NCBI GenBank assembly: GCA_022825065.1
Contig: JAJDYR010000022.1
Span: 161,021-225,020, forward strand
Direction: 5' to 3'
Source of the DNA: a bacterium
GTDB taxonomy: Bacteria > UBA8248
Length of the DNA: 64,000 bases
Part shown: positions 1-64,000 of the stretch, one piece after another
Layout of the letters: every line of letters starts with the position of its first letter
How positions within the stretch are numbered: the stretch's first letter is position 1
The notes under the pieces: model-generated
What the model saw: only the letters and a program-made list of their open reading frames with translations
Told to the model about the DNA's origin: nothing
Databases searched by the model: none
Made by a program: the position numbers and the translations under genes

Positions 1-878
1 TCAGGCGTCCGAACCCGGAAGCGAGGCGTGTGAAATATCCTCAGCGTGAGGCCATCGTTATCAGCCAGTCTTCTCCTGATCAACTCGTATGTCGCATCCC
101 GGACCCCGCCGCCGCCCAGTTCGAATACACTCGTCACGCCGGCACGGTTGAAGTCCGCCATCAGCTTTTTCAGGCCTGATATGGTTTTGTCGTCCGTAAT
201 TCCCGGCAGTTCACGCCGCCAGAACCGGAAAATAGCCCGGCGGCCATAAATGACGCCCGAGGGAGTGCCGGACTCGTTTCTGGCTATCCGCCAGCCTCTC
301 GGCGCTTCGAAATTCTCATCGATTCCCGCCTTCTCGAGGGCCAGGCTGTTCAGAATCATGAACCGGTAGGATTGCTGGATGAATACCGGATTGTCCGGGG
401 CGGCCCTGTCCAGTTCCGCCTTCGTGAACAATCCCGGCTTGTCGCGAAATTGCCCGGGGCTCCACCCGCCGATGATGAGGAGCCACTCCCCGCGTTTCAG
501 CGATTTCGCCTTGGCGGAAATGATGGACAGGGCTTTGCTGCGGGAGGTAACCCCGTCGATTCTCGCTTCGTGCTCCCACCGCAACGCATGGCGAATAAAG
601 TGCACGTGGTTGTCAATCAAGCCAGGAATAATCGTTTTTCCTTGTAGATCAATTACTTTCGTTTGAGAATCTATAAATTGCTTTATCCGGGAATCGTCTC
701 CCACAGACAGAATGCGTTCGCCCCGGACAGCCACGGCCCCTCGGGTGGAAAAACTCGCATCGACGGTTAAGACTTTCCCGTTCACCAGGGCGATATCTGC
801 AGTTTGGGCAAATGCAGGAAACGGGAGAGCCCCCAAAGCTACGAAAATGATTGCGAATACTCTGATTTTCAGAATCAT
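1..878 (-). CDS. Exported amidohydrolase, partial (3' end beyond window)
   Basis: This frame has no stop within the window, so the ORF track does not list it. Reading from an ATG at 878 (preceded by GAGGGGGACGC) gives a hydrophobic signal peptide ending near PAFAQTA. Next comes the N-terminal composite beta domain (ADIALVNGKVLTVD) and the metal-binding strand PGLIDNHVHF. These are hallmarks of the amidohydrolase superfamily, YtcJ-like branch, which hydrolyses C-N bonds using metal held by the HxH pair. About 292 codons are visible of an expected 550-600, so the remaining metal ligands lie outside the window. The gene is divergent from the bicupin gene across a 168-bp gap. Substrate is unknown; the protein is probably periplasmic. 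Confidence 0.85.
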   Translation of the reverse strand, partial: MILKIRVFAIIFVALGALPFPAFAQTADIALVNGKVLTVDASFSTRGAVAVRGERILSVGDDSRIKQFIDSQTKVIDLQGKTIIPGLIDNHVHFIRHALRWEHEARIDGVTSRSKALSIISAKAKSLKRGEWLLIIGGWSPGQFRDKPGLFTKAELDRAAPDNPVFIQQSYRFMILNSLALEKAGIDENFEAPRGWRIARNESGTPSGVIYGRRAIFRFWRRELPGITDDKTISGLKKLMADFNRAGVTSVFELGGGGVRDATYELIRRRLADNDGLTLRIFHTPRFRVRTP

Positions 879-1046
879 GCGTCCCCCTCGGATTCCAATA
901 ACCATTCTTTACAAATCATCAAAAAATCAAGGATGAAATACTCCTGTGATGGTGATAACATATTCACCCGAATCAACATTTACGGCAAATGCGGGCAAAT
1001 GCGTAGTTGGAGAGATGGTAATTCTCACTGCCGAGGAGAACCGAGA

Positions 1047-2048
1047 ATGAATACTTCCAATAATTCAAGCCAGCAAACCCTCAGGCCCAAAACGACCGTA
1101 GCGCCGGTTACCGTCATTCGCTTCGGTGAAATGATGCCCGATTGGGGCGAGTATCATGAATCACACGCCGAAGGGAACCACCGCGCGATTTACCGGTACA
1201 TCGGTGGTATTTCCGGTCAAAATCTTCGTTCCCCCCTCCCCGGCTGGGAGTTTACCTGCGGCATCGCCATGGCTCCTCCTCAAAACGGCGCACCGCTTCA
1301 TGATCATCCGGATGAAGAGATTTTCATGGTCTGGGAAGGTGAGTTCGAGATTTACTGGGAAGACTTTGAAACCAAAGCCCTTAAAAACGTCATCCTGGGC
1401 AAGTATGACCTGATCCGCGTGCCCTCGGGCATCATGCGCGGGTTCAGAAATGTCGGCAAAGATGACGGGTTCATTCATTTCATCCACGGCCAAGGCGACT
1501 ACCAGTACCCCGTCTATCCTGAAGCACTGCAAGAAGGGTTGCCCGATGACGCCAGGACGGAATCTTACGTCAAACAACCCGCCTATGATCCGGCCACCCA
1601 GCTAGTCCGTCATGAAGAATGTCCCCGCAACTGGAATGTTTACCACGAAGCCAAACTCCCCGAGGGAGTTCGTTCGCTCAGGCGCTATATCGGCGGCGTT
1701 TCCGGGGACAGGGAGGACGGACCACCGCCTTCTCTCTCCGAGGGAGAGATCGGATATGCGATGGTCGAATGCGGCAATGGCCGGGGCGCCCCGCTTCATG
1801 ACCACCCCTGTGAGGAGCTTTTTATCGCCCTGGAAGGCAGATGGGTCGTCTACTGGGCTGACGAGCGCGGAGAGAACCATCAAGCCGTTCTCGACCCATG
1901 GGATGCCTGCTGGGTGCCCACAGGTGTGCAGCGCGGATTCCGTAACGCCGATAGAACCGAGGGGAAAATCCACATCATCCAGGGACAAGGAGCAACCCCG
2001 GCTCCCAACTATACGAAGGATTATTCCGCCCTGAAAGAAAATGCATAG
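1047..2048 (+). CDS. Bicupin (two cupin domains)
   Basis: The product is 333 aa with two tandem cupin barrels. Each carries the metal-site motif GAPLHDHPxEE (around residues 88 and 245), followed by a conserved EGxxxxYW strand. Cupins bind a divalent metal through His/Glu and include dioxygenases, isomerases and storage proteins; the exact reaction cannot be read here. I chose ATG 1047 because GAGGAG lies 8 bases upstream. The longer ORF from 804 would run back through the divergent amidohydrolase's signal-peptide region and has no better start. The neighbouring amidohydrolase and Gfo/Idh dehydrogenase suggest a small catabolic locus. Confidence 0.8.
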   Translation: MNTSNNSSQQTLRPKTTVAPVTVIRFGEMMPDWGEYHESHAEGNHRAIYRYIGGISGQNLRSPLPGWEFTCGIAMAPPQNGAPLHDHPDEEIFMVWEGEFEIYWEDFETKALKNVILGKYDLIRVPSGIMRGFRNVGKDDGFIHFIHGQGDYQYPVYPEALQEGLPDDARTESYVKQPAYDPATQLVRHEECPRNWNVYHEAKLPEGVRSLRRYIGGVSGDREDGPPPSLSEGEIGYAMVECGNGRGAPLHDHPCEELFIALEGRWVVYWADERGENHQAVLDPWDACWVPTGVQRGFRNADRTEGKIHIIQGQGATPAPNYTKDYSALKENA

Positions 2049-2175
2049 CTCAAACCGCAGGCTCACGATTACGATCAAACGTGTATTTCGCGAGGATGCG
2101 AAACCGGAACCAAATCAAATAGTCAGGGGCAAATTGCCCTGACGGGGGATGCGCCCCGCTTGTATCGCTCCGCTT

Positions 2176-3264
2176 CTAATGCCCCTCCCCCAAGGGTAAT
2201 TGAACGGCCTCTCCCGTCTGGGAAGACAATTCCATCGCGATCGTCACCTCCAGGGTTTGGCGCGCATCCTCAGCCGTGGCGTGCGTTGTCGGTCTTCCAT
2301 TGATCACATGATCAAGCCAGCTTCTTGTTTCATCACCCAGCGGGCCCCAATAATCACCCGCTGCCCAGTCACCAGGGGTCGTGCTGCTCAAAAATGCCGT
2401 GTTGATGTGATGGTCCGGTATATATGTGTGCGGAATCCCCTTGTCGGTGTACAGCATCTCATCCTTGTGGTCTTCATCAAGCATCAAAACGCCGTCCGTA
2501 CCGTAAATCTCCATCCTCACACTCTGGCCCAGCGCCGGGTATTTCGCAGGCAGGGCATAAAAAACACCCAAATTCATCACAGCCCCGTTATCGAAAGTGA
2601 CGATAGACCAGGTGACATCGTTCGCCGAATACCCGTGTTCTTTATAGATTTTCCCGTTTCCCCGGGCGACAACTTCCACCGGTCGATGACCTTCCATGAA
2701 CCAGCAGGCCATATCCACCCAATACGTGAGCACGTCGAGCACAGGCGTTGCGTGGGGGGAGCGCTTCAGGATCTGGAGCCCCTGGGCGCGGGTGTTACAG
2801 GTTCGTCCCGTGCCTGCGAGAATCTCCCCGAGTCTCCCTTGAATAATTTGCTCTTTCGCCATCTGGTAGCGACGTTTGAATCGTTGGGCATAACCTACCC
2901 TGAGTTCAGTACCTGTCCTCTCGGCAACCGAGAGTATCCGGTCGGCATCCTCCAATGTCAGGGAGATCGGTTTTTCCACCAGCACAGGCTTGCCTAATTC
3001 CAGGGCATGGATGATGGAATCGGCGTGATCATGTTCGGGCGTGGATACGATGACCGTCGTCACTTCGGGGTGTTCAATCACTTCGTCATTTCTGCCGGTA
3101 GCGAGTTGGGCGCCTACCTGCTCCCCCAATTCTTTCGCCCGGCCCTGGTCGATGTCGGAAACCGCCAAAAATTCAAGAGACGGATGATGTGAAACCAAAT
3201 TCGCCCGCAGGGTTCCTATTCTGCCGGAACCAACAACACCTACTCCCAATGACTTTTTGTTCAT
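2176..3264 (-). CDS. Gfo/Idh/MocA family NAD(P)-dependent oxidoreductase
   Basis: The product is 362 aa, normal for the family. The N-terminal Rossmann fold begins with VGVVGSGRIG (GxGxxG, residues 8-17). The catalytic-lysine motif EKPI sits at residues 97-100 and is followed by LTLEDADRIL. The C-terminal alpha/beta substrate domain contains LDVLTYWVDMACWF. Members oxidise sugars, inositols or related polyols with NAD(P). The substrate is not identifiable. The gene lies after the pnp terminator on the same strand and is therefore probably a separate transcription unit. Confidence 0.85.
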   Translation of the reverse strand: MNKKSLGVGVVGSGRIGTLRANLVSHHPSLEFLAVSDIDQGRAKELGEQVGAQLATGRNDEVIEHPEVTTVIVSTPEHDHADSIIHALELGKPVLVEKPISLTLEDADRILSVAERTGTELRVGYAQRFKRRYQMAKEQIIQGRLGEILAGTGRTCNTRAQGLQILKRSPHATPVLDVLTYWVDMACWFMEGHRPVEVVARGNGKIYKEHGYSANDVTWSIVTFDNGAVMNLGVFYALPAKYPALGQSVRMEIYGTDGVLMLDEDHKDEMLYTDKGIPHTYIPDHHINTAFLSSTTPGDWAAGDYWGPLGDETRSWLDHVINGRPTTHATAEDARQTLEVTIAMELSSQTGEAVQLPLGEGH

Positions 3265-3353
3265 TTTGACCCTCTGGATATTCTTGAAGAGTAATCTCGT
3301 GACACAAGCTCACGAAGAAACACGCCGCTTCTCTTCAGCAATAGGAACAAATC

Positions 3354-3382
3354 AAAAAAAACCGGCCTCAAAGGAGACCGGT
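3354..3382 (-). terminator. Rho-independent terminator after pnp
   Basis: On the minus strand the sequence reads ACCGGTCTC-CTTT-GAGGCCGGT followed by seven T residues. The 9-bp stem has one G-U pair and a 4-nt loop. It lies 24 bp past the pnp stop and closes the rimP-to-pnp superoperon. Confidence 0.9.
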
Positions 3383-3405
3383 GCATACATCATCATTTGG
3401 TTTCA

Positions 3406-5541
3406 TCAGGTCACGGGCGCATAAAATTGCTTCCATTCTTCGGGCAACTCTTCTTCTGTCACATCTTTCATCGAGAGGCGAATTCTCCCATTTCCTTCCA
3501 CTTCGATGCATTTCACCAAAACCTTCTGGCCTTCTTTCAAGACATCACTCACTGAACCGATTCTCTTCTTGGCAATCATGCTGATATGGCAAAGGCCATC
3601 CGTTCCAGGGAATATTTCAACGAATGCTCCAAAATCCATGATCTTTCTGACTGTACCATAGTAAACCGTGCCCTTTTCGGGTTCCTGAGTCAGCTCACGA
3701 ATGATCTCAATGGCCCTAAGAGCTGCCGCCTCATCGGTGGAGGAAATGAAGATTGTTCCATCATCTTCAATATCTACATCCGCCCCCGTCTCCTCGACGA
3801 TTCCGCGAATCACCTTTCCGCCAGGCCCAATCACATCCCTCACACGATCTTTCGAGACCTGTATCGTCATAATCCTCGGCGCGTAGGGAGAAATCTCTTC
3901 GCTAGGCTGGGAAATCACTTTATCCATCTGCTCGAGCACGTGCATTCTCGCATCGTTGGCCTGCGCCAAAGCATCTCTCACGAGGCTCAATTGCAATCCT
4001 TTGATCTTGATATCCATTTGAAGAGCAGTAATGCCATGACGCGTACCACCGACCTTGAAGTCCATATCTCCCAGATGATCTTCCAATCCAAGGATATCCG
4101 TCAGTATTGCTGTTCTTCCTGTAGATTCTTCACTGATCAATCCCATGGCAATGCCGGCCACAGGAGATGTTATCGGTACGCCCGCGCTCATCAAGGCCAG
4201 GCTGGCGCCACAGATGCTCGCCATGGATGAACTGCCATTGCTCTCCGTGATGTCTGAAACTACCCGGATTGTATAGGGAAAATCTTCCTGCTCCGGCAAT
4301 ATCGCCTGCACTGCCCGAGATGCCAGCGCGCCGTGGCCGATTTCGCGGCGACCCGGGCCGCGGTTTGGTTTCGCTTCCCCAACGCTAAATCCGGGGAAAT
4401 TATAGTGCAGCAGAAAAGTCCTGTCGGCTTTCCCGTCCAGCGTGTCTATCAATTGGGCCTCGGAGGCAGTGCCAAGCGTCACCGTCACCAACGCCTGCGT
4501 CTCACCTCGCGTGAACAATGCGCTGCCATGGGGCCTGGCAAGGGGCGACATTCTAATGGTAATCGGCCGAACATCACGAAGCCCCCGACCATCCGAACGT
4601 TTTCCCTCATCTAAAATCAAACCCCGGAAAACTTCTTTTTCGATTTTGCCAAAATAATCCGAGACAACTCCCTTATCCACAGACTCTTCCTCGTCTGCGC
4701 AAAGGGTATCGACCGCAGCAGCTTTCGCCTCATCGATTGCGTTATATTGTCCCGCTTTGTCGTGAATCTCTGCAGCCGCTTGTAGTTTGGGAACTACAAT
4801 TTCACGTACCTTCCCCATTAGTTCCGCATCTTCTTCCTCAGGCTCGACTACACGTTTGGTTTTTCCGCATTCCGCCCGAAGTTCATCCTGCATAGCGCAC
4901 AACTCTTGAATCACAGAATGGCCTTGCTCAAACGCTTCCATGTAAACGTCTTCGGAAACTTCAAAGCTGCCGGCTTCCACCATGACTATCGCGTCCGAAG
5001 TTCCAGCCATCACACAATTCAGATCGCTGTCGATTTGCTGTTCGACCGTCGGATTGACAATAATTTCGCCGTCAATTCGCCCGACGCGAACAGCACCGAT
5101 AGGACCGGAGAATGGGATATCCGAAATGTGGAGAGCGGCGGAAGTTCCATTGATTGCCAAAATGTCGGAGTCATTCAACTTGTCGTAAGACATGACCATG
5201 ACCTGAATCATCGTCTCACAACGAAATTCCTTCGGGAAAAGAGGACGGATAGGCCTATCGATTAAACGACAAGTTAATGTTTCCCTCTCGCCAGGTTTTG
5301 CCTCGCGCCGGAAAAAATTGCCGGGAATAATTCCTGCGGCGTAGAAAAACTCTCGGTAATCAACTGTAAGGGGGAAAAAATCCACGCCCTCACGTGTAGA
5401 ATGCGAAGCGCAAGCCGTACACAGCACACTGGTCTCACCATAATGCATCATTACGGCGCCACCGGCTTGCTTGGCGATCTCACCTGTTTCAAAGGCAAGA
5501 GTATAACCATTGATGGATATGTCTTTTCGATACGGTGGCAT
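3406..5541 (-). CDS. pnp: Polyribonucleotide nucleotidyltransferase (PNPase)
   Basis: The product is 711 aa, the usual length. It has two RNase PH-like core domains (start around residues 5-210; second core near 310-540 with DITESNGSSSMASICG). A KH domain follows (RVRDVIGPGGKVIRGIVEET), then an S1 RNA-binding domain (GTVYYGTVRKIMDFGAFVE). It catalyses phosphorolytic 3'-5' degradation of RNA and is usually part of the degradosome. It lies directly downstream of rpsO with a 32-bp gap, the conserved bacterial arrangement. Confidence 0.98.
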   Translation of the reverse strand: MPPYRKDISINGYTLAFETGEIAKQAGGAVMMHYGETSVLCTACASHSTREGVDFFPLTVDYREFFYAAGIIPGNFFRREAKPGERETLTCRLIDRPIRPLFPKEFRCETMIQVMVMSYDKLNDSDILAINGTSAALHISDIPFSGPIGAVRVGRIDGEIIVNPTVEQQIDSDLNCVMAGTSDAIVMVEAGSFEVSEDVYMEAFEQGHSVIQELCAMQDELRAECGKTKRVVEPEEEDAELMGKVREIVVPKLQAAAEIHDKAGQYNAIDEAKAAAVDTLCADEEESVDKGVVSDYFGKIEKEVFRGLILDEGKRSDGRGLRDVRPITIRMSPLARPHGSALFTRGETQALVTVTLGTASEAQLIDTLDGKADRTFLLHYNFPGFSVGEAKPNRGPGRREIGHGALASRAVQAILPEQEDFPYTIRVVSDITESNGSSSMASICGASLALMSAGVPITSPVAGIAMGLISEESTGRTAILTDILGLEDHLGDMDFKVGGTRHGITALQMDIKIKGLQLSLVRDALAQANDARMHVLEQMDKVISQPSEEISPYAPRIMTIQVSKDRVRDVIGPGGKVIRGIVEETGADVDIEDDGTIFISSTDEAAALRAIEIIRELTQEPEKGTVYYGTVRKIMDFGAFVEIFPGTDGLCHISMIAKKRIGSVSDVLKEGQKVLVKCIEVEGNGRIRLSMKDVTEEELPEEWKQFYAPVT

Positions 5542-5573
5542 TAGATTACTTCCCTCTGGGGCAAGACCCGCAT

Positions 5574-5843
5574 CTAGCGACGCAGGCCCAGGTCCTGGAT
5601 TATCGTGCGGTAGCGGTTGATGTCTTTTTCTTTCAGATAATCAAGCAGGCGACGGCGCTGACCCACGAGTTTCAGTAGGCCTCTGCGGGAATGATGATCT
5701 TTCTTGTGGGTCTTGAAATGGTCTGTGAGGTAGGTAATACGTTCGGTCAGGATAGCTACCTGCACTTCCGGTGAACCAGTATCTGTGTCATGTGTGCGAA
5801 ATTTCTCGATAACTTCCGACTTTCGCTCCTTCGCTAGGGGCAT
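5574..5843 (-). CDS. rpsO: Small ribosomal subunit protein uS15
   Basis: The product is 89 aa starting [15 protein letters not shown], with the S15 signature [16 protein letters not shown] and the C-terminal [19 protein letters not shown]. It binds 16S rRNA in the central domain. The ORF track extends to a GTG at 5861. That extension contains the Shine-Dalgarno GGAGGA itself, so the ATG at 5843 is the real start and gives the canonical S15 length. Confidence 0.98.
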
Positions 5844-5917
5844 TTCTGTCACTTCCTCCACTGCTTATATGTTGCTCTTTTAAGTCTCATTAGCGCAACG
5901 TCATCAAAAACGCGCGG

Positions 5918-5946
5918 ATTCTATACGACTTTGCCATCAATGTAAA
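5918..5946 (-). promoter_or_regulatory. Sigma-70 type promoter upstream of rpsO-pnp
   Basis: The minus strand shows TTTACA, a 17-bp spacer, then TAGAAT, in the 127-bp gap between truB and rpsO. This would give rpsO-pnp its own transcription start, as in many bacteria. Assigned by consensus only. Confidence 0.55.
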
Positions 5947-5970
5947 TACAAAGCGTATTCTCTCGTAACT

Positions 5971-6900
5971 CTATGTGACAAATACTTTTTCAGGCGCCAC
6001 AAACCCTTGGTTGCGTTTTTGTTTCCTTTCATGGACCGTCTTCCCGACCGCCAATAACTCTCCCGGTCCATTCAGCATACGGACGCGGGTATCTACGGGC
6101 AAATCAACAACTTGTTGAACATCTTCAAACCTGACTACCGCACCATTCAATACCCGCACCTCCGCACTGGGATGCACATAGACGGCAGGCAAATGTGCAA
6201 GCGCCTGCGCCGGACTCATCAGAATGTCCTGAAGGCGTTTTTCCTGCAAGTGGCGATGAACATCCTGGATAGAAACGGAATCTGACAGCTCAAACGGACC
6301 CAAAGCAGTCCGCGTAAGGGCCTGCAAACATCCACCGGACCCTTGATTGGCGCCAATATCATGACAAATTGAACGAATATATGTTCCCCGAGAGCATGTG
6401 ACATCAAAGGTAAGTTGTGGGCCATCCATACCAATCGCCTTGATCCTAAATACTTCAATTTGGCGCTTTTCTCTTTCAACTTCCTTGCCAGAACGCGCTA
6501 ATTCATGCAGGCGCTTTCCATTGGCCTTCAATGCAGAATACATCGGAGGTACCTGCATTGTTTTTCCCAATATCCCACTTAAAAGCTCTTGCGCTCGAGA
6601 AAGTGAAATATCACCCGGCTCAGCTTCAGCCAGTAATTTCCCCGTAATGTCCTGCGTATCTGTCACTCGTCCAAACAACATGACAGCCCGATACGTTTTC
6701 TTGCACTCTAAAAAATATGAGAACAATTTTGTCGAATTACCAATACAAATCGGCAAAACTCCTTCGGCCATGGGGTCAAGCGTACCCGCATGCCCGACTT
6801 TTGGTTTTCCGGGAAGCAGCTTTCTCACTTCATCAACCATATCATGTGAGGTAGGACCGTGTTTTTTCTTCAGATTCAAAACACCCGAGAGTTCCAACAT
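5971..6900 (-). CDS. truB: tRNA pseudouridine(55) synthase
   Basis: The product is 309 aa from the internal ATG (MLELSGVLNLKKKHGPTSHD). The catalytic motif GHAGTLDPMAEGVLP places the nucleophilic Asp near residue 42; further family motifs are YRAVMLFGRVTDTQD and CSRGTYIRSICHD. It makes pseudouridine 55 in the T-loop of tRNAs. The ORF-track start at 7005 overlaps rbfA and lacks homology. Starting at 6900 leaves an 11-bp gap after rbfA and has AAAGGA upstream. Confidence 0.97.
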   Translation of the reverse strand: MLELSGVLNLKKKHGPTSHDMVDEVRKLLPGKPKVGHAGTLDPMAEGVLPICIGNSTKLFSYFLECKKTYRAVMLFGRVTDTQDITGKLLAEAEPGDISLSRAQELLSGILGKTMQVPPMYSALKANGKRLHELARSGKEVEREKRQIEVFRIKAIGMDGPQLTFDVTCSRGTYIRSICHDIGANQGSGGCLQALTRTALGPFELSDSVSIQDVHRHLQEKRLQDILMSPAQALAHLPAVYVHPSAEVRVLNGAVVRFEDVQQVVDLPVDTRVRMLNGPGELLAVGKTVHERKQKRNQGFVAPEKVFVT

Positions 6901-6911
6901 CTTGTCCTTTC

Positions 6912-7271
6912 TCAAAATGATCTCTTCGCACCGGATAACAAACGTTCGATTTCGTCGCTGAATGCCAAACTCCGGTCGGCAAAGAATTTCAGCCTGGGTG
7001 TACATTTCAATTCCAAGCGTTCGGCAAGTTTTCTCTGCAAGAATCCACTGGCTCGTTCAAGTCCCTCGAGACCCTCTTCCATCTCCTTGACATTCCCTTG
7101 ATTTTCACCGTAACGGCTAAAGTAGACCTTCGCAACTCTCAAATCCGGGGATATTTCGACTCGAGTGATCACAACATGCCGCACACGCGGGTCCTTCACA
7201 TCCCTCATCACCAAGTTAGCAAGTTCGGATTGTATGAGTTCCGAAACGCGCAGTATGCGAGCATTACCCAT
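6912..7271 (-). CDS. rbfA: Ribosome-binding factor A
   Basis: The product is 119 aa and matches RbfA throughout: RVSELIQSELANLVMRDVKDPRV near the N terminus and the KH-type core VVITRVEISPDLRVAKVYFS. It is a 30S maturation factor acting on the 16S 5' helix. It lies between ylxP and truB in the nusA-infB superoperon, the expected context. Confidence 0.97.
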   Translation of the reverse strand: MGNARILRVSELIQSELANLVMRDVKDPRVRHVVITRVEISPDLRVAKVYFSRYGENQGNVKEMEEGLEGLERASGFLQRKLAERLELKCTPRLKFFADRSLAFSDEIERLLSGAKRSF

Positions 7272-7295
7272 TTGTTGAATTGCTCTCCATAAATC

Positions 7296-7580
7296 TCAAA
7301 AAATCTCGATATCAAAATCCAGGACAATCACCAGCCCCGTTCCCTCAAGGAAATTCAGCACTTTTCTAAGTTGGCTATCTACAAGTCGACAGTCATTGCT
7401 CACCACGCAAACGCCGACGCGACATCTCTGCCACTTATCCTGGAAACCGACTTCAGCGACAGAAACATTAAAACGCTGACGCAGACGTGTTGTTATCGAT
7501 TGAACTATCTTGCGTTTTGCTTTGAGCGAGCGGCACTCGGGAATCTGAACATCGATATTCAAAAGGCCAACGAAAGGCAT
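7296..7580 (-). CDS. YlxP-like DUF503 protein
   Basis: The product is 94 aa with the DUF503 signature: MPFVGLLNIDVQIPECRSLKAKR, followed by VSVAEVGFQDKWQRCRVGV. The family almost always sits between infB and rbfA, as here. A role in ribosome assembly or tRNA/rRNA handling is suspected from context; the biochemical function is not established from the sequence. Confidence 0.9.
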   Translation of the reverse strand: MPFVGLLNIDVQIPECRSLKAKRKIVQSITTRLRQRFNVSVAEVGFQDKWQRCRVGVCVVSNDCRLVDSQLRKVLNFLEGTGLVIVLDFDIEIF

Positions 7581-7623
7581 GGATTGAAAATATCAAAAAA
7601 AGCGACACAAGGCACAAATCAAC

Positions 7624-9882
7624 TTAAAGCGTCCGAGATACTTCTTCTGTAATATATGGTTCTATGATATCGCCTTGCTTGATGTCGTTATAATTCTCAA
7701 TTCCGATTCCACACTCATAACCAGATTGGACCTCGTTCACATCATCTTTGAACCGCCTCAAAGATGAAATTTTACCCGTATAGATAACTACATTATCCCG
7801 GATGAGACGTACACTTGAATTTCTATTGATATTTCCGTCGATGACATAGCAACCCGCTATCGTCCCCACGTTGGGAACATGAAACAACTCCCGAATTTCC
7901 GCGTGCCCGCGTACTATTTCTCGCTGAACGGGCTCGAGTATTCCTTCAAGAGCCGACTTGATTTCATCGATAGCGTCATAGATGACGGAATATAATCGAA
8001 TATCTACTTTTTCATGTTTCGCGACTTCCCTAGCTCCTGGCGTCGGACGAACATTAAAGCCTACGATAACGGCAGCCGAGGCAGCTGCGAGCATCACATC
8101 GGTTTCAGTAATACCACCTACCGCACTATGTAAAACCTTAACTCCTACTTCCTCATTCCCTAACTTGCCCAAGGATTCTTTCAATGCCTCTATGCTTCCC
8201 TGCACATCTGCTTTCAAGATTAAACTCAACTCTTTTACCCGGCCTTCTTCTACACTTTCCATGAAACTTTCCAAAGAAACGCGCGCAGAAGCCATAAGCG
8301 CAGCCATTCGTTCACGTTGTTGGCGCCTGGCGCTTATCTCTCTTGTCATCTTCTCATCTTCTAAAACGGTAAATGTATCACCAGCCTCAGGAACACCGGC
8401 GAAACCTAAAATTTCTACCGGCGTAGAAGGGCCCACGAGCCTCAACTTGCGGCCTTGGTCGTCCAATAGTGCGCGAACTTTGCCACTCCATTTGCCAGCC
8501 ACGAAATTATCACTCACATTCAAAGTGCCTCGTTGAACCAAAACCGTAGCTACCGGTCCTCGCCCTCTATCCAACTTCGCTTCAACCACAACACCACTAG
8601 CGAGCCGGCTTGGGTTGGCCTTCAACTCCATGAGTTCAGCCTGCAAAATGGCAAGGTCCAAAAGCTCATCAATTCCGATATTCTCTTTTGCGGAAATTTC
8701 AGAATAAACCGTATCTCCACCCCAATCTTCCGGGATTAAGTCCAATGTTGAGAGTTGTTGTTTTACCCTGTCGGGATTTGCATCTGCTAAATCCATTTTA
8801 TTCATCGCCACCATAATCGGAACTCCAGCGGCCTTCGCATGATCGATCGCCTCTCGAGTCTGGGGCATGACACCTTCATTCGCCGCTACTACGATGATTA
8901 CCAAATCTGTCACTTGCGCCCCACGCGCCCTCATTGCTGTAAAGGCTTCATGCCCAGGGGTATCTAAAAATACAGCCGTCCCCTTGTCCGAAGTAACTCG
9001 ATAGGCACCTATATGTTGAGTGATCCCACCAGCTTCGCCTTCCATCACATTGGCTTTACGGATGGCATCGAGAAGCCTAGTTTTCCCATGATCAACATGA
9101 CCCATAATTGTTATGACAGGAGCCCTGGGCTGAAGATCTTCCTCCCTATCCTCTTCCTGAATCAGCAGATCTTCAATATTGTCTTTGGATATTTCAACTT
9201 CATAGCCGAAGGTTTCAGATATATTGGTAGCCGTGTTGTGATCTATCATTTGATTGATAGTTGTCATCTGGCCTTTTTTCATCAACTCCTTGATAACTTC
9301 CGTCGCCTTTACATTAATTTTCTCAGCGAGTTCTTTCACCGTTATCGTCTCTGCAATACGGACGCGCCCTCCATGACGGTGAGGAAGCTTCTCTTTGCTG
9401 ACCTCCCGAGCAATTTGGGGACTTGTTGGTGATGTGGCGTCTTTATCATCAGGTGCTGGAGTTGCTTTATCTAAGACCGTTTGTTTATCCGCACTAACCT
9501 TTTCTTTTTCCGCGATTGGCTGTTTGTCGACAACAGTATCTTCTGGTGCGATAGATGCCTGAACAGTTGCATCTTGAGTGGCAGGAGAAGCTGTTGATTC
9601 TTCTTTGGATTCTACATCTTCCAAGCCAGACGCACTCGCTTTTTCCGGCTTTTTAGCTTTTGTCTTGGTTGAAGTCTTTTTTTCCGTCTTGCTTACTGGA
9701 GCCACTTTCTCCTCTTGCAGTGCTTCTTGAGAAAAAAGCGCCATTACCAGTTCCGCTGTTTCATCATCCACAGTACTCATATGGCTTTTTACTACGATTC
9801 CTTCCCTGGCTAATTCCTCAACAAATGTCCTGCTGTCATATCCAAGATTTTTAGCCAGTTGATATACGCGTACGCTCGCCAT
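7624..9882 (-). CDS. infB: Translation initiation factor IF-2
   Basis: The product is 752 aa. The N terminus carries a short IF2_N domain ([21 protein letters not shown]), followed by a charged, low-complexity linker (about residues 60-170) and a second IF2_N-like segment. The GTPase domain shows [23 protein letters not shown] and MNKMD. Domains II, III and the fMet-tRNA-binding C-terminal domain follow. It delivers fMet-tRNA to the 30S initiation complex. The start ATG has GGAGG five bases upstream. Confidence 0.98.
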
Positions 9883-9961
9883 AAAACCTCCGCTGCAGAT
9901 TATTCACATCCAATATCCAACGAAAAGCAAATCGAAGAAGAACCTCAAGCCATATCCTGCT

Positions 9962-10525
9962 TTAACCATTACTCATTGCTCGTTCATGCATCAAGCGCAA
10001 GCGGATACTATCCATCAGAAGAGGCTCACTGACAAATAACACGCCAAACGGTTTTCTACTCAAAAATTCTCCAAGTTCATTCATGGAAAAAGGCAGAATA
10101 TAAAATTCTTCCGACATGCGTTTCAAGTTCATCAAAATTTTTGGGGATATGTCCTTGGAAACAAACGTCGTCCCCATTTTCGAGAACTTTATCTTCTTGA
10201 ATACCTCCTCTTTTCCAATGGCAAGTACTCCTTTTGCTTTAGAAGCAATCAACATGCCCTCGAGGTTTCGTCTAAGAAGCATTCTCACATTTCGGCTTAA
10301 TTCGTCTGAACCAATCCTAAAATTCCTTCTTTTCAACGCAATTTCCAAGCGATTCGAAGAAACAAGCTTTGAAATGCAACTCATGTCAAAACAACAGTGC
10401 GCTCCTCTTCCCGGCAATTTTCTTCCTAGCTCGCAAACAATATTCCCTTCGGGGCCGATTACCATTCTAAAAAAATTATTCGCATTTCCTTTATTCCGAC
10501 AAGCTATACATGTTCTATCTGGCAA
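9962..10525 (-). CDS. YlxR (DUF448) fused to L7Ae/YlxQ-like domain
   Basis: The product is 187 aa. Residues 1-80 are a YlxR domain (RTCIACRNKGNANNFFRMV, LPGRGAHCC), an RNA-binding fold found between nusA and infB. Residues about 85-187 resemble the L7Ae/YlxQ family (GMLIASKAKGVLAIGKEEVFKK, then FVSKDISPKILMNL). In Bacillus the two are separate adjacent genes; here they form one reading frame. RNA-binding is inferred from family; the precise role is unknown. Confidence 0.88.
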   Translation of the reverse strand: MPDRTCIACRNKGNANNFFRMVIGPEGNIVCELGRKLPGRGAHCCFDMSCISKLVSSNRLEIALKRRNFRIGSDELSRNVRMLLRRNLEGMLIASKAKGVLAIGKEEVFKKIKFSKMGTTFVSKDISPKILMNLKRMSEEFYILPFSMNELGEFLSRKPFGVLFVSEPLLMDSIRLRLMHERAMSNG

Positions 10526-10540
10526 ACATTCATCCCTTCA

Positions 10541-11890
10541 TCAGTCCTCATCGGACTCCGAGCCAGTGGATTTCTCATGAGTTCGAGCTGCTTCGATCAG
10601 CAACTCGGCCCTTTTCGGACCAATCCCGGGAACTTCACACAATTCATCCGTCGATGCCGCGCTAATCGCCGCAATCGTAGAAAAACCATTGTCAGCCAAA
10701 AGCCGCGCCATTTTCTCACCAACAAGCTCTAGTTCTATCAATTCACTGGAAGAGTCTTCATCAGCTTCTGTTGGACGAATGCTCTCATCCTGCTCTTCTG
10801 CGCCAGCAACATCCTCTTGGCGATCATCGATCGAGAACGCCTGCTCGGCGATGATGCGTCGATATTCACCCTCACCTTTCAGATCAATTTTCCAGCCCAG
10901 GAGTTTCGCCGCCAAGCGAACATTCTGGCCGCCTTTCCCAATTGCTAGAGAGAGTTGATCGTCAGGCACTAAAACCTCCATTCGGCCTTCGTCTTCAAAC
11001 AAAGTGATGTGCTGTATCTTGGCGGGACTGAGCGCATTTGCAGCATATGTGCGTATATCGTCGTTCCAAGAGATGATATCGATCTTCTCTCCCCTGAGTT
11101 CTTGAACAATCGATTGCACACGGCTTCCACGTGTCCCTACACATGCGCCTACGGGATCTATGTCTCGCTCATGACTTACAACAGAAACTTTTGAACGTCC
11201 ACTTGGCTCTCGAACGCAACCTTTTATAGCCACTATGCCGTCGTAAATTTCGGGCACTTCCATCTCAAATAGCCGAATCAGCAAACCAGGATGTGTCCTA
11301 CTGAGAACAATTTGAGGACCTTTTGTTATTTCCCGCACCTCCATAATATAAGCGCGGATGCGATCTCCCCGCTTATAGACTTCTCTAAATATTTGCTCCC
11401 GACGAGGGAGGATCGCCTCTGTGCGCCCTATATCTACATAAATATTCCCGCGCTCTACCTGAGAAACAGACCCCGTAATCAAATCGCCTTCACGCTCCTT
11501 GAACTCCTGGTATATATTCGCACGCTCCGCTTCTCTGACTCGCTGCAATATAACTTGCTTCGCTATTTGCGCTGCTATCCTGCCCAGCCCCTCGGTCTCG
11601 ACACCCTGCGAAAGAAAATCCCCAACTTGAATATCAGGATTTTCCTTTCGCGCTTCATCTAAAAGGATTTCACTCTGAGGGTTCTGAACAATCCTGACGA
11701 CTTCTTTCGCTGCTTTGACGTCAATTTCACCAGTTTGTTCATCAAATGATACGTCCACATTTTTTCCCAAACCGTATTGCTTCTTCGCAGCTGACGCCAT
11801 TGCGATTTTTAGCGTGTCTAGCAGCACATCTTTGGAGACACCTCGCTCGCGTTCCAACTGTGTCAGGACCGCAATCAATTCTTGACTCAC
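10541..11890 (-). CDS. nusA: Transcription termination/antitermination factor NusA
   Basis: The product is 449 aa: an N-terminal RNAP-binding domain, an S1 domain (EREGDLITGSVSQVERGNIYVDIGRTEAILP), KH1 (SHERDIDPVGACVGTRGSRVQ) and KH2 (VPDDQLSLAIGKGGQNVRLAA). A single helix-hairpin-helix C-terminal repeat ends it (LCEVPGIGPKRAELL). The start is GTG, supported by GGAGGAG eight bases upstream. Length is slightly below E. coli NusA because only one C-terminal repeat is visible. Confidence 0.97.
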   Translation of the reverse strand: MSQELIAVLTQLERERGVSKDVLLDTLKIAMASAAKKQYGLGKNVDVSFDEQTGEIDVKAAKEVVRIVQNPQSEILLDEARKENPDIQVGDFLSQGVETEGLGRIAAQIAKQVILQRVREAERANIYQEFKEREGDLITGSVSQVERGNIYVDIGRTEAILPRREQIFREVYKRGDRIRAYIMEVREITKGPQIVLSRTHPGLLIRLFEMEVPEIYDGIVAIKGCVREPSGRSKVSVVSHERDIDPVGACVGTRGSRVQSIVQELRGEKIDIISWNDDIRTYAANALSPAKIQHITLFEDEGRMEVLVPDDQLSLAIGKGGQNVRLAAKLLGWKIDLKGEGEYRRIIAEQAFSIDDRQEDVAGAEEQDESIRPTEADEDSSSELIELELVGEKMARLLADNGFSTIAAISAASTDELCEVPGIGPKRAELLIEAARTHEKSTGSESDED

Positions 11891-11923
11891 AAAACCACTC
11901 CTCCATCATGGATTGAGTTGACT

Positions 11924-12424
11924 CTACACTGTATTCCCCATGCCTTGAAATTCTTTATCCCAATCCACATCCAAGTTCGCTTTTGCAATATCGGCCAGTG
12001 AAAATGAAGCTTTCTCCCCATTCTTTGATGAAATAATATGAATCATATTGTCATCAACCTCGACTATCTTCCCTACAATTCGCCTCTTTCCTTCCTTCTT
12101 GCTTTTAAGACGAATGCGCACCCGATGCCCGACATAGCGCTCAAAATCCCGGACTTTTCGAAGAGGCCTTTCGAGCCCAGGGCTCGATATCTCGAGGCGA
12201 TAAGAATTTTCAATGACGTTTTTGTCATCGAAAAATTCTCCGAGTCTCCGGCTCACTGCTACACAATCAGAAAGAAGGATACCTTCTGGCTTTTGAATAA
12301 ATATCCGAATGAGCTGTTGGCTACGGTTGCCGGTCAGTTCAATGTCAACCAATTCATACCCTAGGCCAGAAACCACCTCCTGGGCGATAGTCCATATTTG
12401 AGAGTCAACATCAATTGACACCAT
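11924..12424 (-). CDS. rimP: Ribosome maturation factor RimP
   Basis: The product is 166 aa with the RimP N-terminal fold (GLGYELVDIELTGNRSQQLIRIFI), the linker motif YRLEISSPGLERPL and a C-terminal SH3-like domain. It is needed for 30S maturation. It is the first gene of the rimP-nusA-infB superoperon, with nusA 33 bp downstream. Confidence 0.96.
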   Translation of the reverse strand: MVSIDVDSQIWTIAQEVVSGLGYELVDIELTGNRSQQLIRIFIQKPEGILLSDCVAVSRRLGEFFDDKNVIENSYRLEISSPGLERPLRKVRDFERYVGHRVRIRLKSKKEGKRRIVGKIVEVDDNMIHIISSKNGEKASFSLADIAKANLDVDWDKEFQGMGNTV

Positions 12425-12446
12425 AAACTCTATTCCGAGAATGAAT

Positions 12447-12472
12447 AAAAAAATGGGCCATCAATTGACCCA
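12447..12472 (-). terminator. Terminator-like hairpin upstream of rimP
   Basis: On the minus strand TGGGTCA-ATTGA-TGGCCCA forms a 7-bp stem with one G-U pair, followed by seven T residues. It ends 22 bp before the rimP start. It could end a short transcript from 12.5-12.7 kb or act as a leader attenuator for the nusA operon. Confidence 0.6.
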
Positions 12473-12736
12473 CTTGCTCAACAGCCAAAATCACGAACAC
12501 TTTAATAGTCATTCGAGTAAAGCGCAAGTGGAATAGCTTCTTTTTAGAACACCGGCGCATTCTTGCCCGAAGAAATGCGACGTGCTAGATTCTGCCAAAT
12601 TAAGCGGATAAACAATCTTGAAACAAAATGATCGGCGAATCAGTTTTGCGCTTTCTCTAAAATAAACCCGGTGTGGCCTTGACCAGAGAATCTCGTCTCC
12701 TGGTTGGAGTGCAATCATCAGTGAAGAGGTAAATCC
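12473..12736. other. Divergent intergenic region, rimP / E1 alpha
   Basis: This holds the leader of the rimP operon (minus) and of the dehydrogenase operon (plus). I looked for a tRNA, since metY precedes rimP in E. coli, and see none. A 69-aa minus ORF (12509-12718) has no Shine-Dalgarno and no recognisable motif. I do not call it a gene, though the terminator just after it leaves that open. Confidence 0.5.
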
Positions 12737-13708
12737 ATGATTCGATTGACAAAGGTCAAGGCCCTTTGGATTTACGAAACAATGGTTCGCATTCGCAGGT
12801 TCGAGGAGCGTTCCATCGAGTTATTTCAGGCAGGAGAATTGCCGGGCTTCCTTCACGCCTATATCGGCGAGGAAGCTGTCGCTGCCGGGGTTTGTGCTCA
12901 CCTGACTCCTAAAGACCAAATCACATCTACACACCGAGGTCATGGGCACATGATCGCCAAGGGGCTCCAATATGAAGGCATGTTCGCCGAGTTGTACGCC
13001 CGCGCGACTGGCTATTGCAAAGGAAAAGGAGGATCGATGCACATCGCCGATCAGGACCTGGGAGTCTTGGGGGCGAATGGCATTGTGGGCGGTGGGATCC
13101 CCATAGCCGCCGGCGCCGCCTTGGGGCTTCGATTGAAAGGAGAAAAACACGTCGCTGTCAGTTTCTTCGGCGACGGAGCCAGCAACGAAGGCGCATTCCA
13201 TGAGGGTATCAACATTGCCGCCACCTGGAAGCTGCCTGCTGTGTTTGTCTGCGAGAACAACGGATTTGCCGAAAGCACGCCTCGCGCTGATCATCAGGCG
13301 GTTCAGGATATCGCCGATCGAGCTAAAGCTTACGGCATGCCTGGAATCGTTGTCGATGGCATGGAACCCCAAGCAGTATATGAAGTGGCGGGCGAAGCGA
13401 TTGCGCGCGCCCGCAAAGGAGAGGGACCCACGCTGATCGAAGCGAAAACAATGCGTTTTTTGGGCCATTACGTGGGCGACCCCGGCACCGCTTACGGGCA
13501 CGATAAAGAGGTGGGCAAGTGGCTCAAACGCGACCCGATCATCACGTTTGCAGAAGTACTCGTGAAGAAAAAATGGTTGGGCAAAAAAAGTATCGACGCC
13601 ATCCATGCGAAAGTGAACGAAGAGATGGAAGAGGCCATCGAATTCGCCCGGAAAAGCCCGGAGCCCGAGCTCGGTGACGCCATGACAGATATCTACGCGT
13701 CCGTTTAG
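12737..13708 (+). CDS. 2-oxoacid/acetoin dehydrogenase E1 alpha subunit (TPP-dependent)
   Basis: The product is 323 aa. The thiamine-diphosphate motif is GDGASNEGAFHEGIN...CENN (around residues 145-175). The family segment GYCKGKGGSMHI and the regulatory-loop region with GHYVGDP are also present. With E1 beta it decarboxylates a 2-oxoacid (pyruvate) or acetoin and passes the acyl group to E2 lipoyl. The length and GKGGSMH context fit the AcoA/PdhA short form of Gram-positive and deltaproteobacterial type. GAAGAGG precedes the ATG. The 9-bp gap to E1 beta indicates an operon. Substrate cannot be fixed from sequence alone. Confidence 0.9.
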   Translation: MIRLTKVKALWIYETMVRIRRFEERSIELFQAGELPGFLHAYIGEEAVAAGVCAHLTPKDQITSTHRGHGHMIAKGLQYEGMFAELYARATGYCKGKGGSMHIADQDLGVLGANGIVGGGIPIAAGAALGLRLKGEKHVAVSFFGDGASNEGAFHEGINIAATWKLPAVFVCENNGFAESTPRADHQAVQDIADRAKAYGMPGIVVDGMEPQAVYEVAGEAIARARKGEGPTLIEAKTMRFLGHYVGDPGTAYGHDKEVGKWLKRDPIITFAEVLVKKKWLGKKSIDAIHAKVNEEMEEAIEFARKSPEPELGDAMTDIYASV

Positions 13709-13717
13709 GGAAAGGAA

Positions 13718-14698
13718 ATGCGCGAGATTTTATACCGGGAAGCCATTATCGAGGCCCTGGATGAGGAAATGGCGAGAGATGACTCGGTTTTTCTACTCGG
13801 AGAGGATATCGCCGAATTCGGCGGCTCATACAAGACGACCGTGGGTCTTTTGGAGAAATATGGCGCTGCGCGGGTGAGAAACACGCCCATCTCCGAGCAA
13901 GGCATCATCGGCACGGCCCTTGGGTCGGCGCTCGTAGGCATGCGCCCCGTGGCGGAGTTGATGTATATCGATTTTTCCGCCGTCGCCATGGATCAAATCG
14001 TCAACCAGGTCGCCAAGGTCCGTTACATGTTCGGCGGCAAGGCGAATACCTCACTCGTCATCAGAACTCAGGGCGGTGCGGGACGCAGTTCCGCCGCCCA
14101 GCATGCGCAAAGCCTGGAAGCGTGGTTCGTCCATGTACCGGGACTCAAAGTGGTCATGCCCTCCAGCGCACGAGACGCCAAAGGTCTCCTGAAAGCAGCC
14201 ATCAGGGATGACGACCCGGTTTTCTTCATCGAACACAAACTCCTTTACCTGGAAAGAGGCGCTGTTTCCGAAGAAGAAGAGATCATCCCCATCGGCGTAG
14301 CCGAGGTGAAAAGAGAGGGGAGCGACCTCACCATCGTCGCCACCTCCTCGATGGTCGGCAAATCGCTCGCTGCGGCAAAAGAACTTGAAAATGAGGGCGT
14401 AAGCTGCGAGGTCATCGACCCCAGAACGCTTTTCCCGCTGGATACGGAGACAATTCTCGGCTCCGTCCGAAAGACGGGACGGCTCCTCATCACCCATGAG
14501 GCGGTGCAGCGGTGTGGCTGGGGTGCGGAAATCGCCGCCTTGGCCGCCAAGGACGCTTTTGACTACCTCGACGCGCCCATTGAGCGCGTCTGCGCCAAGG
14601 AAACGCCGGTGCCCTTTTCTCCCAAACTCGAATCCTATGTCATACCCGATAAAGATGACGTAATCGCCGGGGTTCGTGGTATGTTAGAGACGGTGTAA
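13718..14698 (+). CDS. 2-oxoacid/acetoin dehydrogenase E1 beta subunit
   Basis: The product is 326 aa with the transketolase pyrimidine-binding domain at the N terminus (YREAIIEALDEEMARDDSV, LLGEDIAEFGGSYKTT, ISEQGIIGTALGSAL). The transketolase C-terminal domain follows (CEVIDPRTLFPLDTETI). It forms the alpha2beta2 E1 heterotetramer with the preceding gene. The start overlaps a good GGAAAGG site. Third-gene spacing of 36 bp to E2 supports a single operon. Confidence 0.92.
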   Translation: MREILYREAIIEALDEEMARDDSVFLLGEDIAEFGGSYKTTVGLLEKYGAARVRNTPISEQGIIGTALGSALVGMRPVAELMYIDFSAVAMDQIVNQVAKVRYMFGGKANTSLVIRTQGGAGRSSAAQHAQSLEAWFVHVPGLKVVMPSSARDAKGLLKAAIRDDDPVFFIEHKLLYLERGAVSEEEEIIPIGVAEVKREGSDLTIVATSSMVGKSLAAAKELENEGVSCEVIDPRTLFPLDTETILGSVRKTGRLLITHEAVQRCGWGAEIAALAAKDAFDYLDAPIERVCAKETPVPFSPKLESYVIPDKDDVIAGVRGMLETV

Positions 14699-14734
14699 TT
14701 CCACAACACTTCCAATCATTAGGAGCAAAGATTC

Positions 14735-15988
14735 ATGGCCACCCCTCTCCCGATGCCTAAGCTCGGCCTTACCATGGAAGAAGGAACTATCCTCAAGTGG
14801 CGAAAAGGCGAGGGTGAAGCGGTCGAAAAAGGCGAGATCATCCTCGACATCCAGACAGACAAGGTTGAATACGAGGTCGAATCGCCGGATGGCGGCCTCC
14901 TGCTCAAAACACTGGCGGGAGAAGGCGACGTCGTTCCCTGCGGCACGGACATCGCCGTTATCGGCGAAGAGGGAGAGAACATCAGCGATTTTGGAGGTAC
15001 GCCCGCCAAGGCCCCGGTAGAGACTGAACCCGAGGCAGCGGAGGCACTTCCGACGCCACCACCCGCCCCCTCGAAAACTGCCCCTGCTCCGGCGGCCCCC
15101 GTGGCGGCGCAACCCGCTCGCACCGGCCGAATTTTCGCCAGTCCGGCCGCCAGGCGCGTGGCCCGCGAGTTGGGTATCGATTACCGCACTCTCAAGGGCT
15201 CAGGCCCCGGTGGCAGAATCGTTCAGGCCGACGTGAGAGCGGCTGCGGCATCGGGCATTCCTGCCGCCGTAACGGCCGCTGCGAGCGGCCCCGCTGCCGT
15301 CGCGGGTTCAACACCTTTGGCCGGGATGCGGAAAATCATTGCCGAGCGCATGCTCTCCAGCTGGTCCCAGGTGCCGCGCATCACGATGCAGGCCGAGGTG
15401 GACCTAACGAATCTTCTGGCCGTACGCGAGGCCAGCCGCCAGGCGTGGGAAAACGACCTCGGCGTCAAGGTATCCATCAACGATCTCATCCTCTTCTACA
15501 CCGCCCGCGCCGTGCGCCGCTGCCCGGCCGTGAACGTCCGCCTCACCGAAAACGCCCTGGAGCAAATGCAGGACGTGAACATCGGCGTGGCCGTAGCCGT
15601 CGAGCAGGGCTTGATGGTGCCCGTCATCCGGGGCGCCGACCAGAAATCCATCGACGCCATTTCGCGCGAGTCGCGGGCGCTGGCCGAAGCAGCCCGCGCG
15701 GGCGCTTTGGGACTCGATGCGCTCGAGGGCGGCACCTTCACGGTCTCGAACCTGGGGGCGTACGGGGTCGACCACTTCAGCGCCATCATCAACCACCCCG
15801 AATCCGCCATCCTATCGGTCGGGGCGGCGCGAGAGCGCGCCGTCGTGCGAAACGGCGAGGTCGTGGCCCGGACGACGGCCTTCGTCGGCATCAACGCCGA
15901 CCACCGCGTGGTGGACGGCGCGCCGGCGGCCGAATTCCTCTCTACGCTGAAAGAGATGCTCGAACACCCCAAGGTGATGCCTGCTTAA
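14735..15988 (+). CDS. Dihydrolipoamide acyltransferase (E2)
   Basis: The product is 417 aa. A lipoyl domain occupies residues 1-80, with the lipoylated lysine in DIQTDKVEYEVES (about K43). A Pro/Ala linker follows. The peripheral-subunit-binding domain is at FASPAARRVARELGIDY. The CoA acyltransferase catalytic domain ends with the active-site HRVVDGAPAAEFL. It transfers the acyl group to CoA at the core of the complex. One lipoyl domain is present. No E3 (lipoamide dehydrogenase) is found in the window, so E3 must be encoded elsewhere. Confidence 0.95.
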   Translation: MATPLPMPKLGLTMEEGTILKWRKGEGEAVEKGEIILDIQTDKVEYEVESPDGGLLLKTLAGEGDVVPCGTDIAVIGEEGENISDFGGTPAKAPVETEPEAAEALPTPPPAPSKTAPAPAAPVAAQPARTGRIFASPAARRVARELGIDYRTLKGSGPGGRIVQADVRAAAASGIPAAVTAAASGPAAVAGSTPLAGMRKIIAERMLSSWSQVPRITMQAEVDLTNLLAVREASRQAWENDLGVKVSINDLILFYTARAVRRCPAVNVRLTENALEQMQDVNIGVAVAVEQGLMVPVIRGADQKSIDAISRESRALAEAARAGALGLDALEGGTFTVSNLGAYGVDHFSAIINHPESAILSVGAARERAVVRNGEVVARTTAFVGINADHRVVDGAPAAEFLSTLKEMLEHPKVMPA

Positions 15989-16636
15989 GAGTCAAACCTT
16001 TTGATATCAGTAACTTGAAAATAGATTGTTCATCCAGTTTATATTTCGTGAATTTATCGAAAAACCCCGTGAATTTATCTAATTTTATCGAATTGTTCGG
16101 GAATTCACTGACGGCCCCTGCTCGGGTTTGATAGCGGTTCACCGGTCCGCGGAGAAGAAATTCGCCGCGGCTCAAAAAGCAGGTGTGGTTCCGATCCGAC
16201 GCCGAATCGCCTTTCCATTTTCTCCCCCTGCTCCCATCCATGAGAACACGCGCTGTCGCGCGAGGGATTCTCGCCCATCCCGGCGAAAAACCGCCGGCGG
16301 CAAATGCGGGGAAATGCGCGGCCGATCACCGTCCCGAGAAAGAAAGATTTTCCGGACCCTCAAAAACGCGTGGACGGCGCATGACATCCGCTTCGACCGA
16401 TGAGCGAGAGTTCCCGTTTTCCCGGAAATTGCGAAGCGGTATTTCCCTGCTTCCAGGGCGGAACAACCACGCCGTATGGATCAACACGATCCTCCCTCCT
16501 CCCTCGGGGTTTACCCCGTTTCCCTGCCCCCGCCTCGTGTTGTATGATTATTTCTATTGAGGCGCGCGCTCAGTTGCGGCCCATGATTCGAGAATAACCG
16601 CCCCCCGGCGACGCCGGGTCAATCAGGAGACAGGCA
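15989..16636. other. Gap without a supportable gene
   Basis: About 650 bp. The first 120 bp are unusually AT-rich with a short repeated phrase (GTGAATTTATC twice near 16048-16080). The rest is GC-rich with several overlapping short ORFs on both strands, none with a start site or family resemblance. I see no RNA gene. Confidence 0.5.
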
Positions 16637-17047
16637 ATGGCCGAGACAGTTCGTGAAGTACCCTACTATTACATGACCGCATCGAATAAGCCGGGAGAGG
16701 GCGCCGTCCTCGCCTCCATGTTGAAGGATGCCGGCGTCAGCCTGCTGGCGGTGCACGCCTTCCCCGAGCGCAGGCGCGTTCAGGTCGACATCGTGCCCGA
16801 GGACGCACGCGCCTTCACCTCCTTCGCGCGCAAGGCGAAGATCAAGCTCAGCCCGCGGAAAAAGGCCTTCCTCGTCGAGGGCACGGACCGCACGGGAGCG
16901 CTGCTGCCGATTTTCACCAAGCTCGGTGACGCCGGCATCAACATCACCGCCATCACGGCCATCGCCGCGGGCAGGAAGCGCTACGGGGCCATCTTCTGGG
17001 TGAATCCCAAGGATCACGGCAAGGCCAAGAGAGCGCTGGGCGTGTAG
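16637..17047 (+). CDS. Small ACT-domain protein (two ACT-like repeats)
   Basis: The product is 136 aa and appears to contain two ACT-type beta-alpha-beta repeats: residues about 8-65 (ASNKPGEGAVLASMLKDAGVSLLAVHAF) and 72-136 (FLVEGTDRTGALLPIFTKLGDAGINITAITAI). ACT domains bind small ligands such as amino acids and regulate enzymes. No catalytic domain is attached, so a regulatory or sensory role is inferred. AGGAG lies upstream of the ATG. The gene appears monocistronic. Confidence 0.75.
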   Translation: MAETVREVPYYYMTASNKPGEGAVLASMLKDAGVSLLAVHAFPERRRVQVDIVPEDARAFTSFARKAKIKLSPRKKAFLVEGTDRTGALLPIFTKLGDAGINITAITAIAAGRKRYGAIFWVNPKDHGKAKRALGV

Positions 17048-17125
17048 CGGATAAAACCCGACCACAGAGGGGTTGTTGAATAGCCCCTGCAATGACGGCA
17101 ATTAGATTCCGCTTGCCGAAGGGAG

Positions 17126-17195
17126 TGTAGGGGCCGCATACATGCGGCCCTCGTAGTGGGTGAAAAAACAGGGTCGCATATATGCGACCCCTACA
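17126..17195. repeat. Paired GTAGGGG-CGCATATATGCG-CCCCTAC palindromic element
   Basis: Two perfect palindromes lie side by side: GGGCCGCATACATGCGGCCC (17131-17150) and GGGTCGCATATATGCGACCC (17171-17190). The outer flanks TGTAGGGG and CCCCTACA also pair, so the whole 70 bp can fold as one or as two hairpins. Related copies are at 20114 and, as a half copy, at 52031. Confidence 0.85.
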
Positions 17196-17211
17196 GAAAA
17201 AACTCACATCC

Positions 17212-17679
17212 CTACCCCAACGCCAACTCCATGAAGAGCGCCCCCTCCACGGGGTTTTCGGTATACGGGTCAATCTCCACAAAACCCATCGAGCGGTAAA
17301 GGGCGATGGCCTCTTGCATGGAGGGCAGTGTATCCAAGCGCATCCTGGCGTAGCCCATCTCCCGCGCCTCCCGGACGACCTCCTCCGCACACCTTCTCCC
17401 CAAGGCGCGCCCCCTGAATACAGGCCTTAGATAAAGCCGCTTCATCTCGCAGATTCCGCCGCCCAAATCCCGAAGCGCGACGCCGCCCGCTGTGGCGTCT
17501 CCTGCACGCAACAAGAGAAACCTTCCCGCCGGCGGGCCGTACATCCGCTCCAGGGTCTCGACTTCCTCCTCGAAGCCTTGAAAGCACAGGTCCACCTCGC
17601 TTGCGGCCTCGTACTCGCGCAGCAAGGTTCGAGCCTCCCGGTAGTCTTCTTCCGTCTGCGCGATGATGAATTCGGGCAT
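17212..17679 (-). CDS. GNAT family N-acetyltransferase
   Basis: The product is 155 aa, typical of a single GNAT domain. The acetyl-CoA-binding motif A is MKRLYLRPVFRGRALGRRCAEEVVREAREMG, with the R-x-x-G-x-G/A turn, and the C-terminal part YRSMGFVEIDPYTENP is characteristic. It transfers acetyl from acetyl-CoA to an unidentified amine. It stands alone between repeat-rich gaps. The start at 17679 has GGGAAG upstream. Confidence 0.88.
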   Translation of the reverse strand: MPEFIIAQTEEDYREARTLLREYEAASEVDLCFQGFEEEVETLERMYGPPAGRFLLLRAGDATAGGVALRDLGGGICEMKRLYLRPVFRGRALGRRCAEEVVREAREMGYARMRLDTLPSMQEAIALYRSMGFVEIDPYTENPVEGALFMELALG

Positions 17680-17800
17680 CTTCCCGTCGTCTCCTCGCGC
17701 CCATCCTACAGCGAACAGGAGCGAACCTGCACGTCCGCCCCGGGGTTCCTCGCTCCGAATATCTCCTCCCCCGGCAAACGCGTGGAAGCCCCGGCGCCCT

Positions 17801-17889
17801 CATCCTGAGTAGGCCCGCAGGGCCGTATCGAAGGGCTGGGGCGAGGAGCGCGCCCCTCGATACGCGGCTTCGCCGCTACTCGGGGTGAG
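17801..17889. repeat. Long imperfect hairpin repeat (CTGAGTAG...CGTATCGAAGGG)
   Basis: The left arm CCTGAGTAGGCCCGCAGGGCCGTATCGAAGGG and its inverted partner CCCCTCGATACGCGGCTTCGCCGCTACTCGGGGTG form about 32-nt arms around a short centre. A single-arm relative, also with CCTGAGTAG and CGTATCGAAGGG, is at 52092-52135. It has no coding content. Confidence 0.75.
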
Positions 17890-18027
17890 GGGGAGATTGG
17901 ATCGTAGAGGTGGACGCGCCGTCGTGAAACATGAAAGACAAAATCTCTGGATTCGGCCTTTCCTCCTCCCAATCGGAAATAACACCGGGATGACGGCAAA
18001 CCAGGCATTATTCCGCCCTCGCTCGCA

Positions 18028-18365
18028 GGGGCCTGTTGAAAAAGTCATCCTTGGTCGGAATTGACCACCGCCGTCATTCCGACAATCAATGCCGACCGAG
18101 GAGGGAGGGATTGCCCGGAATCCATTTTATGGTTTTTGCTTTCGTTTTCGCATTTGATTCCGACCCGCAAGAGGGAGTGCCACGCCCGAATCCTGAACGA
18201 ATAAGGTGTATATAAATGGCGGCGTCAGTATCTTCCCCGCTCGGGAGAGAGGACGTCCGTGCGAAAGGCCAAGGGTAAAGGCGAAAATGGATTCCGGCTT
18301 TCGCCGGAATGACGAACAAAAGCGAAGGTCAATGCTAGGCGAAGCGAGGCTTTTTCAACAGCCCC
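18028..18365. repeat. MITE-like non-coding element with nested inverted repeats
   Basis: The outer ends are GGGGCCTGTTGAAAAAG (18028) and CTTTTTCAACAGCCCC (18350-18365). Inside these is a perfect 14-bp inverted pair, CCGGAATCCATTTT (18115) and AAAATGGATTCCGG (18284), and a shorter pair GTCATTCC/GGAATGAC. No transposase reading frame is inside. The same TGTTGAAAAA/TTTTTCAACA ends bound the larger elements at 36.5 and 52.2 kb. The rest of the 17680-18613 gap shows no gene. Confidence 0.75.
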
Positions 18366-18613
18366 TACGGCTGCCGAATGACGGCCAAAACGACGGTGAT
18401 TCTCACCCGTACAGGAGAAGATTTTGCGCCCCAAACCCACAGATCACGAACTGTGGGACGACTATGAGTCGGGGTACGCCCCTGCGTCGGCAATCATCCG
18501 TCGATGGCGATGACGCCCCTCTTCACCCACCATGATGACGCAGCCTCCGCCCGCGCTTATAATGGCGCATCGCCCGTCTGCGGCTTTTCGGATTTGAGAA
18601 GGAGTCCAGAATC

Positions 18614-18949
18614 ATGACGCAGGTAGACGACGCGCTCCTCCGGCGTATGGTCGAAACCATCGTGGACGAGGTGGATCCCGAACAGGTGATTCTTTTCGGC
18701 TCACGCGCGCGAGGCGACGCGGCGGCGGATTCCGACGTGGATTTCGTAGTGGTAGAGTCGGCCCCGTTTGGAAAAAGTCGTGACAGGCGAGCAGAAGCGA
18801 CGCGTCTTTGGCGCGCACTGGCGGACTTCGAAGTCTCCAAGGACATTCTGCTCTTCAGCCGTGATGAAGTGGAATACTGGCGCGATTCACTGAACCACGT
18901 CCTGGCGCGCGCCCTGCGTGAAGGCGAAGTTCTGTATGAGCGATCTTAA
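18614..18949 (+). CDS. mntA: MNT-type minimal nucleotidyltransferase (antitoxin of HEPN/MNT pair)
   Basis: The product is 111 aa. The polymerase-beta-type nucleotidyltransferase motif is ILFGSRARGDAAADSDVDFVV, giving the GS (residues 29-30) and the DxD metal site (D41, D43). MntA proteins nucleotidylate and neutralise the partner HEPN toxin. The stop overlaps the downstream HEPN gene by 14 nt, so the two are translationally coupled. GAAGGAG is upstream of the ATG. Confidence 0.88.
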   Translation: MTQVDDALLRRMVETIVDEVDPEQVILFGSRARGDAAADSDVDFVVVESAPFGKSRDRRAEATRLWRALADFEVSKDILLFSRDEVEYWRDSLNHVLARALREGEVLYERS

Positions 18950-19343
18950 GCAGGCTCACGTTCTCCTGGAGGCGGCGGAACGGGATTTTAGTGCCCTTCG
19001 CGGAATGGAAGATGCAACCATCTTCGCCGATGAGATATTCGGCTTTCATGTGCAACAGGCGTTGGAGAAGTCGTTAAAGGCATTACTTGCTCTAGTTGGT
19101 GAAACATACCCTGCTACTCACGATCTGGCGAGGCTGATCAATTTGCTCAAAGAGCACGACGCAGAAGCGGCACGTTTCAATGAATTGGTGGAATATACCT
19201 CGTATGCCGTTCAGTTTCGTTACGGCGCCAGCCACGCTGGCGCAATGCCGCTTGCCCGGGACATCGCTTTAGAGCGCGTGGAAGTGTTGATTAATGAAGT
19301 TCGGCGGCGCTTAGAAAGCACAGAGCACTCTAAAGAGAATTGA
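18936..19343 (+). CDS. HEPN-domain protein (partner of MNT nucleotidyltransferase)
   Basis: The product is 135 aa from ATG 18936 (MSDLKQAHVLLEAAERD). It is an all-helical HEPN fold with the family segments FHVQQALEKSLKALLAL, THDLARLINLL and YAVQFRYGASH. The R-x4-H spacing (R95, H100) resembles the HEPN RNase motif. However, the FRYG context also fits the PF05168 subgroup in which that motif is not catalytic, and the usual following Tyr of HepT is absent. Toxin activity is therefore likely but not certain. The start 6 codons upstream on the track is inside mntA and has a poorer site. Confidence 0.82.
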   Translation: MSDLKQAHVLLEAAERDFSALRGMEDATIFADEIFGFHVQQALEKSLKALLALVGETYPATHDLARLINLLKEHDAEAARFNELVEYTSYAVQFRYGASHAGAMPLARDIALERVEVLINEVRRRLESTEHSKEN

Positions 19344-19418
19344 TCCGCAATCCCCCTTACGCGAGAATGCGCCCGTTCACTCTTATTCGATCACGCATCA
19401 CCAGAAAAGGATTTCGCC

Positions 19419-20081
19419 ATGCCGATAAACGAAGCCACGGGCCTCTCTCAGGATATGGGCGTCACCGAGGAGATGATGGCCTGCCCCCTGCCCCGCGTGC
19501 CGCTCATCGACCCGGACGACATTCCCGAACACCTGGCCGAAGAACTGGCGCCCCTCTATGAGCGCGGCGTAAAGCGCTGGGGCAAAGTGTCGCGCTTCCT
19601 GCGCCTGCTCGGCTGGGCGCCCGGTTTCGTCGAGGGCTGGCAGATCATGGACGGCAAGCTGAGGGTCCAGCACCGGGACAGCGACCCCGAATACATCCAC
19701 ATGGCCCAGCTCGTCATCATCAAGACGGCCATCTTGACCGAGTGCAACAACTGACTCGGGCACAACGTCGAGCTCGGTCGGGCTCATGGCATCTCGCAGG
19801 AGAAAATCAATCTGCTGGAGGGCGACGGCTGGCGCGAAAGCGATCTCTTTAACGAGAAGGAAAAAGCCGCGGTCTGCTGGGCGGAGGAAGTCACGAACCT
19901 GACGGCGAAGGGAAATGACGCGGCCTTCGAGGCCATGAAGAAGCACTTCTCCACCGAACAACTCGTCTCCCTGACCCTGATATGCGGTTTATGGAACCTG
20001 ACGGGCCGCGTGGCCGAGGCCTTACACCTCGTCGTGGAGCCGCCCGGCGAGCGCATCGCCTTTCAGGAGGGGGGTGAGTAG
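19419..20081 (+). CDS. Carboxymuconolactone decarboxylase/AhpD-family protein, candidate selenoprotein (UGA = Sec at codon 112)
   Basis: The ORF track ends this at a TGA (19752-19754), but the family sequence continues in the same frame to TAG at 20079-20081, giving 220 codons. Across the TGA the text reads IIKTAILTECNN-U-LGHNVELGRAHGISQEK, then FNEKEKAAVCWAEEVT and LVSLTLICGLWNLTGRVA. The whole matches the CMD/AhpD peroxidase-like fold. The TGA falls exactly on the second Cys of the CxxC redox motif, giving C109-N-N-U112 with His at 115. A SECIS-like hairpin follows. AAAAGGA is 7 bases before the ATG. AhpD-like proteins reduce peroxides or peroxiredoxins. The alternatives are a simple nonsense mutation or a sequencing error. 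selA/B/C/D are not in the window. Confidence 0.78.
19755..19788 (+). promoter_or_regulatory. Bacterial SECIS-like hairpin immediately after the UGA
   Basis: GAGCTC (19770-19775), GGTC loop (19776-19779) and GGGCTC (19780-19785) form a 6-bp stem with one G-U pair. Extending it gives C66-G88, G67-U87 and U68-A86 around a bulged C69. The apical GGUC starts 21 nt after the UGA, within the window known for bacterial SECIS elements and with the same loop as E. coli fdhF as I recall it. Folding was done by eye. Confidence 0.65.
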
Positions 20082-20113
20082 GGGGAAACAAATCCAATCG
20101 GAAGGAATTGTAG

Positions 20114-20140
20114 GGGGCGCATATATGCGCCCCTTTTTTT
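20114..20140 (+). terminator. Palindromic terminator after the CMD gene (GGGGCGCATATATGCGCCCC + T7)
   Basis: This is a perfect 20-nt palindrome followed by seven T on the plus strand, 33 bp past the CMD stop. It is also a copy of the GTAGGGG-CGCATATATGCG repeat seen at 17126, so a dispersed repeat appears to be serving as the terminator. Confidence 0.75.
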
Positions 20141-20150
20141 CAAAATAGAG

Positions 20151-20330
20151 CTATGGCAAAGGTATCGGCTCCCCTTCCTCCTCCAGAACTTCGATATAGC
20201 CCTCGATGGCTTCCCGGATATTTTGAACGGCTTCTTTCCTGGATTGACCCTGGCTGATGCAGCCGGGCAGGCTGGGGCACTCCGCGACCCAGAAACCATC
20301 CTCTCCGGGTTTGATGATGATTGGTTTCAT
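20151..20330 (-). CDS. HicB-like small protein overlapping the restriction gene
   Basis: The product is 59 aa, just below the ORF-track cut-off. It reads MKPIIIKPGEDGFWVAECPS, then LPGCISQGQSRKEAVQNIRE and AIEGYIEVLEEEGEPIPLP. This is the single-domain HicB/UPF0150 partial RNase H fold: two beta strands, then SQGxSxxEAxxNIxEAIE. HicB proteins are antitoxins of HicA mRNA interferases, but no HicA is visible nearby. Its ATG overlaps the endonuclease stop as ATGA, implying coupled translation in the R-M operon. Confidence 0.8.
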   Translation of the reverse strand: MKPIIIKPGEDGFWVAECPSLPGCISQGQSRKEAVQNIREAIEGYIEVLEEEGEPIPLP

Positions 20331-20938
20331 GGAGCGACGCCCACGAGCACCAGAGGAACCGCGGGAACCCCGCGTCCCTGCCGCAAAACGTTCAGCAAAT
20401 CCCGTTCATAGTAGGCGACGCCGGAGGACATCTCCCGTTCCAGTTCCTTCATGGGGAGTATCTCCACCCCTACGTCGATGATGTCGGAAACATAGAAGCT
20501 GAGATGCTTCACGAACAGGTCATGCGCGACGAAGGCGTATTTGCCGAACTGAACCTCCACCGCGACGCGCTCTTTCACGAAATCCGTCTGGTTGTAGGAC
20601 ATGATGGGTTCGTATCCCGCTTGCTCGATGGCGCGTTTCTGCTCGCTTTCCGGCAGGCCGTATATGCCGCGCATGAGCTTCTCATCCGCCGTAAGCCAGA
20701 AAGTGCTCCTGCGCTCGCTCCAGCCGCGCACCTTGAGGCCGTCCTTGAACGCGCGGTTCATGTCGGCGGGCGAGAACAACACTTTCCCGGGCATGGTCTT
20801 TTCTCTGGAAACCTTTGTCCGGCAAGACGCCGCATCGACTGCCGCGATGACCTCCTTCACCTCATCCCACAATTGCTTGCGGTGGACGAGCAGGTATTCC
20901 TCGCCGTTCAGATGCGAATACTTGGCTTCGATGCGCAC
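20327..20938 (-). CDS. BglII-like type II restriction endonuclease
   Basis: The product is 203 aa starting at GTG. The segment TDFVKERVAVEVQFGKYAF gives D119, E128 and Q130. The D-x8-E-x-Q spacing is that of the BglII active site (D84, E93, Q95), and the following HDLFVKHLSFYVSDIIDVGVEILP fits the BglII/BstYI family (RGATCY- or AGATCT-type cutters). The start overlaps the methyltransferase stop (TAGTG), and the end overlaps the HicB-like gene. Recognition site is inferred from family only. Confidence 0.82.
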   Translation of the reverse strand: MRIEAKYSHLNGEEYLLVHRKQLWDEVKEVIAAVDAASCRTKVSREKTMPGKVLFSPADMNRAFKDGLKVRGWSERRSTFWLTADEKLMRGIYGLPESEQKRAIEQAGYEPIMSYNQTDFVKERVAVEVQFGKYAFVAHDLFVKHLSFYVSDIIDVGVEILPMKELEREMSSGVAYYERDLLNVLRQGRGVPAVPLVLVGVAP

Positions 20939-21852
20939 TAATGCCCGCCGTTTGGTTTCGCGGGGTCGTAGATGGGCTTACCCATCGGGCGCGTTTTGAG
21001 GGTTCCCGCATAAAAGCGGCGCACCCTGTCCAGCGCGATGTCCACGTATTCGGAAACGACGTCACAGCCATACGCCGTTCTCCCGTGCATGAGCGCGGCG
21101 ATGACGGCGGAGCCGACGCCCATGTAGGGGTCGAACACCGCGTCGCCCGCATCCGTCATGGAGAGAACGAGGCGCTCTACGAGTTCGACGGGGAACTGGC
21201 AGGGATGAATCGTTTTTTCCGGGTGATTGCTCTTCACGTTCGGGAAAGTCCACACGTCGCTCGGGTTCTTGCCCTTGGGGTTCCCCGAGAGCTTGCCGAT
21301 GTTCGGTCCCTTGAAGTGTTTCTTGCCCGGATATTTCGACGGAACCCGTATCGGGTCGAGATTCCAGGTGTAATCGTCTCCCCTCGTCCACCAGTTGATC
21401 GTTTCGTATCGGCCCGAGAGCCGCTTGGTGCAGTGAAGGCCGTGGCCGAAACTCCAGACGATTCGGTTGCGGAGCTTGAGGCCCTGCGCCTGAAAGACGG
21501 GATAGAGAACCGCGTCGAGCGGGATGATCTCTCCGTTTTCCACATAATTGCCGACCTGCCAGCAGATGGAGCCTTTAGGATGCAACAGCCGAACGCACTC
21601 GCGAATCACACGCTCCTGCGCCTCGACGTAAGCGTCGAGCGGAGTTCTCGATTCGTATTCTTTTCCGAGGTTGTAAGGGGGCGAGGTGACGATGAGCTTC
21701 ATCCTCTCGTCGGGAAGCTCGCTCATGAAAACGAGGTTGTCCGCGCACGCGAGGACGGGTTGGCTTTTGGGTTTTTCTCGCTCCAATCGAGGGAGCATGT
21801 CCTGCACCGGCTGCCGCGCCGTGCTTTCAACACTCGAAGCGGCGTTGGTCAT
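20938..21852 (-). CDS. Type II DNA methyltransferase (beta class), partner of BglII-like enzyme
   Basis: The product is 304 aa. The catalytic motif IV, TSPPYN (residues 56-61), precedes the AdoMet motif region DPYMGVGSAVIAAL (around 242), the order of beta-class N4-cytosine/N6-adenine methylases. The middle contains NRIVWSFGHGLH and KTIHPCQFPVELVERLVLSM. It protects the host site from the overlapping downstream endonuclease. SPPY is compatible with either m4C or m6A. Operon order is methylase, endonuclease, HicB-like. Confidence 0.93.
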   Translation of the reverse strand: MTNAASSVESTARQPVQDMLPRLEREKPKSQPVLACADNLVFMSELPDERMKLIVTSPPYNLGKEYESRTPLDAYVEAQERVIRECVRLLHPKGSICWQVGNYVENGEIIPLDAVLYPVFQAQGLKLRNRIVWSFGHGLHCTKRLSGRYETINWWTRGDDYTWNLDPIRVPSKYPGKKHFKGPNIGKLSGNPKGKNPSDVWTFPNVKSNHPEKTIHPCQFPVELVERLVLSMTDAGDAVFDPYMGVGSAVIAALMHGRTAYGCDVVSEYVDIALDRVRRFYAGTLKTRPMGKPIYDPAKPNGGH

Positions 21853-22019
21853 CCGATTTCCCCACGGGCGGCAATGTCTGATTCTGATCGTGCGCCATCA
21901 TACAACCCGCTAAAGCGGTTCTCAAGTCAAAGAGCATTTCATATTCCCGCGCGACCTTCCCTTGCTGAGCAAATCGCCTTCCGGAAAGCACGAGGAGAAA
22001 ACGATAACAGTGGACATGC

Positions 22020-23537
22020 CTAGATGTAATGCCTAAAAGGTAAAGGTGGCAGGTTCGGAACGGGTGCAGCAGTTAGAATTTCTCCTACAGCATCTGCAAA
22101 CCTAAGGGTAACTGGCTGTCCGTCTGCGAATTGACAAGCGTTGAAGTTAATCTTGGTTAGACCCATGATATCCTTCATCACTCTGAGCAGATCGGCTTCA
22201 CCTTTATGGATATCGACAAGCAATGGATTAGGGACTTCCCAACCAGGGTAGGTATCAAGCCGAGGTATGAATCCTTTGGTCCAAAGGTATCCTTTCCGTT
22301 TTGTCGAGAGATATACAGTACCACGAAGCACGGGCATTTTACCCACTCTATAAAGTTTCAATTCAGTGGTCGGGCGGATACGTACCCCGACTAGGTTTGT
22401 CTCGTTTGGAACAACTGTTTTGAACCCTTCCCACTCATCATCGTCAAATCGCGTCTTGCCGTGGATGAAAAGTTCTGTGGGCGGCTTCCCATGGAGATTC
22501 TGATATGCTTCCACTACTAGGCTCATCAAATCAGAGGCTTTCTCCTTGTTTAGGTGATATTCCTTAAGTGTCTTTGAATACCAAGGACCGACTGCACCCC
22601 GAAAAACAACACCATCGCCCGAGTCTAAAAACATTTGGGCACCACAACAAGCATTGCCAGCGTTTGGATCAGTGCCATCCATTTTATAGACTAACCCTAC
22701 ATAGCAAACCCCTGGGCGGACCGACGCAAGTTTCCATGGCTTGCCACTAGCCTTAAAAAACGCTGTTGTGCAGAGGTTCCAAGCGACTGTGGCAGGATCT
22801 TGAAGCTTCCGAATTGGACGCCCATTTCTGGCAAATTGATCAGGAGCAAGCGTCGTCTCGCGAACAATCTGAAGAACCACCTTTTCATCCAAAAGTCGGG
22901 CTTTCATCTGATGGTGAAAATTCAGATCGTAGCGGTAAATTTCTGCGGCTTGCTGATCTTCTGGGAAAAGCGCACCTTCTCGGAGAATCTTCGCCGCGAA
23001 TTTAGGAGAGACTGACCGGTTTCCGCGAATACGTTCCTCTCTAGGCACAACCGACTTAGGTCTACCGTACCGATGAACATCTTCCGGTATCACTACAAAC
23101 CACACGGCAGGCGGGGCTTCTTCTTGACGTAAATGTTTTCGTATAGGTTCCTCGAAAAGAGCAACTGTTTTATAAATTGCTTCGTGTCGATCCGTGAGTC
23201 GGATCGAATCACGGACAGCATCACCTGAGACAGTAAGTTCAACGAGGGGAACTTCTGGCCATTTAGTACCAAAAACCGCCTGGAATCCGGGCCAACTGGC
23301 ATGGTGCGGTTTATCTGGGTTTTGGGGTGGAATGTAAGAACGAATGGTTTTTGTCCATTCACGAAAATAGTTCAGGCCATCCTGTGTTCCAATGACACCG
23401 ATACGCATTTCAGCAGGATTGGCTATGTCATCTAATGGTCCAAACAAGAAAAGGCCGTCTTTCGGATGCTCCAACTCTTGGTCGTATCGGAACCCTAATC
23501 TTGGTTCTTCAATGTGTTGAAGCAGAGAGTTTGTCAT
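22020..23537 (-). CDS. Short prokaryotic Argonaute (MID-PIWI) of SPARTA system
   Basis: The product is 505 aa without N or PAZ domains, the size of short pAgos. Recognisable segments include PLVELTVSGDAVRDS, AVWFVVIPEDVHRYGRP (MID), the PIWI core VRPGVCYVGLVYKMDG and VVFRGAVGPWYS, and the typical C terminus QPVTLRFADAVGEIL ending in FRHYI. I cannot find a DEDX catalytic tetrad, consistent with the catalytically inactive short clade. It binds a guide and, with the TIR-APAZ partner, senses invading nucleic acid. It overlaps the upstream TIR-APAZ gene by 4 nt. The gene is visibly AT-richer than its flanks, suggesting acquisition. Confidence 0.92.
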   Translation of the reverse strand: MTNSLLQHIEEPRLGFRYDQELEHPKDGLFLFGPLDDIANPAEMRIGVIGTQDGLNYFREWTKTIRSYIPPQNPDKPHHASWPGFQAVFGTKWPEVPLVELTVSGDAVRDSIRLTDRHEAIYKTVALFEEPIRKHLRQEEAPPAVWFVVIPEDVHRYGRPKSVVPREERIRGNRSVSPKFAAKILREGALFPEDQQAAEIYRYDLNFHHQMKARLLDEKVVLQIVRETTLAPDQFARNGRPIRKLQDPATVAWNLCTTAFFKASGKPWKLASVRPGVCYVGLVYKMDGTDPNAGNACCGAQMFLDSGDGVVFRGAVGPWYSKTLKEYHLNKEKASDLMSLVVEAYQNLHGKPPTELFIHGKTRFDDDEWEGFKTVVPNETNLVGVRIRPTTELKLYRVGKMPVLRGTVYLSTKRKGYLWTKGFIPRLDTYPGWEVPNPLLVDIHKGEADLLRVMKDIMGLTKINFNACQFADGQPVTLRFADAVGEILTAAPVPNLPPLPFRHYI

Positions 23538-24970
23538 GAAGCCTCTCCACTATGGACATCTTCATCTTCAAATACATATCCAAAATCATTTTCGTCTGAA
23601 TCACCATCAAAATCATCGAGCGCATCAGCCTCTGTTTCGCCTTCTATATGATCTTCTTCAGTAGCAGGGACCGGAACATCACCGACAATGGAAAGGGGGG
23701 CATCAAAACTCATTGGAGAGGCATCTATGATGGCCTCGGCGTCGCCACCAAGGGGCAAGATGAATTCCCCTTTTCCATTCGACATAAAAGTCACGAAAGC
23801 GCGAAGCAGGTCACGCCAGCGAGCATTCCACCAATTTTTACAGAAACTCCTCCGTAAACTAAAGGCTCTAGCTTTGCTATCAAGTGGGGTTTTCCCATCT
23901 TCCGTAAAAACAACGTGAGGACGCAATGCAACATGACGTGGGTCAGCGAGATTAACCTTTTCTGATACTGCAAAGTGCCAATAGACTTCTCTTTTCTCAC
24001 TTCGGCCAACCAACCGACGTCTCCTTTTCTTCCCATTTTCGTCTTGGAAAGTAATTATATTACCTTCAATCAAATTGAGGGGAACAAACCATGCACTTCC
24101 ATGTGCAAATTCACAAAACACTAAACCTTGACTCTTCACAAATTGTTCCCACGACTGGCGGAGAAGTCCGGTTACCATGTTTCGGGCTTCCCACCACGAT
24201 ATTTGTACCCCGTTAGGTATTTGACCGCTTAGAAGTCGCTCCAGTGGAATATGACCAACATTCTCAAGTGAAATATCAGGAGTATCAATTTGAAGCGTTG
24301 TCGTTTCAGCAAAGCCAACGACCATATCCTTATGCAAAGTGGTCGGACTTTGAAACCTATCGGGCGCAAGTTTCATAGATTTTTGTGAGGCGTTGAAACG
24401 GGAAAAATTGATGTGAGAGGGTAAAGAGCTAATCTGAAACCAGTTGGAGAATACTAGCTCCGGTGCATCGCAGATAGAGGTGCTTTGTCTTAGCATATAC
24501 TTCTGCCAAATAGCCAAGTCCTCTCCAAAATTGCTTATCGATTGTGGAACCTGAGTATCTTCAAAAATTTTCAGAAGTTCGCTGAATCCGTCCGCCCAAT
24601 TAGATGAGAAATTGATCGCATTTAGGCGTATCAATTGCTCGGGAAAATCGGAGAACGGGAGATCATCAAGGCGGACGGGTATAATAAATTGATCTTTCTT
24701 GAGTTTGCGGCCTGTGTTTACAGAAAGAGCAATTTCATTGAGGACACCTTCTTTCGAATAAGATGCACGAGATAAGGCAACAATGACTATGGCAGCTTGT
24801 TCCCTAATCACCGCACCAATATCTCGCCAGAATGCCTCACCGCCCTTCAGATTCAACACATCAGTCCATACTTCATAGCCAGCAGCAGCTAATCGCGCAC
24901 CAAGCCAAGAGGCAAATTCATTGTCCTCAGGGTTGGCATGGCTGATGAAAACAATGCGACGTTTTTCCAT
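23534..24970 (-). CDS. TIR-APAZ effector of SPARTA system
   Basis: The product is 478 aa. Residues 1-140 are a TIR domain (VFISHANPEDNEFASWLGARL, YEVWTDVLNLKGGEAFW, then SRASYSKEGVLNEIALSV, placing the likely NADase glutamate at E79). Residues about 160-440 are the APAZ region that pairs with the short Argonaute. The last 40 residues are strikingly acidic (DDFDGDSDENDFGYVFEDED), matching the autoinhibitory tail described for SPARTA. On target recognition the complex oligomerises and depletes NAD(P)+, killing or arresting the infected cell. AGAGGAAAACGGG precedes the ATG. Confidence 0.92.
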   Translation of the reverse strand: MEKRRIVFISHANPEDNEFASWLGARLAAAGYEVWTDVLNLKGGEAFWRDIGAVIREQAAIVIVALSRASYSKEGVLNEIALSVNTGRKLKKDQFIIPVRLDDLPFSDFPEQLIRLNAINFSSNWADGFSELLKIFEDTQVPQSISNFGEDLAIWQKYMLRQSTSICDAPELVFSNWFQISSLPSHINFSRFNASQKSMKLAPDRFQSPTTLHKDMVVGFAETTTLQIDTPDISLENVGHIPLERLLSGQIPNGVQISWWEARNMVTGLLRQSWEQFVKSQGLVFCEFAHGSAWFVPLNLIEGNIITFQDENGKKRRRRLVGRSEKREVYWHFAVSEKVNLADPRHVALRPHVVFTEDGKTPLDSKARAFSLRRSFCKNWWNARWRDLLRAFVTFMSNGKGEFILPLGGDAEAIIDASPMSFDAPLSIVGDVPVPATEEDHIEGETEADALDDFDGDSDENDFGYVFEDEDVHSGEAS

Positions 24971-25024
24971 CCCGTTTTCCTCTTTGAAGCATGCGACGAG
25001 AGCACTCGACCCAAAGTATTTTGG

Positions 25025-25053
25025 CTAATACGCTAACCGTTTACACTAGCCAA
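25025..25053 (-). promoter_or_regulatory. Possible promoter of the SPARTA operon
   Basis: The minus strand gives TTGGCT, 17 bp, TATTAG, ending about 55 bp before the TIR-APAZ ATG and overlapping the 3' end of the Dam-like gene. The match to consensus is moderate. Confidence 0.3.
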
Positions 25054-25893
25054 TATCCACTCCATACCCCGCACAGCCAAGACCTCTCGCGCAGGAGATC
25101 GGTCGCCCGTGCAACTGATCCGGCGCGGGCCCTGGAGAAACGTCAAGGCGAATCCGTTTTTCTCATACAGTTCCACGATTCTACCCGTCGCCTGGTTCGA
25201 GAGGACGACGGGGCCTCCGTGCGCGGCGAGAAACTCCGCGAGGCGCACCTGATCCGCCCAGGAGAAATCCTCCTTTGCGTATTTCGTGAACTGGACGTCA
25301 TAGGGGGGATCCGCGTAGATGAAATCACTGGGCTCGATAGGGAGCGTCTCAAAATCCCGGCGCAGAAACTCCCAGCCTTCGAAGACCTCCCGGTAGGCCG
25401 AGAAATCTCGCACGTAGTTGATTCGCTTGTAGCGTCCGAAGGGGACGTTGAACTCTCCCTTGCCGTTGAAGCGGCATAGTCCGTTATAGCCCGTGCGGTT
25501 GAGATAGTAGAAAAGCTCCGCCGCTTGCTTTTGGTGTCCTCGTCCGCTCATGAGAAGCGCGTTGAACCGCTCCCTGTGGGCGTAGTAAATCTCCGCGTCG
25601 TTTCGCATGTCGAGCCGGGCGTTCGAGAGGCCCTTCTTCAGCCAGGCGTAGAAGTTCATGAGCGGGGCGTTGATGTCGTTCAAAAGTGCGCGTTCGGGGC
25701 GGAGGCCGAGTGCGACCGCCAGCCCGCCGCAGAAAGGCTCCACGAGCCGTCGGTCGCTAAAGTTTTTCCAATACGCCTGAATATGCGGGACGAGCCACCG
25801 CTTGCCGCCGGCCCACTTGAGGGGGGGCGTCAATTTTTCATCACTGGTTGTGAGGTTCGGTTTGCGAACTTGCGCATTCGTGCTTGTTGCCAT
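25033..25893 (-). CDS. Dam-like N6-adenine DNA methyltransferase (D12 class)
   Basis: The product is 286 aa from ATG 25893 (MATSTNAQVRKPN); the track allows 24 more residues to 25965, and neither start has a clear Shine-Dalgarno. Motifs in alpha-class order are KWAGGKRWLVPHI (AdoMet motif X), VEPFCGGLAVALGL (motif I), NDINAPLMNFY, FYYLNRTGYNGLCRFN and the catalytic FIYADPPYD (DPPY). Members methylate adenine, most often in GATC. No cognate nuclease adjoins it, so it may be solitary or accessory to the neighbouring BglII-like system. The cluster with SPARTA suggests a defence role. Confidence 0.88.
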   Translation of the reverse strand: MATSTNAQVRKPNLTTSDEKLTPPLKWAGGKRWLVPHIQAYWKNFSDRRLVEPFCGGLAVALGLRPERALLNDINAPLMNFYAWLKKGLSNARLDMRNDAEIYYAHRERFNALLMSGRGHQKQAAELFYYLNRTGYNGLCRFNGKGEFNVPFGRYKRINYVRDFSAYREVFEGWEFLRRDFETLPIEPSDFIYADPPYDVQFTKYAKEDFSWADQVRLAEFLAAHGGPVVLSNQATGRIVELYEKNGFALTFLQGPRRISCTGDRSPAREVLAVRGMEWILASVNG

Positions 25894-26013
25894 GTGGGTA
25901 TCCGAAACGCTTCGGTGGGCGGATGATGCGGACACCATACCACAACCGGGAGCCTGAGCCATCACTCACTGACGCAGTATAGCGATGGTGCGCCTTGGCC
26001 GGGCGAAGCGATT

Positions 26014-26192
26014 GGGGGTGCTGAAGAAGTCCCCTTGTCAGGGGATAAAGGCAACCCCCCTACCCCCCTTATCAGGGGGGCAAGAAAAATCAAAACCCCC
26101 TCTTCCGGCGGTTGGCGTCGCCTTTTTATACCCCCCTGTCAAGGGGGGGTAGGGGGGGTTGCTCCTTTGAGAAGGGGTTTTTCAGCAATCCC
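26014..26192. repeat. Nested inverted-repeat element (CCCCCCTACCCCCC family), copy 1
   Basis: The outer arms are GGGGGTGCTGAAGAAGTCCCC and GGGGTTTTTCAGCAATCCC. The inner arms are AACCCCCCTACCCCCCTTATCAGGGGGG (26053) and CCCCCCTGTCAAGGGGGGGTAGGGGGGGTT (ending 26160). The core GTCGCCTTTTTATACCCCCC is shared with the copies at 36.6 and 52.3 kb. No reading frame is present. Confidence 0.85.
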
Positions 26193-26263
26193 GATTACGC
26201 TCTTTGCTGATTGTTATTACGAACTACCGTGCTATAAGAAAGAGACGGAACGAAGGAGTGAAA

Positions 26264-26479
26264 ATGACGAGAAAACGAAAGAACAACGCACCGATGGAGC
26301 CGGAGGATCGTCCCCTGACCAAGAACATGCTGGAGAAGATGCGTCCGGCTTCGGAAGTAGTCCCCGAGATCGTCGAAGCCCATGCCCGGGGAGAATTGGG
26401 GTATGGAGCCGACCGGGAAGGAAGAGAATTCACTCCCCCCTTGAGGGTCTGGCTTCCCGAGGGGAAAGCCAGACGATGA
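26264..26479 (+). pseudogene. BrnA-like antitoxin, apparently truncated at its C terminus
   Basis: The product is 71 aa from ATG 26264 (AAGGAG upstream). The segment EPEDRPLTKNMLEKMRPASE and the following VVPEIVEAH resemble the N-terminal half of BrnA/COG3514 antitoxins. The expected C-terminal ribbon-helix-helix (VTIRLD...) is missing. From about codon 57 the frame runs into a repeat arm (CACTCCCCCCTTGAGGG). No BrnT toxin precedes it. I infer an antitoxin gene cut by a repeat insertion; it may also be a genuinely short paralogue. Confidence 0.5.
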
Positions 26480-26612
26480 AGCCGAGCGGTTTGTGCGAAG
26501 GCTGAATCGGTGGGGGGTGAATCGCGTTTATCGCCAATCCGAATTATACCCCCACCGAATCGCTTACGGGCTTACGCCCTTAGCTCTTCGACTCCCCCTC
26601 AAGGGGGGAGTG
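26431..26612. repeat. Inverted-repeat element ending the truncated antitoxin gene
   Basis: CACTCCCCCCTTGAGGG (26431-26447) is inverted as CCCTCAAGGGGGGAGTG (26596-26612). An inner pair, AATCGGTGGGGG (26503) and CCCCCACCGAAT, is nested within. The arm sequence CTCCCCCCTTGAGGG also occurs inside the element at 36.5 kb. Confidence 0.75.
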
Positions 26613-26692
26613 CATTTCTTTTCTACTCGGTCGGGTTCGACCCATGCGAAACCGCGTTCGGCAACAACGCGGATTGACTTCAGCCGACCCCC

Positions 26693-27742
26693 CTACCCCC
26701 CGATCTCCTGGCGCACGATGGCCGCGCCCTCGGCCATGGACTTGAGTTTGCCGAAAGCGACGTCGCGGTGCATGTACTTCATGCCGCAATCGGGCGCGAG
26801 GATGAGCCGCTCGGGCGATATGTGCTCTAGCGCCGCCCGGATGCGCGCGGCGACGGTTTCGGGCGATTCGATCTCGGGGTCGTCGTTGTCGATGACGCCC
26901 AGGATGATGGTCTTGTCCGGCAGCTTCTCCAGCACGGCGAGGTCGATGCGCGGCTGGGCCGCCTCGATGGATATCTGGTCGATGTCGCTCTCGTTGAGCT
27001 CGGGCAGGAAGGAATAGGCGTCGGGCTTTCCCAGCCCCTGCCAGGCGTGGATGGCCGCGTAGCCGAAGCACATGTGGAGAGCGGTCGTGCCCTCCACACC
27101 CTTCAAGGCCTCGGCGATCACCTCCAGGGCGAACTCCCTGGCTATCTCCGCGCGCGCCTGCATGTAGGGCTCGTCGATTTGCACCACGTCCGCGCCCGCG
27201 GCGAACATGTCCTTCACCTCCTCGTTCACCGCGCGGGCGTAGTCGAGCGCCATCGCGCGCTGATCGCCGCCGTAGTAATCATCCTGCGCCTGCTGCGTCA
27301 TGGTGAACGGCCCCGGCAGCGTGATCTTGATCTCGCGATCCGTGTTGGCGCGCAGAAACTCCACGTCGCTCACCTCGATGGGCTTGGGGCGATGGATTTT
27401 CCCCATCACGCGGGGGACGGGATTGTCCCGGCCCGAGCGGTCTTTCGCATAGCCGTGGTTTTCGGTGTCGATGCCGCCCAGGGCCGTGGCGACGCGGTTC
27501 GAATAGCTCTCGCGGCGCACTTCGCCGTCGGAGATGATGTCGATTCCCGCGCGCTCCATGTCGCGGATCGCAAGGAGGGTGGCGTCGTCCTGCGCGGCTT
27601 CAAGGAACTCGGGCGGGATGCGCCATATCTCCTGAACCCGCACGCGCGGGGGGAGCCGCGTGGTGAGATTCTCGCGGTCGATGAGCCATTCCGGCTGGGT
27701 GTAGCTGCCCACGACGGTGGTGGGCAGGAGTTTTTCGGTCAT
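26693..27742 (-). CDS. MetE C-terminal-like (cobalamin-independent methionine synthase family) protein
   Basis: The product is 349 aa from the second ATG (GAGGAG nine bases upstream; the first ATG abuts the site). The TIM-barrel resembles the C-terminal catalytic half of MetE: TTVVGSYTQPEWL at the N terminus, KITLPGPFTMTQQAQDDYY, VVQIDEPYMQARAE, LHMCFGYAAIH and LILAPDCGMKYM. The His, Cys, Glu and Cys positions match the zinc site. Stand-alone versions lack the N-terminal folate half and act on varied thiol/methyl substrates; methionine synthesis cannot be assumed. It is co-oriented with the downstream-numbered dehydrogenase group. Confidence 0.85.
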   Translation of the reverse strand: MTEKLLPTTVVGSYTQPEWLIDRENLTTRLPPRVRVQEIWRIPPEFLEAAQDDATLLAIRDMERAGIDIISDGEVRRESYSNRVATALGGIDTENHGYAKDRSGRDNPVPRVMGKIHRPKPIEVSDVEFLRANTDREIKITLPGPFTMTQQAQDDYYGGDQRAMALDYARAVNEEVKDMFAAGADVVQIDEPYMQARAEIAREFALEVIAEALKGVEGTTALHMCFGYAAIHAWQGLGKPDAYSFLPELNESDIDQISIEAAQPRIDLAVLEKLPDKTIILGVIDNDDPEIESPETVAARIRAALEHISPERLILAPDCGMKYMHRDVAFGKLKSMAEGAAIVRQEIGG

Positions 27743-27823
27743 CTGTATCATCTCCTCATGTCGCTAATACCGGGCCCGGCGGCCCGCTCGTATCGTCTTG
27801 AAAGCGCTGCGTGGCACGCAGCC

Positions 27824-28894
27824 TTACGGCGTCAGCATTACGCGCATTACGCCGTCCTCGCGCGCCTTGAACATGCGCATCGCTTCGTTGAACTCATCGA
27901 GCGCGAACGAGTGCGTGAGCATCTTGTCGGTCGCGATGTGGCCGTCCGCGATGATCTGGATCGCCCTCGGGTAGCAGTTGGGCGATCCGCGCCCGCCGAA
28001 TATGGCGATCTCATCGAGCACGATGCGGTCCGTGTTGAAAGCCGTCTCCTGGCCGCCGTTGATGCCCTCGAGCACCACGCGCCCCCCGCGCCGCGCCATG
28101 TCCACCGCCTGGCGCATTACCTCGGGCGGGCCTGCGCACTCGATGACGAGGTCCACCCCGCGGCCAGCCGTCTCATTCATCACGACCTCGACGGGGTCTT
28201 CCTTCGTGATGTCGATGGCGCGGTCGGCGCCCAGTTCCTCCGCGATTCCCAGCCGGTAGCCCCGTCCGGTGATGAAGGTCCTGGACGCGCCCATCATCTT
28301 GACGAGCTGGAGCACGGCGAGGCCCAGCAGGCCGGGACCCAGGATCGCCACGGTGTCGGCCGGCTCCACGCCCCCGCGCTCCAGCGCGTGAAGCGCGATG
28401 ACGACCTGGTTCACGATCACCGCGTCCTCCCATTTCATGGAGTCGGGCATCTTGTGGAGGTTGTTCGGGGGCGCCAGGCCGTATTCGCTGAAAGCGCCGT
28501 TCGCCGTGTGGCCGAGGAGCTTGTAGCCGCCGTCCGGCTTCGCGGCGTTCTCGCAGATGTGGTAGTCGCCCCGGATGCAGGTGGCGCAGGCGCCGCAGCC
28601 GACCGTCGGCTCCATGATGACGCGGTCGCCCACTTCGAGAGAGGTTTTCGCGCCGCTTCCGATGGCGGCCACCTCCCCCGCCCACTCGTGCCCCTGGATG
28701 AAGGGATAAAAGGGCGGCCACATCGGGCGCATATGCCCCTCGTAGATATGGATGTCCGTGCCGCAGATGCCGCAGGCGGCGACCTTCACCAGCACCTGGT
28801 CGGGTTCGTAGTCGGGCACGGGAATCTGCTCGATGCGCACCTCGTGCGCGGCGTGCGTGACCGCGGCCTTCATGGTTTCTGGAATATCGCTCAT
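27824..28894 (-). CDS. Zinc-dependent alcohol dehydrogenase (MDR family, threonine/sorbitol DH-like)
   Basis: The product is 356 aa. The catalytic zinc site is CGICGTDIHIYEGH and GHEWAGEVAAIGSG. The structural zinc lobe CGACATCIRGDYHIC has the four-Cys pattern, and the Rossmann motif is VAILGPGLLGLAVLQLVKMMGA. It oxidises a secondary alcohol or polyol with NAD(P). Substrate is not identifiable. It sits between a MetE-like and a flavin reductase-like gene, all on the minus strand with short gaps. Confidence 0.9.
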   Translation of the reverse strand: MSDIPETMKAAVTHAAHEVRIEQIPVPDYEPDQVLVKVAACGICGTDIHIYEGHMRPMWPPFYPFIQGHEWAGEVAAIGSGAKTSLEVGDRVIMEPTVGCGACATCIRGDYHICENAAKPDGGYKLLGHTANGAFSEYGLAPPNNLHKMPDSMKWEDAVIVNQVVIALHALERGGVEPADTVAILGPGLLGLAVLQLVKMMGASRTFITGRGYRLGIAEELGADRAIDITKEDPVEVVMNETAGRGVDLVIECAGPPEVMRQAVDMARRGGRVVLEGINGGQETAFNTDRIVLDEIAIFGGRGSPNCYPRAIQIIADGHIATDKMLTHSFALDEFNEAMRMFKAREDGVMRVMLTP

Positions 28895-28936
28895 CTCACT
28901 CCCCTCCTTCGCTTAAGAGGATTTTCATAATGACGA

Positions 28937-29581
28937 TCAGCCCTTGGGGCTGAACTGCGTCGCTTTTCTGTCGGGCCGCTGCATGTCGAACACGTCGTGC
29001 GAGCGGCAATACCCGTTGCCCGCGAGCCTGCCCACGGGCCGGAGCAGCACGGGGTCGATGTATTTCCCCTCCTCTATCATCACGTCCTCGCGCACGTGCC
29101 AGCGCACCACCTCGCCGATGATGACGTTCGTCAGGTGCTCGCGCCCGTTCGTGATGAGATGGCGGAACTGGCACTCCATGGCCACGGGCGCTTCTGCGAT
29201 GCGGGGCGCCTTCACGAGGTCGGAATCCATCGGCGTCAGGCCCGCCTCTTCGAACTCGCTCACCTCGAAGGGGTAGTCGTCCGCGCAGACGTTCATCTGC
29301 TCCTCCAGGCCGTCCACCACCGTGTGGATGACGTAGCCCTGCGTCTCCATGATGTTGCGCGCCGTGTCCTTGTAGGAACTTTCGCGCACGCCCACCGATA
29401 TCGAGAGCAGGGGCGGGTCGTGCCCCACGCAGGTGAAGAAGCTGAAGGGGGCGAGGTTCGCGTAGCCGTCAGCACTGATGGTGCTCACCCAGGCGATGGG
29501 CCTCGGCACGACGGAGCCGACGAGCAAGCGGTAGTTCTGCCGCCAGTGGTTGTCGGCGGGGTCGATGGTTTTATAGTTCAT
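28937..29581 (-). CDS. Flavin reductase-like domain (FMN-binding split barrel) protein
   Basis: The product is 214 aa. The split-barrel pattern is LLVGSVVPRPIAWVSTISADG, then ANLAPFSFFTCVGHDPPLLSISVG and a later HVIIGEVV-like strand (TNVIIGEVVRWHV). Proteins of this family bind FMN and act as NAD(P)H:flavin reductases or ester-handling flavoproteins. The C terminus is GRLAGNGYCRSHDVFDMQRP. It probably belongs to the same catabolic operon as the neighbouring dehydrogenase. Confidence 0.88.
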   Translation of the reverse strand: MNYKTIDPADNHWRQNYRLLVGSVVPRPIAWVSTISADGYANLAPFSFFTCVGHDPPLLSISVGVRESSYKDTARNIMETQGYVIHTVVDGLEEQMNVCADDYPFEVSEFEEAGLTPMDSDLVKAPRIAEAPVAMECQFRHLITNGREHLTNVIIGEVVRWHVREDVMIEEGKYIDPVLLRPVGRLAGNGYCRSHDVFDMQRPDRKATQFSPKG

Positions 29582-29661
29582 GCGTTTTCATGCTCCTGTC
29601 GAAATAAGCCGTTTAGCGCGTCCTTGCGCCGTTGATGGCGGGCGTTTCAAGGCCATAAGAA

Positions 29662-30477
29662 TCAAACGCCATAATCCGCAGACGCCATCGCCGATTCCAT
29701 CGCCGTGAAGCACGCCCCCTGCGGGTCCATGATTCCGCCGATTCTGCCCACGTCGGGGATATCCATCGGGGGGAACGTGCCCTGCCCGCCCAGGCCGATT
29801 GCCTTCTCGAGCGCGGCGTCGAAGTTCTCCACCCCGAAATACACCCCCCAGTGCGGGGGCATTCCGCCCATCTCGGGGGTGAGTTCGAGCATCCCGGCGC
29901 GCGGCTCCTCGCCGCTCATGAACACCGTGTAGTCCCCACCCGCTGGGTTGGGCGTCACCGTACTCGTCCAGCCGAACAGGTCGGCGTAGAAAGCGCCCGC
30001 ACGCACAACGTCTTTCGTGAGCAGTTCGTTCCAGTTGAGCGCGCCCGGCTCGCCGATGACGTCGGCCCCCTTGTGCGCCTTGGGCTGCCAGAGGCACAGG
30101 AACGCCTCGCCCGGGTCGCGAATCATCGCCATGCGGCCCACGTCGGGCACGTCGCACGGCTCCTGGGGCACACTCCCGCCCAGTTGGGCTGCTTTTTTCA
30201 CGGTCTCGTCCACATTCTCGACCGACACATAGCTCTGCCAGAAGGAGGGGTGGCCGCTTTCGAGCATTCCCGGAAACATCTCGAACATGGCGCAGACCTG
30301 TTTTCCCTCTTTCGAGAAGATGGTGTAGACGGCCTCGTTTATCATGGGCAGTTCCTCGAACGTCCAGCCGAACAGGGACGTGTAGAAATCCCTGGAGACG
30401 CCCACTTCTTTCGCCACCAGATCGGCCCAGCAGAAACTTCCCGGCGCGTATTCCTTGACTTCAGACACGAATCTCAT
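29662..30477 (-). CDS. VOC-family protein with two glyoxalase-like domains
   Basis: The product is 271 aa. Two VOC repeats of about 125 residues each are visible: SFCWADLVAKEVGVSRDFYTSLFGW, and again LNWNELLTKDVVRAGAFYADLFGW. Each ends with a GRMAMIRDPGEAFLCLWQP- or GRIGGIMDPQGACFTAME-type strand carrying the metal ligand region. The family covers isomerases, dioxygenases and resistance proteins; function here is unknown. It ends the minus-strand group that starts at MetE-like. Confidence 0.85.
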   Translation of the reverse strand: MRFVSEVKEYAPGSFCWADLVAKEVGVSRDFYTSLFGWTFEELPMINEAVYTIFSKEGKQVCAMFEMFPGMLESGHPSFWQSYVSVENVDETVKKAAQLGGSVPQEPCDVPDVGRMAMIRDPGEAFLCLWQPKAHKGADVIGEPGALNWNELLTKDVVRAGAFYADLFGWTSTVTPNPAGGDYTVFMSGEEPRAGMLELTPEMGGMPPHWGVYFGVENFDAALEKAIGLGGQGTFPPMDIPDVGRIGGIMDPQGACFTAMESAMASADYGV

Positions 30478-30589
30478 TCCTCCATGGATGACGGCGAATG
30501 ATACGAATTTCTATCCTATATATGACGGTAAATCATGACTGGGATTCGGGGGAAAATCATAGCGCGAAGCGGCGGCGGCGAACAAGCGC

Positions 30590-32731
30590 TCAAGCGTCCG
30601 CATCGTATTCATAGCGCAGGCCGTCGGGCTCATCGGGATCGGCAAGGCGCGAGGCGGGCTCCGAGGCGTCTTCATCCTGCGGCGCCCCTATCGCCTCCTC
30701 CTCCAGCAGCCAGCGCTCATAGAGATCATTTGGCAATTCCTCCACGTATCTCGAAAGTCTGGAGAACGCGCCCCTGTTCCACTTCTCGCTCTCGAGCATG
30801 GGCTGGCACATGTAGAGTTCGTCCTTCGCCCGCGTGAGGGCGACGTAGAAAAGCCGCCTCTCCTCCTCTTCTCCCCCCGGGTCCGGCAGCGAGCGCGGCG
30901 AGGGAAAACGGGTATCGGTGAGCCAGATGAGGAACACCACCTTCCACTCCAGGCCTTTCGCCTGGTGAACCGAGGTCAGGACCATCGACTCGTCCGGCTC
31001 GTCTCGATCGCCCGAAGCCGCGGGACCGGCTGCTGCGGCCGTACCCATGAGCGCGAGTTCGGAGAGAAACGCCGCCGCCCCGTCGTACTGCACCGCGTAT
31101 TCCGCGAGCTGGCGCACGTCCTCTTTGCGTGCTTCGGCGTCCTCGAAGGTGTTCTCGACGTATTTCTCATAAAAGCGATCCAGCACGAGGGTGATCATCT
31201 CCGTCGGCGGCAGGGCGGATGGCTTCTCTCCCGCGGCGGCGCGGGGCGCGCCCGTCAGCTCGACGACAAGCTTCCTGAAAATCTCGAAACTCGCGCGCGC
31301 TTTCCCCGGGACAAAACTCACCTCTCCACTCTCCAGAAAGGAGAAGGGCTCCTCCCATATCCGCACCTGCTCCCAGACCCGGTGCGCCGTCACGTCCCCC
31401 ACGCCGGGCAGGAGCTTGAGCGCGCGCTTCCAGGCCAACTCGTCCGAAGGGGAACTCACGAGCCTTAAAAACGCCGTGACGTCCTTGATGTGGCGCTGCT
31501 CGAAAAAGCGCAGCCCGCTCCTGATCTCGAAGGGAATCCCCCGGCGCGTGAGCTCCATCTGAAGCTCCATCGAGTGGTAGTGCGCCCGGTAGAGCACGGC
31601 GATCTGGGAGAGCGGCACGTCCTCCTCATCGCGCAGCGCGAGCGTGCGGTCGACCACGAAGTCCGCCTGCTGCATGGCGTCGCGCGCGGCCACGAGGGCG
31701 GGCTTCATCCCCTCGCCGCGCGTGGTCTTGAGGTTTTTTTCGAACTGACGCCTGTTGTGAGAGATGGAAGCGTTGGCCAGCGCGAGGATGTTGGACGTGC
31801 TCCTGTAGTTTTCTTCGAGGCGGAAGAGTCTGGCACCCGGGTATCGCTCCGGAAAAGTGATGATGTTCTCGAAATGAGCACCCCGGAAACTGTAGATGCT
31901 CTGCGCGTCATCACCCACCACTGTGACGTTTCTCTGCTCACCGGCCAGGAGGTCCACCAGGTCGGCCTGCACCTTGTTGGTGTCCTGGTATTCATCCACG
32001 AGGATGTAGCGAAAGCGCGCCTGGAGTTCTTGTCTTACTTCTTCGTTTTCCGCGAGCAAATCCCGCGTGAGGGAGAGGAGGCCCGAGAAATCCACCGCCT
32101 GAATCTCTTTCTTGCGCTCTTCGTATCGGGCGGCGATTTGCTCCATCTCGCCCACGCGGTCCGCCAGGTAAGAGTAGCGATTCAGCACCGTCTCGGCGAC
32201 GCTTCGGTCGGTATCGGCGGCCAAAGCGAAGATCGATTCCAGCACGCGGCCTCTCGGGAAATACTTCTCTTTGGGGTCGAACCCCGCGAGGCGGATGCAC
32301 TCGGTCACGAGATCGGCCGCGTCCTCGCGGTCCAGGATGGTGAAACTCGGCCCGTATCCGATGAGGTTTCCGTACCGCCTGAGTATCAGATTCCCCACGT
32401 GGTGGAACGTGCCGCCCCAGACGCGCCGGGCGTCGGTCTGGATCAAGGAGGCGGCCCGGTGGAGCATCTCGCGCGCCGCCTTGTTCGTGAAGGTGACGAG
32501 GAGGATGGATTCAGGGGCGACGCCGTCTTCCACGAGGCGCGCGAGGCGATAGGTGATGGTGTGCGTCTTGCCGCTGCCCGCCCCTGCGATGACGAGCAGC
32601 GGCCCCCCGCCCGCCATCACGACCTCTAATTGCTGGGGGTTGAGCTTCTCCTCATACGCCTTGCGCCGCGCGGGCGAAGCCGCGGGCCGCTTTATCGTGT
32701 ACGTTCTGTGCTCGCGCGCGCTCATTTTCAT
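30590..32731 (-). CDS. UvrD/PcrA/Rep-like superfamily I DNA helicase
   Basis: The product is 713 aa, close to UvrD. Motifs seen in order: LNPQQLEVV (Q motif), AGAGSGKTHTITYRL (Walker A), VTFTNKAAREM (Ia), VDEYQDTNKVQ (II), GDDAQSIYSFRGA (III), RLEENYRST (IV), LTSVHQAKGLEWKVVFL (V) and VALTRAKDEL (VI). It is a 3'-5' helicase for repair or replication restart. The C terminus is acidic. Which of UvrD, PcrA or Rep it equals cannot be decided here. Confidence 0.95.
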   Translation of the reverse strand: MKMSAREHRTYTIKRPAASPARRKAYEEKLNPQQLEVVMAGGGPLLVIAGAGSGKTHTITYRLARLVEDGVAPESILLVTFTNKAAREMLHRAASLIQTDARRVWGGTFHHVGNLILRRYGNLIGYGPSFTILDREDAADLVTECIRLAGFDPKEKYFPRGRVLESIFALAADTDRSVAETVLNRYSYLADRVGEMEQIAARYEERKKEIQAVDFSGLLSLTRDLLAENEEVRQELQARFRYILVDEYQDTNKVQADLVDLLAGEQRNVTVVGDDAQSIYSFRGAHFENIITFPERYPGARLFRLEENYRSTSNILALANASISHNRRQFEKNLKTTRGEGMKPALVAARDAMQQADFVVDRTLALRDEEDVPLSQIAVLYRAHYHSMELQMELTRRGIPFEIRSGLRFFEQRHIKDVTAFLRLVSSPSDELAWKRALKLLPGVGDVTAHRVWEQVRIWEEPFSFLESGEVSFVPGKARASFEIFRKLVVELTGAPRAAAGEKPSALPPTEMITLVLDRFYEKYVENTFEDAEARKEDVRQLAEYAVQYDGAAAFLSELALMGTAAAAGPAASGDRDEPDESMVLTSVHQAKGLEWKVVFLIWLTDTRFPSPRSLPDPGGEEEERRLFYVALTRAKDELYMCQPMLESEKWNRGAFSRLSRYVEELPNDLYERWLLEEEAIGAPQDEDASEPASRLADPDEPDGLRYEYDADA

Positions 32732-32878
32732 ACTCGCTGCGGTTAAAGTTCTTCATCGCTACATTTCAGCACCTTAACGCTTCTCGGCGCATTGGCCTAA
32801 CCGTCCGTTCAGTTGACAGGCGAACGCCCCCGAAGATAAGGTGAGTCCATACACGACATCACAGGCCGGAGCGTTCCG

Positions 32879-33070
32879 ATGGGCGGATACCAGACATTCC
32901 TGGACGGCGTGGCCCTGGGCTTTTTCCTGGGGTTCATCGCCTTTTATCTGCTGCACCGCTGCATGGCGCCGAAACGGAAAAAACCGAAAAGCGATGTCGA
33001 CCGCCTCGTCGACGACATCCAGGACTACTACCGGAACGTCTCCGACCCCGAGGGCAGGGACTACGACTGA
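32879..33070 (+). CDS. Small single-pass membrane protein
   Basis: The product is 63 aa: a hydrophobic helix (FLDGVALGFFLGFIAFYLL, residues 7-25) followed by a basic patch (RCMAPKRKKPKSD) and an acidic/aromatic tail. The positive-inside rule puts the tail in the cytoplasm. GGAG lies upstream of the ATG. No family recognised; it is free of overlap with neighbours. Confidence 0.6.
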   Translation: MGGYQTFLDGVALGFFLGFIAFYLLHRCMAPKRKKPKSDVDRLVDDIQDYYRNVSDPEGRDYD

Positions 33071-33097
33071 GCCGCGCACTCACCCCGCGGCACATCC

Positions 33098-33745
33098 TCA
33101 GATATAGGGCTGATACGGATTCCGCTCGGAGACGGGCGCGTCTTGTAAGTGCGCCAGGGAGTTCATCGTCACGACGCTCCAGCCCCGCTCGGGCGAATGC
33201 TCGATGATGTTCATGGCGGCGTTGTGCTGGCGTATCCGCCGGAAGCCGTCGAGTTCCACGCCCAGAATCCTGCACAGGATCATGATGATCGCCAGATTGT
33301 GGCTCACCGCCGCGATGACCTCGTTTTCATGCGCCGCGAGGAAGCGCTCCACCGCCGCCCAGGCCCTCTCCTGCAACTCCGGGAGCGTCTCGCCGCCCGG
33401 CATTCGCGCGCGGGCGGGATGGTCCCGCCATACGCGCATGAAATCGGGGTGCGTCTCGGGGAGCCGCCGGAAGGGTTCTCCCTCGAGTTCGCCCTGGTTC
33501 AACTCGGCGATGCCCGCCTCCTCGAACAGGGGCGCGTCGAGAGCTTGCGCGACGATTTCGGCGGTGCGCCTCGCGCGCCTGAGCGGGCTCGCGTAGACGC
33601 AGGCGATCGGGCGTCCGCGCAGCGCGCAGGCGAGCGCTTCGGCCTGCGCGACGCCCACGTCGTTGAGCGCGGTGTCGGAGACGCCCTGGATGCGCTGTTC
33701 GACGTTCCAGTCCGTCTCGCCGTGCCGCAAGAGATAGAGAAGCAA
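33098..33745 (-). CDS. Histidine phosphatase (phosphoglycerate mutase-like)
   Basis: The product is 215 aa. The phosphohistidine motif is LLYLLRHGETDWNVEQRIQG. The second catalytic His occurs in IAAVSHNLAIIM, and the acid/base Glu region is FEEAGIAELNQGELEG. Relatives include GpmB-like and CobC-like phosphatases acting on small phosphate esters. The specific substrate is not evident and no cobalamin genes adjoin. Confidence 0.9.
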   Translation of the reverse strand: MLLYLLRHGETDWNVEQRIQGVSDTALNDVGVAQAEALACALRGRPIACVYASPLRRARRTAEIVAQALDAPLFEEAGIAELNQGELEGEPFRRLPETHPDFMRVWRDHPARARMPGGETLPELQERAWAAVERFLAAHENEVIAAVSHNLAIIMILCRILGVELDGFRRIRQHNAAMNIIEHSPERGWSVVTMNSLAHLQDAPVSERNPYQPYI

Positions 33746-33787
33746 TGCGAAAAACTCCGGTGGGGCGACGCCCGGGCGAGCCTCGCC

Positions 33788-34351
33788 TTAGTTGTTGTCC
33801 TCTTTCAGGAAATCATCGGGCTTGAGGTCCTTGAGCCATTCCTTGATGTCCTCGGGCTCTTCCTCCAACGGCTTTTCCGACTCGGGGGGCGCGTCTTCCC
33901 CGCTGCCCGCCTCCACCCCGGAGACGCCCTCTTTCACTTCCTCTTCGTTGAACTGGATGCTCTTCGCCTCCTCGAGCACCTTCTCCTCCACGAAAATCGG
34001 ACTGCCCATGCGAAGGGCCACGGCGATGGCGTCGGAGGGCCTCGAATCGACGACGATTTCCGATCCGTTCACGGAAAGATGAATCTCGGCGAAAAATGTG
34101 TTGTCTTTCAGATCGTTGATGAGGATTCTATCGACCCGGCCCTTCAAGTCGTTAATCATGTTCTTGATCAGATCGTGGGTCATCGGCCGCGGCGTCTCGA
34201 AGCTCTCGATCTCGCGCGCGATGGCGTGCGCCTCGAAAATGCCCACCCAGATGGGCAGCGCTCGATCGCCCTCGGTCTCGCGCAGCACCACAATCGGCAC
34301 GTTGGTGTGCGGATCGAGCGTGAGGCCTTTGACTTTCATCTCGATCATCAT
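33788..34351 (-). CDS. DUF151 bifunctional nuclease-family protein
   Basis: The product is 187 aa. The DUF151 core is VVLRETEGDRALPIWVGIFEAHAIA and VVDSRPSDAIAVALRMGSPIFVEEKVL. A UVR-like or acidic C-terminal extension follows (DAPPESEKPLEEEPEDIKEWL). Relatives have DNase/RNase activity in some organisms, but this protein's activity is unproven. It overlaps the miaB stop by 4 nt (ATGA), so the two genes are coupled. Confidence 0.9.
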   Translation of the reverse strand: MMIEMKVKGLTLDPHTNVPIVVLRETEGDRALPIWVGIFEAHAIAREIESFETPRPMTHDLIKNMINDLKGRVDRILINDLKDNTFFAEIHLSVNGSEIVVDSRPSDAIAVALRMGSPIFVEEKVLEEAKSIQFNEEEVKEGVSGVEAGSGEDAPPESEKPLEEEPEDIKEWLKDLKPDDFLKEDNN

Positions 34352-35742
34352 TCGTCTTCCTCCATCGCCACGGCGCTCGGCGGCGAGACGCCCGCCAGAG
34401 AGTGAACCCCGCCCCGCATGATTTTCACCTCGACCACGTCTCCAGGCTCTGGCGTAAAACCCTCCGCGTATAATTGTACCCTGTGATTGCCCCGGCTGCG
34501 ACCCGCAAACCAGTTCGAGTCCGATTCATCCGCAAAATCGGGGCAGCCCGCGCATCCGGCGGGCGCGCTCTTGGGCTTCACCGCGCTCTCGACCATCACC
34601 TGCTGGATGCTCCCGACGAGCTCCGCATGCAGATTCTCCGTCACCTCGCGCTGCACCCGGCTCGCCTCTTCGAAGCGCTCGGTGAGCACTTCCTCGGGAA
34701 GGGTGTCTTCCATCGCGAACGCGGGCGTACCGGGCCGGGGGGAGTATTTGAACATGTAGATGTTGTCGTAGCGCGCCTCGCGCAGGACGCGCAGCGTATC
34801 CTCGAAATCCGCATCCCGCTCGCCGGGGAAGCCGATGATGACGTCGGAAGTCAACACGCCGTCCTTCACGCGGTCTCTGAAGAGAGAGACTTTTTCGAGA
34901 TATTCCTCCGCCGTGTAGCCGCGCTCCATGCGCGCGAGCACCGCGTCCGCCCCCGATTGAACCGGAAGATGAAGATGCTCGCACACCTTGGGGGATTCCC
35001 CCATCGCGTCGACCATGTCCTCATCACAATCCTTGGGGTGCGACGTCATGAAGCGGATGCGCTCGAGGCCGTCCACCTCGTTCAGGCGCCTCATCAGCCC
35101 GCCGAACGTAAGCTCTTCCGGGGACTTGCGGCCGTAGGAGTTCACGTTCTGGCCCAGGAGCGTGACCTCGCGAAAGCCCTCCCCCACCGCGCGCTCGACT
35201 TCGTCCACGATGAGTTCGCTCGGCTTGCTCCACTCGGGTCCGCGCGTGTAGGGCACGACGCAGAAGGTGCAGAAATTATCGCACCCGCGCGCGATGCTCA
35301 CGAAGGCGTTCAGGCCGCCGCCGCGCACCATCGGAGCGAGTTCGGTGAAATCAGGCGCGATAGGCTCGGTATCGACCACCCGGCGCTCTTCCATCTCCTC
35401 GAGCAGCATCGGGAGCTTGGCGATGTTCTGGGTGCCGAAGACGAGGTCGACCGCTTTGCCGCGCTTCGCTATCGCCTCCCCGTCTCGCGTGGCGAAACAG
35501 CCGCACACGCCGACTTTGAGCGCGGGGTTTGTTTTCTTGAGCTTGTCGAGGCGCCCGATCTGGCTATAAACCTTCTGCTCCGCCTTGTCGCGTATCGAGC
35601 AGGTATTCAGCAGGATGAGGTCGGCCGACTCGTTCGATTCGGTCTCCTCATACCCTTCGGCCTCCAGATATCCGGTAATCGTCTCCGTATCGTAACGGTT
35701 CATCTGGCAGCCGTATGTGAATATCTTGAACTTCTTGCTCAA
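34348..35742 (-). CDS. miaB: tRNA-2-methylthio-N6-dimethylallyladenosine synthase
   Basis: The product is 464 aa from a TTG (LSKKFKIFTYGCQMNRYD) preceded by GAGGGG at 8 bases; the track's 550-aa start adds an unrelated leader that runs into the divergent gene's region. The N-terminal UPF0004 domain has three Cys (YGCQMN, NTCSIR, CGCFA). The radical-SAM motif is CDNFCTFCVVPY, followed by a TRAM domain (VQLYAEGFTPEPGDVVEVKI). It methylthiolates i6A37 of tRNAs. An insertion with CAGCPDF (CAGCxDF) lies before the TRAM domain. Confidence 0.94.
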   Translation of the reverse strand: MSKKFKIFTYGCQMNRYDTETITGYLEAEGYEETESNESADLILLNTCSIRDKAEQKVYSQIGRLDKLKKTNPALKVGVCGCFATRDGEAIAKRGKAVDLVFGTQNIAKLPMLLEEMEERRVVDTEPIAPDFTELAPMVRGGGLNAFVSIARGCDNFCTFCVVPYTRGPEWSKPSELIVDEVERAVGEGFREVTLLGQNVNSYGRKSPEELTFGGLMRRLNEVDGLERIRFMTSHPKDCDEDMVDAMGESPKVCEHLHLPVQSGADAVLARMERGYTAEEYLEKVSLFRDRVKDGVLTSDVIIGFPGERDADFEDTLRVLREARYDNIYMFKYSPRPGTPAFAMEDTLPEEVLTERFEEASRVQREVTENLHAELVGSIQQVMVESAVKPKSAPAGCAGCPDFADESDSNWFAGRSRGNHRVQLYAEGFTPEPGDVVEVKIMRGGVHSLAGVSPPSAVAMEEDE

Positions 35743-35907
35743 GGTGCGCTCCCCTCGTTGCCTGGGTCCGGCGGTCCTGCGATTCTTTGGGGCCATATTG
35801 CGAGGGCGCGTTTTCGATGTCAACTTGAAAGATGGAAAAGAAACATCGAATTTGATAAGCCTGTCGAGGGTTTGTGCTTTTTTCTTCTCTTTCACGAGAA
35901 ATACGCC

Positions 35908-36468
35908 ATGCGCGTGGTTTGTTTTCATGGTAGACGCGAAATCGGCGGGGAGGCCCTCTTCCTGAGCGCTGCCCGAATCTTCGCCGGCGCGGCCAACCAT
36001 GCCGGGTTCTCCGCCCAGGTGCGCACGCCCGGGTTCCCCTCCCCGCCGGGCTCGCCCGACCGGGCCGTGGTGAAAATTTCACGCGAACAACTCTCCGACC
36101 TCGCCATCCCGGCGGAGTACGATCTCGAAATCGTCTGCGACCCCCTCCTCGCCGTCGTGCCCCCGATGGGGAATGCGCTCAAACCGGGCGGCGTCCTCGT
36201 CCTCAACACGCAAAGCGCCATCCGAAGCCGCGAGATCCGCATCGCCTCGGTGGATATCGACGCCATCGCCTTAAAATACGCCGCAGCGCCCGAGGCGGCG
36301 CATCTGGGCGCGGCGCTGGCCGGCTGGGAGGCGCTCGAGGGAGGGATATCGACCCGAAACGCCATCGAGGCATACCGCGAAATAAAGGGAGAGGCCATGC
36401 GGGAGACGGAAGAAAAAGCCCTTGCCGAGGCCGCCTCGACGACGAAAAGAGCGCTTAGCGCCGAATAA
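35908..36468 (+). CDS. 2-oxoacid:ferredoxin oxidoreductase gamma-subunit-like protein
   Basis: The product is 186 aa from ATG 35908. The ORF track fuses it to an antisense reading of miaB, which I discard. The sequence MRVVCFHGRREIGGEALFLS and the following AARIFAGAANHAGFSAQV, then AVVKISREQL, LAVVPPMGNALKPGGVLVLNTQ and AALAGWEALEG match the gamma/KorC-PorG domain. It transfers electrons or holds the complex together in pyruvate or 2-oxoglutarate ferredoxin oxidoreductases. No alpha, beta or delta subunit is nearby, so it is an orphan here. Confidence 0.75.
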   Translation: MRVVCFHGRREIGGEALFLSAARIFAGAANHAGFSAQVRTPGFPSPPGSPDRAVVKISREQLSDLAIPAEYDLEIVCDPLLAVVPPMGNALKPGGVLVLNTQSAIRSREIRIASVDIDAIALKYAAAPEAAHLGAALAGWEALEGGISTRNAIEAYREIKGEAMRETEEKALAEAASTTKRALSAE

Positions 36469-36487
36469 CGGGAAGACAGCCCGAGTG

Positions 36488-36830
36488 GGGGTTGTTGAAA
36501 AAATCCGAGAGAGAGGAATGACTCCCCCCTTGAGGGGGTTGTTGAAAAAGTCCTTGAATAGGAAATCCCATAAAACCAACCCCCCCTACCCCCCCTTGTC
36601 AGGGGGGCAAGAAAAAGCAAAACCCTCTCAGCCCGGCGGGGACGCATCGCCTTTTTATACCCCCCTGTCAAGGGGGGGTAGGGGGGGTTGCCTTTCGACG
36701 AGGGAAGTCGGGGGTTCGCGCGAAAGCGGCCTTCCCGCTAAAGGCAATATCCCACGATGAGAGGTTTTTCAACAGCCCCGTCGGGGGCGTCGCTTTTACC
36801 CCCTGAAAAGAGGGCTTTTTCAACAACCCC
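36488..36830. repeat. Nested inverted-repeat element (CCCCCCTACCCCCC family), copy 2
   Basis: The outer ends are GGGGGTTGTTGAAAAAATCC (36488) and CTTTTTCAACAACCCC (36815-36830). A second pair, GGGGTTGTTGAAAAAGTCC (36536) and GGTTTTTCAACAGCCCC (36763), lies inside. The core AACCCCCCCTACCCCCCCTTGTCAGGGGGG...CCCCCCTGTCAAGGGGGGGTAGGGGGGGTT occupies 36579-36690. The whole 450-bp gap holds this and no gene. Confidence 0.85.
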
Positions 36831-36919
36831 GAGTGGGACGCATTGTTCTTTCGCATTGACCTCCCCTCGGCGCAAAGTGTAATTTGAGCGCATAAACTCC
36901 CGCCCCACGGAAAAACCGG

Positions 36920-38164
36920 ATGATGCGACTCCCGCGCACAGGCGCGCCCTGCCTCTTGCTCATCGCTCTACTGATCTCAGGATGCTCCTCGTTTCACGGG
37001 AATTTTCTCGTGCGCCTCCTCTCGCCTAAACCCTTCGAAATCAGCCTTTGGGTGCAGGCGGAGGGCGCGAACAAAACCCTGGACAGCGCAGAGAAGGTCA
37101 AGGCGCTGGTGAAGCGCGCGCGCTCCGCGGGCGTTACGGACATCTACGCGCAGGTCTACCGTTCGGGACGCGCGTGGTTCCCAACGAAGCTGGCGGATGA
37201 TTCTCCCTCAAAACGCGCCGGGCAGGACCCGCTGGCCCTGCTGCTCGATCTGGCCTCCCGAGGCGAGGAATTCGAGCGCCCCATCAAGGTCCACGCGTGG
37301 ATAAACGCATTCGCCCTTGCGAGAAACAAAAAAGCGCCCATCATCCGCGAACTTGGCACAGAAGCCGTTCTCAAGGATCAATACGGGCGCTCGCTGCTCG
37401 AATATCCTCTTTCGGGAAAACCCGCATGGGCGAAAGGCTTCGGCCTGGGAACGCCCGGCATCTTTCTCGACCCCGGCAATCCGGCCGTGCGCAAGCGCAT
37501 CATCGACGTCGCGGCGGATTTGGTGAAAAAATATCCACGCCTTGCGGGAATACATCTCGATTTCATCCGCTATCCCTACGCGCTTCCCATATCGCCGGGT
37601 TCCAGCTTCTCTTCGCGTCTTGATTTCGGCTACAACGAGGCCTCGGTCGCCCGCTTCGCGCAAGAAACCCGGAAAACCGCGCCGCGCGCAGGCTCGGGCG
37701 TGAAGCGCGCCGACGCGGCGGCCTGGGATGCCTGGCGGCGCGCGCAAGTCTCGGAGGCGGTCCGCGGCGTTTATGAAACAACCAGAGGTTTAAGGGGTCA
37801 AGTGATTGTTTCCGCTGCCGTTCTTTCCTGGGCGGAGCGGGCCTATCTCTCCGCGTTTCAGGACTGGCGCGGCTGGCTGGAAGGCGGGTTTCTCGATAAG
37901 GCAGTCGTGATGAATTATACGAGAGATATTCATCTGGCCGCTCAGATCAGCCGAAGCGCACTAGCCGCCAGGAGGGTGGAAACCCCGAATCCAAGCGCGC
38001 CCAAGGTCGTCATCGGCCTGGGCGCATATCTGTTCACCAAAAATCCGGCGAGCGTGTGGCGCGAATGGCGTGCCGCCCGGGATGCCGGCGCCGACGGCGT
38101 CGCCCTTTTCTCCTACGATCAGATGGTCGGGAACGATGCGATGTGGAAATTCCCCGTCCGGTGA
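36920..38164 (+). CDS. Lipoprotein with glycosyl-hydrolase-like 10 (GHL10/YngK-type) domain
   Basis: The product is 414 aa. A lipoprotein signal ends in LLISGCSSF (lipobox Cys near residue 22). The TIM-barrel pattern includes LWVQAEGANKTLDSAEKVKALVKRARSAGVTDIYAQVY, KVHAWINAFALARN and FLDPGNPAVRKRIIDVAADLVKKYPRLAGIHLDFIRYPY. The last is the DxxR-Y segment typical of GHL10. It is predicted to hydrolyse a glycan at the outer surface or periplasm; substrate is unknown. Confidence 0.85.
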   Translation: MMRLPRTGAPCLLLIALLISGCSSFHGNFLVRLLSPKPFEISLWVQAEGANKTLDSAEKVKALVKRARSAGVTDIYAQVYRSGRAWFPTKLADDSPSKRAGQDPLALLLDLASRGEEFERPIKVHAWINAFALARNKKAPIIRELGTEAVLKDQYGRSLLEYPLSGKPAWAKGFGLGTPGIFLDPGNPAVRKRIIDVAADLVKKYPRLAGIHLDFIRYPYALPISPGSSFSSRLDFGYNEASVARFAQETRKTAPRAGSGVKRADAAAWDAWRRAQVSEAVRGVYETTRGLRGQVIVSAAVLSWAERAYLSAFQDWRGWLEGGFLDKAVVMNYTRDIHLAAQISRSALAARRVETPNPSAPKVVIGLGAYLFTKNPASVWREWRAARDAGADGVALFSYDQMVGNDAMWKFPVR

Positions 38165-38201
38165 TTTCAGCGCGATCCCTTGGCAGACAGGCGTTTTGCG
38201 C

Positions 38202-38230
38202 TTGCAAGCAATGGCGTAGATAGCTATAAT
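38202..38230 (+). promoter_or_regulatory. Strong sigma-70 promoter for HU gene
   Basis: TTGCAA, 17-bp spacer, TATAAT. It lies 156 bp upstream of the HU ATG, implying a long 5' leader. Confidence 0.7.
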
Positions 38231-38385
38231 CCGCTCGTCGTTACAGAATCACCCGCCCCGTATTTTACCTCCGCCTAAAACATTTTTGGATTTCTGTTGT
38301 TGGACGTTGTTTCAGCAAACAGAGCAGGCGTGAGCGCGCACGCACCGCCCGCGAGCCGCTCAGGGCGAAAGAGGAGAAGAAGAAA

Positions 38386-38658
38386 ATGAACAAAGGTGAA
38401 CTCGCAGACGCCATCGCCGCGCAGGCGAACCTGAGCAAGTCGAGCGCCCAGGGCGTAGTCAACGCATTCGTGGGCGCCGTAACCTCGGCTCTCCAGAGCG
38501 GGGACAAGGTGACGCTGACGGGCTTCGGCACATTCAGCGTCTCCCAGCGGGCGGCCCGCAAGGCGCGCAACCCGAGAACGGGCGAGGAGATTATGGTGGC
38601 GGCGGCCACCGTGCCGAAATTCAAGGCGGGAGCCGGCCTGAAGGCCTCAGTGAACTAG
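38386..38658 (+). CDS. HU-family DNA-binding protein
   Basis: The product is 90 aa, the standard HU length: MNKGELADAIAAQANLSKSSAQ, the beta-arm VTLTGFGTFSVSQRAARKARNPRTGE and the terminal VPKFKAGAGLKASVN. It is a nucleoid-associated protein that bends DNA without sequence specificity. The ATG is preceded by GAGGAGAAGAAGAAA. It is probably monocistronic and highly expressed given the consensus promoter upstream. Confidence 0.97.
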   Translation: MNKGELADAIAAQANLSKSSAQGVVNAFVGAVTSALQSGDKVTLTGFGTFSVSQRAARKARNPRTGEEIMVAAATVPKFKAGAGLKASVN

Positions 38659-38913
38659 AGTTCGCAACTCCGAGCGCCGACAATCCGCCTCGTCGCAGAA
38701 GCAGAAACAAACTAGAAACTGCGGGATGTTTCTGCGCAAAAACTGAGAAAATCGCGCGGCCGGGCGTCGCAGTGTGCGGTGATTTTCGCTTGGACGGCGG
38801 CGTTGAAGCAACCTCCATGGACGAGAGGGTTGTTGTGCTTGAACATATATGTTAGGACTTAATTGGATCTGGGGACCCAGCTACCTTTCTTCTCTTCATA
38901 AGGATTCAATACG

Positions 38914-39081
38914 ATGAACTGGGTCACATTGCTGGATCAATCCAACTTCCCGATGATCATCCTGTTTGGGATGGGCTGGTTTTCCCTGTGGCGGAAAATA
39001 AGCGGACTTGAAGCGCGGATATCACACATCGAAGGCGTGATGGAAGGCTGGCTGTCGCCACGCCCGCCGGCCCAGGATTGA
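38914..39081 (+). CDS. Small membrane-associated protein, 55 aa
   Basis: This is below the ORF-track cut-off. MNWVTLLDQSNFPMIILFGM continues GWFSLWRKISGLEARISHIEGVMEGW. A short hydrophobic helix (residues 12-27) is followed by an amphipathic, coiled-coil-like segment and a Pro-rich end. AGGA lies about 9 bases before the ATG. Family not recognised; phage- or plasmid-type small anchors look similar, but I do not assign it. Confidence 0.5.
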   Translation: MNWVTLLDQSNFPMIILFGMGWFSLWRKISGLEARISHIEGVMEGWLSPRPPAQD

Positions 39082-39228
39082 CCACCCGCCGCACCGCCTC
39101 CCTCGGGAAAATACTCTCTCGAACGCGGGCGTGTCCTGCGTCGCCCCGATACTTCTTTTCTGATGCCCGGCAAAGTCCTTATGCGGACGGACAATTTCCA
39201 TAATGTTTCACCACAGATGTGCGTGAAG

Positions 39229-40038
39229 TCAAAAACCCGCGCCTTCTATGGCGACCTCTCCTCCCCAAGCCTCCCAGTTGGAGAGCGTGTCCACCGAATC
39301 GTCGATGAATTCCATATAATCACTCGTCATCCGCGCTCCCTCTTCGATGAGGCGGCATGTCCTCTCGGTGTTCTCCTCATTGAAGGGCAGTCTGAGCTTC
39401 CTCAGAACGATTTTCGTTCGTCCTTTCACGAAGAGATGCTCTACGTCGTGCCAATCGCCATAAAACTTCCGCGGCGCGCCTCGCGCCCGCGCGACTTTTT
39501 CCGGCGCACAGCCATATAAAGCGCCGAGACCCTCGGCATATTCTCGTTTCTGCGCGTCGCTCATCGCTCCCTGGGCGTCGCGGAGTTGCTCTCCCACCGT
39601 GCCGTCGTCGAGATGTATGGCGTAATCCACTGCAATCTCCACCAGCACGTGCGCAAGATAGTGGAGGCTCGCCTCATCGGGCATCACGCCCGCTTCTTTC
39701 GTGAATTCGCGCATCAGGGGGATGAGCTCGACCCCTTTCAGATAAGTGTAGCCCTGCTTTTGGGAGGGAGTTTGCCCACTCGCCGTCTTGGCGATGCTTC
39801 CGTAGTGACAGAGGTTGTCGACCACCAGATGACATTTCACCCACAAAAGTTTCGGGAATTGCTCCATCGCGCCCGCCGGCGGCGCGAAGCGGTGGGTTTC
39901 CCTAGGATTGAACTCCCCGGACAGCGGCAAGGAATCGGGCGCCACGTTGTAGACGTAGGCGTCGTCCCCGGGATGGGACATCTCGGGATGACGCTCCAGC
40001 AGTTCCCGCAAAACCAGCGTGTGGCAGTTGGTAAGCAA
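39229..40038 (-). CDS. His-rich helical protein of unknown function
   Basis: The product is 269 aa. I do not recognise the family. Many His/Asp pairs recur in helical contexts: NCHTLVLRELLERHPEMSHPGDD, WVKCHLVVDNLCHYG, LHYLAHVLVEIAVDYAIH and DWHDVEHLF. The pattern resembles multi-metal helical hydrolases (phospholipase C/P1-nuclease type, HD-like) but I cannot confirm it. It is co-oriented with, and only 13 bp from, the MBL hydrolase gene, so the two may be co-expressed. Confidence 0.65.
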   Translation of the reverse strand: MLTNCHTLVLRELLERHPEMSHPGDDAYVYNVAPDSLPLSGEFNPRETHRFAPPAGAMEQFPKLLWVKCHLVVDNLCHYGSIAKTASGQTPSQKQGYTYLKGVELIPLMREFTKEAGVMPDEASLHYLAHVLVEIAVDYAIHLDDGTVGEQLRDAQGAMSDAQKREYAEGLGALYGCAPEKVARARGAPRKFYGDWHDVEHLFVKGRTKIVLRKLRLPFNEENTERTCRLIEEGARMTSDYMEFIDDSVDTLSNWEAWGGEVAIEGAGF

Positions 40039-40051
40039 AAGTCCCTTCTCC

Positions 40052-40882
40052 CTAAAGCGGCCCCGTCAGTGAATAGCGCCCATCGGCGCAAGCGACTTTT
40101 CCGGATTTCACGAACCTCTCCAGATGCAACTCAATCACGCTGGCGCCCAGCTCTCTCTGGCGCTCCGGCAAATCCTGATATATGAGGTCCGCTATCCTGG
40201 CGGGCGAATCGTGTCCTGCCTCCAGCGCTTCCAGATACTGCGCATCGCGCTTCTTGCGGTGTTCGATAAGCTCGTCGATCCTGGCAACCGGGTCCTCGAT
40301 CACCGGCCCGTGGCCCGGGTAAATGAGGCGAGGCGCGAGTTTCTTCACCTTCTCCAGCGATTCGAGGTAATCACCCAGGTTCCCCTTGGGTGCGGTCACC
40401 GCCGTCGTCGAGGGGAGAAGAACGTTGTCGCCCCCCAGAAGAATCCTCTCCTCCTCCCACCAGAACGAAAGATGGCCGGGAGAATGGCCCGGCGTGAGGA
40501 TGGCCTCCAGGCGCATTTTTCCCAACTCGACGAATTCTCCTTCCCTTATCGGAGAAACCGGCAGACCCGGCTGTTCCTCTTCGAGCAATCGCATCTCCTG
40601 GGGATGGGCGTAAGCCGTAACGCCGAACCTATCGCAGACCGCCTTGGCGCCGCCGGAGTGGTCGAAGTGGTGGTGGGTCAGAACAAGTTTTTCCAACTCA
40701 CCTCCGGCGCGCGCTTCCACACAGGAAAGCACCTCGGGAATGCACTCGCGGTAGCCCGCGTCGAAGAGAATGAAAGGTCCCTCCCCGATGAGGATCACCT
40801 CCACGTGGTCCATGAACGAACCCTGAGGGGCTACCAACCTGTGGCTCTGAATAAGGTGTGATGCGGTCGATTTCACGTTCAA
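40052..40882 (-). CDS. MBL-fold metallo-hydrolase
   Basis: The product is 276 aa. The signature HHHFDHSGGAKAV is preceded by PFILFDAGY. Further metal ligands are in TPGHSPGHLSFWWEEERILLGGDNVL and PGHGPVIEDPVARID. A C-terminal winged-helix-like part (YQDLPERQRELGASVIELHLERFVKSGKV) resembles LACTB2-type proteins. It is a dinuclear zinc hydrolase acting on thioesters, lactams, RNA or similar; substrate not determinable. Confidence 0.92.
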   Translation of the reverse strand: MNVKSTASHLIQSHRLVAPQGSFMDHVEVILIGEGPFILFDAGYRECIPEVLSCVEARAGGELEKLVLTHHHFDHSGGAKAVCDRFGVTAYAHPQEMRLLEEEQPGLPVSPIREGEFVELGKMRLEAILTPGHSPGHLSFWWEEERILLGGDNVLLPSTTAVTAPKGNLGDYLESLEKVKKLAPRLIYPGHGPVIEDPVARIDELIEHRKKRDAQYLEALEAGHDSPARIADLIYQDLPERQRELGASVIELHLERFVKSGKVACADGRYSLTGPL

Positions 40883-41062
40883 GAAAAACCCCTCTCAAAA
40901 TTCCATCCTGCATGGGAAAACCACACAGGGCCGCGGCTCGATGAAGCGCCGGAGTGCTCTTGCCCGCGCCAGTTGCGGGTAAGGCGCTGCCCTTCCCTCG
41001 CCTTTTGGCCAATGTGTGCGAATAATCGGCACGAATCATCGCCTGCCGGAAAAAAACGGCAT

Positions 41063-41090
41063 TTGACAGACACCGTGAATCTGTTATGTT
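41063..41090 (+). promoter_or_regulatory. Promoter of the ABC transporter operon
   Basis: TTGACA, 16 bp, TATGTT, about 160 bp upstream of the first binding-protein start. Confidence 0.6.
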
Positions 41091-41110
41091 CCCTACCACA
41101 AAAATTCGCA

Positions 41111-41157
41111 GACAGTAAAGAAAACAACCGATTATTGCGTCGTTTTACTTTACTGTC
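41111..41157. promoter_or_regulatory. Inverted repeat in the ABC operon leader
   Basis: GACAGTAAAG (41111-41120) is perfectly inverted as CTTTACTGTC (41148-41157), with AAAAC/GTTTT pairing further inside after a mismatch. It begins about 20 bp past the -10 box, so it could be an operator or an RNA hairpin in the leader. The second binding-protein copy does not carry it. Confidence 0.55.
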
Positions 41158-41249
41158 CGAGAGTTGTTCTGGTGAATGCGAAATAAGCGAACCTTTTCAG
41201 TTAACCGGGGGCTTGGCCCTCTCTCCATTCCTGCATGAGGAGACTTTCG

Positions 41250-42356
41250 ATGAAATCCCGTATCCGTTACTTCGTTGCCGCCGTCGCGGCTCTGGCCGTC
41301 TTCGCATCGGGCGCACTCGTATCCGAAGCGATGATGAAGAACCAGAAAGAGCTCGTGCGCGCGGCGAAAAAAGAGGGCGCCGTCACGCTCATCAACCCTC
41401 TGTTCAGCGACCGCACCGCCAAGCGCATGGGACCGGCCTTCGCCAAGAAGTACGGCCTGGGCGACGGCTTCAAGTTCCGCAACCTGCGCAAGGGCACCGG
41501 CGCCACCGTATCCCAGGTTCGCCAGGAGATACGGGCCAACAAGTTCACCGTCGACGTCCACATGGTGAGCGCGCCCGGCTTCTTCGCCTCTGCCCAGAAA
41601 CGCGGCGTATTCCAGAAGCTCGACAGCGCGGAATGGAACAAGCACTTCGCGGCGGTGATCAAGAAGGCCAATCAGTACGCGAACTACCCCTACGTCGTGA
41701 CGCCTCTGGCCTACACCTTCCAGCCCGTGTGGAACACTTCGTGTCCCGGTATGAAGAACCTGAACGTGACGTCCTATCCGGACACCATTACCAAGGATTT
41801 GACGGGCAGGAACATCGCCGGCGACATCACCAAGAGCTTCACCTACACCAACACCGTCATCTCGCTCATCGAGAACGGCATGGACATGAACAAGTACTGG
41901 GACGCCCTGAAGGCCCTGAAGCCCGTCGTCATGTTCCGCACCGAGCCGAAGATGCAGGTGCTCATCAACTGCGAGCGCGGCCTCGACCCCTGGAACCTCT
42001 CGGGCCGTGTGTACCAGAACGTACTCAAGAAGCCCGACCTCGCCAAAGTCCTCAAGATAGGCTACTACAAGGAAGGCCAGGTCATGCTGGGCAACCAGGT
42101 CGCCGCAATTAAAGGAGCACCGAACCCCAACGCCGGCAAACTGCTGGTTGAATTCCTTCTCACCAAGGAAGGCACCGACATCTACGTGGAAGGCGAGGCC
42201 ATATACAGCTTCCGCGCCGGCTACAAGCCGCCCAAGGCCGTGCAACCCTACCTCCTCGACCTGAGCAAGCACAAGCTTCTGGGGCTCAAGGATTGGGTGG
42301 CGGCTCAGAAGCAGTTCAAGAAAGTGCGCGGTGAATTCATCAAGCGCTTCAAGTAG
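41250..42356 (+). CDS. ABC transporter extracellular solute-binding protein, copy 1 (ferric/organic ion type)
   Basis: The product is 368 aa from the internal ATG preceded by AGGAG (the track's first ATG contains that site). The signal peptide is MKSRIRYFVAAVAALAVFAS. The fold is COG1840-type (KKEGAVTLINPLF, GTGATVSQVRQEIRANKFTVDVHMV, LLVEFLLTKEGTDIYVEGEA). It captures a ligand (ferric ion, polyamine, sugar or phosphonate-like; not identifiable) in the periplasm for the downstream permease. It is about 90 percent identical to copy 2 by eye. Confidence 0.92.
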   Translation: MKSRIRYFVAAVAALAVFASGALVSEAMMKNQKELVRAAKKEGAVTLINPLFSDRTAKRMGPAFAKKYGLGDGFKFRNLRKGTGATVSQVRQEIRANKFTVDVHMVSAPGFFASAQKRGVFQKLDSAEWNKHFAAVIKKANQYANYPYVVTPLAYTFQPVWNTSCPGMKNLNVTSYPDTITKDLTGRNIAGDITKSFTYTNTVISLIENGMDMNKYWDALKALKPVVMFRTEPKMQVLINCERGLDPWNLSGRVYQNVLKKPDLAKVLKIGYYKEGQVMLGNQVAAIKGAPNPNAGKLLVEFLLTKEGTDIYVEGEAIYSFRAGYKPPKAVQPYLLDLSKHKLLGLKDWVAAQKQFKKVRGEFIKRFK

Positions 42357-42384
42357 GACGCTTTATAAGTCATCGATCGGAATG

Positions 42385-42416
42385 GGTGGGAGTCCGCAAT
42401 GGACTCCCACCTTTCT
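42385..42416 (+). terminator. Hairpin after binding protein copy 1
   Basis: GGTGGGAGTCC-GCAAT-GGACTCCCACC is a perfect 11-bp stem followed by TTTCT. It may act as a partial terminator or an mRNA 3'-end stabiliser. Confidence 0.7.
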
Positions 42417-42672
42417 GTATTAAATAAGAAATACCGCGGCGCGCCATGCCGCGAAGCTTCCGCCAGGGCAGGCATTCTAACACCAACGGGGCGGAGCCTT
42501 CGCGATATAGCGCGCGGTTAGCGTTTTACAATTACCGAACATCCCCGCGAATCCAGGAGACGGTTCGCAGGCGTGTTGCTTTTGGAAACGGCGTTCTTTA
42601 TATTCGATAGTTCTTATTCCCGAAAAGACTTGCGTTTCCAGGATTCGCAGGAAAGGTTGTATCCACAAGACG

Positions 42673-42729
42673 ATGGCTATCAACACTACAGCACCGCGAA
42701 TCGACATCGCTCCCCCAAATAGAAATTTA
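42673..42729 (+). pseudogene. 5' stub of the permease gene left by the duplication
   Basis: ATGGCTATCAACACTACAGC (MAINTTAPRIDIAPPNRN) mirrors the start of the real permease (MATDTAAPQIDVAPPRG). The preceding leader, CGTGTTGCTTTTGGAAACG and CCCGAAAAGACTTGCGTT, is also shared with 44112-44175. The similarity ends after about 18 codons and the sequence changes into the leader of binding protein 2. Confidence 0.8.
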
Positions 42730-42779
42730 TTCAACCGGGGGCTCGTCCCCCACTCCATTCCTGCATGAGGAGATTTTCG

Positions 42780-43886
42780 ATGAAATCCCGTATCCGTTAC
42801 TTCGTTGCCGCCGTCGCGGCTCTGGCCGTCTTCGCATCGGGCGCGCTCGTATCCGAAGCGATGATGAAGAACCAGAAAGAGCTCGTGCGCGCGGCGAAAA
42901 AAGAGGGCGCCGTCACGCTCATCAACCCGCTGTTCAGCGACCGCACGGCCAAGCGTTTGGGTCCGGCCTTCGCCAAGCATTACGGCCTGGGCGACGGCTT
43001 CAAGTTCCGCAACCTGCGCAAGGGCACCGGCGCCACCGTCTCCCAGGTTCGCCAGGAGATGCGGGCCAAGAAGTTCACCGTCGACGTCCACGTGGTGAGC
43101 GCGCCCGGCTTCTTCGCAGCGGCCCAGAAACGCGGCGCGTACCACAAACTCGACAGCGCCGAGTGGAACAAGCACTTCGCGGCGGTCATCAAGAATGCCG
43201 GCCAGTACGCGAACTACCCCTACGTCGTGACGCCGCTGGCCTACACCTTCCAGCCCGTGTGGAACTCCGCCTGCCCCGGCATGAAGGATCTGAACGTGAC
43301 GTCCTATGCCGACACCATCTCCAAGAAGGTGATGGGACAGACCATCGCCGGCGACATCACCAAGAGCTTCACCTACACCAACACCGTCATCTCGCTCATC
43401 GAGAACGGCATGGACATGAACAAGTACTGGGACGCCCTGAAGGCCACGAAGCCCGTCGTCATGTTCCGCACCGAGCCGAAGATGCAGGTTCTCATCAACT
43501 GCGAGCGCGGCCTCGACCCCTGGAACATTACGGGCCGCGTCTGGCAGAACGTCCTCAAGAAGCCCGACCTCGCCAAAGTCCTCAGGACCGGCTACTACAA
43601 AGAAGGCCAGGTCATGCTGGGCAACCAGGCGGCCGTCCTGAACGGTGCGCCGAACCCCAACGCCGGCAAACTGCTGGTTGAATTCCTTCTCACCAAGGAA
43701 GGAACCGACGTATACGTGGAAGGCGAGGCCGTCTACAGCTTCCGCGCAGGCTACCAGCCGCCCGCGGCCGTGAAACCCTACCTCCTCGACCTCAGCAAGC
43801 ATAAGCTCCTGGGTCTCAAGGACTGGGTCGCCGCGCAGAAGAAGTTCAAGGCGACGCGCGCCGAATTCATCAAGCGCTTCAAGTAG
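42780..43886 (+). CDS. ABC transporter extracellular solute-binding protein, copy 2
   Basis: The product is 368 aa, the tandem paralogue of copy 1 with the same signal peptide and Shine-Dalgarno (AGGAG, ATG 42780). Differences cluster in a few surface segments (for example SYADTISKKVMGQTIAG versus SYPDTITKDLTGRNIAG, and GYQPPAAVKPYLL versus GYKPPKAVQPYLL). The ligand-lobe core is nearly unchanged, so specificity may be similar or slightly diverged. It is followed by a hairpin and the permease. Confidence 0.92.
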   Translation: MKSRIRYFVAAVAALAVFASGALVSEAMMKNQKELVRAAKKEGAVTLINPLFSDRTAKRLGPAFAKHYGLGDGFKFRNLRKGTGATVSQVRQEMRAKKFTVDVHVVSAPGFFAAAQKRGAYHKLDSAEWNKHFAAVIKNAGQYANYPYVVTPLAYTFQPVWNSACPGMKDLNVTSYADTISKKVMGQTIAGDITKSFTYTNTVISLIENGMDMNKYWDALKATKPVVMFRTEPKMQVLINCERGLDPWNITGRVWQNVLKKPDLAKVLRTGYYKEGQVMLGNQAAVLNGAPNPNAGKLLVEFLLTKEGTDVYVEGEAVYSFRAGYQPPAAVKPYLLDLSKHKLLGLKDWVAAQKKFKATRAEFIKRFK

Positions 43887-43913
43887 GACGCTTTATCGAT
43901 TGCTACTCGGAAC

Positions 43914-43942
43914 GGGTGGGAGTCCACAAGGGGCTCCCGCCC
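43914..43942 (+). terminator. Hairpin after binding protein copy 2
   Basis: GGGTGGGAGTCC-ACAA-GGGGCTCCCGCCC has 12 pairs including G-U pairs. It is the diverged counterpart of the hairpin at 42385 and sits between the binding-protein and permease genes. The remaining 260 bp to the permease shows no gene. Confidence 0.65.
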
Positions 43943-44202
43943 TTCCGGTTTCAGTAATGAAGCGATGCAATTCGCGGCGCGCCATGCCGCGAGGGTTCAG
44001 CCGATGCTGCCGCTCAGGCGCAAGATAAGCGGATCCTTCGCGATGTAGCGCGCAGCGAACTTTTTCCAGAAGACAAACTCCCCTGCGAATCCGCGTGACG
44101 TTTCGCAGGGCGTGTTGCTTTTGGAAACGACCTTCTTTATATTCGTTTGTTCGTATTCCCGAAAAGACTTGCGTTCGCAGGAAAGGTTGCATCAATAACA
44201 TT

Positions 44203-45951
44203 ATGGCTACGGATACCGCAGCACCTCAAATAGATGTAGCCCCACCCAGGGGCTGGCGCACGTGGTTCACGCAGGAGAACATCATCACGACCATCGTCGG
44301 CCTCATCGTGGCGGTGGCCGTCATCGTCCCGCTGGTCGCGCTCGTCATCAACAGCTTCCTGGTGCTCGACGACCTGGGGTTCGACACCGAATGGGGGCTT
44401 CAGAACTACAGGGATATATTCCACGGCCACGTTATCCGAAAGGCTCTCGTCAACACCGCCATCATCAGCACGGGCTGCACCATACTGGCCACGCTTCTGG
44501 GCGTATCGCTCGCGTGGATCAACGCGAGGACAAACTGCCCGTTCAGGGAGCAGCTCGAGCCCTTCAACCTCATCCCGTTCTTCCTGAGTCCTTTCGTGGG
44601 CGCGATCGCCTGGCACAACCTGGCCTCCCCCAAGGTCGGCCTCATCAACAACATGGCGAAAACCGCCTTTGGTATTGATTTTCCGCTTTTCAACGTCAAC
44701 AACCTGTGGGGCGTCATCTGGGTGACGGGGATTTTCTTCGCCCCCCTCGTCTACCTGTTCGTGGTCGGCTCGCTCAGGCGCATGGACCCATCGCTGGAAG
44801 ACAGCGCGCGCACGACGGGAGCGGGCCTGTTCCGCACCACCATGACAATCACCCTGCCCCTGGTGACGCCCGCGATTCTCTCGGGCGCCATCATCGTGTT
44901 CGTGACGACGGCAGGCGAATTCGGCGTCCCCTTCAAGCTCTCCGCCCCCTTCGGGTGGGAGACGCTGACCACGCAGATATTCACGAAAGCGGTGGGTGAC
45001 GACGCGAACCACTACCTCGGCGCCGCCATGAGCATGGTGGTGGGCGTGGTGACGGCGTTCTTCATCTGGATTCAGCACAGAATCATCGCGCCGCGCTCCT
45101 ACACGACGGTGACCGGCAAGGGCTTCCGGCCGAACCTCATCGACCTGGGCCGGTGGCGGTGGCTCGCATTCGCCTATAACTTGTCTTACGTGTGCGTCGC
45201 CGTGTTTCTTCCCATCATCTGTCTCTTCTTCGTGAGCCTCCATAAAATATGGTCGGGGAGAATCATCTGGTCGGAACTCACGTTCTGGAACTACCAGAAG
45301 GTACTCTTCTTCTGGTGGCCCGAGAGCATCCAGGCGGCCACCAACGGCATCATCAACAGCTTCATCCTCGCGTTCGGCGGCGCTTCCATCGCCATGGTGG
45401 TGGCCATCATCGTGAGCTACATGATCCACCGCACGAAGGGCTTCGGCGCGCGCCTGCTCGATTTCCTGAGCGTCATTCCTATCGGCTTCCCCGGCATCGT
45501 GCTGGCGATGGGCGTACTCGTCACCTACATCAGGACGCCCATCTACGCCACGCTCTGGATACTGCTGCTCGGCTACATTACGCGCTTCTTCCCGTACGGG
45601 CAGCGGAACATCTCCTCCATCATGATGGCCGTATCCGAAGAACTCGACCAGAGCTCGCGCATGGCGGGGGCTTCGTGGCTCACGACGCTGCGCAGAATCA
45701 CCATCCCGCTGCTCAAGCCGGGCATCTTCGCCGGGTGGATTCTGCTGTTCGTCATTTTCTTGAGGGAACTCTCCATCTCCATCATACTCTATTCCGCTGG
45801 CACGGAGACGCTCTCCGTCGGCGTGTATTATCTCTCGAACTTCGAAAACGAACCCATGACGTCGGCTCTTTCCATCGCGCAGACGGTCGCGTTGCTAATC
45901 TGCATCGTCATATTCAGGAAAGTCGCCGGCAAAGAGGCGCTGACGGCGTAG
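44203..45951 (+). CDS. ABC transporter permease, fused two-domain (FbpB-type)
   Basis: The product is 582 aa from ATG 44203 (MATDTAAPQIDVAPPRG), not the track's 44095. There are about 12 hydrophobic segments in two homologous halves, each with the EAA-type loop (LRRMDPSLEDSARTTGAGLFRTTMTITLPLV and AVSEELDQSSRMAGASWLTTLRRITIPLL). Together the halves form the membrane channel of a ferric-type importer. The 4-bp gap to the ATPase indicates coupling. No strong Shine-Dalgarno is visible. Confidence 0.93.
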   Translation: MATDTAAPQIDVAPPRGWRTWFTQENIITTIVGLIVAVAVIVPLVALVINSFLVLDDLGFDTEWGLQNYRDIFHGHVIRKALVNTAIISTGCTILATLLGVSLAWINARTNCPFREQLEPFNLIPFFLSPFVGAIAWHNLASPKVGLINNMAKTAFGIDFPLFNVNNLWGVIWVTGIFFAPLVYLFVVGSLRRMDPSLEDSARTTGAGLFRTTMTITLPLVTPAILSGAIIVFVTTAGEFGVPFKLSAPFGWETLTTQIFTKAVGDDANHYLGAAMSMVVGVVTAFFIWIQHRIIAPRSYTTVTGKGFRPNLIDLGRWRWLAFAYNLSYVCVAVFLPIICLFFVSLHKIWSGRIIWSELTFWNYQKVLFFWWPESIQAATNGIINSFILAFGGASIAMVVAIIVSYMIHRTKGFGARLLDFLSVIPIGFPGIVLAMGVLVTYIRTPIYATLWILLLGYITRFFPYGQRNISSIMMAVSEELDQSSRMAGASWLTTLRRITIPLLKPGIFAGWILLFVIFLRELSISIILYSAGTETLSVGVYYLSNFENEPMTSALSIAQTVALLICIVIFRKVAGKEALTA

Positions 45952-45955
45952 GACT

Positions 45956-47053
45956 ATGAGCGAAAACAACTATCTCCAGGTCGACCATCTCGTAAAATAC
46001 TTCGGCGACGACCGCGCCGTGGACGGCATTTCCTTCGGCATTCCGGAGGGGAAATTCCTGACCCTGCTCGGCCCCTCGGGCTGCGGGAAGACCACGACGC
46101 TCATGTGCATCGCCGGCCTCCACAAACCGGATGCGGGCGAGATCCGCATCGGCTCGGACCCGGTCACCTCGATAGAAAAACGCATCAACACCGCGCCGGA
46201 GAAGCGCAACATCGGCATGGTGTTCCAAAGCTACGCCATCTGGCCGCACATGGACGTGACCCAGAACGTGGCCTACCCGCTCGAGATACGCAACATGGCG
46301 CAATCCGAGATCGACGACCGCGTCGCCGAGGCGCTCAAGATCGTCGGCCTCACCGACATGGCGGACAAAAACGCCACGCAGCTCTCGGGCGGCCAGCAGC
46401 AAAGGGCGGCCCTTGCGCGCGCGATGGTCTTCCGGCCGCGCCTTCTGCTCTTCGATGAGCCGCTCAGCAACCTCGATCTCAAGCTCAGGGAGCAGATGCG
46501 CGTCGAACTCAAGCGCATCCAGCACGAAATCGGCATCACCTCGATCTACGTGACGCACGACCAGGCGGAAGCCCTCGTGATGAGCGATGAGATTATCGTG
46601 ATGAGCAAGGGACACATTGAACAAACCGGCGGCCCCCATAACATCTACGCGCGGCCCGTCAACAGGTTCGTGAGCAATTTCATCGGCGTGGCGAACCTGA
46701 CCGAGGGCCGAATCGTCGGTAACGGCGGAGGGGGCGCCGGGGCCATCGAGATATCCCAGGGCGGTGAGAGCGTGCAACTGCCCTGCCTGCTCGCCGACGG
46801 CCTCTCGGAGGGCGACGACGCCTATCTCTCCGTTCGCCCCGAGAACGTGGACGCATCGCGCAAGCCCATGGACGGCCCCCGGATCGAGGGCGAGGTGATT
46901 CAATCCGTCTTTCTGGGCAACTGCCTCGACTGCCGCGTGAAGTGGGGAGAATTCGAGTGGAAGGTGCTGGCGCATTCGAGAGAGCGCCTGCGCGTGGGCG
47001 AAAAGGTGTACGTGCGCCTCGACCCCGACCATACACTGGCCGTCAGACCCTAG
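45956..47053 (+). CDS. ABC transporter ATP-binding protein 1
   Basis: The product is 365 aa. Walker A is GPSGCGKTTTLMCIAGL, the signature is LSGGQQQRAALARAMV, Walker B is LLLFDEPLSNLD, and the switch His is in YVTHDQAEAL. A C-terminal TOBE-type domain (LADGLSEGDDAYLSVRPENV) follows. It energises import through the fused permease. Related to FbpC/PotA/MalK-type subunits. Confidence 0.95.
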   Translation: MSENNYLQVDHLVKYFGDDRAVDGISFGIPEGKFLTLLGPSGCGKTTTLMCIAGLHKPDAGEIRIGSDPVTSIEKRINTAPEKRNIGMVFQSYAIWPHMDVTQNVAYPLEIRNMAQSEIDDRVAEALKIVGLTDMADKNATQLSGGQQQRAALARAMVFRPRLLLFDEPLSNLDLKLREQMRVELKRIQHEIGITSIYVTHDQAEALVMSDEIIVMSKGHIEQTGGPHNIYARPVNRFVSNFIGVANLTEGRIVGNGGGGAGAIEISQGGESVQLPCLLADGLSEGDDAYLSVRPENVDASRKPMDGPRIEGEVIQSVFLGNCLDCRVKWGEFEWKVLAHSRERLRVGEKVYVRLDPDHTLAVRP

Positions 47054-47065
47054 AGGATAGATAGC

Positions 47066-48163
47066 GTGTCATTCGTCGAAATCTCGAAACTGGTGAAATC
47101 ATTCGGGCCCGAAGTGGCCGTGGCGGGAGTCGACCTCTCCGTCGAACAGGGGGAGTTCGTCACCCTTCTGGGGCCTTCGGGCTGCGGAAAAACCACGACG
47201 CTCAGGTGCATCGCCGGCCTCGAGCATCCCGACAGCGGCGACATTCAAATCGAGGGAGATTACGTCACCTCCGTCACGAACGAAATTTTCCTGACGCCCG
47301 AAGAAAGAAACCTGGGCATGGTGTTCCAGAGCTACGCCGTCTGGCCGCACATGACGGTCTTCGACAACGTGGCCTACGGCCTGAGGATCCGGCGCGAAAC
47401 CAGGGCCGCCATCAAGGAAAAAACGACGAAGGCGCTCGACCTCGTGGGTCTGGGCCATCTCGCCGAGCGCTACGCCACCAAGCTCTCAGGCGGGCAGCGC
47501 CAGCGCGTCGCCCTCGCCCGCGCCATCGTCTACAACCCCAAGGTGGTGCTCTTCGACGAACCCCTGAGCAACCTCGACGCCAAGCTGCGCGAACACATGC
47601 GCATCGAACTCACGCGCCTGCAGCACGACGTGGGCATCACATCGATCTACGTCACGCACGACCAGACCGAGGCGCTCGTGATGAGCGACAGGGTCGTGGT
47701 GATGGACAAGGGCGTCATCCAGCAAATCGGCGACCCCGAGAGCATCTACGCCGAACCGACGAACGCGTTCGTGGCGAATTTCATCGGCGTGGCGAATCTC
47801 ATGGAGGGCAAGCTGCTCGGCCACGACGGGGAACTGACGGACCTCGAAATTCCCCTGGGCGACGGAAGCGCTCCCATCCGCCTCAAGGCCACCGGCGCGG
47901 AGGGAGCGCCCGTAGGCGCGAAGATCATCCTGAGCATCCGCCCCGAGGACATCCTGCTGCACCTCGAGAAACCGGCCGAGGCGATGAACCTCTTCGAAGG
48001 CGAGGTGATCGACACCGTCTATCTGGGCAACTTCCTCGACTGCCAGGTCCGGGTCGGCCCGCACGAGGTCGGCGTGCAGATCGACCACTTCGAGGAACTC
48101 GACACCGGCCAGAAGGTGTATCTCTCCTTCACGCCCGACCACGGCTTGTGTCTGACTGAATAG
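47066..48163 (+). CDS. ABC transporter ATP-binding protein 2
   Basis: The product is 365 aa, starting at GTG with GAGGA upstream. Motifs are GPSGCGKTTTLRCIAGL, LSGGQRQRVALARAIV, VVLFDEPLSNLDAKL and YVTHDQTEAL, plus the TOBE-like C terminus (IILSIRPEDILLHLEK). It is a diverged paralogue of the preceding ATPase. Both are complete, so the importer may use a heterodimer, or each may serve a different permease. Confidence 0.95.
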   Translation: MSFVEISKLVKSFGPEVAVAGVDLSVEQGEFVTLLGPSGCGKTTTLRCIAGLEHPDSGDIQIEGDYVTSVTNEIFLTPEERNLGMVFQSYAVWPHMTVFDNVAYGLRIRRETRAAIKEKTTKALDLVGLGHLAERYATKLSGGQRQRVALARAIVYNPKVVLFDEPLSNLDAKLREHMRIELTRLQHDVGITSIYVTHDQTEALVMSDRVVVMDKGVIQQIGDPESIYAEPTNAFVANFIGVANLMEGKLLGHDGELTDLEIPLGDGSAPIRLKATGAEGAPVGAKIILSIRPEDILLHLEKPAEAMNLFEGEVIDTVYLGNFLDCQVRVGPHEVGVQIDHFEELDTGQKVYLSFTPDHGLCLTE

Positions 48164-48167
48164 CCCC

Positions 48168-49214
48168 ATGTCCCCCCGCGCTAAAGACGGCCCCAGACTT
48201 CTGGCGGGAGGAGACATCGCCATCAACCGCGCGGAGGCGAAAGGCGCTTTCGGCAGGCTGATTCCCCTCCTCCGGGAAGCGGACGTCTCCTTCGCCAATC
48301 TGGAACTGCCCCTTTCTCACGACGGAAAACCCGCACCCGAGAAAATCCTGCTGCGCGGCGCGCCGGAGATGGCCGGCGCCTTGACCGAGGCGGGCTTCGA
48401 CGTCATGGCCTTCGCCAACAACCACGTGCTCGACTACGGAGAAGACGCCTTTGCGGAAACCATGTCGCTCATGGATTCGCTGGGCGTCGCCCTCGTGGGC
48501 GGCGGCATGAACCTCGCACAGGCGAGAAAGCCGGTCCTCATCGAGCGCGGAGGCCTCAAAGTCGGTTTTCTCGCGTATTGCTCCGTCATCCCGAGGGGTT
48601 TCGAGGCCGCGGCGTCCGGGCCCGGCGTGAACCCCATACGCGCCCACACGGCCTATCGCCCCTGGCGCGACCTCTCGGAATACCCGGGCACTCCGCCGCG
48701 AATTGACACCTGGGCGGAACCCGCCCACCTCGCGCGCATGAAGCGCGACGTCAGGAATTTGAAGAAAAAAGCGGATCTGGTCGTCGTGAACCACCACTGG
48801 GGCACGAGCATGACGCACGAGGTGATGGCTTTCGAGCGAGAAATCGCCCACGCCAGCGTCGATGCGGGCGCAGACCTTGTTTTAGGAGGCCACCCGCACG
48901 TTCTCCAGGCTGTCGAATTCCACAAGGGCGCGCCCATCGTCTACAGCATGGGGAACCTGATATTCGACTTTGACATCCCGTTTTTCACCGACGAAACGCA
49001 CGACACCTTCCTGTTCGGCTGCGCGCTGACCAAAAAGGGGGTGAGAGACCCCTACCTCATGCCCGTGACGGCCGGCGTATTCTCGAAACCCAGGCTCCAT
49101 TCCCCCAGGCGGGGCGAGGGCCGCCGAATCGTCGATGTGATGAACGCGCTGAACGAACCCTTCGGAACGAGCCTGGAAATCCAGGACGACCGGGTTTTGA
49201 TATCGGCCCCTTAA
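48168..49214 (+). CDS. CapA/PgsA-family metallophosphatase-like protein
   Basis: The product is 348 aa. Motifs of the CapA family are LLAGGDIAINRAEAKGAFG, VSFANLELPLSHDGKP, FANNHVLDYGEDAF, VNHHWGTSMTHEV and LGGHPHVLQAVE. Relatives are linked to poly-gamma-glutamate capsule synthesis and to phosphoesterase folds. No PGA synthase genes adjoin, so its role is open. Four bases separate it from the ATPase gene, so it probably belongs to the transporter operon. Confidence 0.88.
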   Translation: MSPRAKDGPRLLAGGDIAINRAEAKGAFGRLIPLLREADVSFANLELPLSHDGKPAPEKILLRGAPEMAGALTEAGFDVMAFANNHVLDYGEDAFAETMSLMDSLGVALVGGGMNLAQARKPVLIERGGLKVGFLAYCSVIPRGFEAAASGPGVNPIRAHTAYRPWRDLSEYPGTPPRIDTWAEPAHLARMKRDVRNLKKKADLVVVNHHWGTSMTHEVMAFEREIAHASVDAGADLVLGGHPHVLQAVEFHKGAPIVYSMGNLIFDFDIPFFTDETHDTFLFGCALTKKGVRDPYLMPVTAGVFSKPRLHSPRRGEGRRIVDVMNALNEPFGTSLEIQDDRVLISAP

Positions 49215-49278
49215 GACGCCATCTCTTCAAGACCGCGCACTGCCCTCACCTGGCGCAAACCGGCCTTTCGAGCTTCTC

Positions 49279-49638
49279 CTAACTCAACACCCCGTCGGCG
49301 TCGCGAACCGGTCCCTTGATGATGATGGCCTGCATCTTCTCACCCACGGCCGCCGTCTTGTGCTCCATGCCTGCGGGGATGAACGCCACCGCCCCCGGAT
49401 AAAGGTCGATTTTCTCGCCGTGCGTCTCCGTATAGCCCCGTCCGCTCAGCACCCAGATGACTTCCTCCTGTCCGGGGTGCGCGTGCGGCTCGTGCGGTGT
49501 GGCGGGGTCGTACTCGGTGAGTCCCACGCGCACGTGTTCGGAGCCGTTCGCGGCCGGGCTGACCAGGATTTTCGTCTGCCCCCAATCCACGGGCTTGAAA
49601 GCCGCTTTCTGAACGTCCACTACTGATTTCTCCGGCAT
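49279..49638 (-). CDS. Small cupin-domain protein
   Basis: The product is 119 aa from ATG 49638 (AGGAG upstream), one codon inside the track's GTG. The single cupin barrel has PHEPHAHPGQEEVIWVLSGRGYTE and PGAVAFIPAGMEHK (metal ligands H-x-H, E, H). It may bind a metal and a small ligand. It is co-oriented with the dehydrogenase gene upstream. Confidence 0.85.
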   Translation of the reverse strand: MPEKSVVDVQKAAFKPVDWGQTKILVSPAANGSEHVRVGLTEYDPATPHEPHAHPGQEEVIWVLSGRGYTETHGEKIDLYPGAVAFIPAGMEHKTAAVGEKMQAIIIKGPVRDADGVLS

Positions 49639-49682
49639 CACAATCTCCTATATTCTACTTGAATAATTCTGTGTAAGTAGTT

Positions 49683-50738
49683 CTATTTTAGTCTGTTTCT
49701 TACGGCGTCGCCGCATTCTTTCGTGGTCAATTTCCCCCCGATGTCTCCAGTGCGCTCCCCGTGCGCGATAGCCCCTTCCACGGCGCGCCGTATGGATGCC
49801 CCACCCTCACCGCAGCCCAGGTGATCCAGCAACAGAGCGCCCGTCAAAATGGCCGCCATCGGGTTGGCGATCCCGCGTCCGTAGATGTCGGGCGCCGTGC
49901 CGTGCACCGGCTCGAACATCGAGACCCCCTCGAGATTCACGTTCGCGGAGGGTGCCAAGCCCAGCCCGCCGACGAGGCCGGAGGTGATGTCGCTCAGAAT
50001 GTCGCCGAACATGTTGTTGGTGACGATGATGTCGAATTCTCCTGGATGCTGAATCACCTCCATCGCCACCGCGTCGATGTGCTTGGCCTCGGACTCGACG
50101 TCTTCGAAATCCGCCCGCACCTCATCGAACACGCGCCGCCATATGCCGCCTGCGTAGCGAAGCCCGCTCGCCTTGTCCGCCATGGTGACTTTTCTACGCT
50201 TGTGGCGCCTCGCGAACTCGAACGACGCCCGGATGACGCGCTCCACCCCCTTGTAGGTATGCACCTCTTCCTGCAGGGCAACCTCGTCTTTCGTGCCCTC
50301 CTTGAAAAACCCGCCCACGTTCACGAACAGGCCCTCGGTGTTCTCGCGCACGACGACGTGGTCGATGTCGCCCGCCCCTTTATTCTTGAGGGGCGTCAAA
50401 TCCTCATGGTAGAGCCTGCAGGGGCGGATGTTCGCGTATAAATCCAGCCCGAAGCGAACCCCCAGAATCACCTCCTCCTGTACGATGGAGCCGGGAACCC
50501 TCGGATCGCCGATGGCCCCTTGAAAAACGGCGTCGAAACCCGCCCGAAGCGTATCGCAGCCGTCTTCTGGCATGCCCCTGCCCTGCTCCAGATACCGATC
50601 GCTCCCCCAGTCGAAGTATTCGAACTCGACCGGAAACGAGGCCGCTTCGGCCGCCGCCTTGAGCGTCTCCTCCGCCTCGGGCATCACCTCGTTCGCGATT
50701 CCGTCTCCGCGCACCACCGCTATGCGAGCCACTCTCAT
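49683..50738 (-). CDS. Isocitrate/isopropylmalate dehydrogenase-family enzyme
   Basis: The product is 351 aa from the ATG in GGGGAGAGATG; the track adds 23 leader residues. Family motifs: VVRGDGIANEVMPEAE, VVRENTEGLFVNVGGF, KASGLRYAGGIW and NMFGDILSDITSGLVGGLGLAPSANV, then FEPVHGTAPDIYGRGIANPMA. It oxidatively decarboxylates a 2-hydroxyacid-type substrate with NAD(P). It could be isopropylmalate, tartrate, homoisocitrate or related; no leuCD genes lie nearby, so leucine biosynthesis is not assumed. Confidence 0.92.
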   Translation of the reverse strand: MRVARIAVVRGDGIANEVMPEAEETLKAAAEAASFPVEFEYFDWGSDRYLEQGRGMPEDGCDTLRAGFDAVFQGAIGDPRVPGSIVQEEVILGVRFGLDLYANIRPCRLYHEDLTPLKNKGAGDIDHVVVRENTEGLFVNVGGFFKEGTKDEVALQEEVHTYKGVERVIRASFEFARRHKRRKVTMADKASGLRYAGGIWRRVFDEVRADFEDVESEAKHIDAVAMEVIQHPGEFDIIVTNNMFGDILSDITSGLVGGLGLAPSANVNLEGVSMFEPVHGTAPDIYGRGIANPMAAILTGALLLDHLGCGEGGASIRRAVEGAIAHGERTGDIGGKLTTKECGDAVRNRLK

Positions 50739-50912
50739 CTCTCCCCTGTTCCAGATAGCATTCCCGAAAAGAAGCGCATTTTGACAAAACGCGAGCGCAA
50801 CCCGCAAGGCGAGCCGCAGCCCCGGCGCGACTTCCCGAAAAACGCATAGACGGGCTAATATGCGCAGTATTCACGGCATCATCAAAATCAACATTTTTTC
50901 GAGGAGATGTTC

Positions 50913-52010
50913 ATGGTCGAGTCCGGTCCCCTGCCCGAAGGCACGGTGCGCTTTCCCGCCGAAGTCATCGAAGAGTTCGTCTACACCATATTCCGCAGCA
51001 AGGACGTGCCCGAGGACGACGCCCGCCTGGTGGCGAAAGTATTGGTCAGCGCCGATTTGAGAGGCATCCGCAGCCACGGGGCGGCGCGGCTGACCTTCTT
51101 CATGGTTCGCATCGAGAACGGCGTGCTCAACAACAGGCCCGACATGAAATTCTACAAGGGAAGCGACACCACCGGCCTTCTCGACGCGGACGACGCCATC
51201 GGCATCGTCGCCTCGAACCGCGCGATGGACGAGGCCCTCGCCATGGCGGAAAAACACGGCTCCGGCTTCGTGACCGTCCGCAACAGCAGCCACTTCGGCT
51301 ACGCGGGCTATTGGGCCCAAAAGGCGATGGAGGCGGGCTTCATCGGCATCAGCATGACGAACGGCGGACGCCGCACCGCTCCCACCTTCGGGGGGGAGGC
51401 GCTTTTCGGCACAAACCCGATGAGCGTGGCGATACCCGGCGGACCGGGAGGAACCGATTTTCATCTCGACATGGCCACCGCCGTGACGGCCGTGGGCAAA
51501 ATCGAGACGGCCCTGCGCGAAGGCCGTGAAGTCCCCAAGGGATGGGTGCTCTCCTCACTGGGAACGCCTACATTGAACGAGAAGAGCATCCTGAACTACG
51601 AGGTGCCGCTCGCGCCCCTGGGCGGCGAGGGAGACGAGACCGGCGGCCACAAGGGCTACGGCCTCCAGCTCATGATCGAGCTTCTGTGCGGCGTGCTGTC
51701 AGGCGCGGGTCTGGAAAGCCGCCTGGCGGGCGCGGCAGGCACGGCGAAATCCGCCACGGGCCACTTCATGGGCGCGATCAAGATGTCGGGATTCAGGGAC
51801 TTGTCCGCCATGTTCGGGGACATGACGAAACTCTTCGAGACCATCCGGGGGGCGAAAAAAGCACCGGGCCACGACCGCATCTACATTCACGGCGAGCCCG
51901 AGGCGATCGCCGAGGAGGAGAACAGGCGCATCGGCGTACCCATCACCCCCGCCGTCCTGGAGCAGATGCAAAGGCTGAACGAGGAACTCGAACTCGGTTT
52001 CGAGCTTTAA
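50913..52010 (+). CDS. Ldh-family (malate/L-lactate/ureidoglycolate type) dehydrogenase
   Basis: The product is 365 aa from the second ATG (GAGGAG six bases upstream). Signatures are DLRGIRSHGAARL, HFGYAGYWAQKAM, GTNPMSVAIPGG and GGHKGYGLQLMIELLCGVLSGAG. The NAD(P) fold is distinct from classical Rossmann. It reduces or oxidises 2-oxo/2-hydroxy acids. It is divergent from the dehydrogenase gene and ends at a repeat-rich gap. Confidence 0.92.
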   Translation: MVESGPLPEGTVRFPAEVIEEFVYTIFRSKDVPEDDARLVAKVLVSADLRGIRSHGAARLTFFMVRIENGVLNNRPDMKFYKGSDTTGLLDADDAIGIVASNRAMDEALAMAEKHGSGFVTVRNSSHFGYAGYWAQKAMEAGFIGISMTNGGRRTAPTFGGEALFGTNPMSVAIPGGPGGTDFHLDMATAVTAVGKIETALREGREVPKGWVLSSLGTPTLNEKSILNYEVPLAPLGGEGDETGGHKGYGLQLMIELLCGVLSGAGLESRLAGAAGTAKSATGHFMGAIKMSGFRDLSAMFGDMTKLFETIRGAKKAPGHDRIYIHGEPEAIAEEENRRIGVPITPAVLEQMQRLNEELELGFEL

Positions 52011-52030
52011 GCGTTCGGCGAGGTTCAACC

Positions 52031-52135
52031 GTAGGGGCCGCATACGGGATTGTCGAAAACCCCTTCGTCCCGAGCGGCGCCCCCGTTCGCTTCACCCTGA
52101 GTAGTCCTGAGCTTCTCGAAGGACGTATCGAAGGG
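52031..52135. repeat. Half copies of the two palindromic repeat families
   Basis: GTAGGGGCCGCATA (52031-52044) is one arm of the CGCATATATGCG element. CACCCTGAGTAG...CGTATCGAAGGGG (52092-52135) is one arm of the hairpin seen at 17801. They abut each other and the larger element that follows. Confidence 0.7.
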
Positions 52136-52136
52136 G

Positions 52137-52471
52137 GGTGTTGATAAAGCCGCCTTTCCAGGGGGTAGAGGGGACACCCCTCTCCGCTTGAAATCCAACC
52201 CCCCCTACCCCCCCTTGTCAGGGGGGCAAAAAAAGACCGCCCCCATGTCAGGAGAGTACAAACATGAAGAAAGCCTCCTTGTCAGGGGGCAAGAAAAAGC
52301 AAAGCCTCCTCAGCCAGGCGGGGGCGCATCGCCTTTTTATACCCCCCTGACAAGGGGGGGTAGGGGGGGTTGCCTTTATCCCCGATGAGGGGTTGGGGCG
52401 CTTACGCGAGATGAGGTATCAGGGGTTCCGCGAAGAAGCCCGCTGCCGCAACCGGGTTCTTCAACAACCCC
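52137..52471. repeat. Nested inverted-repeat element (CCCCCCTACCCCCC family), copy 3
   Basis: The outer ends are GGGTGTTGATAAAG and CTTCAACAACCCC. The inner core AACCCCCCCTACCCCCCCTTGTCAGGGGGG...CCCCCCTGACAAGGGGGGGTAGGGGGGGTT spans 52197-52372. A 60-bp internal partial repeat (TTGTCAGGGGGCAAGAAAAAGC) makes it longer than copies 1 and 2. No gene in the 515-bp gap. Confidence 0.85.
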
Positions 52472-52525
52472 GTATACAACCCGTGCGAAGACTCAACGCA
52501 GATTAGAAGCGACCGTGAAGCTCGT

Positions 52526-53131
52526 TCAGGAGCCAGCCGCTCGTTTCAGGTATTCGACAATCGCAGGCGCATCCCATTTGCGGGCGCCGATGATTTTTTG
52601 CAGGAGGCGGCCCTGGCGGTCCACGATGAACGTCTCCGGCACGCCGGTCGTGCGGTAGAGCTTCTTGATGCTCCCGCGCGGGTCGAGCAGAATCGGGAAC
52701 GTGAGGCCGAAGCGCTCGACGAATTTCCGGACCGCGTCCGCCCCCAGGGCGTCGATGCTCACCGCCAGTATCTCGAACGGCGCGCCGTCTTTTTTCATCC
52801 GGGCGTAGAGGCGCTGCAAATCCGGCATCTCATCCAGGCAAGGGACACACCACGTGGCCCACACGTTGATGAGAACCACCTTGTTTTTCTGGCCTGTAAG
52901 AGAGGCGCTCCCCCCGCCCAGCAGCGGGTATTCGAAAGGAGGAACCCGGGCGCCGATTTCGAGATTAACCACGGGCGCTTCTTCGACGCGCTCCGTCGTC
53001 AGGCGCTCGCCCACCGCCCAGAGCAGCGTCAGCAGCACCGGGGCCAGGATGAACGAAAGGGCCAGCCGCTTCGCCTTTCGCTGGTCTGGCTTCGAGCTGT
53101 TAAACTCCGCCATACTTTCAGCTTTTCTCAT
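52526..53131 (-). CDS. TlpA/CcmG-like membrane-anchored thioredoxin 2
   Basis: The product is 201 aa (or 194 from the inner ATG 53110). A membrane anchor (LALSFILAPVLLTLLWAVGERL) precedes a thioredoxin fold with the redox motif ATWCVPCLDEM. It is a periplasmic-facing disulfide reductase, likely keeping apocytochrome CxxCH thiols reduced. Its start overlaps the end of thioredoxin 1 by 14 nt. It is the last gene of the ccm operon. Confidence 0.9.
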   Translation of the reverse strand: MRKAESMAEFNSSKPDQRKAKRLALSFILAPVLLTLLWAVGERLTTERVEEAPVVNLEIGARVPPFEYPLLGGGSASLTGQKNKVVLINVWATWCVPCLDEMPDLQRLYARMKKDGAPFEILAVSIDALGADAVRKFVERFGLTFPILLDPRGSIKKLYRTTGVPETFIVDRQGRLLQKIIGARKWDAPAIVEYLKRAAGS

Positions 53132-53801
53132 CGAGCAAGTGCCCTACGAGAGCGAAGGCGGCCTCGCTGTCCCATTCGCGGGGACCTACGCCGTAGCCCA
53201 CTACCTGGCCTTGCCTGTCCAGGAGATATGTCGTCGGCAGGCCCCGCACCTTGTAGAGCGCCTTCGCCTTGTGCTCGGGGTCGAGGACGATGGGGAAAGT
53301 CAGTTTCAGCTTCGCGACGAACTCGCGCACATCGTCTTCATTGCCCTGGTCCAGTGATATCGCTACGATCTCGAGACCACGCGGCTTGTATTTCGCATAA
53401 AGCCGCTCCATCGAGGGCATTTCCCGGATGCACGGCTGGCACCACGTCGCCCAGAAATTCACCAGGACGAGCTTGCCCGCATGCTGCGTGAGGGAATGAT
53501 TCTGCCCGTCCAGGGCCTTGAGCATCACGTCCGGGGCATCGGCGCGCTGGACTTGCTTCAGAAAAATCATGTCGCGGTAGAGGGAGTCGTCATCCCCTGC
53601 GCCTTCCTTCGACATTGCCTGCGCCTGCTTTCTTTCCACCTCTTGCGTCGGCCGCTCCCCCTGTTTTCCGAAATACACAATCATCCAGACAACCAGGACG
53701 AGGCTGATCACCATTCCAGTCAGCCGCCATTTGATGCTGCGGCGGGGTGGAGAGAATCCGTCGAGATTTCTGACGAGTTCGGTTTTGGGATTATAATTCA
53801 T
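53118..53801 (-). CDS. TlpA/CcmG-like membrane-anchored thioredoxin 1
   Basis: The product is 227 aa. An N-terminal membrane helix (IKWRLTGMVISLVLVVWMIVYF) is followed by a long linker and a thioredoxin domain with ATWCQPCIREM and the cis-Pro loop GLPTTYLLDRQGQVV. It probably reduces apocytochrome or CcmH cysteines. The gene lies 31 bp after ccmH and overlaps a second similar gene, so this cluster has two such reductases. Confidence 0.9.
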   Translation of the reverse strand: MNYNPKTELVRNLDGFSPPRRSIKWRLTGMVISLVLVVWMIVYFGKQGERPTQEVERKQAQAMSKEGAGDDDSLYRDMIFLKQVQRADAPDVMLKALDGQNHSLTQHAGKLVLVNFWATWCQPCIREMPSMERLYAKYKPRGLEIVAISLDQGNEDDVREFVAKLKLTFPIVLDPEHKAKALYKVRGLPTTYLLDRQGQVVGYGVGPREWDSEAAFALVGHLLDEKS

Positions 53802-53832
53802 CGAATGCTCTCAGCGTGCGGAGTATGGCGGC

Positions 53833-54321
53833 TCAGCCCTCGAAATCGCCAAGCTCGCGCTGCAAGCGATTGTCCAGGGGATCGTCCGAGGCGGTTTTTT
53901 GCGGGGCTTCTCCCCTCTCCCCGCTTTGCCCGGCGTCGTCTGGGCGCTTCGTCCACGCCCTCACCAGGACGAATACCACGCCGAAACCCGCCAGCACCCC
54001 CCCGAAAGGAAGGAGCCAGGCGGTAAGATAAAAACCCTCCGCCGGTGGTTTCGGCAGGACTTCCCGGCCGTACACTTCGACGAAATACCGGACGATCTCC
54101 TCTTTCGTCTCACCGGAGAATATCTTGCGGCGCACGAGTTCGCGGAGTTGGGCGCCCTCGCTGCTCGGGCAGTCGTGGAGCAGTTTCCCCGGGCAGACGG
54201 GGCTCATGAGGGCGCCCGCCACTTCGGAGAAGGTCGTCTTCGCTCCAGGCGAGGCGGCCTCCACAGCCGGGTGCGCATTGAAAGCGACTACGAGACACAA
54301 GGCGAGAACAAGTCGCATCAT
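53833..54321 (-). CDS. ccmH: Cytochrome c maturation protein CcmH/NrfF-like
   Basis: The product is 162 aa from ATG 54321, whose ATGA overlaps the ccmD stop (the track's 54393 start runs back through ccmD). The signal peptide is MMRLVLALCLVVAFNAHPAVEA. The redox segment is LMSPVCPGKLLHDCPSSEGAQLRELV, with the first Cys in SPVCPG. The usual LRCxxC pattern is altered to VCPGKLLHDC, so the two Cys are eight residues apart rather than three. A C-terminal membrane helix (LTAWLLPFGGVLAGFGVVFVLV) follows. Confidence 0.88.
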   Translation of the reverse strand: MMRLVLALCLVVAFNAHPAVEAASPGAKTTFSEVAGALMSPVCPGKLLHDCPSSEGAQLRELVRRKIFSGETKEEIVRYFVEVYGREVLPKPPAEGFYLTAWLLPFGGVLAGFGVVFVLVRAWTKRPDDAGQSGERGEAPQKTASDDPLDNRLQRELGDFEG

Positions 54322-54452
54322 GGAGAATCTCCCCCGGGGGCAAGTTTTTTCTCCTCCTCGATCAAAATATCCATCCGCGCCTTGAGAGTCCACCAGTAAA
54401 TCGCAAAACCTCCCAGAACGACGATGTACGCCGCCGCCACGTAGCCCATCAT
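54318..54452 (-). CDS. ccmD: Heme exporter protein CcmD-like small membrane protein
   Basis: The product is 44 aa, missed by the ORF track. MMGYVAAAYIVVLGGFAIYW has one membrane helix and a charged coiled tail (TLKARMDILIEEEKKLAPGG). Its ATG overlaps the ccmC stop and its own stop overlaps ccmH, both as ATGA. Position and topology match CcmD, the small component of the CcmABCD heme-release complex. Confidence 0.85.
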   Translation of the reverse strand: MMGYVAAAYIVVLGGFAIYWWTLKARMDILIEEEKKLAPGGDSP

Positions 54453-55144
54453 CCTTCCTCCCGCGCGGCGCGCGCCTCTTCCACCCGCGCGCTCAGGCGC
54501 TCGATCTGCGCGCGCTTTCGGACGAAACACACGAACAGGAGCGTAAAAGCCAGCAGGGAACTCCACAGCGCGACGTGCATGGAATCGGGCAGATCCCTCA
54601 ACCCGCCCGAACGCATCACCACAGGCTTGGGATGGAGGGTGCGCCACCATTCCACCGACATATGCACGATGGGCACGTTCAGGAAGCCCACAATCCCCAT
54701 CACGGCGGCGAAGCGCGCCCTCTGCTCCGGTTCCGTCATGTAGGCGCGCAGCATCAGATACCCCACGTATATCATCCACAGGATGAGCGTGGTGGTGAGC
54801 CGCGCGTCCCACGTCCACCACACGCCCCATACAGGGCGGGCCCAGATGGGCCCGGTGATCAGCACCAGCGTGCAGAAGACCACCCCCGCTTCCGCGCAGG
54901 CGTGCGCGCGGATGTCGTCGTCCGGATTCCTTTTCGCCAGATATTTGATCGAGAAGATGAATACCAGGAAAAAGGCCAGATACGCCACCCAGGCCGACGG
55001 GACGTGGATGTAGAAAATCCGCTGCGGCGGCCCCTGGAGCCTGTCGGTGCCCGCGATGAAGAAATTCGCGAAAATGGCGAAAGCAAGAGTGACCAGGGTG
55101 AGAACCGGCAACCACCCGAACACTCCCCGCTCGTTTCGACGCAT
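54449..55144 (-). CDS. ccmC: Heme exporter/handling protein CcmC
   Basis: The product is 231 aa with six hydrophobic segments. The WWD-domain motif is PVWGVWWTWDARLTTTLILW. Flanking histidines (FYIHVPSAW, VPIVHMSVEWWRTLH) are the heme ligand positions. It loads heme onto CcmE. The start is supported by GGGAGGAG. The gene follows ccmB and precedes ccmD with stop-start overlap. Confidence 0.95.
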   Translation of the reverse strand: MRRNERGVFGWLPVLTLVTLAFAIFANFFIAGTDRLQGPPQRIFYIHVPSAWVAYLAFFLVFIFSIKYLAKRNPDDDIRAHACAEAGVVFCTLVLITGPIWARPVWGVWWTWDARLTTTLILWMIYVGYLMLRAYMTEPEQRARFAAVMGIVGFLNVPIVHMSVEWWRTLHPKPVVMRSGGLRDLPDSMHVALWSSLLAFTLLFVCFVRKRAQIERLSARVEEARAAREEG

Positions 55145-55223
55145 CAGGCGCTCCTCCCGGCGGCGCAGAGCGGCGACAATATATAAAGTAATTCAATAGA
55201 AATAATACTATAAGACATTGATG

Positions 55224-55913
55224 TTATTCTTCTAATATATATTCGAACACCATCGAGGCGGCCACCAAGAATACCACATCATACACCAACATCAAGCGTA
55301 TCCAATCCCTGGAATCCGGCCACCCGCCGCCGCCGAGATGCGCTTCCGTCGCCTTGACGGCGGCGATCAGAACGGGCACGAGAACGGGAAACATCAAAAC
55401 GGGCAGCAAGACCTCGCGCGTCCGCGTACGCGCGCTCATGGCGGAGAACAATGTGCCGGCGGCAGCGACTCCCAGGGTGGCCGAGGCAGCGATGAGCGCG
55501 AGCGCACCGGCCGACTTCCACACATCCGCACGATAGAGAACCGCCAGAACGGCGAAGCCCGCAAACTCCATGATCCCCATCAAAACGGCAACGGACACCA
55601 CTTTGCCCAGATACAACGCGGAAGGATCGGCGGGGCTCGCATACATGGCCGAAAAACCCGTGCTCTCGCGCTCCACGCCCATCGTACGGGACAGCCCGAT
55701 GACGCAGGCGAACAGGAACGATATCCACAAGATTCCCGCCTGGACGGCCCGCGCGTTCTCCCCGCTCCCTCCCCCCGGGCCGAAGGCGAAGCTGAACAGC
55801 GTGAGCACAAGCAGCGCGAAAACCACCATGACGAGGAGACTTTCCTTCGTCCGCCATTCGAGGCGCAAGTCCTTTTCCACCACCGCGAGGAGGACGGAAA
55901 AAAAACGCCTCAC
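55224..55913 (-). CDS. ccmB: Heme ABC exporter permease CcmB
   Basis: The product is 229 aa, about six membrane helices: VEKDLRLEWRTKESLLVMVVFALLVLTLF, then LWISFLFACVIGLSRTMGVERE, typical of CcmB. It starts at GTG overlapping the ccmA stop (GTGA). It forms the ABC module with CcmA, used to release holo-CcmE from CcmC. Confidence 0.93.
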   Translation of the reverse strand: MRRFFSVLLAVVEKDLRLEWRTKESLLVMVVFALLVLTLFSFAFGPGGGSGENARAVQAGILWISFLFACVIGLSRTMGVERESTGFSAMYASPADPSALYLGKVVSVAVLMGIMEFAGFAVLAVLYRADVWKSAGALALIAASATLGVAAAGTLFSAMSARTRTREVLLPVLMFPVLVPVLIAAVKATEAHLGGGGWPDSRDWIRLMLVYDVVFLVAASMVFEYILEE

Positions 55914-56614
55914 CCCGAGCCTCCGGAGTATCCATCGAGCGCGGCCGACACATCCTCTTCGCTCGAATTTTGAACATCCGCCTCATAGACGAGCCTGCCC
56001 CCGGCCAGAACGGCGATTCTTTCCGCCACCTCAAAGGCTTTAGCTACATCGTGCGTCGTGAACACCACGATGTAGTCACGAAGGTCCCGCATCAACTCGA
56101 TTACACTCTCCAGGCGTTCCACCGCTTTCGTGTCCAGACCGGAAAACGGCTCATCGAGCAGCACGACCTCGGGTGTATGCAATAGCGTGCGCATAAACGC
56201 CGCGCGCTGTCTGAGCCCCTGGCTCAAGACGCGCACGGGCTCATCCAGGCGTTCCTCCATTTCGAGCGTGCCCGCCAAGAGCTCCACACGCGTCATCATT
56301 GCTTTGCGCTCGACGCCGAAAAGCCTGGCGAAGTATTCGAGGTTCTCCCGGATCGTCAACCCCTCATAGAGCATGGGCTCGTGCGAGAGCAGACCGATTC
56401 TGCCCCTCGCCTCGCGTGAGAGCGGCTGGCCGGACAGGCGCACCGCCCCTTCGGTCGGCTTCAGCAAGCCGGCAAGCGTCTTGAGAAGGGTGGTCTTGCC
56501 CGAGCCGTTCTTGCCCAGAAGAGCCAGCGTCTCTCCCGGGGAGACGGACAGGTTCAAATCCTTGAGCGCCCACCTCCATCCGTAGCGTCTGGATACGCCA
56601 AGAGCCTCCAGCAC
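55910..56614 (-). CDS. ccmA: Heme ABC exporter ATPase CcmA
   Basis: The product is 234 aa from GTG 56614 (AGAGGA upstream). The track's longer start overlaps the neighbouring gene without homology. Walker A is LLGKNGSGKTTLLKTLAGLL, the signature is VLSQGLRQRAAFMRTLL, Walker B is VVLLDEPFSGLD and the switch His is in FTTHDVAKA. It hydrolyses ATP for the CcmABCD complex. Confidence 0.92.
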   Translation of the reverse strand: MLEALGVSRRYGWRWALKDLNLSVSPGETLALLGKNGSGKTTLLKTLAGLLKPTEGAVRLSGQPLSREARGRIGLLSHEPMLYEGLTIRENLEYFARLFGVERKAMMTRVELLAGTLEMEERLDEPVRVLSQGLRQRAAFMRTLLHTPEVVLLDEPFSGLDTKAVERLESVIELMRDLRDYIVVFTTHDVAKAFEVAERIAVLAGGRLVYEADVQNSSEEDVSAALDGYSGGSG

Positions 56615-56627
56615 GGCATCCGTCCTC

Positions 56628-57530
56628 TTAGTCCGAGAGTTCTTTGAGGCGCTCGAAGCGCGGGGCGCGCTCCCGGGCATACTCGCTTGAGGTGATTTCT
56701 CCCGACGCGAGCCTGTCATCGAGTGAAGCGATGGCGCGCAGTATCTCCTCGCGCTCCACCTGCGCGGAATAGGCCGTGTTCCTTCTTCTGCGGATGTATA
56801 CGCCCAGCCCCAGGCTCAAGACGACCACGACGCCGCCCACGACGTAGAAAACACCCAGGCCGCCCATCGAATCGGGCGCCTGCATGTCGATACGAACCAC
56901 CGTGCCTGCCCTGGCCGCCCCCACGAAGCGGTTGTATTCCCTGTCCTGAAACTTGACGGCGGGCTGTGCGGAAAATCCGAGAGCCTGAGCCTGCACACGG
57001 TCTTTCTCGGGCAGGACAGCGAAACTCGGCGTGTCGTAGAGAATCGGCCTCTCCATTCTGATGCCGCCGAATTCATCCTCCAGGCGATAGAGCAGGACGA
57101 TGAATTTCCGCCCCGGCGGGAGAGGCTCCGTCGTGCGGAGTTCATCCCCCACCGTTGTGAGGAACCTGGGGTCGAGCCCTGCGGGCGCCGCTCCCCAGCG
57201 CGCTCTGGGATTTCTGATGTTGCTGCTTCTGGGCAACGCAAAGCGCAGCGTGGGAGCGCCGCCTTTCGAGACGATGGTGGCGCTGCCCTCGTTCTCGAAA
57301 TCCATCATCTCCATGACCTCGAAAAAACCTTTCTCCAGCCGGACGGTGAGGATGTTGCGCTTGAGTTTCAGCGGGGAGAGGTCTGTCGTCGTGGGGCCGG
57401 GGGCTTGAACTTTCGCCCTGGGCGGCGCGGCTTCGATCTTCGCCGGTCCTGCATAAGAGAAGGAAGACGAAGAAAACAGCAAGAACAAGCCCAGGGCGAT
57501 CAGGCAGCATGTGGCAGCGATGCGTTTCAA
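56628..57530 (-). CDS. Exported membrane protein of unknown function in the ccm operon
   Basis: The product is 300 aa. A signal peptide (CCLIALGLFLLFSSSSFSYA) is followed by a mostly beta periplasmic region (KRNILTVRLEKGFFEVMEMMDFENEG, APTLRFALP). A membrane helix near residue 230 (GVFYVVGGVVVVLSLGLGVYI) precedes a cytoplasmic coiled tail (EREEILRAIASLDDRLASGEI). The tail resembles the SHOCT-like/CcmI-type helix of its neighbour. Family not recognised. It overlaps the CcmI-like gene by 4 nt. Confidence 0.75.
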   Translation of the reverse strand: MKRIAATCCLIALGLFLLFSSSSFSYAGPAKIEAAPPRAKVQAPGPTTTDLSPLKLKRNILTVRLEKGFFEVMEMMDFENEGSATIVSKGGAPTLRFALPRSSNIRNPRARWGAAPAGLDPRFLTTVGDELRTTEPLPPGRKFIVLLYRLEDEFGGIRMERPILYDTPSFAVLPEKDRVQAQALGFSAQPAVKFQDREYNRFVGAARAGTVVRIDMQAPDSMGGLGVFYVVGGVVVVLSLGLGVYIRRRRNTAYSAQVEREEILRAIASLDDRLASGEITSSEYARERAPRFERLKELSD

Positions 57531-58135
57531 CTGAGCCGGCGTCCACAGGAGGAGCAGAAATTATCCGCTTCATCCACCGCGTTTCCGCAAGAAGCGCAAA
57601 ACCGGGGTTTCATACTTTTCTCTTGCTCATCCGGTGACGGATCGGCTGGTTCATCCCCCGATTTACCCGGATTTTTTCTGTAGCGCAGGATCTCCGCCTC
57701 CAGGCGCTCATCGAGCGTGGGTGGTTTCTCGACCGCGGCTTTCCCGGATGGCGGATGTTTTATTTCGAGCCGGGCCGCCGCTTGAGCCGCCTCTCGCTCG
57801 TTCATCTGCAGGGGCGCCATCCCCTCCTTCACCCCTCTGGCGTCTAGGCGTCTCAGCACCTCCACCGCCTGCGCCCGGGCGGGCGCCATCATCTGAGAAT
57901 AGTCTTCATCCGAGAGCTTTCCCATTTCCTTGTCGAACTCGATGTCCATGATGTTCTTGTAGGCCTGCTCGCGCTCCATCAACAGCCGCGTCAACTCGCG
58001 GTTCGAAAGCGGCTGCGCGCTATCCTCATCCGCCAAGACGCCCCGGGCCGTCTCAGGGCGCATGATGGGCCGGATGGTGTAGAAAAACGCCGCGCCGACG
58101 GCTCCCAAGGCGATGACGGCGCCCAGAATTTCCAT
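57527..58135 (-). CDS. CcmI-like membrane protein with C-terminal zinc ribbon
   Basis: The product is 202 aa. The N-terminal membrane helix (LGAVIALGAVGAAFFYTI) is followed by LLMEREQAYKNIMDIEFDKEMGKLSDEDY, the conserved CcmI/CycH segment. The C terminus ends in a zinc ribbon (CASCGNAVDEADNFCSSCG) in place of the TPR domain of proteobacterial CcmI. It probably chaperones the apocytochrome or the heme lyase; that is inferred from position and the shared segment. Confidence 0.75.
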   Translation of the reverse strand: MEILGAVIALGAVGAAFFYTIRPIMRPETARGVLADEDSAQPLSNRELTRLLMEREQAYKNIMDIEFDKEMGKLSDEDYSQMMAPARAQAVEVLRRLDARGVKEGMAPLQMNEREAAQAAARLEIKHPPSGKAAVEKPPTLDERLEAEILRYRKNPGKSGDEPADPSPDEQEKSMKPRFCASCGNAVDEADNFCSSCGRRLS

Positions 58136-58138
58136 CGT

Positions 58139-60103
58139 TCAAGCCCGCTTCTTTCTTCGCCTGCCCCAGCGCTCCGGCAGGAAGCAGACGATGGAACCGA
58201 GCGTGAAGACGACGCCTCCCGCCCACACCCAGTTCACCAGCGGATTGACCATGAACTTGAACGTGGCGGTGCCGTCCGTGTCCGCCTCGGCGAAGACGGC
58301 GTAGATGTCCGAACGAGCCCCCCGGCGGATGCCGGGCTCCGTCGTCGGCTGCGGGGGCGTGAAGTAGAGCCTTTTCTCCGGCTCCACCTCCCCGATGCGA
58401 TACCCCGCCCGGTAGACGCCCAGGCGCGCGAAGGCGGAGCGGTATTGCGGCGTCGCGCTCTCGCGAATCCCCTCGTAGCGCATCCGCACGCCGTCGAGCG
58501 CGAAACTCTCGCCCAGGCGCAGGCGCACCTCGCCCACTTCCTGATAGGCGGAGGAAGCCGCCACGCCCACGAACAGGATCGCCATTCCCAGGTGGACGAT
58601 GTAGCCCCCGAAGCGCCTCTTGTTGCGCATGGTGAGTTCCCACGCGGCCCGGGCGATGCGCTCTCCCTGGTGACGCACGCGCGAAGAGGTTCCCCGCCAG
58701 TACTCCAAAACGATCGTCCCCACCACGAACGCGCAAAGTCCGAACGCGAGCGCCGCGTAGACGTGATGAACGCCGAAGAGCACCAGGACGAGAAGAGCGC
58801 CCACGGCCACCACGGAGGGATAGACGAAACTCCTGTTCATCTGCTTTCGAGACGTTCTGCGCCAAGCGAAAAGAGGCCCTGCGCCGCAAAGCAGGATCAG
58901 CAGAAGACCTATCGGCACGTTCACCTGGTTGAAGAACGGCGGACCCACGGTGACTTTGACGCCCTTCACGGCTTCCGAGACGACCGGGAAAATCGTCCCC
59001 CAGAAGACGGCGAACGTGATGCCGACGAGCACGACGTTGTTCAGCAGAAAACTCGCCTCGCGCGAGAAGAAGCTCTCCATCTCGTGTTCGCTCTGGAGCT
59101 GGGGCAGACGCCAGATCATCAGCGCGAAGGATATGACGAGCGCCACCAGCAGATAGACCAGAAACGCCCAGCCGAACGATGAGTTCGCAAAGGCGTGCAC
59201 GCTCGATATGATGCCGCTTCTCGTGAGGAAAGTGCCAAAAATCGTAAGCGCGTAGGTGATGATGATGAGCGAGACGTTCCAGACCTTCAGCATCCCGCGT
59301 TTTTCCTGGATCATCACCGAGTGGAGAAAAGCGGTTCCCACCAGCCAGGGCATGAGGCTCGCGTTCTCCACCGGGTCCCACGCCCAGTATCCGCCCCAGC
59401 CGAGTTCCTTGTAGGCCCATGCGCCGCCGAGCAGGATGCCGACTCCGTTGAAGAACCATGCGAACAGCGTCCAGCGGCGCGTCGAGGTGATCCAGTCGGT
59501 GTCGAGCTTTCCGCTCGCCAGAGCGCCGATGCAAAAGGCGAACGGGACGGCGAAACCCACATAGCCCAGGTACAGGTTGGGCGGGTGGATCACCATCCCC
59601 CAGTCCTGGAGCAGCGGGTTCAGGCCTCTTCCGTCCGCAGGCGGGGCGGCGAGCGTATCGAAGGGCGGGGTGACGAAATTCAGGATCACCAGGAAGAACA
59701 GCGCCGTGGCCATCAGCGTGGACGTCACATACGGCATCAATTCGAGATTTCTGTCGCGGTTTTGCCGGATGACAACAAACGCGTAAACACATAGGAGCAG
59801 GAGCCACATCAGCAGGCTCCCCTCCTGCCCTCCCCAGAAAGCGCTGAAGCGATAGAAGCCGTTCAGCGTGTTGTTGACGTGTCCCGCGACGTATTCCACG
59901 CGGTAGTCGCGCACCATGAGCAGATAGACGAGACACGCACTCGCGCCGCTCACCAGCCAGAAAACGCCGACGGCGGCGTTTCTGCCCGCCGCGACGAGGT
60001 CTGCCCTGCGCCTTAGCGCGCCGAAAATGGAAGCCCCGATCCCGAACACCGCCAGGACGAGCGACGCCAGCAAGCTGTAGTGTCCGAACTGAATGGCGAT
60101 CAA
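58139..60103 (-). CDS. ccmF: Cytochrome c heme lyase CcmF
   Basis: The product is 654 aa and has many membrane helices. The WWD-type motif is GGYWAWDPVENASLMPWL. Periplasmic histidine contexts (FNGVGILLGG, FLHSVMIQEKRGMLK) and the large soluble loop FTPPQPTTEPGIRRGAR follow the CcmF plan. It ligates heme to the CxxCH cysteines. It lies 3 bp from the CcmI-like gene and after ccmE. Confidence 0.96.
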   Translation of the reverse strand: MIAIQFGHYSLLASLVLAVFGIGASIFGALRRRADLVAAGRNAAVGVFWLVSGASACLVYLLMVRDYRVEYVAGHVNNTLNGFYRFSAFWGGQEGSLLMWLLLLCVYAFVVIRQNRDRNLELMPYVTSTLMATALFFLVILNFVTPPFDTLAAPPADGRGLNPLLQDWGMVIHPPNLYLGYVGFAVPFAFCIGALASGKLDTDWITSTRRWTLFAWFFNGVGILLGGAWAYKELGWGGYWAWDPVENASLMPWLVGTAFLHSVMIQEKRGMLKVWNVSLIIITYALTIFGTFLTRSGIISSVHAFANSSFGWAFLVYLLVALVISFALMIWRLPQLQSEHEMESFFSREASFLLNNVVLVGITFAVFWGTIFPVVSEAVKGVKVTVGPPFFNQVNVPIGLLLILLCGAGPLFAWRRTSRKQMNRSFVYPSVVAVGALLVLVLFGVHHVYAALAFGLCAFVVGTIVLEYWRGTSSRVRHQGERIARAAWELTMRNKRRFGGYIVHLGMAILFVGVAASSAYQEVGEVRLRLGESFALDGVRMRYEGIRESATPQYRSAFARLGVYRAGYRIGEVEPEKRLYFTPPQPTTEPGIRRGARSDIYAVFAEADTDGTATFKFMVNPLVNWVWAGGVVFTLGSIVCFLPERWGRRRKKRA

Positions 60104-60176
60104 CTGAGAACTCCCGGAGTGGAGCGGATTTTCAAGACGACATGAGAGACAAGGGCCGTTTTCGCGGGTTTTTCAG

Positions 60177-60653
60177 CTATCTGGCCTCTGACATCCGCTT
60201 GCGCTTCGCGGCTTCTTTCATCAAGACCTCGTGATCCGTCGGCATGCTCTCACCCGCTTCTTTCATCTCCTCGAACTTCGAGGGGCACGCGACCATCAGG
60301 TTCTTCGCCACCAGGACCCCCTTGGCGTCCAGCTTTCCCTCGGCGATGACCGGAAACCCGTTTTCGAGCAAATCGGGGGGAACCCCCTTGTAGCTCACGG
60401 GCAAGGTCCCCTTCTCGCCCTGTATATGGAAGGCGAGCAGCATGGCGTCGGGGTTTTTCTGAAGCGTCCTGGGCACGATCTTGCCCTGCACCCTGATGCC
60501 GCGGCCGCCCAGGGTCGGCGCCTTTTGGGACACCTCATCCACGGTCAGGAAATACACCAGGTTCTCGCTCTGGAAACCCGAGATGGCCAGATAGGCGAAC
60601 GCGCTCAGGATGACTGCGCCCGCGATGAGAAATTTGATTTTCTGAACGCTCAT
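60177..60653 (-). CDS. ccmE: Heme chaperone CcmE, cysteine-type
   Basis: The product is 158 aa from ATG 60653 (MSVQKIKFLIAGAVILSAFAYL membrane anchor), with GAGAGGGA upstream. The OB-fold includes GRGIRVQGKIVPRTLQKNP and VSYKGVPPDLLENGFPVIAEGKL. The usual heme-binding HxxxY is replaced by CPSKF (C-x3-F). This is the Cys variant seen in some anaerobes and archaea, with Phe where Tyr is usual. It carries heme from CcmC to CcmF. Confidence 0.93.
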   Translation of the reverse strand: MSVQKIKFLIAGAVILSAFAYLAISGFQSENLVYFLTVDEVSQKAPTLGGRGIRVQGKIVPRTLQKNPDAMLLAFHIQGEKGTLPVSYKGVPPDLLENGFPVIAEGKLDAKGVLVAKNLMVACPSKFEEMKEAGESMPTDHEVLMKEAAKRKRMSEAR

Positions 60654-60760
60654 CCATTCCCTCTCGGCGGCCAAGAAAGGCGTCTTTCAAGAATACGACG
60701 CTCCTTCGTTTCTTTCAACCGGTTCGAGAACATAACCCCCAGGCAATTCAACATTTTTCA

Positions 60761-60796
60761 AAGAAAAACCGGCGGAGCCGCACGAACTCCGCCGGT
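60761..60796 (-). terminator. Rho-independent terminator after ilvC
   Basis: On the minus strand ACCGGCGGAG-TTCGTGCGG-CTCCGCCGGT is a perfect 10-bp stem followed by TTTTTCTT, 24 bp past the ilvC stop. Confidence 0.9.
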
Positions 60797-60819
60797 CGGG
60801 ACGTCTCCCAAATTCTCTC

Positions 60820-61857
60820 TTATTTCACCTCGCGCTCCTCGATCCACGGCATCATGGCGCGCAGACGGCGTCCGACGATCTCGATGTCGTGCTCCTTCTC
60901 CTTGCGCACCACCGTGTTGAACGTCGGGCGGTTCACCATGTTCTCGTTGATCCACTCGCTGGCGAATCTCCCGGTCTGGATGTCGCGCAGGATGCCGCGC
61001 ATCCGCTCGCGCGTCGCATCGTCGATGACGACCTTGCCCCGCGTGATGTCCCCGTATTCGGCGGTGTCGGAAACCGAATAGCGCATCATGGTGATGCCGC
61101 CCTGGTAAATCAGGTCGGTGATCAGCTTCACCTCGTGGAGGCACTCGAAATACGCCAGCGCGGGCTGATAGCCCGCCTCAACGAGCGTCTCGAACGCGAC
61201 GCGAATCAACTCGGTGATGCCGCCGCACAGCACGGCCTGCTCGCCGAAGAGGTCCGTCTCGGTCTCCTCCTCGATGGTCGTCTCGATGATGCCGGCGCGG
61301 GCGCAGCCCACCGCCTTGCCGTAAGCCAGGGCGTATTCCTTCGCCTTGCCCGTGGCGTCCTGGAAGACGGCCACGAGACCCGGCACCCCGCGCCCGTCCT
61401 CGTACTGGAATCTCATCGTGTGGCCCGGGCTTTTGGGGGCGATCATCACGACGTCGATGTTCTCGGGAGGGATGATTTGCCCGTAATTCAGGTTGAACCC
61501 ATGGGCGACCACCAGGGCGTCGCCGTCTTTCATGTTGGGCGCGATGTCCGCGTTCCAGATGGCGGGCTGGAGATGATCCTGCGTCAGGATGACCACCATG
61601 TCGCCCGCCTCGGCCGCCTCGGCCGTTTCCATCACCTCGAGGCCGTCGTCTTCGGCCTGCTTCCAGCGCGGGGAGGTTTTCCTGAGACCCACGACGACGT
61701 CCGCGCCGCTGTCCTGTGCGTTCAGCGCATGGGCGCGCCCCTGGCTTCCGTAACCGATGACGGCGATTTTTCTGTTCTGCAGAAGATTCAGGTCCGCATC
61801 GGCGTCATAGTAGATTTTCAGGTCTTTCAACAACTGTTCTTCATTCACTTCGCTCAT
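60820..61857 (-). CDS. ilvC: Ketol-acid reductoisomerase (NADP+)
   Basis: The product is 345 aa, class I length. The N-terminal Rossmann motif is [19 protein letters not shown]. Active-site residues are in [27 protein letters not shown] and [13 protein letters not shown] (metal-binding Asp/Glu). It converts acetolactate or acetohydroxybutyrate to the dihydroxy acids in valine/isoleucine synthesis. No other ilv genes are in the window. Independent transcription is suggested by its own terminator. Confidence 0.97.
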
Positions 61858-61934
61858 GGCCTTTGGCCCTCCAGGATTCGCAGCCCTCGCCGCGACATCA
61901 AAAAACGATCCACATGGTTCGGAAAAAACACCTC

Positions 61935-61962
61935 TTTATAGAATTCAGTTTCTCGTGGGAAA
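61935..61962 (-). promoter_or_regulatory. Possible ilvC promoter
   Basis: The minus strand gives TTTCCC, 16 bp, TATAAA, 78 bp before the ilvC ATG. Only moderate match to consensus. Confidence 0.35.
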
Positions 61963-62145
61963 CCCGCCGAAAAAGAGACCATAATCTAGGAGCAGGAAGC
62001 GGGAGCGTCAAGGCGCTCCGGGCATCATGCCGCACATTCCAGAGCATCTGGTTTTTCTCTTGCCCGGCTCCCGAAAACACCGCGTGAAGAGCGCCCGCTC
62101 GCGGTCGGGAGCGTTTCGCTCCTCATGCAAGAACCAAAGAGACGC

Positions 62146-62180
62146 AAAAAAAGCCGAAGCAATGCGCCCCGGCTTTTTTC
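62146..62180 (-). terminator. Terminator after the desaturase gene
   Basis: AAAAAAGCCG and CGGCTTTTTT are inverted around a 13-nt loop, with A/T tracts on both sides, so it can act in either direction. It lies just past the desaturase stop. The remainder of the 61858-62190 gap shows nothing more. Confidence 0.75.
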
Positions 62181-62190
62181 GAGTTGTCTT

Positions 62191-63597
62191 CTATACCGCA
62201 GAGGAAATGACGGGCCTTTCGATTCCCTTGAACGCAACCGCAATCTCATCAGCCGCCTTGGAGGCCGCATCGCTCGCTTCCTGCGCGAGCGACCTCGCTC
62301 TTTCAGCCGCCTGATGGGCGGATTCCGTCGCCCTGTCCTTCGCATCCGCCAGATACGCGCTCGCCTGTGCGGAGAACTCGCCGGCTTCCGCCGCGGCGTA
62401 TTTGGCCTGTTCGACGGCCGCCATCGCCATGTCCTTGCCCTTCTCCAGCATCTGGCGAACGGCCTGATCGGCGTCGTCTTTCTTGTGTTTCAGCGCAACG
62501 GAGGCGTGCGAGAGCGCCGCGTCGACCGATTCCATGGCCTTCCGGGCCGATTCCACCGCGGCCTCGCTCGCTTCCGTCAAAGAGGGCATTTCAGGGACTT
62601 CGAGCGGCATCGTGGGGTCGGTCATCGTGTGGAGCACTTCGGCGCGGGCGTCCTCTGTATCCAACCTTCTCGCCTCGGAGGCGCGCAAGCCCTCCTCGTC
62701 CACCATGATGTCGAGTCTTTTCGCCACGACCCGCTGGCTCGGCTCCCTCACCCCCCAGACAAGACCGAAGAGTTCCATGATCTTGATGAGCCGGTAGGTG
62801 ATGTCCACCTCGAACCACCTCTGGCCGTGGGCGGCCGAGCGCTGGTCCGCATGGTGGTTGTTGTGCCAACCCTCGCCGAAGGAGAAGATCGCGACGAGCC
62901 AGTTGTTGGTGCTCTCCTCGTCCGTGTTGTAGTTGCGGTAGCCGAAGGTGTGCGTCACCGAATTCACCGCCCAGGTGCAGTGCCACAAAACGACCGTTCG
63001 CACGAACACGCCCCAGACGAGCCAGGACATGCCCAGACCGCCGTACACTTCCCCGGCGAAGTAAATGGCGACCGCCGTCAGGACATAGATGGGGAAAAAG
63101 AACATGTCGAAAAAGCGCTGCCACTTGTCGCGGTGCAAATCCTTGGCGAAGCGCGAATACTCCTGGTAGGTGTGCGCGTCCGGCAGGCTGACGAAAAGCC
63201 ATCCGGCGTGCGCCCAAAGAAAATTCACGAGCGGGGAATGGGGGTCCGGCTCCTCGTCCGATTCCTTGTGGTGAATGCGGTGCATCGCCACCCATTCGAT
63301 GGGCCCGCTCTGAAGCGCCTGGCAGGCGCAGAAAGTCAGGAAATACTCCACCGGCTTGTACGTCTGGAAACTCCTGTGCGTCAGGAGCCGGTGGTAGGCC
63401 ATCGTCACGCCCACCATTCCGGCGACGAAATACATCACGATTCCCAACACGAGGCCGGAAACGCTGAAATAGCTCGAGTCGAAAGCCATCAGGGCGAGCA
63501 GATGGATCACCCCGATGATGAAAATCGTCTCCCACTGCAGCTTTCTTTCGGCTTTTCGGTGAATCGCGAGGCTGGGTTTCTGCGGCGCGGTAGACAA
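62191..63597 (-). CDS. Acyl-CoA/fatty-acid desaturase with helical C-terminal extension
   Basis: The product is 468 aa. Residues 1-300 are a membrane delta-9-type desaturase with the His boxes HRLLTHRS, HRIHHKESD and GWHNNHHAD and four hydrophobic spans. Residues about 325-460 form an Ala/Glu/Lys-rich amphipathic helical tail (AAVESARKAMESVDAALSHA, then AEAGEFSAQASAYLADAKDRATES) resembling phasin or LEA-type helices. The enzyme inserts a double bond into acyl chains with O2. The fused tail is uncommon. Confidence 0.92.
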   Translation of the reverse strand: MSTAPQKPSLAIHRKAERKLQWETIFIIGVIHLLALMAFDSSYFSVSGLVLGIVMYFVAGMVGVTMAYHRLLTHRSFQTYKPVEYFLTFCACQALQSGPIEWVAMHRIHHKESDEEPDPHSPLVNFLWAHAGWLFVSLPDAHTYQEYSRFAKDLHRDKWQRFFDMFFFPIYVLTAVAIYFAGEVYGGLGMSWLVWGVFVRTVVLWHCTWAVNSVTHTFGYRNYNTDEESTNNWLVAIFSFGEGWHNNHHADQRSAAHGQRWFEVDITYRLIKIMELFGLVWGVREPSQRVVAKRLDIMVDEEGLRASEARRLDTEDARAEVLHTMTDPTMPLEVPEMPSLTEASEAAVESARKAMESVDAALSHASVALKHKKDDADQAVRQMLEKGKDMAMAAVEQAKYAAAEAGEFSAQASAYLADAKDRATESAHQAAERARSLAQEASDAASKAADEIAVAFKGIERPVISSAV

Positions 63598-63925
63598 ATT
63601 ATTTCCCCCATTCTCAAATATCTGTCTGGGTATCGTGGAACTTCATTTTAGATATGATCGGGCGATGTGCCGAGACAACTGTTCATCGACCTCAGACACT
63701 GTGATGATTCGCGGTTATCATGGGCCAGAAGCAAGCAGAAATCAAGCCCCCCAGAAGAAACCACTCCCCCTGAAGCCGAATCTTTCACTCGTTTTCACCA
63801 AAGCCGATCGTGTGGGTTCGACACATGGCAAGCAAGGAGAATTCGGTGATCCGCATTGTCATTTTGCCGATTCTCCCGTAAGAAACGAATTTCATAACCA
63901 CACGTCATCCTGCGAGGAGAACACC
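63598..63925. other. Gap between desaturase and hydrolase genes
   Basis: It holds the divergent upstream regions of two genes. A 60-aa ORF at 63667 has no start site or recognisable motif. I see no RNA gene or repeat. Confidence 0.5.
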
Positions 63926-64000
63926 ATGCCCGAAGTGAGAACAAACGGCGTCAGTCTGTATTACGAAGCCAGCGGCGAGGGCGCTCCCGTCGTCTTCGTT
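63926..64000 (+). CDS. Alpha/beta hydrolase, N-terminal fragment (runs off window)
   Basis: ATG 63926 follows GAGGAG by 5 bases. The 25 visible residues, MPEVRTNGVSLYYEASGEG and then APVVFV, match the first beta strands of alpha/beta hydrolases such as 3-oxoadipate enol-lactonase or haloperoxidase-like esterases. The catalytic triad lies beyond the window. Confidence 0.75.
   Translation, partial: MPEVRTNGVSLYYEASGEGAPVVFV

Follow-up and report, generated by a model that had tools for sequence, protein, structure and literature searches.

An inherited, non-exact tandem duplication of a binding-protein gene with a permease stub between the copies

Genes, features and repeat structure of the locus

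The window, which is the whole 64,000-nucleotide stretch of bacterial DNA analysed here, contains two binding-protein genes arranged head-to-tail, followed by a gene for a double-domain permease and two genes for ABC ATPases. The features of the region are as follows.

41063..41090, + strand: sigma-70-like promoter of binding protein 1, TTGACA-16-TATGTT (consensus scan, 10/12)
41203..42717, + strand: duplicated unit, copy 1, comprising the binding-protein leader, gene, spacer and first 15 permease codons
41206..41220, + strand: 5'-UTR hairpin of binding protein 1, GGGGGC-TTG-GCCCTC (predicted stem)
41250..42356, + strand: binding protein 1, 368 aa, the faster-evolving copy
42384..42412, + strand: terminator-like hairpin 3' of binding protein 1 (scan and relatives)
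42578..42606, + strand: copied permease promoter-like site, TTGCTT-17-TATATT, upstream of binding protein 2 (candidate)
42673..42768, + strand: permease stub, with 15 permease-homologous codons in a 31-codon frame, then TGA
42718..42732, + strand: duplication junction, AATAGAAATTTATTC
42733..44247, + strand: duplicated unit, copy 2
42736-42750: 5'-UTR hairpin of binding protein 2
42780..43886, + strand: binding protein 2, 368 aa
43914..43942, + strand: terminator-like hairpin 3' of binding protein 2 (fold and alignment)
44117..44145, + strand: permease promoter-like site, TTGCTT-17-TATATT, in its original position (conservation)
44203..45951, + strand: double-domain permease, 582 aa, single intact copy (Pfam BPD_transp_1)
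45956..47053, + strand: ABC ATPase 1 (PF00005 and TOBE_2)
47066..48163, + strand: ABC ATPase 2, older tandem paralogue of ATPase 1 (PF00005 and TOBE_2)

The start codons of the two binding-protein genes (41250 and 42780) lie 1530 bp apart, as do those of the stub and the permease (42673 and 44203), in agreement with the direct tandem repeat of 1530-bp register that an earlier, sequence-only reading had proposed. Alignment of the two units, which that reading had suggested, located them at 41203-42717 and 42733-44247, with the junction at 42718-42732 between them. The repeat is far above chance (300 nt at 95%), and similarity drops to 47% immediately left of the duplicated unit. The duplication had been called exact; we found 87.1% identity over 1506 aligned bases with three indel events, which is short of the near-identity expected of an exact or recent duplication. 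Divergence is clearly non-uniform along the units, which share their leader: the coding sequences of the binding proteins are 91.1% identical without indels (89% at the protein level), the spacers are 75.2% identical and hold all three indel events, and the 15 codons shared by stub and permease are 66.7% identical. The permease starts nevertheless fall exactly 1530 bp apart because the spacer indels cancel. Head-to-tail homologous units joined by one novel junction are the arrangement left by a tandem duplication.

Between the copies, as had been described, lies a permease remnant that runs into the leader of the second binding protein. It had been credited with 18 codons, from a quoted peptide of 16 letters; the open frame in fact comprises 31 codons (MAINTTAPRIDIAPPNRNLFNRGLVPHSIPA), about 15 of which are homologous to the permease. 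Its TGA (42766-42768) is 11 nt 5' of the second binding-protein start and overlaps the ribosome-binding region of that gene. The junction sequence is unlike permease codons 16-20 and has no clear match to the sequence before binding protein 1. No exact repeat at the breakpoints was evident by eye when the sequences of relatives were used, and no further copy of the junction was found elsewhere in its own genome.

The ATPase genes (45956-48163) form a tandem pair of their own, older than that of the binding proteins, with blocks of 75-78% identity at a spacing of 1101 bp; this pair is also present in the relatives whose sequence spans the region.

Inheritance, divergence and recombination of the copies

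We compared the genome of the window (G000) with six other species of its genus (G001-G006). G001 has the same two-copy layout as the window, and G002-G006 have one copy each in the same syntenic neighbourhood, which is the unduplicated arrangement. In G001 the junction breaks the permease at the identical codon, and the derived letters AAT-GAAA are common to G001 and the window; the G001 stub, of 24 codons, is homologous to that of the window. G001 is also the closest relative of G000 (rpoB 96.3%, EF-G 96.0%; 90.5-93.5% for the others). Since this sister species has the same junction, the duplication is inherited and no assembly artefact; and since the two genomes are nearest to each other by both genes and share the junction, the simplest reading is a single duplication already present in the ancestor from which both descend. 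The earlier view that there was one tandem duplication, joined within the 5' end of the permease, is thus upheld by the G001 junction and by the undivided arrangement in the single-copy relatives, with the amendment that the event was neither exact nor recent, because the copies differ at 98 coding sites and arose before the species split. The records of G001 and the single-copy relatives are mostly Nitrospinota metagenome-assembled genomes, and several isolate names suggest sponge samples; the bacterium is probably sponge-associated.

The ratio dN/dS between the copies is ~0.27 (dN 0.060, dS 0.224); both binding proteins therefore seem constrained, and this value suggests that both would be functional. 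The copies differ at 40 amino acids, of which only a handful involve residues that the family strongly conserves. Copy 1 evolved faster than copy 2, with 60-65 unique changes against 17-26 (chi2 13-28 across every outgroup).

Identity between the copies is clustered. Those of G001 are identical over CDS 70-887 (818 bases), with 25 differing sites outside this tract (permutation p<1e-4), and those of the window have a 5' tract of ~149 bases that holds one of the 98 CDS differences (permutation p 1e-4 to 0.003, by penalty). Such clustering is characteristic of conversion between paralogues, and we interpret the tracts in both genomes as gene-conversion signatures; the G001 contig is at ~9x coverage, so assembler homogenisation may contribute to its tract. 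The second copy, spacer and 5' permease of G001 resemble those of G005/G006 rather than of its sister G000: the permease-proximal spacer is 93% like that of G005 and only 75% like that of G000, whereas the upstream flank is G000-like. To judge from these sequences, the mosaic indicates recombination with another lineage. We conclude that the duplication was followed by gene conversion and by cross-lineage recombination, events that the sequence-only reading had not covered. As in the concerted evolution of bacterial duplicates (PMC6053082; PMC12046097), paralogues within one genome share identical tracts, but here the tracts are partial and the pair is limited to one lineage, unlike whole-gene, long-term concerted evolution. 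We found no literature combining tandem duplication, a substrate-binding protein, an ABC transporter and gene conversion.

Regulation and transporter family

The promoter at 41063..41090 lies outside the duplicated unit, aligns in all seven species with largely conserved hexamers and is the only one that the promoter scan supported. The TTGCTT-17-TATATT site is below the scan threshold; it falls in an aligned block in six of the seven species, being missing in G002, and is a candidate promoter from conservation, not from the scan. Because the unit carries the permease-upstream region, copy 2 stands behind it. Binding protein 2 is probably under permease-type expression, and binding protein 1 would have the original promoter. 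It is possible, though unlikely, that the arrangement amounts to a promoter swap, in which binding protein 2 would be permease-controlled, the stub (31 codons; 24 in G001) would act as a short upstream frame influencing its translation, and the pair would be kept for differential expression and not for dosage. Every relative has a hairpin at the position corresponding to the terminator-like hairpin 3' of the binding-protein gene (-25.8 to -36.8 kcal/mol). A short 5'-UTR hairpin immediately before the ribosome-binding site is predicted in all nine leaders of the genus (eight of them distinct), among which sequence changes mostly keep the pairing. No Rfam family matched within 40800-44400.

Family matches of the encoded proteins are spread between 2-aminoethylphosphonate, spermidine and ferric importers, all of them below cut-off. 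The permease has PhnU2 as its best NCBIfam match (146 bits, cut-off 593), the binding proteins score 20-22 bits against equivalog cut-offs of 310-395, and the PhnT2/PotA-like ATPases score 333 and 353 bits (cut-off 458). Assignment by family to the 2-aminoethylphosphonate importer PhnS/PhnU2/PhnT2 was rejected, since every score lay below the curated cut-off. The predicted binding-protein model (pLDDT 90.6) has the two-lobed ferric-type fold of FbpA, HitA and MctA, with a Foldseek probability of 1.00 and a query TM-score of 0.75 to MctA (7f6q). The locus resembles PhnSTUV, FbpABC and HitABC in gene order, in its PhnU2-like double permease and PhnT2/PotA-like ATPases and in this fold; it differs from them in that its NCBIfam matches are far under the cut-offs and its identity to the nearest solved structures, metal-citrate and ferric binding proteins, is only ~17%, so that a substrate is not assignable. 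The two near-identical binding proteins most likely serve one ABC importer of the Fe3+/aminoethylphosphonate type.

The argT and hisJ genes of enteric bacteria encode paralogous binding proteins that share one translocator, and SBD1 and SBD2 of GlnPQ are likewise two paralogous binding domains serving one translocator. Compared with both systems, the proteins described here are 89% identical and have a permease stub between their genes. More broadly, the feeding of one translocator by multiple distinct substrate-binding proteins is an established arrangement (PMC8025302).

Several related loci were also seen. In other members of the family (L034, G011:C35:69604-73668; L033, G013:C85) a related cassette appears to be repeated in the order binding protein, permease, binding protein, ~3.2 kb apart, with proteins 50-51% identical to the window binding protein; this layout suggests repeated duplication in this transporter family. 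The genome of the window itself encodes a 65%-identical binding protein with no matching permease within ~1.4 kb (L003, G000:C4:138406-139503), a possible orphan receptor with counterparts in other species of the genus. A 61-67% paralogue in G004 (L031, G004:C200) is broken by a TGA or frameshift and may be a pseudogene or an assembly error.

Origin and meaning of the duplication

The explanation that we consider probable as a whole begins with an ancestral operon of a binding protein, a double permease and two ATPases. One tandem duplication of ~1.5 kb, reaching from just upstream of the 5'-UTR hairpin to about permease codon 15, would already have taken place in the last ancestor that the window's species shares with G001, or earlier; the copies would since have diverged while swapping tracts by gene conversion. 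The copied permease-upstream region would place binding protein 2 under a promoter and leader of permease type, with binding protein 1 keeping the original promoter, and both proteins would deliver the same ligand, or similar ones, to a single permease, providing more receptor dosage and perhaps slight specialisation.

The phylogenetic position of copy 1 bears on the age of the event. Over CDS 193-1104 its branch falls outside every other copy of the genus (support 89/90; 92/97 for the 3' part), a moderately supported placement that is left unaccounted for if the duplication arose only in the G000/G001 ancestor, and an AU test rejects a clade of copies 1 and 2 for the last 216 nt (p=0.02). Both results would fit a much older duplication, at or before the genus radiation, with scarless loss of a copy through the 1.5-kb repeats in the five single-copy species. 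Several family-wide residues present in copy 1 and absent from every other genus copy point the same way, as do a dS between the copies (0.22-0.25) similar to that between members of the genus for this gene and the identity of only 72% between the copy-1 spacers of G000 and G001. However, the AU test over CDS 193-1104 as a whole does not reject the clade (p=0.22), copy 1 is a fast branch whose outside placement may reflect attraction, and several losses would be needed; we regard the older origin as a serious contender, at somewhat less than even chances. Import of the 3' two thirds of copy 1 from an unsampled lineage by homologous recombination, which would make its divergence no evidence of age, is in our view somewhat unlikely: exchange of this kind occurs at the locus, as in the G005-like spacer and G000-like flank of G001, but the genomes searched yielded nothing that resembles a donor.

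The shared junction weighs against two other accounts. Metagenome-assembled genomes can join strain variants, and two variants of a single gene might have been placed in series; the chance of this is close to negligible, given the same junction in the independently assembled G001, a window contig of 377 kb and 40 amino-acid differences between the copies. Two separate duplications at a hot spot, one in G000 and one in G001, are already disfavoured; they would agree with the grouping of within-genome copies in the whole-CDS tree, but that grouping results from the conversion tracts, and a junction at the same permease codon with the same derived letters makes such events very improbable.

We conclude that the tandem duplication at this locus is real and inherited but not exact, that its junction is well defined, and that it adds one more instance of a process already known. 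As a bacterial gene duplication it is ordinary in kind, with a history that can be read unusually well, and it changes no general picture. The locus also urges caution in dating, as the extent to which tandem copies have diverged reflects the time of conversion as much as that of duplication. The region offers a clear snapshot of the duplication of a receptor gene, with one junction, a clipped neighbour as its scar, conversion tracts that lie in different places in the two sister species, and exchange with a third lineage by recombination.
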